44,928 nt of DNA, taken from Candidatus Fermentibacterota bacterium (GTDB lineage Bacteria; Fermentibacterota; Fermentibacteria; Fermentibacterales; JCC-6). The notes under the pieces are model-generated. The model had not been told where the DNA came from. It saw only the letters and a list, made by a program, of their open reading frames with translations, and did not search any database. The translations under genes and the position numbers were made by a program. Below are positions 1 to 44,928 of the stretch, in pieces (position 1 is the stretch's first letter; each line of letters begins with the position of its first letter). Location: contig QNDR01000008.1 of assembly GCA_003646025.1 (NCBI GenBank), positions 1 to 44,928 of the forward strand, in the 5' to 3' direction.

Positions 1-275
1 GGAATTGTTATTCTCCCCTGCGAGTCAACGCTTACTGCCCGCAGATACTGGGCAAGTTTTCTGACAAAGAAACGCGTCTCTCTGTTTCGCGGAAGAGAGA
101 GCAGTTTTTCCTCGAGCTCCTGCCACCTCTGCGGGGGATACAGAACAAGACACCCCTCCATGCCTACATTCAGGTACATATCTTCTGCTGTAAGCTGACG
201 CCTGAACTGAGCTGGAACACTTACTCTGCCCTTCTCGTCCAGTGTGTGTCTGTGTGTACCGATGAATGCTGCCAT
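1..275 (-). CDS. mraZ: Transcriptional regulator MraZ (3' end cut by window edge)
   Basis: Reverse strand translates from ATG at 275 as MAAFIGTHRHTLDEKGRVSVPAQFRRQLTAEDMYLNVGMEGCLVLYPPQRWQELEEKL..., typical MraZ N-terminus. Confidence 0.93.
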   Translation of the reverse strand, partial: MAAFIGTHRHTLDEKGRVSVPAQFRRQLTAEDMYLNVGMEGCLVLYPPQRWQELEEKLLSLPRNRETRFFVRKLAQYLRAVSVDSQGRITI

Positions 276-293
276 AATTTTCCCTCCGCAGCT

Positions 294-347
294 ATCATTA
301 TCCCACTTTCACCCACTGTCAACCCACTATATCCCACTTCACCCCAC
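294..347 (-). promoter_or_regulatory. MraZ-box array (five GTGGG repeats) overlapping a sigma70-like promoter
   Basis: CCCAC on + strand at 302, 312, 323, 333, 343 (10-11 bp period), i.e. GTGGG repeats upstream of mraZ; TTGACA (317-322 rc) and AATGAT (294-299 rc) at 17 bp spacing. Confidence 0.8.
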
Positions 348-364
348 CAGGAGTTTCAAACAGT

Positions 365-390
365 AAAAAAAAGAGGGCCGGATGGCCCTC
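365..390 (-). terminator. Rho-independent terminator of the exopolysaccharide block
   Basis: GAGGGCC-GGAT-GGCCCTC hairpin, followed on the minus strand by a T tract (A tract 365-372 on +). Confidence 0.85.
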
Positions 391-439
391 CTCACTGGCT
401 TATTCTGTTAATACTTATGTATTTACAGGCTTATAACTG

Positions 440-2644
440 CTATTCTGACTGCTCTTCATAGTAGTACTGGTACTTGTAGGTGTAGTAGGTGTACGAGGTG
501 TAGGTTCTTATGGGGTCAAAACCGTTGATCACTGCGCCTGAAAGGTGACCGCCTGATCTGAGAAGTTTCTGCCACACTCCCTGCACTACTTTCTTCTGAA
601 TCTTGCCGCTTCTTACAACCAGAATTACGGAATCCACAGCAGGAGCAATAACAACAGCATCAGTTACAACTGCTGCTGGTGGAGTATCGATGATCAGCAT
701 GTCGCATGCTTCAGCAATCTGAGAGAAAACACCTTTTTTAACTGCAGTCTCCACCATTTCAGCCGGGTTATGCGGGATATGGCCGCTGCAGATCACAAAG
801 AGGCCTTCCACCTCAGTTTTCTTCACGACTTCGTCGATTGTTGCCTTGCCGGAAATCAGCTCGGTAAAACCGGGTTTTCTCTTGAATCCAAAAGTCTTGT
901 TAACTGTAGGGCGCCTGAGGTCACAGTCAACAAGAATCACCTTTTTACCTGCCTCAGCTTCTGCTACAGCCAGGTTGGCAGAAACACTGGACTTGCCCTC
1001 ACGGGGGCCGGAACTGGTTACAAGAAGACTCTTTATCCCCTGCTCGGGTCTGGAGAATGAAAGACTGGTTCTGAGGTCACGGATGGCCTCAGCGTTGGGT
1101 GACTTGGATCGTTCCAGCAGCATAAGCGGAATCCGATCACCCCCGGTCTTCTGTGAAGACTCCGGAATAACACCAACCAGAGGTATATCCAGCCGCTCAA
1201 GCTGTTCGGGATTTCTGAGAGATGTGTCCATCTGATGGAACAGAAACACTATTCCAATCCCCGCAGCAAGACCAACCATGATCCCCATGATCAGGTTTCT
1301 TCTTGTTGTTGGTTTTATCATGCCTCCTGGAAGGGCAGAGTCCACGATGGTTACATTGCCCATCTGACCTATCTCAGCAATTTTCACTTCCTCGTACCGG
1401 GTTCTGAGAAGTATATAGATGTTTTCGTTAACTCTTCTGTTGCGTTCAAGGGAAACCAGCTCATACTGAAATTCGGGCAGTTCAGTCATACCCGCAGACA
1501 GATCGTTTACAACCGCACGCAGCGCCTGTTCTCTGGCGGTACTCGATCTGTACTCGCTTTCAGCTTCAGCAATGGAGGAAACCAGGCCTTCTATCCCCCG
1601 CTGGGGATTCGCAGGATAGTTCATCCCGGCAACATCCTGTAATGCTTCAGCCAGTTCCTGTGTTCTTGTGTCAATACGCTGCTCCATAGCACGAACAGGC
1701 TCAGACTCATTGCCGGCGCCATCGGCAAGAAGGGCAGCTCTGGCACTCTCGTACCTTGCCAGATCGCTCTGTATCTGATCGATGTACTCACTGTTGGAAC
1801 TCACAATATCGCCTGTAACTGTTTCACGCTGTTCTCCCAGAAGACCATTCAGGTAATCGCGTCTTACTCTGGCAGCTGCGGCATTTGTTGCTGCTGTTCT
1901 TGCCTGGGTTTCAAAACTGGACAGTGTGGTTATAAGGTCTCTGGTTTCAGTATCTATGTCTGTAATACCATGTTCCTCCTTGAACTGAAGGAGGGCACTT
2001 TCAGAGAGATCCAGCTGCTGGGAAGTATGCTGAAGCTGTTCCTCAAGAAACAGTCTTACTTCTGTATTCTCGCCCCTTGCCTGCTGCTTGTTCCACTTGT
2101 CGTAAACAAACAGAAAAAGATTGGTTATAACGGCGGAAGCTTCCGGACTGTATCCGCTTCCGCTGAGAACAAAGAAATTCGTGTCTTTTATCCAGCTCAC
2201 AGAAACAGTGGACTGAGCCAGTGACACCAGAGCATTCCGAATGTACGGCCGCTCGGGGATATCACCAAGAAACAGTACCGAGATAATGCTGTCTGAATCC
2301 GATGAATGAAGAATTGAATCCGCAACCAGTTCGGCCATTATCCTGCTGTTGATCAGGTGTATCTGATCGTTGCGCAGGGCATCCATCTGAAACCAGAAAG
2401 TACCCGGCATATCAAGGGTACGCGACATACTGTTATCCGTGGTGTACATAAATGTTGAACTGGAACGGTACACCGGTGTGGTTGTTTTGTTTACGTAACC
2501 GGCAACGAGAAGACCGGCAAGCACAAACGCGAGGATTACCCACTTGCCTCGGAGAAACATCCAGAGATAGAAGTTAAGATCCAGGGATTCCTCTTCGCTG
2601 TGGTCAGGTGTACCGGGATAGGTATCTGGATGCACTGCACTCAT
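440..2644 (-). CDS. Polysaccharide co-polymerase/BY-type tyrosine kinase (Wzz domain plus CpsD/Wzc kinase) with Tyr-rich tail
   Basis: LLVTSSGPREGKSSVSANLAVAEAEAGKKVILVDCDLRRP (Walker A/A'), Wzz-like N-term, tail RTYTSYTYYTYKYQYYYEEQSE; start taken at MSAVHPD giving an ATGA overlap with the upstream gene. Confidence 0.93.
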   Translation of the reverse strand: MSAVHPDTYPGTPDHSEEESLDLNFYLWMFLRGKWVILAFVLAGLLVAGYVNKTTTPVYRSSSTFMYTTDNSMSRTLDMPGTFWFQMDALRNDQIHLINSRIMAELVADSILHSSDSDSIISVLFLGDIPERPYIRNALVSLAQSTVSVSWIKDTNFFVLSGSGYSPEASAVITNLFLFVYDKWNKQQARGENTEVRLFLEEQLQHTSQQLDLSESALLQFKEEHGITDIDTETRDLITTLSSFETQARTAATNAAAARVRRDYLNGLLGEQRETVTGDIVSSNSEYIDQIQSDLARYESARAALLADGAGNESEPVRAMEQRIDTRTQELAEALQDVAGMNYPANPQRGIEGLVSSIAEAESEYRSSTAREQALRAVVNDLSAGMTELPEFQYELVSLERNRRVNENIYILLRTRYEEVKIAEIGQMGNVTIVDSALPGGMIKPTTRRNLIMGIMVGLAAGIGIVFLFHQMDTSLRNPEQLERLDIPLVGVIPESSQKTGGDRIPLMLLERSKSPNAEAIRDLRTSLSFSRPEQGIKSLLVTSSGPREGKSSVSANLAVAEAEAGKKVILVDCDLRRPTVNKTFGFKRKPGFTELISGKATIDEVVKKTEVEGLFVICSGHIPHNPAEMVETAVKKGVFSQIAEACDMLIIDTPPAAVVTDAVVIAPAVDSVILVVRSGKIQKKVVQGVWQKLLRSGGHLSGAVINGFDPIRTYTSYTYYTYKYQYYYEEQSE

Positions 2645-3057
2645 ATTCTGCTCATTAACAGAATCACATTCGCCATAACGAGAAGCTTGTAACTGAAGTC
2701 TACAACATCCTTCCACCATTCGTAGTTCGAGGTTGACAGGTAGATGGTGGCATCCGGTTCAAGACCCGGCAGCGGATTGCCGTGACCGGACAGGTAATCC
2801 GAAAGGTTGTACTCTATGTCTATACCGGTGAGTATGATCTTTATACTGGACAAATCAGCTGTAGAAGTGGGTCCGCCGGCTGCTGAAAGGGCATCCCTCA
2901 GGTCGGAATCCCATGGAATCATGTATACGCCAGGGCTTCTTACCTCGCCCCACACGTTAACCGGCATAAGTATTTCGTTTGAGTCCACACCTGGAAGCGA
3001 ATAGTCCGCAACAGCTGCCGCAACCGGAACAATCAACAACCAGTAGAAAACTCTCAC
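2641..3057 (-). CDS. Small SLBB-domain polysaccharide-export-like protein with C-terminal TM
   Basis: VNVWGEVRSPGVYMIPWDSDLRDALSAAGGPTSTADLSSIKI (SLBB-like), N-terminal signal/TM, C-terminal hydrophobic helix; no poly_export domain seen. Confidence 0.75.
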   Translation of the reverse strand: MRVFYWLLIVPVAAAVADYSLPGVDSNEILMPVNVWGEVRSPGVYMIPWDSDLRDALSAAGGPTSTADLSSIKIILTGIDIEYNLSDYLSGHGNPLPGLEPDATIYLSTSNYEWWKDVVDFSYKLLVMANVILLMSRI

Positions 3058-4373
3058 GCCTTAAACACCTTCTCTTTTCCGTCCTCCACCGCCACACAGG
3101 CATTCCTGGTGTCTACCACAATGTTACTGTTGCTCACTATCCACTGGTAATCATAGCAGGCATGATTTGTTATGACAACGGCACAGTCGTATCCTGACAG
3201 CATTTCCTCTGAGAGATCCACTGAAACAGGCTGCATGTCAGTCTGTCTGGTGCTGGAAGGGATGGAAGGAATGTAGGGATCGTTGTAGTCTACGAGAGCT
3301 CCTCTTTCAACGAGCTTCTTCATAACCTTGAGAGCAGGTGTTTCACGGTAGTCATCAATGTCCGGTTTGTACGCCATACCCAGAAGCAGAACTCTGCTTC
3401 CCTTTACGGATTTCTCCGAGGAATTCAATGCGTCACAGACCCGGTCGACAACGTAACCCGGCATGGATGTGTTTATCTCACCGGCAAGCTCTATGAACTT
3501 GGTTGACATCTCGAATTCATGGGCTTTCCAGGTGAGGTAAAACGGGTCTATTGGAATACAATGGCCACCCAGTCCCGGTCCCGGGTAAAAGGCTGTGAAA
3601 CCGAAAGGTTTGGTCGCCGCTGCGTCAATAACCTCCCATATGTCTATTCCCATACGCTGGGCGAGAAGCTTCAGCTCGTTTACAAGCGCTATGTTCACCG
3701 CTCTGTAGGTGTTTTCCACTATTTTCGCCATTTCGGCAACTTCAGGAGAACTCACTGGAACCACATTGTCTATGGCAAAACCGTAGACAAACACACTGGC
3801 TTCTGTGCAGGCCTGTGTGAGTCCACCTACAAGTTTTGGAATTGTCCTTGTTTTAAAATTCTTGTTGCCTGGATCTTCCCTCTCCGGAGAAAAGGCAATA
3901 TGGAAATCAACACCTGCTGTAAGGCCGCTGTTCTCAAGCACAGGAACCATCTCATCTCTGGTGGTTCCCGGATAGGTGGTAGACTCCAGAATCACAAGCT
4001 GCCCTCTCTGTATGTGAAGCGCAGTCTCCCTGCAGGAGTTCAGCACATAACTCAGATCAGGATCACGGCTGATACCCAGAGGAGTGGGAACAGCAATAAG
4101 AATGGCATCGACCCTGCTGAGAACTGAAAAGTCGGTGGTTGCATGAAGATGACCGGTGTCCATGGCAGAGGCAATCATTTCCTCTGGAAAATGCTTAAGA
4201 TAACTGTGGCGTTCTTCGAGAAGCTTCGGCTTTTCCGGGTCTACATCTACACCAAAAACCTCACATCCACCCAGAGCAAATTCCATCGCGAGAGGCAATC
4301 CTACATAGCCGAGGCCGATTACACCGATAACAGGCTTTTCTCTACCAGCCATTCTTTCCGTGAAAGCGCTCAT
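3054..4373 (-). CDS. Nucleotide sugar dehydrogenase (UDP-N-acetyl-hexosamine dehydrogenase type, WbpA/WecC-like)
   Basis: GVIGLGYVGLPLAMEFALGGCEVFGVDVD; PGPGLGGHCIPIDPFYLTWKA. Confidence 0.92.
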   Translation of the reverse strand: MSAFTERMAGREKPVIGVIGLGYVGLPLAMEFALGGCEVFGVDVDPEKPKLLEERHSYLKHFPEEMIASAMDTGHLHATTDFSVLSRVDAILIAVPTPLGISRDPDLSYVLNSCRETALHIQRGQLVILESTTYPGTTRDEMVPVLENSGLTAGVDFHIAFSPEREDPGNKNFKTRTIPKLVGGLTQACTEASVFVYGFAIDNVVPVSSPEVAEMAKIVENTYRAVNIALVNELKLLAQRMGIDIWEVIDAAATKPFGFTAFYPGPGLGGHCIPIDPFYLTWKAHEFEMSTKFIELAGEINTSMPGYVVDRVCDALNSSEKSVKGSRVLLLGMAYKPDIDDYRETPALKVMKKLVERGALVDYNDPYIPSIPSSTRQTDMQPVSVDLSEEMLSGYDCAVVITNHACYDYQWIVSNSNIVVDTRNACVAVEDGKEKVFKA

Positions 4374-4374
4374 C

Positions 4375-5676
4375 TTAACCTCTTCCTATACCGTAGTATG
4401 TGAATCCTCTGGAGGTAAGTTTTCCAGGATTCCAGATGTTTCTTCCGTCAAAGATCACCGGTCTGCGAAGCAGTGTAATCATCCTGTTGAAGTCCGGCTC
4501 TCTGAATTCGGTCCACTCCGTTACAAGGATCAGGGCATCGGAACCGTCAACGGCATCGTAGCTTGAAGAACAGTATTCAACTGTATCTCCAAGAATTGTT
4601 CTGGCGTACTCTGTAGCCTCCGGATCATACGCTTTTACCTGTGCTCCTCTCTCAAGCAGTTCGTTGATGATCACAACGGAAGGGGCATCTCTCATATCAT
4701 CTGTATTCGGCTTAAACGAAAGACCCCAGATACCAAAGGTAAGACCGGAGAGATCTTCCCCGAACTCCTTTGTGACCTTACTGCCAAGAACCTGTTTCTG
4801 TCTGCGATTCACTTCTGTAACCGCCTCAAGAATCCGCAGGTGGTACCCGTGCTCATCAGAGGTGTGTCTGAGAGCTTTTACATCCTTCGGGAAACAGCTG
4901 CCCCCGAAACCCACGCCGGGAAAAATAAAATGCGGCCCTATCCTGGTGTCGCTTCCTATACCTTTCCTGATATCCTTCACATCAGCACCGACCACATCGC
5001 ACAGATTTGCTATCTCGTTCATAAAACTTATCTTGGTGGCAAGAAGACTGTTGGCCACATACTTGGTCAGTTCCGCAGATTTGTTGCTCATTATGTAAAC
5101 AGGGTTGTTTGTACGGACAAAAGGCGAGTAGAGCTCTTTCATTACCTCGGCTACTTCCTCGCTTCCAGTACCTATCACGATTCTGTCCGGCTTCATAAAG
5201 TCATCTATGGCCGCACCCTCTTTAAGAAACTCCGGATTGCTCACCACATCTACTCTGAAATCCGTGTATTTGCTTACCTCAGCGGCAACAAGCTCAAAGG
5301 TTCCCACAGGTACTGTACTCTTATTGACAACTATTTTGCTGTCATTCATGGCTTTACCGATGTCTCCGGCAACTGCCAGAACATGATGAAGATCGGCACT
5401 GCCGTCTTCTTCAGGAGGCGTACCCACTGCGATAAAGATGATACTGCTCTGTTTAACAGCCATGGACGTGTCCACAGAAAAGTTAAGCCTCTGCTCTTTG
5501 ACATTTCTGTCGATGAGAACATCGAGGCCGGGCTCGTATATAGGCAGTTTTCCCTGCTTGAGATCATCTATTTTTTTGTGGTTATTGTCTACACAGATTA
5601 CAGTATTTCCCATCTCTGCAAGACAGGCGGCTGCCACAAGCCCCACGTACCCACTGCCAACAACTGCTATTTTCAT
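4375..5676 (-). CDS. ugd: UDP-glucose 6-dehydrogenase
   Basis: MKIAVVGSGYVGLVAAACLAEMGNTVICVDNN; FPGVGFGGSCFPKDVKAL. Confidence 0.94.
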   Translation of the reverse strand: MKIAVVGSGYVGLVAAACLAEMGNTVICVDNNHKKIDDLKQGKLPIYEPGLDVLIDRNVKEQRLNFSVDTSMAVKQSSIIFIAVGTPPEEDGSADLHHVLAVAGDIGKAMNDSKIVVNKSTVPVGTFELVAAEVSKYTDFRVDVVSNPEFLKEGAAIDDFMKPDRIVIGTGSEEVAEVMKELYSPFVRTNNPVYIMSNKSAELTKYVANSLLATKISFMNEIANLCDVVGADVKDIRKGIGSDTRIGPHFIFPGVGFGGSCFPKDVKALRHTSDEHGYHLRILEAVTEVNRRQKQVLGSKVTKEFGEDLSGLTFGIWGLSFKPNTDDMRDAPSVVIINELLERGAQVKAYDPEATEYARTILGDTVEYCSSSYDAVDGSDALILVTEWTEFREPDFNRMITLLRRPVIFDGRNIWNPGKLTSRGFTYYGIGRG

Positions 5677-5778
5677 CAGAAAACTCCTCTATACATAAGT
5701 ATCTATGGTAATAATATGGTGCTTTTCCTGTACTTGAACGATGAGAATATGAAACATCAACTCTTTTGTAAAGTATGA

Positions 5779-7668
5779 TCAATCGCCTGAGACCAGAACT
5801 CTGTTCTCACCAACTCTTTCAGTGATGTTTCTGCCATCAAGAACTACAGCCCACAGAAGAGCAATCTTTCTGGATACTCCCAGAGCTTCACGAAGTTCGC
5901 CCAGCCTGAAAGAACTGCTGCCGAAAGAACTGGTAACAATCTGACGGACCTTTTCCACAGAATGTTCTGTGGTTATAAGATTTTCACCCAGGCTGGTGAG
6001 CATACCTCTTGTCAAAAGGGCTTCAATATCCTCTTCTCTCATTCCGGGAACAGGCAGTTTGACGCCGCGGAGACCGCCATTTTCAATATCAGAGACAATA
6101 GCCTCTGCCAGTTTGAGTACATCGCCAGACAGCTTCTCCGGAAAACCGCCGAGACAAAGATAATCTCCTCGTTTTTCTATCTCTCCCGCATCCTGAAGCC
6201 TTGCAATGCACAACCGTACAACCCAGACGGCGGTATCAGGCGGTAGCTTTCTGGCAAGGTGTGCAGAGGGAAGCCCGGGACTGAGAGGAACACTGCGGTG
6301 GATCGTACCGATGCTTCCCAGAATCTTGCGCTGAATATCCTCCACTGCGTCTTTCAGTATAAGCCGCCGTGTTCTGCCATCCCCCACAGTCAGCACTTTG
6401 TCCTGTTCAATAAGCGAATCTGCGGCTTCATTGAAATCAACAGGTTCTGCACCTGTCTGCCTGATAAAGTCGTCGGCCTCAATGAAATGACCTGGAGCAT
6501 CTTCCAATGTTTCGAACAGAAGATCCTCAAGTTCTCCGTGTGTAAGAAGATCGAGATGCTGAAGCCTGGCTTCCCTGAATCTTGAACGAACCTTCCTTGT
6601 TCCAGTATCCAGAATAATACCACCGCCAATGGTAACCACAGGGGAGTATCTTCTTATGACAAAGCGATCTCCCGGCATTGCAACCACTGGATGCTCAAGC
6701 TGGAAGTGAACGTATCCGGTTTCGCCCCGGAGCAGAGGCTTTCCCTCAACAGGAATTGCCCGGGCCATTACCTCGGCAGTACCCACATGAAACCGCACCC
6801 TCTGTCTGATGAGAAGATCAACATTGCGTTGAAGCATTGTGCACACGGTGTCCAGACTGCTCAGGGTTTTGAGAAAGCCAACCTCTCCTGCAACGCTTCC
6901 CCTGTGAACATCCTCTTTCCGAATACCGGTAAGATTCAAAGCGATTCTGTCACCAGCAAAGCCTGTTTCAGCATATCTCGCCTCGTTAACGCCCAGTTCC
7001 CTCACTCTGAAGGTTTTACCAACAGGCTGAATCTCAACCGAATCTCCAACATTTATCTTTCCAGAAAGTCCGGTTCCGCACACGATGGTTCCAAAACCCT
7101 TCAGGGTGAATATTCTGTCAACAGGCATTCTGAACCTGCCCTGCGAGCTTTTCCTGTCCACATCTGCCGCCATCTCCAGCAGAGCCTTCCTCAACTCTTC
7201 CATACCATACCCTGTTTTGGCTGATACACGCAGGATAGGTGATGATTCAGCTGGTGTTCCCTGCAGAGCCTCCCGTACTTCCTCCTCTGCGAGCTCAATG
7301 AGATCCTTCTCCACAAGGTCACACTTTGACAGAGCAACAATACCTCTGTTAACCTCAAGAAGGCGCAGAATATCGAGATGCTCCCGTGTCTGGGGCATCA
7401 CCCCTTCATCGGCGGAAACCACAAGAAGAAAACAGTCAACAGTTGCAACTCCCGCAACCATGGTCTTAACAAATTTCTCGTGTCCCGGAACATCGATAAA
7501 GGAAACGGACTCTCCATCTACTGTCTCAAGAAACACATAGCCCAGCTCTATTGTGATTCCCCTGGCCTTTTCTTCCTTGAGTCTATCCGGATCAACGCCT
7601 GTCAGCGCCAGCATAAGACTGCTCTTACCGTGATCTATGTGGCCTGCCGTCCCGATGATTATGCCCAC
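5779..7668 (-). CDS. selB: Selenocysteine-specific translation elongation factor SelB
   Basis: MGIIIGTAGHIDHGKSSLMLALTGVDPDRLKEEKARGITIELGY; C-terminal winged-helix region. Confidence 0.96.
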   Translation of the reverse strand: MGIIIGTAGHIDHGKSSLMLALTGVDPDRLKEEKARGITIELGYVFLETVDGESVSFIDVPGHEKFVKTMVAGVATVDCFLLVVSADEGVMPQTREHLDILRLLEVNRGIVALSKCDLVEKDLIELAEEEVREALQGTPAESSPILRVSAKTGYGMEELRKALLEMAADVDRKSSQGRFRMPVDRIFTLKGFGTIVCGTGLSGKINVGDSVEIQPVGKTFRVRELGVNEARYAETGFAGDRIALNLTGIRKEDVHRGSVAGEVGFLKTLSSLDTVCTMLQRNVDLLIRQRVRFHVGTAEVMARAIPVEGKPLLRGETGYVHFQLEHPVVAMPGDRFVIRRYSPVVTIGGGIILDTGTRKVRSRFREARLQHLDLLTHGELEDLLFETLEDAPGHFIEADDFIRQTGAEPVDFNEAADSLIEQDKVLTVGDGRTRRLILKDAVEDIQRKILGSIGTIHRSVPLSPGLPSAHLARKLPPDTAVWVVRLCIARLQDAGEIEKRGDYLCLGGFPEKLSGDVLKLAEAIVSDIENGGLRGVKLPVPGMREEDIEALLTRGMLTSLGENLITTEHSVEKVRQIVTSSFGSSSFRLGELREALGVSRKIALLWAVVLDGRNITERVGENRVLVSGD

Positions 7669-9041
7669 AACTCTGCAATCCTCTTCTGGAGAAGTTCAGC
7701 AAGAACGGAATCTTCAGCCTCTGTAACAGCTCTCAGGTCAAACTTTGCAGCACCCTCTTCCAGCCTGGCTGCAACAGCCGGGCTGGAAAGCCGGAGAGTT
7801 TTCAGCAGAAGGTCTGGGTCGGGACAGACCACTGAAATACCGGCAGAAGGTATCGCATAATCGGGAAGGCTGCCGCTGCCTACGTAACTGCTCATTTTCT
7901 CCGGTTCCAGACTGCAGCCTGAGGGAACTGTTACAGAGCTGATGATCGCCATGGCTCTTTCAAGCAGCTGATCCGGTTTTCTGGAAAAAGAATGGTAAAC
8001 CGGATGGTTTTCGGCTATGAAATCGTCCTCTTCCAGAAAAACCCGGAGTGAAGCTTCGATGGCTGCGATTGTAAGTTTTCCCACCCTGAGTGCCCTGGCC
8101 AGAGGGTGTTTTTTCACCTTTGAGATGTACTTCTTCATGCCCAGAATAACACCAGCCTGAGGCCCTCCTATAAGCTTATCGCCGGAGCAGGTAACAACAC
8201 TGGCTCCAGCTTGTATACTGTGAACAATAGTGGGTTCTGAGGGTATCCCGAATCTGCTCAGAGGAATAAGACTTCCGGCACCGAGATCATCTATCACCGG
8301 AATGTCATGCTCTCTTCCCAGGGCAATAAGATCCTCAAGATCAACCTCACTGGTAAAACCCTTGATGAGGTAGTTTGACGGATGCACACGCAGTATTGCC
8401 GCAGTTTGATCGGTTATGGCATTGGCGTAATCACGGAGGTGTGTACGGTTGGTACATCCAACCTCAACCATTGTGCACCCGCTCTGCTGCATAACATCCG
8501 GAATACGGAAAGCACCACCTATTTCCACCAGCTGCCCTCTGGAAACGATAACCTCCCTGCCGCTGGCAAGTGCTGAAAGCACAAGAAGAGTCGCCCCGGC
8601 ATTGTTGTTGGCAAGGGTTGCATCCTCCGCCCCTGTAAGCTCTGTGAGCAGATTTTCTATATGGGTGTCACGGTTGCCCCTCTTGCCTGTTTCTCTGTTC
8701 CACTGAAGAACGGAGTACCCCCGGGCCACTCTGCTTACAGCTTCCACTGCAGCCGGTGGAAGGCTGGCTCTTCCAATTGCCGTGTGGAGCACAACTCCGG
8801 TTGCGTTGATCACCTGTTCCATGGTTGGTTTTTTCATAGCCTCACCCAGCAGCGCACACTTGTCTACAATAGAATCGGTTGACGGAAGCTCTCCCCCATC
8901 CATAACACACTGCCTTGCCCACAGTATACCGTCTCTGGCAGCTTTTTTCGTTTCAGACGGTGTTAACCCGGGCAGCCTGGACTCTATACCTGGAATAATC
9001 TCATGAACGGCAGGCAGGTTTTTAAGTGATTCCAATCCCAT
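7659..9041 (-). CDS. selA: L-seryl-tRNA(Sec) selenium transferase SelA
   Basis: EQVINATGVVLHTAIGRASLP; SGDKLIGGPQAGVILGMKKYI; start MGLESLKN preceded by GGAGGAAAT; 10 bp overlap with selB. Confidence 0.96.
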   Translation of the reverse strand: MGLESLKNLPAVHEIIPGIESRLPGLTPSETKKAARDGILWARQCVMDGGELPSTDSIVDKCALLGEAMKKPTMEQVINATGVVLHTAIGRASLPPAAVEAVSRVARGYSVLQWNRETGKRGNRDTHIENLLTELTGAEDATLANNNAGATLLVLSALASGREVIVSRGQLVEIGGAFRIPDVMQQSGCTMVEVGCTNRTHLRDYANAITDQTAAILRVHPSNYLIKGFTSEVDLEDLIALGREHDIPVIDDLGAGSLIPLSRFGIPSEPTIVHSIQAGASVVTCSGDKLIGGPQAGVILGMKKYISKVKKHPLARALRVGKLTIAAIEASLRVFLEEDDFIAENHPVYHSFSRKPDQLLERAMAIISSVTVPSGCSLEPEKMSSYVGSGSLPDYAIPSAGISVVCPDPDLLLKTLRLSSPAVAARLEEGAAKFDLRAVTEAEDSVLAELLQKRIAELWA

Positions 9042-9239
9042 ATTTCCTCCAAACAAGAAGAATACTGTGTGCGGTAAATGTGCCCCAACTATGAAGAATG
9101 GAACCCTTCGGGTAAACCCTTGACTTCAGGCGCATATTACGGAGGCGGTTCAATATGAAAGGTTTCGCGAAACAAACCGAGTGCATACACACGCATTGAT
9201 GAATCAAAAACATTGCAGGCAATCTGTCTGTGTCAGAAT

Positions 9240-11432
9240 CTATCTGGAGACAACAACCGTTCTGCCTGAACCTGCTGCTGCTCCTGAACTGACCGAGACA
9301 AGGTAGACACCGGATGGAAGCGGATTCTGCATATCTATCGAGTACACGGAACCAGTGTACACCAGCTGACGGGAGTCAATCACCCTGCCTGTTATATCGT
9401 GCACCTGCAGCATGAACAGATCTCCGCCTCCCACACCGTCAACCATCACACTGAAAGACTTCCCGGAAGAAGGACTCTGCACCCGAACCGAAACTGTTCC
9501 AGAAGTACCGCCTGCTTCATCAGCTGTTCCAAGGGGATTTATCTGTATAGAGACTGTGTGCTCACCGTATGTCGCTTCCGGCAGCACTGCAAACAACCTG
9601 CCACCACTCCTGAGCTCCCACCCCACAGAGGCTCCATCAAGCTTAACTGTCTGCACCTGATCCAGAGTATCAAGAACTGCACACACCGTTAGACCTTCCG
9701 GAATGCTTCCTGTCATACAGAGTTCCAGATCCGAGCCACTGCCCCGCAGCTGGTCCACCCGGATGTTGAAACAGTTTTCAAGAAAATCTCCGTATTCAGA
9801 CGGGAACAGCCAGATGAAATTATCGTAATCATTTTCAAGGGAAGTCAGTATACTGTCTATTCTGATGTACGCCTCCGGCGTCATGGAGCCTCCCACTGCT
9901 CCCAGCATGGAAATTGGATGGCACCCAAGCAGACCAAATTTACCTTTATCCATAACCTCAGCCAGCCAGCATGTGGGGTACATCATCTGGTAGTCTCCCC
10001 ACCACACGCTGTTGGAACCCCACAACCTGCCGTTTGGCGTCTGGTATCTGGTTATCCACTGGTTTCTGAAAGGCTTTCCGGCATACCAGTCTGGAATCCG
10101 CCATCCGTCGCAGTAAAAAGTAAAACCGTGATCTATTATTGCCTGAAGACCGCTGAGCGATGTTCTGTGCCCCGGGTAACGGAGAACACGAACCATGCTT
10201 GTGTCAAGACCACAGGCGTTGATATCCTGAAATATCATTCTGAACCGCTCCTGGTGCTCCACAGGCTCGTATGTAATGAACTCATGCATTCCACTGGCAA
10301 TTGAATCCGCGTTTGGAGTGTGATGGTAACCGTGATTACCCATTCTTACCCTGTCTGCCCAGGGATAAACGTTGTTCTGTATATTCCTCAGCCACTGAAG
10401 ATACTCTGGAGGAGCCTCTGTGGAAAAACGCCAGGTTCCGTGCCAGTGTGACCAGCTGTCTTCGTAACCGGGTTCGAACCATATGGAGTCCTTGTTTCCC
10501 TCAAGAATACCATCTGGAAGCAGAAGCCAGTTCATTGTCATTGTGGGATGTTCCTCAAGCAGCCTGATCAGTCCGGCACTCACAGCCTCGTCTCCCAGAG
10601 AATCCACTGAAAAACCCCACAGGTCTCCCTGTGACGGATGGACAAACGAGAGTTCGTCTAGAATCCATGCCGATGAACGCTCTGCTCCCTGGGGATGGCC
10701 GCTTATGAAAACAGGTGCAAAGAATTCATCCATGGAAAACCTGATGAAGTACTCATCAACTTCACCTGCACCCACAACTGAGTGCAGCACCGGTCCCTGA
10801 GCGTTCTCTCTTGGGTTTTCCGTATCAAATACCCTGATAGACAGGTAGGGATTGCCGTCATCGAGTACAACAGCAATTCCCTTTGCGGTGTTGGGCAGAA
10901 CAAACAAAGCCTCCGGATTTTCCCCTCCTGTTAATCTGAACAGCTGGTCTCCGGAAAACCTCTGGTAACCGGAGCTTCCATCAAGCGAAAACGTTTCATC
11001 CACCACAGTCTGGTTTGATATTTCAATATTATCCCACCCTGCAAGGTGAAAATCAATATCCAGAGGGTCCCAGAACTCCACATCCTGCAGATACTCTATT
11101 CTGTAAGCTATTTCAAGACCCCGACCCACCACCGTGTAGGTTACAGTCAGGTCAACAGGCATTGACGCAGAACCGTTGGTAAAATGATCGGTGTGAAACG
11201 AGAGAGTGGTATCGTTAAGCAGCGAAACACTGCCTGCTGCAGGTATCCATGAACCTGTGTTCATACCGGAAATCTGCCCCTGCCCTGCAAGCTGCACACC
11301 ACTGTAGCTGTCCTTCAGATAAACGATGGAACCGGCACGAACGACTTCTGTCTTGTCTGTAACACCAACTGAAATCCATTGATTACCAATGTAAAACACT
11401 GTGCTTAACAAACTGGCAAGTAAAACAACCAT
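9240..11432 (-). CDS. Secreted polysaccharide-deacetylase-like protein with T9SS/FlgD-like C-terminal domain
   Basis: MGNHGYHHTPN and RYPGHRTS deacetylase-like motifs; C-term ITGRVIDSRQLVYTGSVYSIDMQNPLPSGVYLVSVSSG...VVVSR; start at 11432 (MVVLLASLLS signal peptide) has GGAGG 7 nt upstream. Confidence 0.75.
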   Translation of the reverse strand: MVVLLASLLSTVFYIGNQWISVGVTDKTEVVRAGSIVYLKDSYSGVQLAGQGQISGMNTGSWIPAAGSVSLLNDTTLSFHTDHFTNGSASMPVDLTVTYTVVGRGLEIAYRIEYLQDVEFWDPLDIDFHLAGWDNIEISNQTVVDETFSLDGSSGYQRFSGDQLFRLTGGENPEALFVLPNTAKGIAVVLDDGNPYLSIRVFDTENPRENAQGPVLHSVVGAGEVDEYFIRFSMDEFFAPVFISGHPQGAERSSAWILDELSFVHPSQGDLWGFSVDSLGDEAVSAGLIRLLEEHPTMTMNWLLLPDGILEGNKDSIWFEPGYEDSWSHWHGTWRFSTEAPPEYLQWLRNIQNNVYPWADRVRMGNHGYHHTPNADSIASGMHEFITYEPVEHQERFRMIFQDINACGLDTSMVRVLRYPGHRTSLSGLQAIIDHGFTFYCDGWRIPDWYAGKPFRNQWITRYQTPNGRLWGSNSVWWGDYQMMYPTCWLAEVMDKGKFGLLGCHPISMLGAVGGSMTPEAYIRIDSILTSLENDYDNFIWLFPSEYGDFLENCFNIRVDQLRGSGSDLELCMTGSIPEGLTVCAVLDTLDQVQTVKLDGASVGWELRSGGRLFAVLPEATYGEHTVSIQINPLGTADEAGGTSGTVSVRVQSPSSGKSFSVMVDGVGGGDLFMLQVHDITGRVIDSRQLVYTGSVYSIDMQNPLPSGVYLVSVSSGAAAGSGRTVVVSR

Positions 11433-11532
11433 TTGAAAACCTCCAATCGTATGATATTCTGAGGCATAACGACGCAGTGGTGAGTAGTCAATACCTTTAC
11501 TCTGTTTATCCTCGTTATTCACGGATATTAAT

Positions 11533-11563
11533 AGTCAGGCCGCTGAATAACAGCGGCCTGACT
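11533..11563 (-). terminator. Strong hairpin after rnfB (terminator-like, weak T tract)
   Basis: AGTCAGGCCGCTG-AATAA-CAGCGGCCTGACT, 13 bp perfect stem. Confidence 0.65.
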
Positions 11564-11582
11564 CTGTGCACTGTAAATCCGG

Positions 11583-12629
11583 TTACTGCTGTGAGAGTAC
11601 ACCGCCCATCATCTTGATAGAATTTTTAGGGCACTTCTCTACGCACTGGCCACAACCGATACACTTGTCTGCTATTACAGTGTGTTTTTCCTTTACCTTA
11701 CCCACTATCGCGTCTGTGGGACACACTCTGGTACACAGAGTACATCCAATACAGGTAGTGTCAATAAACGCCTTGGGCCGAACCGGAATACCATCCAGAA
11801 TAGCTCCTGTAGGGCACTCCAGAGCACAAAGACCACAGTTGATACACTTGTCCGGATTGATTACTGCTAGGAAACCATCCATCTCTATGGCATTCACCGG
11901 GCAGACCTTGGCACACTTTCCGCAGCCTATGCAGGCCACAGAACAGGCTTTTCTGGATACCGCGCCTTTGTCACGGCTGGAACATGCAACAACGACCTTG
12001 CGACTGTCCGGCCACAGCACGATAATGTCCCGGGGGCAGGCTTCAATACACTTGCCGCATGCTACACACTTTTCCGAATCAATCAGAGGTATTCCGTTTT
12101 CGCCCATTGTCATGGCATCGAATGGACAGGCCTCAATACAGTCTCCGCCACCCAGGCACCCGTAGGTGCAGGCCTTGGGGCCACCCATCACCATGGACAT
12201 GGCAACACAACTGGAAGGACCGTTGTAGGTAAAAGCATTGACCGCGGACTTACCGCCATTGCACAGAATGGTTGCCACCATCTTTTCTTTTTCCTCTGCA
12301 ACCGTGCCCATTATTCTGGCAATTTCCGCATTAACAGCAGAGCTGGCAACGGTGCAGCCGCTGACAGGGGCCTTACCCTCAACCACGGCAGTGGCAAACG
12401 CGCCACATCCGGGGTATCCGCAGCCACCGCAGTTGGCAGCAGGAAGAACTGACAGAATAGACTCTACCCTGGGATCTTTGGGAACAGCAAACTTTTTCGC
12501 CGCGAATGCAAGACCAAGGCCGAGGAGCAGACCGACAGACCCCAGAATAACAACAGGTCCGGAAATCGCAGACCACAAAGACGATTCCTGCTGGCTGGAC
12601 AGAAGTATCAGAACAACTGAAATTGTCAT
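11583..12629 (-). CDS. rnfB: Rnf complex subunit RnfB (multi-cluster ferredoxin type)
   Basis: N-term TM, CGGCGYPGC motif, then six CxxCxxCxxxCP-like clusters. Confidence 0.95.
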   Translation of the reverse strand: MTISVVLILLSSQQESSLWSAISGPVVILGSVGLLLGLGLAFAAKKFAVPKDPRVESILSVLPAANCGGCGYPGCGAFATAVVEGKAPVSGCTVASSAVNAEIARIMGTVAEEKEKMVATILCNGGKSAVNAFTYNGPSSCVAMSMVMGGPKACTYGCLGGGDCIEACPFDAMTMGENGIPLIDSEKCVACGKCIEACPRDIIVLWPDSRKVVVACSSRDKGAVSRKACSVACIGCGKCAKVCPVNAIEMDGFLAVINPDKCINCGLCALECPTGAILDGIPVRPKAFIDTTCIGCTLCTRVCPTDAIVGKVKEKHTVIADKCIGCGQCVEKCPKNSIKMMGGVLSQQ

Positions 12630-12632
12630 GCT

Positions 12633-13277
12633 CTATCCTCCCAGCCCGGCAAAGCCCAGAAACGCAATAGACATGGCTCCTGCTATAAGAAAAGCTATGG
12701 GCAGCCCTTTGAGCGCCTCTGGTACATTGGCAGTTTCCATGCGCTCTCTGAGACCGGCCATAAGAACCAGAGCCAGAGTGAAACCTATTCCGGCTCCCAC
12801 AGAATTGATAAGGGAATAACCCAGCGGAAATTTGTCATCGATGTTGAGTACCGCAACACCAAGGATCGCGCAGTTGGTGGTGATGAGGGGCAGGTATATG
12901 CCGAGGGCATCGTAAAGTGCCGGGCTGAACTTCTGCAGAACAAGTTCAACCAGCTGAACCAGGCTTGCGATGATGATAATAAAGGTAATAGTACGCAGGT
13001 ACTCCAGGCCACTTGGAACCAGCAGATTGTAGTAGATCAGCCATGAACCAAGAGTAGCCAGCACCATCACGAAAACAACTGCAGCTCCCATTCCCACTGC
13101 ACTGTCAAGCTGTTTTGAAACGCCGAGAAAAGGACAGATTCCCAGGAATCTCGAAAGCACGAAGTTGTTTATGAAAACAGCACTTACGATAATAGCCATC
13201 ATCTTTGCAATACTGAACGAGGGCTCACCGCCTTCAGGGACAGAAGCAACAACAGACATCAGCATTGAGGGGTTCAT
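12633..13277 (-). CDS. rnfA: Rnf complex subunit RnfA
   Basis: FINNFVLSRFLGICPFLGVSKQLDSAVGMGAAVVFVM. Confidence 0.95.
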   Translation of the reverse strand: MNPSMLMSVVASVPEGGEPSFSIAKMMAIIVSAVFINNFVLSRFLGICPFLGVSKQLDSAVGMGAAVVFVMVLATLGSWLIYYNLLVPSGLEYLRTITFIIIIASLVQLVELVLQKFSPALYDALGIYLPLITTNCAILGVAVLNIDDKFPLGYSLINSVGAGIGFTLALVLMAGLRERMETANVPEALKGLPIAFLIAGAMSIAFLGFAGLGG

Positions 13278-13885
13278 TTAACACCTCCCCTTTTGCGCTT
13301 CTCCATGATGTTGAAGAAACCAAGGATAAAAGCCATGATTATGAATGCACCTGGAGCCAGTATTGCAATAAGCAGAGGCTGATTCTGGTAGGATTCGCCC
13401 AGAAGGTTGAAACCGAGCCAGCTTCCATTTCCCAGAATTTCTCTGAATGTGGCCATAACCACCATTGCAAGGGTAAACCCCAGACCCATTCCAATACCGT
13501 CCAGTATGGAGGGAAGAACTTTGTTTTTGTTGGCAAATCCCTCTGCCCGACCAAGAATAATGCAGTTAACCACAATCAGAGGTATGAAAATACCCAGACT
13601 CTGGTGCAGAGCAGGAAGGTACGCATTCATAAGCAGATCAACCAGGGTAACGAAGGTAGCGATGATAACAATGTAGCTTGGAATTCTTACTTTTGAAGGT
13701 ATCACCTTTCTAAAAAGCGAAACAAGAAAGTTGGAGAATACCAGCACAAAAGTGGCTGCAGCCCCCATACCAAGCGCATTTTCAACACTGGTTGTTACTG
13801 CAAGGAAAGGACACATCCCCAGAACCTGCTTGAAAATCGGATTGTCCTTTACGATACCTCTGGAAAAGTTCTGTGCCAGGCTCAT
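13274..13885 (-). CDS. rnfE: Rnf complex subunit RnfE
   Basis: FSRGIVKDNPIFKQVLGMCPFLAVTTSVENALGMGAAATFVL. Confidence 0.95.
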   Translation of the reverse strand: MSLAQNFSRGIVKDNPIFKQVLGMCPFLAVTTSVENALGMGAAATFVLVFSNFLVSLFRKVIPSKVRIPSYIVIIATFVTLVDLLMNAYLPALHQSLGIFIPLIVVNCIILGRAEGFANKNKVLPSILDGIGMGLGFTLAMVVMATFREILGNGSWLGFNLLGESYQNQPLLIAILAPGAFIIMAFILGFFNIMEKRKRGGVK

Positions 13886-14493
13886 ATAACACCTCCTTCC
13901 GCCGGAATAACACCGGCATCGGAAAGGGCATCAAGTCCGGCTTTCACTGAACTGGTTACCGCCCGTGAAGTAATGGTACTGCCGGTAATAGCATCCAGCC
14001 CCCCGGCCCCTCCTCCGTCTTTCTTCAAAACAAGGGTGGAGGCATTCCGACCGTTGAACTGGTAGAGGAACTTTGCAGGGTTTGACACATTGGCACCCAG
14101 GCCGGGAGTTTCCTGCTGAAAAAGAACTGTGTTGCCGGTAACTGTACCACTGGTGTTTACAGCAATCATGGTCTGCACCGTGCTGGAATAACCTTTTCCG
14201 TAGGCGACAAACAGATAACCCAGATCGCAGCCGGTGGAATCAGTTACGGCAACGACTGCCAGGGATTCATCGACTCCGGCATAAGGATTGGCAAGCTCCG
14301 GTACTGAAAGACTGTCAAAAACAAGATTTCCTGCCCCCAGGGAACCTGCCACATCGATCATAGCCGCAAGTTTAGCCTGTTCCTTCTGCTCCGCAATGAT
14401 TGGAGAGGTAACAGAATTCACATATCCCAGAGCAACTGCGGCAATCACGGCTACCAGCATAAGCATAAGACCTACCCTGATTATCTCACCCAT
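13882..14493 (-). CDS. rnfG: Rnf complex subunit RnfG
   Basis: N-term TM, FMN-attachment-like DAITGSTITSRAV. Confidence 0.92.
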   Translation of the reverse strand: MGEIIRVGLMLMLVAVIAAVALGYVNSVTSPIIAEQKEQAKLAAMIDVAGSLGAGNLVFDSLSVPELANPYAGVDESLAVVAVTDSTGCDLGYLFVAYGKGYSSTVQTMIAVNTSGTVTGNTVLFQQETPGLGANVSNPAKFLYQFNGRNASTLVLKKDGGGAGGLDAITGSTITSRAVTSSVKAGLDALSDAGVIPAEGGVI

Positions 14494-15568
14494 TCTTTTT
14501 CACCTCCCCGAAAGCTCTCGGTCTGGTGTATCTGTCTATGAGTGGCGTGCCGAGGTTCATCAGGAGAATAGAATAGCTGCATCCCTCAGGGTAACCTCCC
14601 CATCTTCTGATAACCATGGTCAGAAGACCAGCACCTATGCCGAAGATTATTCTGCCCTTCTTCGTGACAGGAGTAGTTACCATATCGGTAATCATGAAGA
14701 ATCCGCCAAGGATCACACCTCCCGCCAGAAGGTGGAAAAGTGGATTTCCGTTAAACCATCCGCTGCCTCCAAAAAGCCACCCGAACAGCGCTACAGAACC
14801 AAGATAGCTCAGTGGAAGCCTGAGCTCAAGTACACCTCGAAGAATCAGATATATGGCCCCGAGAAGAAGCATTATTGCACTGGTCTCACCAATGCAGCCC
14901 CCTGCGCGACCCATGAAAAGGTTTTTCAGACTCTGCTTCGAGAAAAGCATGGCCCTGACTTCTTCGCCTCTTCCAGGCTCTCCTTCCCAGCTGAAAGTCT
15001 GCTTCAGAACGTTAAGCGGCGTCGCACCGGAAAGTGCGTCCAGCTCTTCTGATTCACTCAACTGAGCCGTGGATACACCACAGGACTGCACATCAATTCG
15101 TTGACCGTCTCTCCACTCCATGGGAGCAATCCATCCGGCGGTCATCAGAACCGGAAAACTGGCCACCAGAAAAGCACGTCCGAGCAGTGCCGGGTTAACT
15201 ATGTTGTGACCCAGTCCTCCAAAAGCCTGCTTTGCCACAGCGATGGCAAATGCACTTCCCAGTACTGGAATCCACCAGGGTACGCCTGATGGAACATTGT
15301 ATGCAAGGAGCAGCCCTGTTACCACGGCACTTCCATCAAAAGCAAAGTTCACAGGACGCTTCATGAATTTGAGGCACAACCATTCAGTGAGAACTGCAGC
15401 CCCCACACTGGCAGCAACAAGCATCAACGCACGGGGACCAAAGAACCAGAAAGCTGCAACAAGAGCGGGAATCAGCGCAATAACCACATCCCACATTATT
15501 CTTTTTGTGTTCTGCGAGGAACCGATATGAGGAGAGACAGCAAGATCAAACATTCTGTTTCCAGTCAT
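14486..15568 (-). CDS. rnfD: Rnf complex subunit RnfD
   Basis: Multi-TM NqrB/RnfD-like, LSGATPLNVLKQ flavinylation-like motif. Confidence 0.94.
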   Translation of the reverse strand: MTGNRMFDLAVSPHIGSSQNTKRIMWDVVIALIPALVAAFWFFGPRALMLVAASVGAAVLTEWLCLKFMKRPVNFAFDGSAVVTGLLLAYNVPSGVPWWIPVLGSAFAIAVAKQAFGGLGHNIVNPALLGRAFLVASFPVLMTAGWIAPMEWRDGQRIDVQSCGVSTAQLSESEELDALSGATPLNVLKQTFSWEGEPGRGEEVRAMLFSKQSLKNLFMGRAGGCIGETSAIMLLLGAIYLILRGVLELRLPLSYLGSVALFGWLFGGSGWFNGNPLFHLLAGGVILGGFFMITDMVTTPVTKKGRIIFGIGAGLLTMVIRRWGGYPEGCSYSILLMNLGTPLIDRYTRPRAFGEVKKNG

Positions 15569-16881
15569 TATGCCTCCCTCTCGCGGGCAAGGGCACGAAT
15601 TTCATTCTGAGCCCGTTTTATGTGTTGAACAAGATATCTGCCGGCAGGACACACGTAACTGCAGGTTCCGCATGCCATGCAGTTCAATGCTCCGGCTTTC
15701 TCGGCATCTTCCCACTTCCCGAATTCGGAAGCAGTGGCGATAGTGCAGGGAACAAGATTGAGCGGACACACGTCCACACACTTGCCGCACCGGATACAAG
15801 GCCCCTCTTCCACATCCCGGACTTCTCCCGGAGAAAGCGCAAGTATACCGCTGGTTCCCTTGGTTACAGGAGCGGTATCGGTAAACATGGCCATGCCCAT
15901 CATAGGGCCGCCGCTTACAAGCCTCTTTATCTCTCCCTGATAGCCTCCGGCCGCCTCGATAAGTACGGAAACAGGAGTTCCCACACAGACATCAAAGTTT
16001 CCCGGTTTATTGACGCCAAGACCGGAAACCGTGGTTATCCTGCGAATACTCGGCAAGCCGCTGCAGACGGCTTCAGCCACTGCAACACAGGTTCCAACAT
16101 TCTGCACGACAACACCCACATTAAGAGGAAGCCCTCCTGCTGGAACAACCCGGCCGGTTACAGCACTGATCAGCTGTTTTTCAGCACCCTGAGGATACTG
16201 AACTTTCAGCGGGACAACCTTCACACCTTTTTCCTGAAGAAGTTTTATAGCATCGGGCTTGTTTACCTCAATACCGATAACCGGATCAGTCACTCCCAGT
16301 ACCCTGGCAAGAATGCTCATTCCTGTAATAAGGTCCTGAGTTCTTTCCAGCATAAGCCTGTGATCCGCAGTGAGGTAAGGTTCACACTCAACACCGTTGA
16401 TAATCAGTGTATCTATGGTAACACCTTTTGGCGGTGAAAGCTTCACATAGGTTGGAAACGATGCTCCGCCCATTCCACACACACCGGCTTCCTTGATCCT
16501 GTTCACCAGCACAGAAGTGTCCGCGTGCTCCCAGTCGGCGATGGGTTCGTAAACCTCGCCGCCGTCTTCCGATTCCGTTTTAATAACAACTGCAGGGCCA
16601 CTGCGCATGTGAGGCATGGGTACATTCTCTACCCGGAGTACCTTTCCATTCACAGGAGAATGGGTTGGCAGGCTGATAAAACCGTTCTGCTCTCCTATCA
16701 CCGAACCCTTCAGAACCTGATCTCCCGGCTTTACTACCGGTTTGGACGGGGCTCCAAGGTGCTGACAGAGAGGAACAGTAACTACCTCGGGAGCAGGAAG
16801 CCTCACCACGGCAGCACCGCTGGAGTGTTCCTTGTTTCCCGGAGGGTGCGTACCGCCGGCAAAGCTCTTTACCTTGCTCAT
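15568..16881 (-). CDS. rnfC: Rnf complex subunit RnfC
   Basis: GGTHPPGNKEHS start, CGMGGASFPTYVKL, two CxxCxxCxxxCP motifs. Confidence 0.95.
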   Translation of the reverse strand: MSKVKSFAGGTHPPGNKEHSSGAAVVRLPAPEVVTVPLCQHLGAPSKPVVKPGDQVLKGSVIGEQNGFISLPTHSPVNGKVLRVENVPMPHMRSGPAVVIKTESEDGGEVYEPIADWEHADTSVLVNRIKEAGVCGMGGASFPTYVKLSPPKGVTIDTLIINGVECEPYLTADHRLMLERTQDLITGMSILARVLGVTDPVIGIEVNKPDAIKLLQEKGVKVVPLKVQYPQGAEKQLISAVTGRVVPAGGLPLNVGVVVQNVGTCVAVAEAVCSGLPSIRRITTVSGLGVNKPGNFDVCVGTPVSVLIEAAGGYQGEIKRLVSGGPMMGMAMFTDTAPVTKGTSGILALSPGEVRDVEEGPCIRCGKCVDVCPLNLVPCTIATASEFGKWEDAEKAGALNCMACGTCSYVCPAGRYLVQHIKRAQNEIRALAREREA

Positions 16882-17025
16882 GCTCCTCCATTGTTGGTGT
16901 TATATTCCATATTGTTATTACGCAACTATTTATACATATCATTCAACTCGCCGTTACCAAGATGGCAAAGACAAAATCTAAACACTTCATGGATTCGTTG
17001 AATATACAAAACTGGAAGACGTTTT

Positions 17026-17478
17026 TCAGCCCTTGAGCAACTTGTCCAGCTCTTCGCGGAATTGAGAAACATCCCTGAACTGCCGGTAGACACTGGCAAA
17101 TCTTACATAAGCCACCTGATCGACATCCTGCAGCAGCTCCATGACACATTCGCCGATAAACTTTCCCTCAACTTCGTCAGGATACTCTTCTGTAACACGG
17201 GAAATTATCTGTTCCACAAGAGCCTGAATCTGTTCACTTGAAACAGGGCGTTTCTCGCAGGCTCTGGCAATACCCTTTTCAAGTTTACCAGGGTCAAACT
17301 GCTCCCGCAACCCGTTCTTCTTCACCACGGAAGGGTAGCTTGTTTCAATGTATTCATATGTAGTAAACCTGTACCCGCACTCATTACACTCACGGCGACG
17401 CCTGGTTGCCCGGCCATCTTTTACTGTGCGGGAGTCTATCACCCTGTCGTTGCTGTTGGAACATCTTGGACATCTCAT
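17026..17478 (-). CDS. nrdR: Transcriptional repressor NrdR
   Basis: MRCPRCSNSNDRVIDSRTVKDGRATRRRRECNECGYRFTTYEYIE. Confidence 0.97.
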   Translation of the reverse strand: MRCPRCSNSNDRVIDSRTVKDGRATRRRRECNECGYRFTTYEYIETSYPSVVKKNGLREQFDPGKLEKGIARACEKRPVSSEQIQALVEQIISRVTEEYPDEVEGKFIGECVMELLQDVDQVAYVRFASVYRQFRDVSQFREELDKLLKG

Positions 17479-17528
17479 AGCATGTTACTACTAACGAAAT
17501 CTCTTTCCGTCAAGACTGAACACCTGCA

Positions 17529-17734
17529 GGAGCGTGTCTGACAATAAGCGCTGAGCAGTTACGCCGCAGGATCGAGCCGGAATACGTGCGGATTTGAAGA
17601 TAAAAGCAACTTGAGTAGTAGCGAGGGCGTCCCGAGCGGAAGCACGGATAGCAACGCTATTTAATGATAATACGCGCGTGCTGTGGCCGATTATGTGGAT
17701 GTAGATGCCAGTGTACTATTCTCGGACATGCTCC
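17529..17734 (+). mobile_element. MITE-like element copy A (206 bp)
   Basis: Ends GGAGCGTGTCTGACAATA ... TATTCTCGGACATGCTCC (rc GGAGCATGTCCGAGAATA); shares TTGAGTAGTAGCG, ATAGCAxCGCTATTT, GATAATxCGCGCG with copy B; no ORF. Confidence 0.65.
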
Positions 17735-17783
17735 TAAGCTTGACGAATCAGGATGCTGTTCATAGAATTGTGGCACTTCTGTG

Positions 17784-17859
17784 GTGGGAGTAGTTCAGTT
17801 GGCAGAGCCCCTGATTGTGGTTCAGGTGGTCGCCGGTTCGAGCCCGGTCTCCCACCCCA
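17784..17859 (+). tRNA. tRNA-His(GTG)
   Basis: Cloverleaf: acceptor GTGGGAG/CTCCCAC, anticodon stem-loop CCTGA-TTGTGGT-TCAGG, GGTTCGAGC T arm, C73, encoded CCA, G-1 at 17783. Confidence 0.96.
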
Positions 17860-17864
17860 TCAAT

Positions 17865-17940
17865 GCGCTCCTGGCTCAATTGGCAGAGCAACGGACTCTT
17901 AATCCGTGGGTTCCGGGTTCAAGTCCCGGGGGGCGTACCA
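17865..17940 (+). tRNA. tRNA-Lys(CTT)
   Basis: ACGGA-CTCTTAA-TCCGT anticodon arm, CCGGGTTCAAGTCCCGG T arm, encoded CCA. Confidence 0.95.
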
Positions 17941-17962
17941 GGGGACATGGCTGCATGTCCCC
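17941..17962 (+). other. Perfect hairpin abutting tRNA-Lys 3' end
   Basis: GGGGACATG-GCTG-CATGTCCCC, 9 bp stem, followed by TTT. Confidence 0.75.
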
Positions 17963-17977
17963 TTTAACATCACCGGT

Positions 17978-18054
<77 letters not shown>

Positions 18055-18104
18055 GAACGAATGAAAAGCATAAAGATCGGAACTTAGAGGCTCTACACCA
18101 AAAG

Positions 18105-18190
18105 TGGGGGCAGTTTCGGTGCAGTACGATCAGAAAAGCGCCTTTCAAGATCCCCATGTCCGAGCTGTTAAAGCGCCGGAATGCCCCCAT
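18105..18190. repeat. Imperfect inverted repeat pair, ~86 bp apart end to end
   Basis: TGGGGGCAGTTTCGGTGC (18105-18122) versus GCGCCGGAATGCCCCCAT (18173-18190). Confidence 0.4.
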
Positions 18191-18405
18191 GGAAACTCGG
18201 GATATGTAGCGATAATGAATTCGCTTCCAGTGCCACCTCCACCCAGGTATGGTTCCCACATCGATATATCGTCACTGACCATGCTGTGTGGAACGGCAGG
18301 AGCTACAACATCGGCAGTAGACACAACACGAACGAACGCAAAATTTACTGGTGCGGAGACGCTGCAAGCAGCGGGAAATTGAACCCTCCTCTGGATTTAA
18401 ACTGG

Positions 18406-18980
18406 TTAGTAGAGAGTAGAGTCCGTGATAGTGGTGTACGAAGGTCTGTCTTTCCGGAACTCTGATTCCTGACCGCTCTGCCAGATCAAGAACGATTGCT
18501 TCCCAGACGATTCGGTTATGGTCATCAACATTGTCAGGAAATTTAGCGATATAGAGCTGGGAGTCTTTATGTACTGATGCTTTTGGCTGAGCACCCCCAG
18601 AAAAGAACCGGGAGCAAGAAGTAACCTGAGATCTTCATTTGATTCTTCTTCCTTCAACAGTCTATCTGAAGCTGCGAGCAGTCCTGGCAATTCAACCAGA
18701 GGAGGGATACTGATTTCAGTGCTTTGTGCGAGGAATGGACCACCCTCTGCCAGGGAAAACCTCAGAGCACCCATACGGGTTTCATTGTTTACCCCAAGCA
18801 GGTAATCAATTTCCCTTAATGTGCGAGGAGTTCTGCCTTCTGCTTTATCAACCCTTCGAGTAAATCGTCGCATAAGAAGTCGACCCCATCTATCAGGAGC
18901 AGAATCCCCGATTGCACCAAAAATTGATAAACCAGTTCCTGTATGGTACGGTCCCTTCCTGGCTGACAAAGCTGGTTCCA
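18406..18980 (-). pseudogene. hipA-family kinase remnant, 5'-truncated, frameshifted, 3'-truncated
   Basis: LEPALSARKGPYHTGTGLSIFGAIGDSAPDRWGRLLMRR...TLREIDYLLGVNNETRMGALRFS...LLLAPGSFLG, then homology resumes in another frame as GAQPKASVHKDSQLYIAKFPDNVDDHNRIVWEAIVLDLAERSGIRVPERQTF after the 5-C run at 18594-18598. Confidence 0.85.
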
Positions 18981-19141
18981 GGAGCTTGTCCGGAAATAGG
19001 TATTGAGTAGTAGCGCCTCACGGACGAGATGGAAAGCGTGTCGATTGGAGAAGAATAGCAGCGCTATTTGACGATAATCGGCGCGCTTTGCAGCCGTTCG
19101 TGCGGTGTCTAATGCCGATGTTGTATTTTCGGTCAGGCTCC
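18981..19141 (+). mobile_element. MITE-like element copy B (161 bp), between hipB and hipA remnants
   Basis: TIRs GGAGCTTGTCCGGAAATA and rc of TATTTTCGGTCAGGCTCC; internal hairpin AATAGC-AGC-GCTATT; shared core with copy A. Confidence 0.65.
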
Positions 19142-19204
19142 TAGTTTTCGCAGAACTCTTAGAACTGGAATCGGCCTCCTGGTACCACGCCTTTGATAAT
19201 CCAT
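19133..19204 (-). pseudogene. hipB-like HTH antitoxin remnant (N-terminal 23 codons only)
   Basis: ATG at 19204 reads MDYQRRGTRRPIPVLRVLRKLGA then stop inside the element's terminal repeat; resembles N-terminus of HipB-type antitoxins. Confidence 0.6.
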
Positions 19205-19227
19205 AGTAAGTATCCTTAGTGTCAAAT

Positions 19228-19241
19228 ATAGTATATACTAT
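19228..19241. promoter_or_regulatory. 14 bp perfect palindrome upstream of hipB remnant (candidate operator)
   Basis: ATAGTATATACTAT, 24 bp upstream of the hipB-like ATG. Confidence 0.45.
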
Positions 19242-19430
19242 TGAGCATAATGTAAAGTATATTTATCCTAAAAGCGAGAGTAGTACTCCCCGAACATCAC
19301 AACAGGATTCCGGAAGTATCCACTATAGAGTGTCCGGATACAGATCCAGGAGATATTGCAGGCACATTATGCTGGATAATCTGCAAAAATATCCTTCAGA
19401 CAAAACAGGGAAGCAGTATATCTGAGTCTC

Positions 19431-19444
19431 TTGACAACTGTCAA
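19431..19444 (+). promoter_or_regulatory. TTGACA-AC-TGTCAA palindrome upstream of sigma factor gene
   Basis: Perfect inverted repeat containing a consensus -35 hexamer, ~65-80 bp before the sigma ORF. Confidence 0.4.
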
Positions 19445-19509
19445 TTTTATTTGCAGATAGTAATGATGACTGCTGTAGCAGGTTATCGAAAATACCCCTT
19501 GCCGAAAGG

Positions 19510-20361
19510 GTGTGGTTTTTGGGTATTCGAAGGGTCGAGGGGAAGTCTCTGGAACTGTATCTCCGGGAAATCGGTTCGAAGGAATCTCTTACGTCCGAAG
19601 AAGAAGCAGGTCTGGCGAAAAGGATCAAATCTGACGACAGGGAGGCTCAGGAGGTTCTTGTAGAAGCTAATCTGAGGTTCGTTGTGAGCATAGCGAAGCA
19701 GTACGCCAACCAGGGCGTTGCCCTCGAAGATCTTATCAGTGAAGGCAATGTAGGGCTCATAAGAGCTGCCAGAGGATTTGACGAAAATCGTGGGTGCCGG
19801 TTCATTACCTATGCCGTGTGGTGGATCAGACAGGCGATACTTCAAACCCTGGCAGAGAACTCCCGAATAGTTCGTCTTCCGCTGAACAGGGTGAACGAGC
19901 TGTACAGAATGGGCAGAGCCTCAAGAGAGCTGGGGCATAATCTGGGGCGTTCTCCTTCAACTGCTGAGATTGCCGGACAGCTTGATGTACCGAGAAAAAA
20001 CATCGAAGGAATGCTGTCTATTCACAGCACGCACCTCTCTCTGGACAGACCGGTTTACGATGGAAGCGACAAAACATTCCAGGATATGATACCATCCCGT
20101 AACAGTGAAATGCCTGAAGACGCAGTTGTGGAAGATTCTTTAAAAAGCAGTGTGCTTGAAATGCTGGAAATTCTCGATATACGTGAAAAAACAATAATCA
20201 GCCTTTTCTTCGGCCTGGGTACAAATCGAAGACACACCCTTGCCGAGATCGGCAGAACCATGGGTATAAGCCGGGAGAGGGTAAGACAGCTGAAAAACCG
20301 GGCAATTGATAAACTTCAGAAACATTTCGACTCTGAAAAAATGCTTATGCTGCTGGAGTGA
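19510..20361 (+). CDS. rpoD: RNA polymerase sigma factor, RpoD/SigA type (short form)
   Basis: LELYLREIGSKESLTSEEEAGLAKRI...NLRFVVSIAKQYANQGVALEDLISEGNVGLIRAARGFDENRGCRFITYAVWWIRQAI...GISRERVRQLKNRAIDKL. Confidence 0.9.
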   Translation: MWFLGIRRVEGKSLELYLREIGSKESLTSEEEAGLAKRIKSDDREAQEVLVEANLRFVVSIAKQYANQGVALEDLISEGNVGLIRAARGFDENRGCRFITYAVWWIRQAILQTLAENSRIVRLPLNRVNELYRMGRASRELGHNLGRSPSTAEIAGQLDVPRKNIEGMLSIHSTHLSLDRPVYDGSDKTFQDMIPSRNSEMPEDAVVEDSLKSSVLEMLEILDIREKTIISLFFGLGTNRRHTLAEIGRTMGISRERVRQLKNRAIDKLQKHFDSEKMLMLLE

Positions 20362-20619
20362 TCAGCTGTAGTAACATCTGCTTTTAGGACCGGAGCCTTC
20401 GTGCTCTTCAACCCGTTCAGGTTCAAGCCCCTTTTCTTTCACTGCGTCCAGAAAAGCAGGTCCGTCTTGTGTCTTCACGGAGATACACATACCGCAGTCT
20501 GTTGAAATTTCTCTGGGAATGGGAACCATTCTGCAGAATATACCGCTCTTCCTGGCAGTTCTTTCGGCAGAAAGCACATGTGTCATCGACTTGAAAATCA
20601 TGTACAGATGGTCAGCCAC
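20362..20619 (-). CDS. DUF3343-family protein (putative Se/S carrier)
   Basis: YMIFKSMTHVLSAERTARKSGIFCRMVPIPREISTDCGMCISV. Confidence 0.8.
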   Translation of the reverse strand: MADHLYMIFKSMTHVLSAERTARKSGIFCRMVPIPREISTDCGMCISVKTQDGPAFLDAVKEKGLEPERVEEHEGSGPKSRCYYS

Positions 20620-21751
20620 GGAACATCCTGACAGCCTCCAGTGCTATTTCTACTTCAGCCTCTGTTGTGAACAGACCAGGGCTGAGCCTTACAGTTCCGC
20701 CGGGAAATGTACCTATTGTTCTGTGGGCAACTGCAGCACACTGAAAACCATGCCTGCAACAGATGTTGTGTTCCCGGGCAAGGTAATCTGCAATATCCGG
20801 GGTTGTGGTATCGGCCAGAGTAAAGGAGACAACAGCGGTCCACGGTCTGCCGCTGTCTGGTCTGTACACAGTTGCGCCGGCAATATCCTCTATACCTGTC
20901 GCAAGCTTGTCGGCAATGGCCAGTTTTCGTGCGTACACTTCATCAAGACCGATTGAGTTCAGGTAGTCTATGGCGGCAACAAGCCCTGCAAGCCCTGGAC
21001 CATTCATGGTACCGGATTCCAGACGATCTGGAAGAAAATCCGGCTGCCGGGACTGCTCGGACAAACTGCCTGTACCCCCCTGAGCAAGAGAGTGAATCTG
21101 CTGAGCATTAAAATTGTCGGCAAAAACAAGCCCTCCAGTCCCGGGAACGCCCAGAAGCCCTTTGTGGCCAGTAAATGCAATGATGTCCGCCCCCAGAGAC
21201 AAACCGGAAGGAACCACTCCTGCGCTCTGAGCAACATCAAGAAGAAACACAGTTCCATTGGCACGGCATATTCTGGAAACAGCTTCCACATCCTGAACGG
21301 TTCCGGTTACGTTTGATGCATGGTTGATAACAGCCAGCTTTGCACCACGCATGTTCATTTCCAGTGCATCAAGGTCGAGATAACCCTGGGTGTCACAGGG
21401 CGAGTAAACTACCTCAACCCCTTTATCCGAAAGATCCGTAAGAGGCCGTGTAACGGCATTGTGCTCCATTGCGGAACACACAACTTTGTCTCCCTCGGAA
21501 AGCATTCCGTGAAGAACCGTGTTTATGGCCCATGTAACATTGTGGGTAAACACCGTATTTATCGGGTTGTTACTTCCAAAAAAAGAAGCGACAGACTCAC
21601 GGCAGTCAAGAACAACTCCCAGAGCATCCATTGCCGCGGTGCAGTTACCCCTGGCCGGACTCGCGCCTATGTTTTTCATGTAATTCGACACTGCATCAAC
21701 AACCTTGTCAGGTTTTGGCCACGAGGTAGATGCGTTGTCCAGGTAAATCAA
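20612..21751 (-). CDS. Class V aminotransferase, cysteine desulfurase-like (EF2568/TIGR01977 type)
   Basis: MIYLDNASTSWPKPDKVVDAVSNYMKNIGASPARGNC; FTGHKGLLGVPGTGGLVFAD; CCRHGFQCAAVAHRTIGT. Confidence 0.88.
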   Translation of the reverse strand: MIYLDNASTSWPKPDKVVDAVSNYMKNIGASPARGNCTAAMDALGVVLDCRESVASFFGSNNPINTVFTHNVTWAINTVLHGMLSEGDKVVCSAMEHNAVTRPLTDLSDKGVEVVYSPCDTQGYLDLDALEMNMRGAKLAVINHASNVTGTVQDVEAVSRICRANGTVFLLDVAQSAGVVPSGLSLGADIIAFTGHKGLLGVPGTGGLVFADNFNAQQIHSLAQGGTGSLSEQSRQPDFLPDRLESGTMNGPGLAGLVAAIDYLNSIGLDEVYARKLAIADKLATGIEDIAGATVYRPDSGRPWTAVVSFTLADTTTPDIADYLAREHNICCRHGFQCAAVAHRTIGTFPGGTVRLSPGLFTTEAEVEIALEAVRMFRG

Positions 21752-21823
21752 GACTGTCTCCTTTCCCCTAACGGGAAATATAGACTATTTACAGGTAAGG
21801 TCTCAATAGAGTTCAAAACCGGC

Positions 21824-23047
21824 TCAATACCGGAGGTTCCTGAATTCAACAAGAGCCTCTGCGAGAAAATGATACTGGTGTATGGTGTTGTACATTTGCG
21901 CAGATAATCTGATCATTTTTGCTTTGCTGCCCTTCAGATCCGTTACAGGAACAACAATTCCTTTTTCCTGTTTCAGCCATTTCTGCAGAGGGTCAATCCA
22001 GTCTGGTTCCCTGGAAACTTCCGGTGTGTACCATTCAAGAGGAACAGCTGCCATTGCTCCCACCATTGATTCCGGACACACAGGCTCTGCTCCAGTGGCG
22101 GAGCACAGAATCTCTCTTGCTTTCAGGGCCAGTTCACGATTGCTGTCCATTACCCCCTGCCAGCCTTCGGGGTGCAGGGCAGCCATGAAGTCAATTGAAC
22201 ACGGAACACACAGAGCCGGTGTCGGGTCCGGTGTACCATTCCAGCTGAAGTATAGCTGATAATCGCTGAGTTCTGTGTCGAAATCAGATGGGACATGGCT
22301 GATAACAAGGGGAAGAAAGTTTCTCTGGAATTCCGGATTAACATACAGAACAGCTGATGACCTGGGGCTGCAGAGCCACTTGTGGCAGTTCCCCGCGTAA
22401 GCCATACACCCCAGGTTCTTCAGATCAAGGGGAACCTCACCGGGGCCGTGGGCTCCATCTACAATTGTTTTGATTCCAAAATCGGAAAAAAGATCAATGA
22501 TCTTTTTAAGAGGCAGAACCATGCCTGTCGAACTTACAACATGGTCAATCAGTGCAAATCTGGTTTCAGGAGCTATGGCAGCCACTACCGCTTCCAGTAT
22601 TTCTTCCTGATCAGACACCGGGAATGGAAGGTTAATCAGCTGAACAACTGCACCTTTTCTGCCGGCAATTTCCCTGAGAGCATTCATTGATGAAAAGTAC
22701 TCCTGATCCGTTACCAGAATTCCCTCTCCAGGCATAACTGGAATGTTCCGGAGAATTGTGTTGATACCGGCTGTACAGTTTTCTACAAACACCAGCGAAT
22801 CTTTTTCTGCGCCTGTGAACTCTGTCAGAACTTCCAGTGCCGAACAACGAAGCGGCTGATAATCGCCGAGCATGAACCCCATGGGATCCAACTCAATCTG
22901 CCGGAGAAGCCGCTCCCGTCTTTCAAGAACCGGCACCGGACAGGCTCCGAACGAACCGTGATTAAGAAATGTAATCCCATTCCCGAAAGCCCAGAAATCC
23001 GACGCAGTCATAGATTCCTTATTACGATAATGAGCGGAGTGTGACAA
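21824..23047 (-). CDS. Class V aminotransferase, isopenicillin-N-epimerase-like
   Basis: FLNHGSFGACPVPVLERRERLLRQIELDP; IVDGAHGPGEVPLDLKNLGCMAYAGNCHKWLCSPRSSAVLYV. Confidence 0.88.
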   Translation of the reverse strand: MSHSAHYRNKESMTASDFWAFGNGITFLNHGSFGACPVPVLERRERLLRQIELDPMGFMLGDYQPLRCSALEVLTEFTGAEKDSLVFVENCTAGINTILRNIPVMPGEGILVTDQEYFSSMNALREIAGRKGAVVQLINLPFPVSDQEEILEAVVAAIAPETRFALIDHVVSSTGMVLPLKKIIDLFSDFGIKTIVDGAHGPGEVPLDLKNLGCMAYAGNCHKWLCSPRSSAVLYVNPEFQRNFLPLVISHVPSDFDTELSDYQLYFSWNGTPDPTPALCVPCSIDFMAALHPEGWQGVMDSNRELALKAREILCSATGAEPVCPESMVGAMAAVPLEWYTPEVSREPDWIDPLQKWLKQEKGIVVPVTDLKGSKAKMIRLSAQMYNTIHQYHFLAEALVEFRNLRY

Positions 23048-23050
23048 AAC

Positions 23051-23497
23051 TCAGGAGTAAATACAGCTTATGGTTGCAACTCCCAGAATATGCCCCTTCA
23101 TGGCAGACTCGAGAAGGACTGCTGTCACTTCTGTTTCCTGAATGCGCAGAACCGTGTCGAGAGCGTACAGTGTGAAAGTCAGTGAAAGACCTGGAAGCTT
23201 TTCCACAGGCCCGGTCCAGCCGGTACCGAGAATATCGTTGACACCCTGACACATACCTTCGGAAAGGTCTCTTTTTTCCGGTAACCTTCCGTATACAGTT
23301 TTTCTGGTGTTGGGAATGTTCCACAGAACCCACAAAACCTTGCCCTGTGAAGAAGAACAGATCATGGAAAGGCTTTCTGTACCTTCCGGTTCCTCCGCCC
23401 ATCCGAAAGGAGGTGAAGCATTCAGACCTGAAGAAGAGTACCAGCCCGGAAGATACCCACCATCCTTAAATGCACTGCTGCACACTTTGAAAGACAT
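23051..23497 (-). CDS. YbhB/YbcL family Raf kinase inhibitor-like (PEBP) protein
   Basis: MSFKVCSSAFKDGGYLPGWYSSSGLNASPPFGWAEEPEGTESLSMICSS; FTLYALDT; MKGHILG; start at 23497. Confidence 0.82.
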   Translation of the reverse strand: MSFKVCSSAFKDGGYLPGWYSSSGLNASPPFGWAEEPEGTESLSMICSSSQGKVLWVLWNIPNTRKTVYGRLPEKRDLSEGMCQGVNDILGTGWTGPVEKLPGLSLTFTLYALDTVLRIQETEVTAVLLESAMKGHILGVATISCIYS

Positions 23498-23565
23498 AGC
23501 ATAAACCCCCCTTACCTCATTAAGAACATATTCATTACACAAACCGGTGTAAATACCAGCGGCCT

Positions 23566-24495
23566 TCAGGAGTCTTTACACTTATCAGCGTCTCCACATG
23601 GAGAAAAGGGTTCTATTCGCGCGATAACATCTCTCACAGATGAATCGGACCTCATAATAGTTTCCTCAACCTCTTTCCCTATTGAGTATCCCTGATAAAC
23701 AGTGTTATCGCCACTGACCTGGAGATGAAGATCCACATATATACCGCCACCCTGCATCCTGGCACGAAATCTGTGGATGCTGATAACACCAGTAACTCCC
23801 TCTGCCGCACTCATCATCTTGTTTACCACTTCCACAGGAGGAGCCGAATTCGTAACTTCGCCTATTACAGGCTGAAGTACTTTCCAGCCTGCATTTACAA
23901 TGAAAATGGAGACAACGGCTCCTCCTATGCTGTCCAGGAAAACCAGTGACCTGCTGATCAGAGGAGCTACTACTGCCACAAGAACCGGAATGGAACTGAG
24001 CCCGTCAGACCTGTGGTGCCACGCGTTTGCCGCAAGAGCACCTGAACCGGTTTTTCCAGCCTTCTTCAGTGTCCATCTGAACAGTATTTCTTTGGAAACC
24101 AGCGAAATCGCAGCAGTTACCACTGCAAACAAATCAGGCCTGATTGATGAGGAATGGCTGCCGAATGATCTCAAGGAATCAACTGCAATGCCGATTCCGG
24201 TAACAACAAGCATAAGACCGATAAACAAACTTACAACAGTCTCAATTCCCTTGTGACCCATAGGGTGAGTTTCATCGGGAGGTCTGCACCAGAACCTGGC
24301 ACCTACAATAACAACAATATCCGTGGTAAGATCGGAGAAACTGTGAACAGCATCGGCTACAAGAGCTCTGCTACCTGCGTGAACACCGGCAATTCCTTTA
24401 AGAGCGGTAAGCAATATATTGACCAGCAACCCGGCAACCGCCGCCCTCTGTATGTACTCTGCTTTACGAGGATACTCTTGCAATGTATCCGGCAT
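23566..24495 (-). CDS. Cation diffusion facilitator family transporter
   Basis: ALVADAVHSFSDLTTDIVVIVG; NAWHHRSDGLSSIPVL; start at MPDTLQEY. Confidence 0.92.
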   Translation of the reverse strand: MPDTLQEYPRKAEYIQRAAVAGLLVNILLTALKGIAGVHAGSRALVADAVHSFSDLTTDIVVIVGARFWCRPPDETHPMGHKGIETVVSLFIGLMLVVTGIGIAVDSLRSFGSHSSSIRPDLFAVVTAAISLVSKEILFRWTLKKAGKTGSGALAANAWHHRSDGLSSIPVLVAVVAPLISRSLVFLDSIGGAVVSIFIVNAGWKVLQPVIGEVTNSAPPVEVVNKMMSAAEGVTGVISIHRFRARMQGGGIYVDLHLQVSGDNTVYQGYSIGKEVEETIMRSDSSVRDVIARIEPFSPCGDADKCKDS

Positions 24496-25732
24496 AAAAC
24501 TCCACGCATCTGAGGTAGTCTGCCACAGATATACTTTCATCAATCGAGTGAAGAACCCCTATTCCCCTTTTCCCAAGGTGTACCGGCATAAACCTGTAGG
24601 TGTCCTGTGCAATCCTGGAATACCTTCTGGAATCGGTAGCTGCCGGGAAAACTCCGGTTCTGAACCTGGTTCCCTCCGGAATAACTTTCAGAACCGATTC
24701 TCTGAGTGCTGTCATATCCCTGGTGTTCACACTGGACACTGCTGAAGGTTCTGAAACACTTGCGTTATCAAGAAGTTCAACTGCTATGCCAAACGGCTCC
24801 ACGACCCTGGCAATGTGACGGAAAACCTCCGAAACCGAACTGCCGGGAGATGGTCTGGTGTTCACTGTAGCTTCCGCTGTCCCGGGAAGAATGTTCTCTT
24901 TGTACCCTCCAAAAATAACTGTAGGAGCTGCTGTAGTGGCGAGCCACCTGGAAGAACTTATTCCTTCAGGAACCTCTGCCTGGGGAAAAGAACTGTTTTC
25001 AAGAGCGACCAGACCTGCTGCGAGAACACCGATTGCAGTTCTCTGAGGCGGAACCGAAGAATGCCCCTGAACAGCTGTGGCAACAAGCCTGAAAGAGGCG
25101 TAACCTTTTTCCGCTACGGCTGGCTCTGCCGTAAATCCGCCATCTGAATCAGAGTAGATGTATCCGCCCTCATCCAGAACACTGCTGCAGACTACTCCTC
25201 TGGCAATCAGACTGTCTGTTATTGCCTGTGCACCGGAAAGACCTCCTACCTCCTCATCATGGCCGAAAGCCAGATAAACAGTTCGCTCCGGTTTGTATCC
25301 CCTGGTCAAAAGAAGGGAAACTGCTTCAAGCATACCACTGTAGCCGCACTTGTAATCAACTGTTCCTCTTCCCCATACCCTTTTGTTAAATACTTCACCA
25401 CCGAAAGGATCGTGGGTCCAGCTATCTGACCCGCCGGCAGGAACAACATCCTGATGGGCAGCGAGCATTACAGGTTCAAGGGTTCGGCTGCCTTCCCACT
25501 TCAGCAGAATTGAAGCGCCACCATGCAATTCCATTTCAAGAGAAGAAAATACCTGCGGCCAGGCTGCTGCGGAATATTCCCGCATCATATGAAAAGGCTC
25601 CAGAGAGAAACCCTCTGGAGCCGACACAGTTGGAAACTTTACAGTGGACGAAAACCGCTGTACAATATCGTTTTTGTCTTCAACTGAAAGCTGCAGCCTC
25701 ACGGCAGTAGCATCACCATCAGTTGGTAACAT
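24464..25732 (-). CDS. M20 family metallopeptidase (CPS1/PM20D1-like)
   Basis: PVMLAAHQDVVPAGGSDSWTHDPFGGEVFNKRVWGRGTVDYKCGYSGMLEA; FGHDEEVGG. Confidence 0.92.
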   Translation of the reverse strand: MLPTDGDATAVRLQLSVEDKNDIVQRFSSTVKFPTVSAPEGFSLEPFHMMREYSAAAWPQVFSSLEMELHGGASILLKWEGSRTLEPVMLAAHQDVVPAGGSDSWTHDPFGGEVFNKRVWGRGTVDYKCGYSGMLEAVSLLLTRGYKPERTVYLAFGHDEEVGGLSGAQAITDSLIARGVVCSSVLDEGGYIYSDSDGGFTAEPAVAEKGYASFRLVATAVQGHSSVPPQRTAIGVLAAGLVALENSSFPQAEVPEGISSSRWLATTAAPTVIFGGYKENILPGTAEATVNTRPSPGSSVSEVFRHIARVVEPFGIAVELLDNASVSEPSAVSSVNTRDMTALRESVLKVIPEGTRFRTGVFPAATDSRRYSRIAQDTYRFMPVHLGKRGIGVLHSIDESISVADYLRCVEFYAGYIARVSS

Positions 25733-26648
25733 TTACCCATTTGATGTTAAAGCCCTCATAACCCAGAGAATCAATTGCTACAGATACACTTTCCGCTATC
25801 TCCATGGCCTCGCCGAATGTGGACTCTGAGGGAAAAATCAGTGTAACGTAAACCGGCCTGCCGTCTGTATTCCTTCTTGAAATGGTTCTAACAGCCTGAT
25901 TCATTCCACTGTTGAACACCCTCTCGTCATACCGGTAACCGCTGGCAGGTTCCACTATATCCTTGTTAAACTCTTCTATCATTACCCTGAACCACTCATC
26001 GGTAAACAGAATCTTCAGTTCTACAGGCTGTACCTCGGTAGAATCTCTTACAACAGGAAGAATTGCCACTGCCATGTAGTCAGTTTCCGTTGAATCTGTC
26101 CAGGCATACAGCGAATCAGGAGAAAGCGATCTGAAATCGTTGCTGTTGATCTTCTGCAGCATGTAGTTAACAACAGGCTGAATAGACATGGAACCTCTTC
26201 CCAGGAAAGAAACGCCTGTACCTTCCGGAATAAGAGAAAGGTCCACGTTGGTTCTCGGGGCAGCCGAAGTTCCCTCGGCGTTGAACACGTAAACAATATC
26301 TGTTCCAAGCTGAATCGGGAGAGAATCAACAGGTATTTCAACCTCCATATCGTCAGCCGTTATCTCTACCTCCGGCTCATATTCAGCTCTGTCATAACTG
26401 CTTACAATATATACCGTGCCGGCAGCACCTATGAGAAACACCATAAGCCCGATAAGCCCACCTCTGCCTTTTCTTGTATAGGAAAGATCGGGAGCCTCTG
26501 TATTTTTTTCTTTCGTATCTTCCAGGGGTTTCTGCAGGGCAGCTCTCTGCAGCTTCATCGGGTCTGTCTGGGGTTCCAGACTGAATCCGCAGTTATCACA
26601 CTTTCCGGTATTCCGCCCGTTATCGTGGCCACAATTTCTACAGCGCAT
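25719..26648 (-). CDS. Zinc-ribbon membrane protein of unknown function
   Basis: MRCRNCGHDNGRNTGKCDNCGFSLEP then single TM (GGLIGLMVFLIGAAGTVYIVSSY). Confidence 0.75.
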   Translation of the reverse strand: MRCRNCGHDNGRNTGKCDNCGFSLEPQTDPMKLQRAALQKPLEDTKEKNTEAPDLSYTRKGRGGLIGLMVFLIGAAGTVYIVSSYDRAEYEPEVEITADDMEVEIPVDSLPIQLGTDIVYVFNAEGTSAAPRTNVDLSLIPEGTGVSFLGRGSMSIQPVVNYMLQKINSNDFRSLSPDSLYAWTDSTETDYMAVAILPVVRDSTEVQPVELKILFTDEWFRVMIEEFNKDIVEPASGYRYDERVFNSGMNQAVRTISRRNTDGRPVYVTLIFPSESTFGEAMEIAESVSVAIDSLGYEGFNIKWVNVTN

Positions 26649-28330
26649 TAAATGACCTCCATTGAACTCTCGGTCTCTGAAGTGGAATCTGCTTCAAGGG
26701 GAACATAAAAGCTTTCAAAAAACTCCTGATCCACGTACAGATGATACTCTTCAGACAAACTGTCAACAAGAGCCTGTATCACACCGGTTTCTGCTCTCTG
26801 TCGAGCCTCTACAGTAACAAGATCCTTTATATCTTCGAAAGTTGCAACATGTTCATCCAGCACCGTTTCCAGACGGAACCAGAGTGCCGTAGTATCTGAC
26901 AGAGACACCACTGCTTCCTCTCCCGGGACGAGAGCCCATAGTAATTCTCTGTCATCCTCCGGAATCATTTCTCTTCTGAAGGGAATTGAAAGAGTCTCTT
27001 CCCCTTCGGCAACAACAGGAGGGAATGTTTCAAACTCTTCCTTTGCGGCAAGAACATCTCCACCGGAAGACATCATTTCCTGAGCTGCCTGTATTCTCTC
27101 TGTGTTTTTTAGAAAGAGCACATTAAATACGCGGCTCTCCGGGACTATATGATCATCACGAACTTCCAGGTAAATTTCGTTAAGGGTTGTGGAGTCCGGC
27201 TGAACTTCCGGTGAGATTATCACCTCGTAGTATTTATCAAGCAGGTTTTCCCAGTGTTTCGAGTTCAACTGTCTGGCAATATCAGGAGCTGTATCCAGCC
27301 CGAGAACTATTGCCTCTTCCATTTCTATATCGAACAGTGCAAGTCTTCTTGCGTAGTTGTCCAGCCACTGGAGGTTCTTCGTGTACCGAGGAAGATATCC
27401 TGGAAGTCCCTGAATATTTTCTGCAACAGAAAACAGATTTCTGGAGCCTCCGTCCCATGACACAACTTCCATTTCTTCCTCTTCAGGCAGGAATGCGCCA
27501 AATGAATATCCAAGAGAATCAGACCTCTCCTGCATGATGTTCAGGGCATCATAGTTAACCTGCACATGATATGCTGATTTCAGGCTGTCCTCAAGAAACT
27601 TCTTTCTTGTTTCCCGGGAACGGGCCAGAAGCATGGCACCAATTCTCTGTGAATCGCTCTCAAAAGGTTCAGGTTCATAGGTCCATGTTGAATCGATATG
27701 CAGCAGGCGCCATCCCAGTGTTACAGGGAAGGGACCTATAACATCGCCGGGTACTGCTGTTATCAGGTAAGGATAGTCCATTACATTGGAGAAATTTCTG
27801 TCATCCAGGGTTATTTTTCCCCGGGTCTGTCTGATGATCTCATCCATACCTATCTCCACGGCAAATCTCGACAGGTCTTCACCGTTTTTTACCATTGTGC
27901 AGACGCTGTCCGCAACCAGACTGTCTTCATGGTAGAAGCAGGTATAGCTGATCCCTGTACCCATTGTTTCCCAGAAATCTCTTACAACACCGCTGTCAAG
28001 CTCTACCTGATCAAGAGAGAAGGAGAGGTACTGTGCCTGCAGCAGTTCTCTTGACCGCTCATGAGTAAGTCTTACGACCTCTCTGTCTTCATCGAGTCCG
28101 AGATCAATGGCGTGACAGATAAACAGTTCACGCGCAATGATGTTTTCCTTGAAAATATCCACAGAGGTGGTATCACCACGGTACCTTTCGAACGATTCTG
28201 TTATATCTTCGGGAAATACTGCCCTGTCGCCAGCTGCGATAACCGCACCGTCTGGAACAGTTCCGGCATCACTGCCGCATGCTGATAAGACGATGATAAC
28301 AACGGTGGAAATCAACACAAAGGTTTTCAT
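26648..28330 (-). CDS. SurA/PpiC-like lipoprotein (putative peptidyl-prolyl isomerase)
   Basis: Lipobox VLSACG; repeated parvulin-like IARELFICHAIDLGLDEDREV..., GDVIGPFPVTLGWRLLHID. Confidence 0.7.
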   Translation of the reverse strand: MKTFVLISTVVIIVLSACGSDAGTVPDGAVIAAGDRAVFPEDITESFERYRGDTTSVDIFKENIIARELFICHAIDLGLDEDREVVRLTHERSRELLQAQYLSFSLDQVELDSGVVRDFWETMGTGISYTCFYHEDSLVADSVCTMVKNGEDLSRFAVEIGMDEIIRQTRGKITLDDRNFSNVMDYPYLITAVPGDVIGPFPVTLGWRLLHIDSTWTYEPEPFESDSQRIGAMLLARSRETRKKFLEDSLKSAYHVQVNYDALNIMQERSDSLGYSFGAFLPEEEEMEVVSWDGGSRNLFSVAENIQGLPGYLPRYTKNLQWLDNYARRLALFDIEMEEAIVLGLDTAPDIARQLNSKHWENLLDKYYEVIISPEVQPDSTTLNEIYLEVRDDHIVPESRVFNVLFLKNTERIQAAQEMMSSGGDVLAAKEEFETFPPVVAEGEETLSIPFRREMIPEDDRELLWALVPGEEAVVSLSDTTALWFRLETVLDEHVATFEDIKDLVTVEARQRAETGVIQALVDSLSEEYHLYVDQEFFESFYVPLEADSTSETESSMEVI

Positions 28331-28429
28331 CTAGGCAACTCCATTTTCTGTTTCTGTTATTCAGTTTTACAAGTACAGCCGATAGCATTATTGTTACCCT
28401 TTCAATCCGAAATGTCAACAGGAGGTGAA

Positions 28430-29761
28430 ATGTTTTTTCAACTGTTTCTTCCGGTTGTTGTGTCGCTTCAATTGCTGCCGGCTGTACCGTCATCCTGGAG
28501 TTGCGGAATTTCAGCGGTAGACATGGTCACAGGAAGCGTACTGATTAGTACCAATGCAGAAACACCCTTCCGACCGGCAAGCACAGTGAAGGCGGTTACA
28601 ACCCTCACTGCGCTGAGCACCCTGGGACCATCGCACGTATACCACACCACGATTCAGGTTGATACCCTTCAGAACAGAATTTTTCTGGTGGGGTCCGGCG
28701 CCCCTCTGTTGTCAATTGAAGATGTAACAAGAGCCGCGATGGAGACTGCCGCTGCCCTGCCTCCAGGAACAGACTGGAGTCTGTATCTTGACCCCACGGC
28801 ACTTACAGGAGACTCACATCTTCCAGGCTGGGATGCCGCGGACTGGAACAGAACCTACTGTCCACCTGTAGAACCGCTGTGTATAGGTGACAATATCCTG
28901 GAAATTGTTGTTTCATCGGTAAGCGGAGTGATCAGAACATTCACTTACCCTCCGCTGCCAGATCTCCGTTTAACTGAACAAGTTACAACGACAAATACCC
29001 GGACATCGCTGGTGGTTACAGGGGGAAACTGGGAAACAGGAGAACCGGAAATGACAATTTCCGGAACCATTCAGAACGGTGATATCGAGGTTTTATACAA
29101 GCCGTTTGCCGGAGCTCCCGGTGAACTGGCCAGGGTACTGCAGGAAGAACTTGAAGAGTGGGGCGTTAACTGCACCTACACTGGTGTACAGCAAGCGGAT
29201 ACCGGATTGTACACAACTGCGGTTATGTACTCGGATCCACTGTGGATTATTCTTGGATCCATGAACAAATGGAGCAGAAACATCGTTGCGGAACAGGTGC
29301 TTAGAACTGTGGCAAACAATGTAACAGGAGAATCTGGTTCGACCAGAGCAGGCTGTGATATTTCCGGGGCTCTTCTTGACAGCCTTGTTCCTGGCGCCCA
29401 GGGCTGGCAGCTTGCCGACGGATCCGGGCTGTCCAGGCTGGATCTGCTAACGCCCGAACAACTGGTTGCCGTGTTTGTATCCGGAGCAGGCTCCCTGGAA
29501 TTCGGCCCGGAGTTTCTCGCTTCCTTTCCTGTGAACGGAACCGATGGTACCCTTTCAGGAAGAATGAGAGAACTGCCAGCCGGTGCCTTCAGAGGGAAAA
29601 CGGGGTCACTCAACGACACATGCACAATCGCAGGTATTCTCACCACTCACAGCGGCAGAACAGTGGCTCTGGCCATATTCCTTCAGTTTCCCAGAGGGCA
29701 GATATGGAGAGCCAGAGCCTGGCAGGATGAATACATACAGGGATTGTACTACACCATGTAA
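28430..29761 (+). CDS. dacB: D-alanyl-D-alanine carboxypeptidase/endopeptidase (PBP4, S13 family)
   Basis: FRPASTVKAVTTLTAL (SxxK), SRN, GKTGSL; start MFFQLFLP has GGAGGTGAA upstream. Confidence 0.88.
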   Translation: MFFQLFLPVVVSLQLLPAVPSSWSCGISAVDMVTGSVLISTNAETPFRPASTVKAVTTLTALSTLGPSHVYHTTIQVDTLQNRIFLVGSGAPLLSIEDVTRAAMETAAALPPGTDWSLYLDPTALTGDSHLPGWDAADWNRTYCPPVEPLCIGDNILEIVVSSVSGVIRTFTYPPLPDLRLTEQVTTTNTRTSLVVTGGNWETGEPEMTISGTIQNGDIEVLYKPFAGAPGELARVLQEELEEWGVNCTYTGVQQADTGLYTTAVMYSDPLWIILGSMNKWSRNIVAEQVLRTVANNVTGESGSTRAGCDISGALLDSLVPGAQGWQLADGSGLSRLDLLTPEQLVAVFVSGAGSLEFGPEFLASFPVNGTDGTLSGRMRELPAGAFRGKTGSLNDTCTIAGILTTHSGRTVALAIFLQFPRGQIWRARAWQDEYIQGLYYTM

Positions 29762-29779
29762 GCATTTTTCCGAACAGGG

Positions 29780-30340
29780 TTACTTAACACGCTCCATGTA
29801 CTGACCGGTTCTGGTGTCAACCCTGATTTTTTCGCCCTCTTTTACGAACAGGGGAACCTGAACTACCACGCCTGTTTCCAGTGTAGCCGGCTTTGTTCCA
29901 CCTGTGGCGGTATCTCCTTTAAGCCCGGGATCCGATTTTGTAATAGAGAGTTCAACAAAATTCGGTGCTTCGACCATAATAGGCCGGCCCTCCACGGAAA
30001 GCACATCAATCTGACAGTTGTCCGTAAGAAAGTCCGATGCACTGCCAACCAGGTCTCCGGAAAGATCAATCTGCTCGTAAGTATCCGGATCCATAACTGT
30101 ATAGGAATCTTCTGTATGGTAAAGCAGCTGATAGGAGCGTCTTTCAAGCCGGACTTCCGTAACTTTCTCTCCAGCACGCCATGTTTTCTCGATAACCTTG
30201 CCCTGAACCACATCTTTCATCTTTGACCTGACAAAAGCGGCTCCCTTTCCGGGGTTCACGTGCTGAAACTCTGTAATCTGGAAATACCTGCCATCTATAT
30301 TCAGGACCATTCCTCTTCTGAAATCATTTGATGTTGCCAT
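29780..30340 (-). CDS. efp: Elongation factor P
   Basis: MATSNDFRRGMVLNIDGRYFQITEFQHVNPGKGAAFVRSKMKDV. Confidence 0.97.
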   Translation of the reverse strand: MATSNDFRRGMVLNIDGRYFQITEFQHVNPGKGAAFVRSKMKDVVQGKVIEKTWRAGEKVTEVRLERRSYQLLYHTEDSYTVMDPDTYEQIDLSGDLVGSASDFLTDNCQIDVLSVEGRPIMVEAPNFVELSITKSDPGLKGDTATGGTKPATLETGVVVQVPLFVKEGEKIRVDTRTGQYMERVK

Positions 30341-30347
30341 TAATTGC

Positions 30348-30785
30348 TTACCTCCGCAGCAGTTCCCGTACTATATCAATTGCCGAAAAATACCCGTAAA
30401 TACCTGCTCCGGATACAACCACTCCGGCTCCTCCGGCTGTTAACATTCTGTGTCTGTAAGGTTCTCTTGTGTGTATCTGAGATATATGGATTTCCACAAC
30501 AGGCCCCTTAAAAGCCCGCATGGCATCAAGCACTGCAACCGATGTGTGTGAAAGACCTCCAGGGTTGATAATCAGTGCTTCACAGTTCAAAGAAGCTTTA
30601 TTCACCGCCGCCACAAGCTGACCTTCGGAATCATACTGCCCGAACACCACACCGAAACCCGCCTGCACACACCACTGTTTAAGTTTTGATTCCAGTTCCA
30701 CAGAAGATGTATTTCCATAAATCGCCGGCTCGCGAATTCCCAGTGACGCCAGGTTTGGTCCGTTGAAAACAGCGATATCGCTCAT
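30348..30785 (-). CDS. aroQ: Type II 3-dehydroquinate dehydratase
   Basis: FNGPNLASLGIREPAIYG; LIINPGGLSHTSVAVLDAM; VEIHISQIHTREPYRHRML. Confidence 0.94.
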   Translation of the reverse strand: MSDIAVFNGPNLASLGIREPAIYGNTSSVELESKLKQWCVQAGFGVVFGQYDSEGQLVAAVNKASLNCEALIINPGGLSHTSVAVLDAMRAFKGPVVEIHISQIHTREPYRHRMLTAGGAGVVVSGAGIYGYFSAIDIVRELLRR

Positions 30786-31426
30786 TCGTCGTAGGCCGAC
30801 AGCCCCAGCTCCTCACACTCTTCCGCGGAAAACAGATTAAACAGACTTCTCGGGGCCCTGTTCTGAGGCTCCGCCGGCCTGCCCGGACCGGTTGAAGAAA
30901 CCTCCGTTCTACCGGTATCACCTGTTTTCTTCTGTGCAGCAAGTATGGAAGCCATTCTGCCTGTATCCGGATAGGAGACATCCTGCCCGGTAACCCTTGC
31001 CTCTCTCTCCGCTTCTTTCTTCTTCTCGCGGGATTTCTTCAGTAGGTCTTCTATTTCAGGGTCTCCCGGATATTCAAAAAGGTACTCTTCAAAAAGCTCA
31101 ATTGAACGATTCCAGTTTCCCTTTTCGTAATGAATCTCCGCAAGACTTCTGATGGCGATAAGATTGAGTGGATCAATTGAAATTACTTTCTCAAACACTT
31201 CAAGAGCTTCGTCATTAAGCTTTTCCTCGAGAGCGCACCTTCCAAAAACAACGTTGACTGAAATGTTGTCTGACCAGCTGCCCAACCCTTTTCTGGCAAC
31301 TTCCAGCGCCTCGGCATTTCTGCCTGAACGTCGAAGCTCTCCGGCCAGTCTTACACAAAGTGCCGGTGCCGGGCTGGAAAGCCACTTCTGATACAGATCC
31401 TGTATATCGTTCTCTTTGTGCGGCAC
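30782..31426 (-). CDS. Tetratricopeptide repeat protein
   Basis: TPR-like helices RCALEEKLNDEALEVFEKVISIDPLNLIAIRSLAEIHYEKGNWNRSIELFEEYL. Confidence 0.8.
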   Translation of the reverse strand: MPHKENDIQDLYQKWLSSPAPALCVRLAGELRRSGRNAEALEVARKGLGSWSDNISVNVVFGRCALEEKLNDEALEVFEKVISIDPLNLIAIRSLAEIHYEKGNWNRSIELFEEYLFEYPGDPEIEDLLKKSREKKKEAEREARVTGQDVSYPDTGRMASILAAQKKTGDTGRTEVSSTGPGRPAEPQNRAPRSLFNLFSAEECEELGLSAYDE

Positions 31427-31429
31427 TTC

Positions 31430-32398
31430 CTACTCCTTACGAAATGTATCCATGATAATCCAGCCTTCGCGCAGGTAAGGTTCCTTCCTGTGACCGGGAT
31501 TATAAACCTCCATATCAAGAATATACCATACGCCGTCCAAGTCAAGAACCCTGGTTGTAAAAGAGCCGGCATTCAGGTACTCGGGGTTTCTCCAGACACC
31601 GGTGAGTTCCCACCCATGTAACCCATTTTTAACTACGCGAACTGCTGTTATTCTTGCTCTGTCAACCGAATCTGCAGATGCGTCACTGAAAAAGATTCTT
31701 GCCATGGCTTCCCGTGCCAGAATGGCATTTGTTTCTGTGAGTTCAGCGTCAGTGGTCAGTATCCTTATACTGAACAGAAGCAGACACTCTTCATCAGGCT
31801 GCCTCTGATACTGAATGAAACCGTCATCAGGGGACCAGATACGAACAAAATACGACTTTGGCACATTCAATGTGAAACCGAGTGCCTGCAGACTGTCCAT
31901 CCTTTCAGGCGAAGTCATGCTTGTACTCACAAAGCTTTCAAAAATGTAGCTGTTCATCTGATCATTGTATGCGCTTTCCAGCGTATCCGCCAGTCCGGAA
32001 GGAAGCTCAGGAGATGCCGGATCAACAACTACCCCGAAAACATGCTGATCAAGAGACCACACATCCTCACCTCTGTAAATACCGCTGTCTCCTGCTTGAA
32101 GTGCAGATGGTAGCAGATATGTATCTGAAGGATCAACGAGAAAAAGTATTGTTCTTCTGGTTTTCAGAGTTCCCTGGAACTCCGATATTCCTGCGAATGA
32201 GAAACTGAATACCTCTTCAGGATCTACAGTTTCAACAACCAGGTGAAGCTCCTGAAGACCACCCTGGTCAATGAAATCTGCAAGAGAATCACTATAGACA
32301 ACCAGCACACCGTTGATCGGACCGATTGATTCGTGTTTGCAGGAAACACTGAACAGCAGCGTAAAGGCCAATATACCCGGTATTAAGAACCTTTTCAT
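31430..32398 (-). CDS. DUF4837-like lipoprotein
   Basis: Lipobox LFSVSC; LNVPKSYFVRIWSPDDGFIQYQR and C-terminal GVWRNPEYLNAGSFTTRVLDL resemble DUF4837. Confidence 0.55.
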   Translation of the reverse strand: MKRFLIPGILAFTLLFSVSCKHESIGPINGVLVVYSDSLADFIDQGGLQELHLVVETVDPEEVFSFSFAGISEFQGTLKTRRTILFLVDPSDTYLLPSALQAGDSGIYRGEDVWSLDQHVFGVVVDPASPELPSGLADTLESAYNDQMNSYIFESFVSTSMTSPERMDSLQALGFTLNVPKSYFVRIWSPDDGFIQYQRQPDEECLLLFSIRILTTDAELTETNAILAREAMARIFFSDASADSVDRARITAVRVVKNGLHGWELTGVWRNPEYLNAGSFTTRVLDLDGVWYILDMEVYNPGHRKEPYLREGWIIMDTFRKE

Positions 32399-32766
32399 TG
32401 TCTCCTGCTTCTCATTCTGTCAAACAGAGGTCTGGCAGCTTTCAGCGCGGATACAACCAGAGGCAGGTAGTTCACGGTTCCGCTTACCATGGCCGCAGCG
32501 CTCCCTGTGTTGATTCTGTTTGTAAAAACCCTTATTTCAGAAGCTGTCTGACCCACCTCATGTCCTGTTTTCTCTACTTCCTGAAGGGTATCGGAAATCA
32601 CCGGAGTGAGTCTGGACAGATCGCTTCTGATCTCGCCGAGTGTATCATCCATGGTTACCATGACCTTTTTGATTTTCCCGAAAAGCGAAAGAAGAACTCC
32701 TACTGCAACCCAGAAACTGCAAACCCCGATCAGAAGAACAATCGACGTGGCACTCATATACTTCAC
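32395..32766 (-). CDS. DUF948-like membrane protein
   Basis: N-term TM, then coiled KIKKVMVTMDDTLGEIRSDLSRLTPVISDTLQEVEKTGHEV. Confidence 0.6.
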   Translation of the reverse strand: MKYMSATSIVLLIGVCSFWVAVGVLLSLFGKIKKVMVTMDDTLGEIRSDLSRLTPVISDTLQEVEKTGHEVGQTASEIRVFTNRINTGSAAAMVSGTVNYLPLVVSALKAARPLFDRMRSRRQ

Positions 32767-32783
32767 TCCCCCTGAAGGCTGTT

Positions 32784-34757
32784 TTACCTTCTTAGTATTA
32801 CGATTTCTACCCGTCTGTTCAGAGCTCTTCCCGCTTCATCGTCGTTGGCAGCTGCAGGTCTTCGTTCTCCAAACCAGATAGGTTCTATTTCTATGTTGTA
32901 ATCACTGAGCTGGGATTCAAGGTACGCAGCCACATTCAAAGCCCGCTCTGTTGAAAGCCCGTCATTAAAACCGAATGTTCCATCACTGTCTGCATGGCCC
33001 TCCACTGAAACGAACACACCGGGGTTGTTCTTCAGTGTCTGAACAACTCTGTCAAGATCCGGATACTGATCTTCCCGTATTTCCGCCACTGCATTGTCAA
33101 AGTAGATAGTTGACATGGAGAGACCCTCCCGCTCTCGGGCCACGATCATGAACTGGAACAGGTTGATGGGATCTGTTTCGTAATACAGGTAATTCAGGTC
33201 TTCATCGATCTGCCTGCAGTTTACATCCAGAGGAACGCCTCCCCTGACTCTGGTAAGACCCAGTGTTTCCGGATCAATTCTGTTTCTGTCCATCCATACC
33301 TTGTCTACCCTGAAACTGAGACTGGCCTCTATGATATCAACGCTGTCTACAGCACCGTACACAGTTTCAGGTTCAACCATTACCAGTTCCGCATGCCTTG
33401 CAGATATGAGAAAATCTCCTATGTGATCTACAGAGGCCTCAAAATAGTAGTATCCCTCATCTTCGTCTATAAGCGCTGCTGGCATTCTTACAAGAGTATT
33501 ATCACTCTCCACCCGAAAAAGTCTGAGCAGCCGCAGCTCCAGATTATTCTGTTCAAGCCAGTATCGGGGTATCCTGAAGCCAACGGAAAGATCCCTTATA
33601 TCTTCTTCGGTAAATGTTGCTCTCGATGGGAAATAAGCGTACAGCACCTGCTTTTCATCAAGTTTGAGTGTACTGTTAAGCGGTATCTGATCGTACTGAG
33701 CCATGGTCAGGGAATCATTCTGCACATCTCTGTTTGCCCACAGGCTCACTTCATACAGGTCTGTTCCAGTATCCCAGGTTCTTCTGTCCACAAGAGGTGG
33801 AAGGGGCGCCCTTGGCTCGTTTTCATACCACGGGGAGCCTCCGAATCTGAATGTAAGGCCCGCTCTGTGCCTGCCCCATGTTGACTGAAGATCGTTCATT
33901 GGAAGAGAAAATGCATAGTCGAAAGAAACCGGAACTGCTCCCTCATATCTGGCTGACAGACCAGCAGAGAGTTCAGATGTTCTTCCCATCGTTCTTGCCC
34001 TGTAACCAGCTCTGAGCCCCCATGTAGATGAAGTTCCAAGCCACTTCTCCAGTCCCATGGCGAAATCTATATCCCGCTGTCCGTCTACGTCATCCATAGA
34101 CCAGTCAACCTGGAGTACAGGTGTAATAAATCTGGGGTAAAAAGCTGCGCCAAGGGAAACTTCCACTGGAAGAACATCCTGTTCGCCTATACCCATATCT
34201 GGAGCAATCAAATTCCGGGCAACCCCGGCAAGGGTAACCCGCCTGCCCAGTTCCGCCTGAAATCCAAAGTCGGCGGAAACGGCCTTTGTCCGCAGACCAG
34301 CATCGGCAAAAAGAGGGTCATAGGAGGTAAACTCGTTGTCTACATACTGTCTGAACATGTAACGGCCATTGAAACCGAAAGAAACAGGAAAAATGCCCGG
34401 CCTGAATGCCACAGCGAGAAGTCCTTCCCCCTGGGTGCACTGGTCGGACGCATTCATAAAGTCAGCCCCCAGCCCGAAAGCCACGAACCTGGTAACAGGC
34501 TGAACATACCCCACTGCACCGTAATTTATAGAATTCAGATCCATGTTGGGATAAAAGCTTGTGTACTCTGTTCCAATCAGTAGTCTACCGGATCTGAGAA
34601 GCCCTGCAGGGTTCCACCACTGAGCCCACGCATCGTCGGCAAGAGCGATAAACGCACCTGCCATTCCCATTGCTCTGGCTCCTGGATTGAGAACATCGGA
34701 AACGGCTGATGAAGACACAACAAAAACCAGTGCTATTGTAATTATCTTGCTATACAT
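32784..34757 (-). CDS. PorV/OMP_b-brl-like barrel fused to a C-terminal OmpA domain
   Basis: LNPGARAMGMAGAFIALADDAWAQWWNPAGL N-term; VFVSVEGHADSDGTFGFNDGLSTERALNVAAYL...NRRVEIVI C-term. Confidence 0.8.
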   Translation of the reverse strand: MYSKIITIALVFVVSSSAVSDVLNPGARAMGMAGAFIALADDAWAQWWNPAGLLRSGRLLIGTEYTSFYPNMDLNSINYGAVGYVQPVTRFVAFGLGADFMNASDQCTQGEGLLAVAFRPGIFPVSFGFNGRYMFRQYVDNEFTSYDPLFADAGLRTKAVSADFGFQAELGRRVTLAGVARNLIAPDMGIGEQDVLPVEVSLGAAFYPRFITPVLQVDWSMDDVDGQRDIDFAMGLEKWLGTSSTWGLRAGYRARTMGRTSELSAGLSARYEGAVPVSFDYAFSLPMNDLQSTWGRHRAGLTFRFGGSPWYENEPRAPLPPLVDRRTWDTGTDLYEVSLWANRDVQNDSLTMAQYDQIPLNSTLKLDEKQVLYAYFPSRATFTEEDIRDLSVGFRIPRYWLEQNNLELRLLRLFRVESDNTLVRMPAALIDEDEGYYYFEASVDHIGDFLISARHAELVMVEPETVYGAVDSVDIIEASLSFRVDKVWMDRNRIDPETLGLTRVRGGVPLDVNCRQIDEDLNYLYYETDPINLFQFMIVAREREGLSMSTIYFDNAVAEIREDQYPDLDRVVQTLKNNPGVFVSVEGHADSDGTFGFNDGLSTERALNVAAYLESQLSDYNIEIEPIWFGERRPAAANDDEAGRALNRRVEIVILRR

Positions 34758-37700
34758 ACTGTTCCCGTCACCTCCCCCACTGGAGCGGAAGCATGGAAAA
34801 TGTAAACCCCGGATGGCACAGGATGTCCAGTGTTGTCATTCCCGTTCCACACAGGTTCCGTGTTTGTGATTTCTCTAACGGGTACACCTTCAATGTTCAT
34901 GAGAATCAGCCTGATAACTGCACCATCCGCTGCGGGCCACACGAAAGAAGCCGTATCGTTAACTCCATCTCCGTTGGGAGTAAACGGTGTAGGTATAACT
35001 GTTAAGCCCGGGGGAAATTTCCTGATAAGCCCGATATCGAACTCAGTGTGCTGGTTCTCCTCCACTGCAGCAGTGTCTAGAAAAAGCACGTACGACTCCT
35101 GATCAATGTTTATAGGAACAGCCCCGACAGGGACATCCCCGAAGTAGTAGTAACCGTTGTTGTCTGTTTCGGCTGTAACGCCAAGACCAAGAATGGAGAC
35201 GATAATATCCTCAAGGTTGTGCCCTGTGTACACATCTGTTACTGTTCCCCCCAGAGAACCCGATGGTCCCTGTGCCGTTGCTGAAGCCATGTTGCTCAAG
35301 GGGCTCTCTCCATCAGGTGCTGTGTACACGCAGGTCGCCCAGTAGTAGTATCCGATTCCGTTTACAACCAGAGAATCAGTCCAGAACAGAGTATTTGAGC
35401 CAAGCTCAGCAACCGGATCCGGTTCCGGAGCCACAGGATTTACAGACCGGTACAACCTGTAGGATGTAAGACCACGGCTATCTACAGCCTGGGGTGGTTC
35501 CCAGGTCATTGGAATAAATCCGTTGTTACCGCTTACCGCAACCAGATTAACAGGAGGAGCAAATTCACCAGCTACGGTGAACGGACCGTAGACAGATGTG
35601 TTGTTCGTTTCATCGTTCTCTGTTACAACAGAGTTGGGATCGACCACACTGACCAGGTACCTGCTTCCTATATCAAAATACGTAAAAGTGTAATTGCTTT
35701 TGAAAGAAGCTGTTTCCCCGCTCTCAAGAGGAGGCACCTCAAACATCATAATTTGCTGAGAAAGTGAATCAGGACGATCTGTGATGTAGTACGCAAGCTG
35801 AGATGCAGGTGATGGACCGTCTCCATCGTTGCTTACAACAACACTGAAACCAACTGTCTGTTCGGCTTCAAATGGAGGCTGTACATCAGGTGATGCAATG
35901 GAAACTGTCAGATCCGGGTAAGCCAGAACGATGGTAAACTGACTGGAAGCGTCTTCAAGACCCCGATTTCCTGCACCGGCAAAAACATCAACGGTGTGAG
36001 TACCCGGCTGGTTGGGACACTGAATACTGAACTCCGCCGATGCGGTTGAGTTCTTGTAAACCAGGTTACCCATAAAAGCAGGAACATCAACATCACCGGA
36101 GAACGCAGATGGCGGGTGAAGGCTTGCCCATGCTCCCACCGCAACATATCCGCCAGCATTGGTAATGGTAACTGGAATAGTAAGCTCACCTCCAGGAGGT
36201 GCATAGATAGTCGTATCCACGGGAAATGAAACAGCCAATTCCGGATCTCTGGCAAACCTGTAAGCTGCAATGGCAAACTGCTGCTGCTCCGACGGGTTTC
36301 CGGGATCTGCCCAGGAAACCCCTTCAACCTTTACGCTCCATGCTCCAGGCTCCGGGTTTTCAACCACGATCCTTTCCACTGGACTGGGAGATGTTACCCC
36401 TGAAGGCAGCTGGTAGGTGTACTCTACATTGCTTGGAGAAACCAGAGTTACATCAAGATCAACCTGCAGGTCAGGAGAAACAGAAGGAACATCTGAGTAT
36501 CCCAGACCAAGAGAAATCCAGCTCGTGTACGCAGGAACATACATCGTCCACTGCTTCTGACCGGTTCCTTCAATTATGCTGGAATTTATCCACATAAGCC
36601 GGTCAACTTCCTCCGAGAAGTATGTGCCGGGAAGATGATACCCATCCAGAAGCCCGTATCCGCTTGACACAGTTGCATACCCTGACAGAGAAGAACCTGT
36701 ATTGCTTTTCAGGGGAATCGCACACGCTGCCATAAGGGCCATGGCATCTTCAGGATTAAAAAGATTCCCGTATTTTTCCTCACATATAGCTAGAGCCGAA
36801 GACACAAAAGCAGCAGCCATGCTGGTTCCCGTATACCTGGTGTAGGATGGTTCACCTGGCCACCTGTTTTCAGGATCGTCAAGCCATTGTCCACCGTAAA
36901 AGGCATTTGTCGTTGCCACACCGTTCTGCATGGTTGCCCCCAGGAAAGCACCACCCGGTGCCAGTATCTCCGGTTTCATCCGGCCGTCTGATGTGGGTCC
37001 TCTTCCACTGTAGGGTGCTACCACCATATTACCGCTGCTGTCCGGAAGAAATGTTACTGCCCCTGCGGTTACTGCATTTCTTGAAATTGCCGGTGAAGGG
37101 ATTGCACCTGGAGACGGGTTATTGCCTGAGCTGAAAACAGCCAGCCCACCGTTCCTGCCGTAGGTGTCTACAACCTGACAGAACCCGTCGTAAGTGGTTG
37201 ATCCGTCAAAACCCCAGGAATTGTTCACAGTGTAACAGTCGTTAGAATAGAATTCCGTATAGAATGCGGCAAACTGCGCAGCAGTCATGGATTCCGGTCG
37301 CTGAATCACATAAAGCTGTACGTCCGGTGCTCCGCCGCTTCCATTGTATTCGCATCCCAGATCAACCTGCCCCCTTGAAGCAACAACTCCGCAAACGGCA
37401 GTCCCGTGCCCTGACGGGTCTGCCGGGCCGGACACGATAGAACCTGCGAGATCCGGATGCTCTGACCATACACCGGTGTCAAGAACGCCTATACGAACCC
37501 CAAGACCTGTGTAGTAGTTCCACAGACCAGGCAATCCTGTTACCTCCCTGCTGTCGTCGGCCTGAGCGTTAACCGCATGATTAACCGCAATTTCTGCTGT
37601 GTTGGGAATTGCTGTGACAACACCTTCTGCAACCGGGGCCGAAACCAGCCACCACTTATCGGAAATGGCAATGCCGCCTTCCGGGACAAAACCCGGAGCC

Positions 37701-38164
37701 ATTGAAACAAGCCAGTCTCCAGTCCAGCTTCTGTCGCCGGGGGCAACTGCGTCATCCCATGACCACACCGAAACAGATTTTGCAAAACCGTAACCCCGGA
37801 GAAGATTTAAATCGGTTTTCTCACCTGCAACAGCTACAAAAGCAGATGAAGACGGAGCAAATCCTGACGGCCAGAAACCTGCCCGGTCAAGAACGGCCAG
37901 ATCACCCGGGGTAAGAGACCTGTAGACATCTATAAGCACCAGGCTGCCCTCAGCAACAGAAAAAGAACCTGTAAGAAGAGGTCCAGATCCGAAATCCAGC
38001 TGCATGTAGTGTGTGTTTAACTCTGCAAGAACAGTCTGCCTTTCGGAATATTCCATCAGGGCCAGTTCCTGCATCGACACCTGATCAGACAACTCAAGAA
38101 CAGGATAATCTACAGCGGAAAAGAAAGCCAAAAGCAAGACAGAAAATACAGCCATTGTTACCAC
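34742..38164 (-). CDS. Secreted S8 subtilisin-like peptidase with CARDB-like/Ig repeats and T9SS-type C-terminal domain
   Basis: Triad motifs GVLDTGVWSEHPD, GHGTAVCGVVA, GTSMAAAFVSSAL; C-term PFTPNGDGVNDTASF...WNGNDNTGHPVPSGVYIFHA. Confidence 0.92.
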   Translation of the reverse strand: MVTMAVFSVLLLAFFSAVDYPVLELSDQVSMQELALMEYSERQTVLAELNTHYMQLDFGSGPLLTGSFSVAEGSLVLIDVYRSLTPGDLAVLDRAGFWPSGFAPSSSAFVAVAGEKTDLNLLRGYGFAKSVSVWSWDDAVAPGDRSWTGDWLVSMAPGFVPEGGIAISDKWWLVSAPVAEGVVTAIPNTAEIAVNHAVNAQADDSREVTGLPGLWNYYTGLGVRIGVLDTGVWSEHPDLAGSIVSGPADPSGHGTAVCGVVASRGQVDLGCEYNGSGGAPDVQLYVIQRPESMTAAQFAAFYTEFYSNDCYTVNNSWGFDGSTTYDGFCQVVDTYGRNGGLAVFSSGNNPSPGAIPSPAISRNAVTAGAVTFLPDSSGNMVVAPYSGRGPTSDGRMKPEILAPGGAFLGATMQNGVATTNAFYGGQWLDDPENRWPGEPSYTRYTGTSMAAAFVSSALAICEEKYGNLFNPEDAMALMAACAIPLKSNTGSSLSGYATVSSGYGLLDGYHLPGTYFSEEVDRLMWINSSIIEGTGQKQWTMYVPAYTSWISLGLGYSDVPSVSPDLQVDLDVTLVSPSNVEYTYQLPSGVTSPSPVERIVVENPEPGAWSVKVEGVSWADPGNPSEQQQFAIAAYRFARDPELAVSFPVDTTIYAPPGGELTIPVTITNAGGYVAVGAWASLHPPSAFSGDVDVPAFMGNLVYKNSTASAEFSIQCPNQPGTHTVDVFAGAGNRGLEDASSQFTIVLAYPDLTVSIASPDVQPPFEAEQTVGFSVVVSNDGDGPSPASQLAYYITDRPDSLSQQIMMFEVPPLESGETASFKSNYTFTYFDIGSRYLVSVVDPNSVVTENDETNNTSVYGPFTVAGEFAPPVNLVAVSGNNGFIPMTWEPPQAVDSRGLTSYRLYRSVNPVAPEPDPVAELGSNTLFWTDSLVVNGIGYYYWATCVYTAPDGESPLSNMASATAQGPSGSLGGTVTDVYTGHNLEDIIVSILGLGVTAETDNNGYYYFGDVPVGAVPINIDQESYVLFLDTAAVEENQHTEFDIGLIRKFPPGLTVIPTPFTPNGDGVNDTASFVWPAADGAVIRLILMNIEGVPVREITNTEPVWNGNDNTGHPVPSGVYIFHASAPVGEVTGTVCIAR

Positions 38165-38228
38165 TCCTGTTGCAGTTAATCGTATGTAGAGAGATACTAT
38201 AAATGAGACTGGTTCGTCAACCGCATAA

Positions 38229-38274
38229 TAAAAAAAAAGAACCAGAGCAATAGCCGCTTGATTGCTCTGGTTCT
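38229..38274 (-). terminator. Rho-independent terminator of folD
   Basis: AGAACCAGAGCAAT-AGCCGCTTG-ATTGCTCTGGTTCT (14 bp perfect stem) with T tract on minus strand, just after folD stop. Confidence 0.92.
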
Positions 38275-38287
38275 AACATAAACAGAA

Positions 38288-39133
38288 TTAGTCTGCTAAC
38301 AGAGAATTTCTTGCTTTGAATGTGTTTTCGAGAAGGAAAGCTATTGTCAGTGGACCCACACCGCCGGGAACTGGAGTAATAGCGGAACACACCGGTGAAA
38401 CGTCATCATAGTCAACATCTCCAACTAGCCTGCCGTCACTTCTTCTGTTCATTCCAACGTCTACAACCACAGCTCCGGGCTTCACCCAGTCTTTCTTTAT
38501 CATTTCCGCCCGGCCCACAGCAACAACAAGAATGTCTGCCTCTGCACACCGCTGTTTCAGATCAACTGTTCGGCTGTGAGCAATTGTTACAGTGCAATTT
38601 TCCCTGAGAAGAAGAGCTGCCATGGGCTTACCCACTATGTTGGATCTCCCAACAATAAGAGCGTTTTTCCCGGTTAGCGGAATGTCGTGGTGATGCAGCA
38701 GACTGACAATGCCAGAAGGGGTACACGGAAAAAGACCCTGTTCGCCCCTCCAGAGTCTGCCTACATTGACAGGATGAAAACCGTCAACATCTTTTTCAGG
38801 CAGAACCGCCGCCGCAATCAGGTCAGTCGAAATATGCTCTGGAAGAGGAAGTTGAACGAGAATACCGTGAACTGAGTCGTCGGCGTTCAATTTGTCTATA
38901 AGAGCAAGAATCTCAGACTGGGTAACCTCGGCAGGAAGGCTGATTACATTGCTGTTAAACCCGACCTTGATGCATGCCTTTTCCTTTGCAGCAACATAAA
39001 CCTTGCTTGCCGGATTCTCTCCGACAATGATAACTGTAAGACCGGGAAGCTGTCCCTGAAGCTCATCTACACGCTGACGCAGCGACGCTTTTACAACTCT
39101 TGAATATTTTCTACCGGAGAGTACGAGTGCCAT
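38288..39133 (-). CDS. folD: Bifunctional methylene-THF dehydrogenase/cyclohydrolase FolD
   Basis: VQLPLPEHISTDLIAAAVLPEKDVDGFHPVNVGRL; GRSNIVGKPMAALLL; GGVGPLTIAFLLENT. Confidence 0.97.
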   Translation of the reverse strand: MALVLSGRKYSRVVKASLRQRVDELQGQLPGLTVIIVGENPASKVYVAAKEKACIKVGFNSNVISLPAEVTQSEILALIDKLNADDSVHGILVQLPLPEHISTDLIAAAVLPEKDVDGFHPVNVGRLWRGEQGLFPCTPSGIVSLLHHHDIPLTGKNALIVGRSNIVGKPMAALLLRENCTVTIAHSRTVDLKQRCAEADILVVAVGRAEMIKKDWVKPGAVVVDVGMNRRSDGRLVGDVDYDDVSPVCSAITPVPGGVGPLTIAFLLENTFKARNSLLAD

Positions 39134-39136
39134 GGA

Positions 39137-39457
39137 TTAAACCTTGGCGATTTTCTCGATTTGTACCCATGTCTGAAGCTGTCTGTGGCCCGTTTTCCGC
39201 TGGTAGCCCTTGCGCCTCTTGCGTTTGAAGATTACTACCTTGGCACCCTTTGACTGCTCAATAATTTTGGCTGACACTTGAATGCCCTCAATAAATGGAT
39301 GCCCCACAACGACTTTATCGTCTTTGGCCACGAGAAGAACATCTTCAAACACATGAGAAGCTCCCTCTTCGCCTGCAAGATGGGGAACCAGAAGCTTCAT
39401 GCCCTGCTCTACCCGGAATTGAGTTCCACCTGTTTTTATGATAGCGTACAAATTCAA
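39137..39457 (-). CDS. rplU: 50S ribosomal protein L21
   Basis: MNLYAIIKTGGTQFRVEQGMKLLVPHL...KRKRRKGYQRKTGHRQ. Confidence 0.96.
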   Translation of the reverse strand: MNLYAIIKTGGTQFRVEQGMKLLVPHLAGEEGASHVFEDVLLVAKDDKVVVGHPFIEGIQVSAKIIEQSKGAKVVIFKRKRRKGYQRKTGHRQLQTWVQIEKIAKV

Positions 39458-39548
39458 CCTCCATTTATATTACACGCATGCACCGTTAAAACGCTGTCTA
39501 ATTACTTATCAAGACTGCGCAAACTTATACTATTTCAGCCCTTCGAGG

Positions 39549-41096
39549 TCAAGCTCTCGAACCGGGAAGATACAGATCTGTGATCTCTTCATGGGAATCA
39601 AGTGAAAACACCTTGAATTCGGCCTGAAGCATCCTGTCGTCCTCATGTATATGGACTGAAAGCCTGTCACTTCTGGCAGTGAGATACTCCAGCCGCCTTC
39701 CGTCATCTTCCATGAGATATTTTGCAACTATAGGATTGATGGTTACAACCAGGTTAACATGTTTTTTCCCGTTGGCAGCTCTCTCAAGAAACCTTTCAAT
39801 CCCGGTGAGAACACTTACCGGCGTCTGTATTCTTCCGGTTCCGGCGCAGTACTCACACACAACAGACATGGATTGAACAAGGCTGGGGCGAACCCTTTTT
39901 CTGGTCATCTCAACCAGGCCCATGGGACTTACCTGACAGGTCTTTGTCGGTGATCTGTCTCTTCCCAGCTCACCCCTCAGACAATTTACCACCTTGTCAC
40001 GGTGAGACAGATTGTCCATGTCGATAAAGTCGATGACGATTATCCCGCCCAGGTCTCTCAGGCGCAGTTGTCTGGCCACTTCCCGCGCAGCCTCCATGTT
40101 GGTCTTGAAAATTGTATCTTCCTGTCTGCGCCGCCCCACATACCTCTTGGTGTTTACATCTATAGCCACCAGAGCTTCAGTGTGATCAATAACAATGGAA
40201 CCTCCGCTCTTCAGAAGAACTTCCCTTCGTACAAGACCGGAAATCTCCTTCTCAATACCATACTGGTCAAAAATCGGAGTTTTACCCCTGTAGTATTTCA
40301 CCTTGGCTGCAACATCCGGATCGAATGTTTTCAGGTACTTCTTGATCTGTTTTGCAACGACTCTGGAGTCGCTGACAATGGAGTTTACATCAGGAGAAAC
40401 AAGGTCGCGGACAGTCATGGTGATAAGATCATGCTCCTGATGAAGGAGGGCAGGCGCTTTGGATTTCACAGTCAGAGTACCAATTTCCTTCCACTTGTTC
40501 ACTATTCTCTCAACATCGGTTCTGAAACTGTCTTCGTCCTTCTCGATGCCTGCGGTTCTTGCAATTATGCCAAAGCCCTCTGTTCTAACCTGCTGAACTA
40601 TCTTTCTCAGCCTGCTTCTCTCCTGCCGGTCGGTAATCTTCCTGGAAACTCCTGCTACAGAATCTCCTGGCATACTGACAACATAGCGCCCGGCAATGCT
40701 AATTCTTGTGCTGACCCTTGCTCCCTTTGTTCCAATAGGTTCTTTGGTAACCTGAACCAGAATTCTCTGCCCTTTTTCCAGCACCTTTTCGATGGGTCTG
40801 CGTGTTTCATCAGCTCTGGGGGGCTTTCCTTCTATAAGAGCCCTGGCAAAACTTTTTTCGTTAGCCAGCATTTCCCTCACATCAGACACATGAAGAAAGG
40901 CACTTCTTTCCAGTCCGATGTCTACAAAAGCAGCCTGCATTCCAGGCAGTACCGCATTGACTTTACCCAGATAGATATTTCCCACAATGTGCCTGTCGTC
41001 AGCCATTTCGACGATAAGCTCCATCAGTCGACCATCCTCCATAACAGCTATTCTTGTTACTTCGGGATGCTGGTTGACAATGAAATCAACCTTCAT
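39549..41096 (-). CDS. rng: Ribonuclease E/G family protein
   Basis: NIYLGKVNAVLPGMQAAFVDIGLERSAFLHVSDV; GGIIVIDFIDM; GLVEMTRKRVRPSL; CEYCAGTG. Confidence 0.95.
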   Translation of the reverse strand: MKVDFIVNQHPEVTRIAVMEDGRLMELIVEMADDRHIVGNIYLGKVNAVLPGMQAAFVDIGLERSAFLHVSDVREMLANEKSFARALIEGKPPRADETRRPIEKVLEKGQRILVQVTKEPIGTKGARVSTRISIAGRYVVSMPGDSVAGVSRKITDRQERSRLRKIVQQVRTEGFGIIARTAGIEKDEDSFRTDVERIVNKWKEIGTLTVKSKAPALLHQEHDLITMTVRDLVSPDVNSIVSDSRVVAKQIKKYLKTFDPDVAAKVKYYRGKTPIFDQYGIEKEISGLVRREVLLKSGGSIVIDHTEALVAIDVNTKRYVGRRRQEDTIFKTNMEAAREVARQLRLRDLGGIIVIDFIDMDNLSHRDKVVNCLRGELGRDRSPTKTCQVSPMGLVEMTRKRVRPSLVQSMSVVCEYCAGTGRIQTPVSVLTGIERFLERAANGKKHVNLVVTINPIVAKYLMEDDGRRLEYLTARSDRLSVHIHEDDRMLQAEFKVFSLDSHEEITDLYLPGSRA

Positions 41097-43455
41097 TAGC
41101 AATCTCTCCTTCATTTACAGCCAGAACAGGCACAAGCTGCCCGGTCTGATCTGCAACATAAATGTTACTTCTCACTATGAACTCGTACCTCACGCCTGCA
41201 GCGTTCAACACCCTGTCAGGTCTGGAATCTCTGCTGCGCGGATCGGAGACCATACAAACTCTGTCACTATCTAAAACTGAGATGGATGAAACAAGTTCAC
41301 TTCCACTCAGGTAGTCAACCAGCTTATCAATTCTGTCAACCCCATGGATAATATACTCTGCTGCGGTAACCATAAAGTCAGGGGATCTGTACTTTCCTGA
41401 TAATTCCTTCACTGCAGTTATACTGAAACCGGCAGGAAGCACCGGAACAAGAGACGCTGAAACCCTGTGAATATCAACAGATTCCACAAGCTGAAAGTCA
41501 AGGTACTCGCACTCACTGCCCATTCCAAGGGGAATAGGCTGAGAGAAAACCAGCTTCATGCGCCTTGCATATCCGGGACTGTAGTACATGGGAAGACCGC
41601 TTCTTCTCAGGGCTCTTGTCCACATTCTTACCATATCCAGATGGGATGTAAACCTGGAGAGACCTGTTTTAGTAAACCTGATACGTATTCTCTCTACAGC
41701 TGGACGCTGTTCAGAGCGCTCCACCACAGTGACAGCAGAAACCGGTTCGGGAAAAGGAAGCACTTCCCCATTGCACCCGCCGCAGAGACTGCAGCCTGCT
41801 TCCCGGCAGTCCGGGAGAACTTCTTCGTCTGAGGCTCTTTTGTATTCCCGAATCAGCCACTGCCGGTTGACCCCTGTGTCAACGAAATTCCATGGCAGAT
41901 TATCCCCCACCTTGAAATCGGCGTGTCCGGCTTCATCCAGCAGTTTTTCCCAGATGTCCCACCTGAACAGATCACTCCAGCCGTCAAAAACCGCCCCCTC
42001 CCGGTAGGCTCTTTCCAGAATGCTTTGAGATTCTTCCCCTCTGGAGCACAGGAAATACTCCACGGCAGAAACCCGGGGGTCATTCCATGCGACCTTTGCC
42101 CTCCTGGTATTACTGCGCACCAGCTGAATTCTTCTCCACAACTCTTTGTGATCAGGCTGATGTGCCCACTGGAACGGCGTGTGAGGCTTGGGTACAAAAG
42201 GTGAAACCGCCGCTGTTACCTTTCTCTTCCTGCCCATTATTCCTGCCACGGTATCGGCAAGCTCTGCAATTGCCACAACATCTTCGTCTGTCTCGCCTGG
42301 AAGACCGATCATGAAGTACAGTTTGATTCCGCTGGCCCCCATCTGGGACGCTGTTTCGGCAGCCAGCAGTATTTCTTCCCGGGAGAGCGGCTTGTTAATA
42401 ATTCTTCGCATCCGCTCGGTGCCAGCTTCAGGAGCCATTGTAATACTGCCTTTGAAAAACCTTTTGCTCTGGATACCCGGTAGAGTATCCGGTCTCAGCG
42501 AGGGCTGTGAAATTCTCACATGCAATTTTTCTTCAATTTCAGTAAAACCCTTCAGCAGCGTATTCAACTTTGAGTAGTCGCTGAAGGAAAGGGTAAGCAC
42601 ACCAGCCTGCTCCCACCCGGTACTCTCCACCGCTTTTTGTATAAGCTCAAGAACATCCTCAGGTGTTCTCTCCCTGACTGGTCGCGCTAACTGGGAAACC
42701 TGACAGAACCTGCACCCTCTTGTACATCCCCTGGAAATCTCAACAACCGCTCTGTCGTGTGTAACTTTTGCCATTGGAACAATCTGATTAACTGGGGCAT
42801 CCGCGATGTTAAGTCTGTCTGCTACAGCCCAGCGGACAGTTCCTCCGGAGTAATACCGGGGAACCAGCACAGACGGCAGTTCAGCAGCCCTCTGCAACTT
42901 GTTTTCCCTGCTCATGCCGGAGCAAAGAACCCTCATCAAAGGCAGAAGTCCTGCTTCTGCCTCGCCGAGAAAAAACACATCGACAAAAGGCATAAGAGGA
43001 ACAGGGTTTGCCAGACCTCCACCTCCGGCAAGAATGATGGGATCTCCTGTTTGTCTGTTTTCTGAGCGAAGCTCCAGTTTCATCAGATCCAGCAGTGACA
43101 GAACATTGGTGTAAAGAATTTCGGTGGAAATACCGAACCCCACGACAGAACTCTCTCTGACAGGATCACCTGCCTCAAGATCAAGCCATGGCAGGTCTCT
43201 TTCTTTCATAATTCTGTACATATCAGAAGCAGGGTGAAAACCCCGTCTCACGCAGAAATCACCGGCTTCCAGAAGCAGATGCCTCACCACTCTCAGGCCG
43301 AAATTGGATGCCCCGAGTTCGTATGTATCAGGATAGACCAGCGTAACCCTGGAGCCGTCTGTTCCGAATTGCGCATTGTACTCCAGGCCTATGTACTGCT
43401 GTGGTCGATCAACTTCACCTAGCGCACCTGAAGCCCTGCGATCTCTCAGGTCCAG
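41086..43455 (-). CDS. TIGR03960-like B12-binding-like/radical SAM protein fused to DUF2344; start extended to a CTG codon
   Basis: EISRGCTRGCRFCQVSQLARPVRERTPEDVL; C-term RIRFTKTGLSRFTSHLDMVRMWTRALRRSGLPMYYSPGY; frame open upstream of 43290 with family-like LDLRDRRASGALGEVDRPQQYIGLEYNAQFGTDGSRVTLVYPDTYELGASNFGLR. Confidence 0.85.
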   Translation of the reverse strand: MDLRDRRASGALGEVDRPQQYIGLEYNAQFGTDGSRVTLVYPDTYELGASNFGLRVVRHLLLEAGDFCVRRGFHPASDMYRIMKERDLPWLDLEAGDPVRESSVVGFGISTEILYTNVLSLLDLMKLELRSENRQTGDPIILAGGGGLANPVPLMPFVDVFFLGEAEAGLLPLMRVLCSGMSRENKLQRAAELPSVLVPRYYSGGTVRWAVADRLNIADAPVNQIVPMAKVTHDRAVVEISRGCTRGCRFCQVSQLARPVRERTPEDVLELIQKAVESTGWEQAGVLTLSFSDYSKLNTLLKGFTEIEEKLHVRISQPSLRPDTLPGIQSKRFFKGSITMAPEAGTERMRRIINKPLSREEILLAAETASQMGASGIKLYFMIGLPGETDEDVVAIAELADTVAGIMGRKRKVTAAVSPFVPKPHTPFQWAHQPDHKELWRRIQLVRSNTRRAKVAWNDPRVSAVEYFLCSRGEESQSILERAYREGAVFDGWSDLFRWDIWEKLLDEAGHADFKVGDNLPWNFVDTGVNRQWLIREYKRASDEEVLPDCREAGCSLCGGCNGEVLPFPEPVSAVTVVERSEQRPAVERIRIRFTKTGLSRFTSHLDMVRMWTRALRRSGLPMYYSPGYARRMKLVFSQPIPLGMGSECEYLDFQLVESVDIHRVSASLVPVLPAGFSITAVKELSGKYRSPDFMVTAAEYIIHGVDRIDKLVDYLSGSELVSSISVLDSDRVCMVSDPRSRDSRPDRVLNAAGVRYEFIVRSNIYVADQTGQLVPVLAVNEGEIANEG

Positions 43456-43955
43456 AAAGAAACCTCCTGAGATACAGGGTTGCTGAACAACCCGCCTGTT
43501 CTTGTATGGCTGACAGCAAGGTCCAGAGCCATTTTTCTGGCTAGAGCCTCATCTGTGTTCTTCAGATACCCAAGCCTCCACAGAACACCCCATCTGACAG
43601 AATCCACAGGAAAACCCCTGCGTTCAAGCAGATCCGTCCAGTTACCGCTCACACTGTCTTCGTAATCCCGGATAACAATTCCAACCCACAGAAGCTCAGG
43701 ATCTTCTCCCTTGAGAACAGAACCCTCCCCTGCAAATGTCCAGGTCTGCTTGTTGGGGTTGACGATATCTGTAAAGTGACTCACAACCTCAGAAATCGTT
43801 TCCTTTCCGCCTTCTGCAGTTTTGAACTCCCAGAGATCGTACCTGTGTATCTTAAGCGGAGGCATTTGAAGCCGCATGGCTTTCACAGTGTTAAGGGCGG
43901 TGACAGCAGCAGGGTCGGGGGTAATCAGCCTCACCGCGATCTGTACTTTTTCCAT
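43446..43955 (-). CDS. Tandem (double-domain) PurS-like protein
   Basis: Two PurS-like units: VQIAVRLITPDPAAVTALNTVKAMRL..LKIHRYDLWEFKT and LLERRGFPVDSVRWGVLWRLGY...AVSHTRTGGLFSNPVSQEVSFW; adjacent to purQ and purL. Confidence 0.7.
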   Translation of the reverse strand: MEKVQIAVRLITPDPAAVTALNTVKAMRLQMPPLKIHRYDLWEFKTAEGGKETISEVVSHFTDIVNPNKQTWTFAGEGSVLKGEDPELLWVGIVIRDYEDSVSGNWTDLLERRGFPVDSVRWGVLWRLGYLKNTDEALARKMALDLAVSHTRTGGLFSNPVSQEVSFWT

Positions 43956-44767
43956 TATTTCACCCCCAGATACTTTGCCAGGCCCTTAAAGATTATCGCT
44001 CCCGGACCAGGTTGTTCCTCTATGTCTTTCAGAGATGAGTTTCTTCTTTTGTCTCCCCAGAAACCCCGAACATCCGGCGGGACCTGCCACAGATGGTAAC
44101 TCCGTTCCGGATGAGGCATCATTGCAAGAACATTGCCTTCTGCATTCATAAGTGCGGCAATGTTTAGAACAGACCCGTTGGGATTATCCGGCCAGCCATC
44201 CGCAGCAGAACCCTCTGGTGTACAGTATGTCAGTCCGATGTGACTCTTCACTTTGTCCATATCCTCTTCCTGGAAAACAAACCTTCCCTCTGCATGCGCT
44301 ATCGGCAGAGGAAAGGCATCTCCATCGAGAGCGGAGAGCCATGGGCATTTCGCTACAGCCTCTTTCTCCGGTTTCAGATAGATCCACCGTGAGAGGTATC
44401 CGCTTCTGCCCGATACCAGATTCCCTGCGAGAGCTCCCTGGATGGACCCTGGCTTCCAGCCGGGAACCAGACCGCTTTCGATCAGTACCTGAGCACCGTT
44501 GCATATACCGAGAACAGGTTTTCCGTTCATTGCTTCTTCAAAAACATAATCCATGATGCTTTCCCTGGAAGCTATTACCCCCGCTCTGATTCTATCCTGG
44601 AAGGAAAACCCGCCGGGAAGCACATAGGCGTCAGGTTTGTTGTCTGAAAGCCTAGCTATCTCATTCCAGTTGTAAATTCTGGAATCAATTCCGGAATTCC
44701 TGAGCACCCGGGCTGTTTCAAACTCGCAGTTTGACCCGGGAAACCTGATTACTGCAGCACATGGCAT
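43955..44767 (-). CDS. purQ: Phosphoribosylformylglycinamidine synthase glutaminase subunit
   Basis: MPCAAVIRFPGSNCEFETARVLRNSG; YVLPGGFSFQDRIRAG; VLGICNGAQVLIE; MMPHPERS. Confidence 0.94.
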   Translation of the reverse strand: MPCAAVIRFPGSNCEFETARVLRNSGIDSRIYNWNEIARLSDNKPDAYVLPGGFSFQDRIRAGVIASRESIMDYVFEEAMNGKPVLGICNGAQVLIESGLVPGWKPGSIQGALAGNLVSGRSGYLSRWIYLKPEKEAVAKCPWLSALDGDAFPLPIAHAEGRFVFQEEDMDKVKSHIGLTYCTPEGSAADGWPDNPNGSVLNIAALMNAEGNVLAMMPHPERSYHLWQVPPDVRGFWGDKRRNSSLKDIEEQPGPGAIIFKGLAKYLGVK

Positions 44768-44928
44768 CAGACACCCTCCTCTCTCCAGATAACCGAGGCT
44801 AGCTTGTCTGACCACTGTTCCCGCAGAGAATTCAGGTCAACCTCCCAGCCATTGCCGGAAACGGAACAGCCAGCCGAAACCCTGCCTGCCACCGAAACAA
44901 ATTCAGGAAGTGTAACATTTTCAACAAA
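44767..44928 (-). CDS. purL: Phosphoribosylformylglycinamidine synthase large subunit C-terminal end (5' part beyond window)
   Basis: Reverse frame FVENVTLPEFVSVAGRVSAGCSVSGNGWEVDLNSLREQWSDKLASVIWREEGV*, stop overlapping the purQ ATG (TGATG). Confidence 0.65.
   Translation of the reverse strand, partial: FVENVTLPEFVSVAGRVSAGCSVSGNGWEVDLNSLREQWSDKLASVIWREEGV

Follow-up and report, generated by a model that had tools for sequence, protein, structure and literature searches.

Type II toxin-antitoxin modules of the HipBA kind combine the kinase HipA (PF07804) with the helix-turn-helix (HTH) repressor HipB (PF01381). The locus described here lies in a 44,928-nt stretch of Candidatus Fermentibacterota DNA, called the window below, and its ortholog in a relative shares both domains and the hipB-hipA order, while the window copy is a pseudogene from which the greater part of hipB and the two ends of hipA are gone. 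The repeat at its breakpoint also has described counterparts. Fold-back MITEs of prokaryotes include ERIC/IRU, Correia/NEMIS and the pneumococcal RUP/BOX elements (PMC10969869, PMC2229807, PMC3049150). As far as the excerpts drawn on here portray such elements, the repeat resembles them: it is short and non-coding, its termini are inverted repeats, it makes short target duplications, it occurs between genes in many copies, and it forms a hairpin over its full length. Different from the same families as outlined there, it has the termini GAGC...GCTC, a fixed length of 158-160 bp, no Rfam match and, among PF01609 hits, no autonomous partner. IS5-type insertion sequences produce 4-bp CTAR-like target duplications, which the repeat's duplications CTAA, CTAG and CTTG at empty sites resemble. 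In contrast to IS5-type elements, no transposase bearing the repeat's ends was found: around none of the 29 hits in the genus to PF01609, the transposase family used, do two element ends lie close together.

Three-frame translation of positions 18100-19260 located the two remnants. On the minus strand, a HipB-like start, MDYQRRGTRRPIPVLRVLRKLGA, begins at 19204 and terminates within the element, and a HipA-like reading picks up at LLEPALSARKGPYHTG, from 18984 downward, so that an initial annotation describing a HipB-like N-terminus that runs into one element terminus and HipA homology that resumes at the other was borne out on both sides. The hipB piece had been given there as 23 codons. It is indeed a HipB N-terminus that matches the HipB of relatives, but its final two codons (GA) are element sequence, which leaves approximately 21 native ones. 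A second HipA piece, SGGAQPKASVHKDSQLYIAKFPDN, is read in a different frame from the first. The features are collected in the table.

Features of the decayed hipBA locus and its surroundings (window coordinates)
Feature	Position	Strand	Basis or remark
204-bp variant of the repeat family, presumably "element A"	17530..17733	+	shared with G024; absent from G031, G032 and G026
tRNA-Arg (TCT), left border of the debris interval	17978..18054	+	ARAGORN
Truncated second copy of the repeat, 3' part	18304..18342	-	85% identical; ~0.6 kb from element B
~33-bp genus-dispersed sequence, GTAGAGTCCGTGATAGTGGTGTACGAAGGTC	18415..18447	+	adjoins truncated hipA
hipA remnant	18449..18981	-	HipA residues ~48-227 of 416; frameshift; both ends gone
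Left flanking tetranucleotide CCAG	18978..18981	.	in register with hipA
Complete fold-back MITE ("element B"), GAGC...GCTC, 159 bp	18982..19140	+	repeat searches, covariance model
Right flanking tetranucleotide CTAG	19141..19144	.	in register with hipB, Leu-Gly codons
hipB remnant	19141..19204	-	~21 native N-terminal codons; alignment to relatives
Region upstream of hipB, homologous to the ortholog	19205..19280	-	alignment

When the genomes of the family were searched with the first HipA piece, several relatives gave strong matches. The best was a 422-codon open frame, 84% identical, in G023, a Candidatus Sabulitectum genome of the same genus as the window genome within Candidatus Fermentibacterota. 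The G023 locus (L004) has an intact hipB-hipA order, with a HipB beginning MDYQKHGTKRPIPVLRVLRKLGEDIKDARRRRR / MDYQKHGTKRPIPVLRVLRKLGEDIKDARRRRRLPMSLVAERAGVSRVTLAKLEKG and a HipA some 416 aa long, and its products carry HipA_C (E 1.1e-41, positions 1-210 of 213) and HTH_3 (E 9.6e-7) in Pfam. Several further genomes of the family also hold intact pairs. The comparison with related genomes that had been recommended thus found hipBA whole and free of the element in the relatives read; element-derived sequence is not coding in these intact orthologs, and HipB similarity of the short remnant, on which the annotation depended, was recovered.

Alignment to L004 defined the loss at base level. Window positions 18449-18981 correspond to L004 1345-1878 with 85% identity over 534 nt, and 19138-19280, comprising the hipB start and its upstream region, correspond to L004 2302-2444 with 78% identity over 143 nt. 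The 423 bp in between (L004 1879-2301), encoding hipB from codon ~22 onward together with some 47 codons of hipA, have no counterpart in the window, where 156 bp replace them, and the intact element at 18982-19140, with both ends (GAGCNTGTCCGA) complete, fills the gap exactly. The remaining part of hipB and the N-terminus of hipA had been reported as missing, and the absent segment falls precisely at the element. In an assembly of ~90% completeness, which limits such searches, the C-terminal part of HipB was not found (best match 30% identity, E 0.026), and HipA residues 1-47 and 228-416 returned distant paralogs of 28-33% identity or nothing; the remaining HipA-like matches, on contigs 77 and 114, are paralogs in the same identity range.

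Chance similarity is excluded for both genes, the HipA pieces giving E values of about 1e-67 and 2e-24 when the genome was searched with HipA, and the DNA on the hipB side matching L004 with E = 1e-29. The profile search that had been proposed succeeded in part: the second HipA piece matched PF07804 (HipA_C, positions 4-58 of 213) with 32.2 bits against a cut-off of 30.5, but neither the short hipB remnant nor the first of the hipA pieces had a match in Pfam or NCBIfam, so their orthology was drawn from the relatives, and the first hipA piece had no match in a PDB sequence search. Accordingly, of a HipBA module the locus retains a recognisable part of the HipA kinase C-terminal domain, without a complete catalytic kinase domain, and upstream of it about 21 codons of the HTH antitoxin HipB without a domain match. 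The locus is destroyed, as had been stated, and further than had been noticed, since hipA is also frameshifted by a 1-nt deletion near 18596 (translation and alignment to L004) and truncated a second time at 18448/18449, where homology stops and the C-terminal kinase half (residues 228-416) is missing. No functional HipA or HipB can come from it. Differences from the ortholog fall at third codon positions in 35 of 59 and 15 of 18 cases in the two hipA pieces, and the loss is therefore recent, the gene having been constrained until recently.

The element itself is a non-autonomous fold-back MITE. It is short and non-coding, has terminal inverted repeats and is present in many copies; BLAST found 30 matches in the window genome, many of them at contig ends, and a covariance model found 33. 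The model detected the repeat in 26 of 36 genomes of the family, in two of five genera, and the unit length stays at 158-160 bp across these two Fermentibacterota genera; the 204-bp longer form also occurs at places other than the one in the table. One genome of the second genus (G003) holds 59 model matches, a recent expansion. Of 19 copies examined with a simple ORF test, none falls within an ORF. Mobility follows from three copies whose matching site is empty in G024, the closest relative, where filled and empty sites define the 4-bp duplications CTAA, CTAG and CTTG; at two of these three loci the two copies of the duplication are no longer identical, one of them having changed. Across copies the right tetranucleotide is mostly CTAG or CTAA and equals the native site wherever an empty site is known, and the left one varies (CCAG, CGAG, TTAG, CAAG), a pattern that might point to alteration of the left flank by transposition.

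Taken together, the window holds a dead hipBA locus in which the element probably caused the deletion of 423 bp. The absent segment, the intact element fitted between native flanks, the frameshift, the second truncation and the lack of the lost parts elsewhere in the assembly are shown by the sequence, and the causal role of the element is inferred. In this reading a hipBA module settled between the tRNA-Arg and a sigma-factor gene; the remainder of hipB and the hipA N-terminus were then lost in connection with the fold-back MITE, hipA gained its frameshift, and its 3' part disappeared beside the probable end of another mobile element. Two routes to the 423-bp loss may be envisaged, namely recombination between two copies in the same direction, one in hipB and one in hipA, or an aberrant transposition that removed adjacent DNA. 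Both routes would leave what is seen, a pair of intact element ends with native hipA on one side and native hipB on the other, and recombination between copies is slightly favoured. Deletion through recombination between copies has been documented for insertion sequences in the part of the literature drawn on (PMC8692435). Two insertions into one module are plausible here, given the filled and empty sites at three loci and the many copies, and the second, decayed copy 0.6 kb away was counted in favour of an element-caused deletion. Among the relatives read, none carries one or two copies of the element in an intact hipBA, so no intermediate was seen. The initial annotation had offered insertion followed by deletion, or replacement by the element, which is the right class of event, either form being compatible with the data.

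The order of events could also have been the reverse, a chance deletion first bringing hipB and hipA together and the MITE then inserting where they meet. CCAG and CTAG, which are identical but for one base, resemble a 4-bp target duplication in slight decay, as at other copies and as expected of ordinary single insertions, and one clean insertion (L030 compared with G024) likewise has a T-to-C change in one duplicated copy. However, such an insertion must have struck the exact junction by chance, and the joined bases must suit hipA and hipB alike, in register, which makes this order improbable; the flanking tetranucleotides are not decisive on it. A deletion caused by the element is favoured over this order. 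Still less probable is a chimeric assembly through the repeat that collapsed two copies or joined two loci. Many draft contigs end inside the repeat and 100 bp of the element are exactly common to another copy, but this shared core is enclosed by bases private to the window copy, at 18994 and 19103, the lost hipBA pieces are on no other contig, and the sequences on the two sides come from a single gene pair, in correct order and orientation. That the remnant still works, say as a shortened HipA or a peptide with a regulatory role, is scarcely credible: a 187-codon frame is open and the differences are mostly at third positions, yet HipB, the HipA N-terminus and the C-terminal kinase half are all gone and the frame is shifted. 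The locus is read as an ordinary case of pseudogenisation, in which an element of a known kind has struck a toxin-antitoxin module of a known type. Its value is that of a clean base-level case, in which the breakpoint of a toxin-antitoxin loss is occupied precisely by a small non-autonomous element and intact relatives are available for comparison; a live system would have mattered more than a decayed locus.

The surroundings of the locus are themselves variable. Between the tRNA-Arg and the upstream region of the sigma-factor gene, four relatives (G031, G032, G027 and G026) have tens of bases, whereas the window genome has 1.37 kb inserted there. G024, whose sigma factor is 98% identical, has 323 bp of other sequence in the same interval, including an IS3-like OrfA fragment read by eye. 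The differing mobile-element debris in these two genomes, against tens of bp in relatives (window positions 18055-19426 compared with L072, L074, L075, L076 and L078), marks the interval as a site that collects debris, an insertion hot spot. The hipBA genes of G023 are located elsewhere, and hipBA presumably reached the tRNA-Arg/sigma-factor interval as a mobile module. Beside the second hipA breakpoint stands the 33-bp sequence, which is found between genes throughout the genus (L047-L054, L094, L095) and is probably an insertion-sequence terminus.

The structure of the repeat appears to be maintained. The window copy folds, as DNA, into a single hairpin of full length (z = -5.4), and over 17 copies from the genus pairing is kept in 95.9% of paired cells, with changes on both sides in 10 pairs. 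The hairpin structure fitted these 17 copies far better than slid registers; the shuffle controls ignore relatedness. When 20 copies from the second genus were aligned with two from the first, compensatory changes were present in 19 of 56 pairs. Predicted RNA energies are asymmetric between strands. In the first genus one strand gives -58 to -92 kcal/mol and its complement -34 to -51; in the second genus the two ranges are -67 to -86 and -34 to -62. A strand test on variants alone gave G.T in 18 columns and A.C in 11, which is not significant (p = 0.26), and columns with a G.T majority (9, against 0 for A.C) are suggestive, though the chosen structure itself accounts for part of this excess.

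Compensatory changes and strand asymmetry suggest that the RNA is constrained but fall short of proof; the arms of a palindromic transposon can also stay alike in other ways. Selection on the RNA of the repeat in addition to its DNA, which would make it a mobile RNA hairpin such as a transcript stabiliser, an attenuator or a processing site rather than plain junk, is offered as a tentative and rather doubtful reading. Literature searches on Sabulitectum, on repeats of Fermentibacteria and on hairpin compensation in MITEs retrieved nothing, and this hairpin-MITE family of a little-studied phylum is apparently undescribed. The family deserves more attention than the locus, as it apparently lacks a description, breaks draft assemblies and has a structure conserved through paired changes. 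In the draft genome, contigs 9, 17, 18, 24, 33, 69, 113, 115 and 117 end in the repeat at nearly the same internal position, and the repeat thus fragments the draft assembly.
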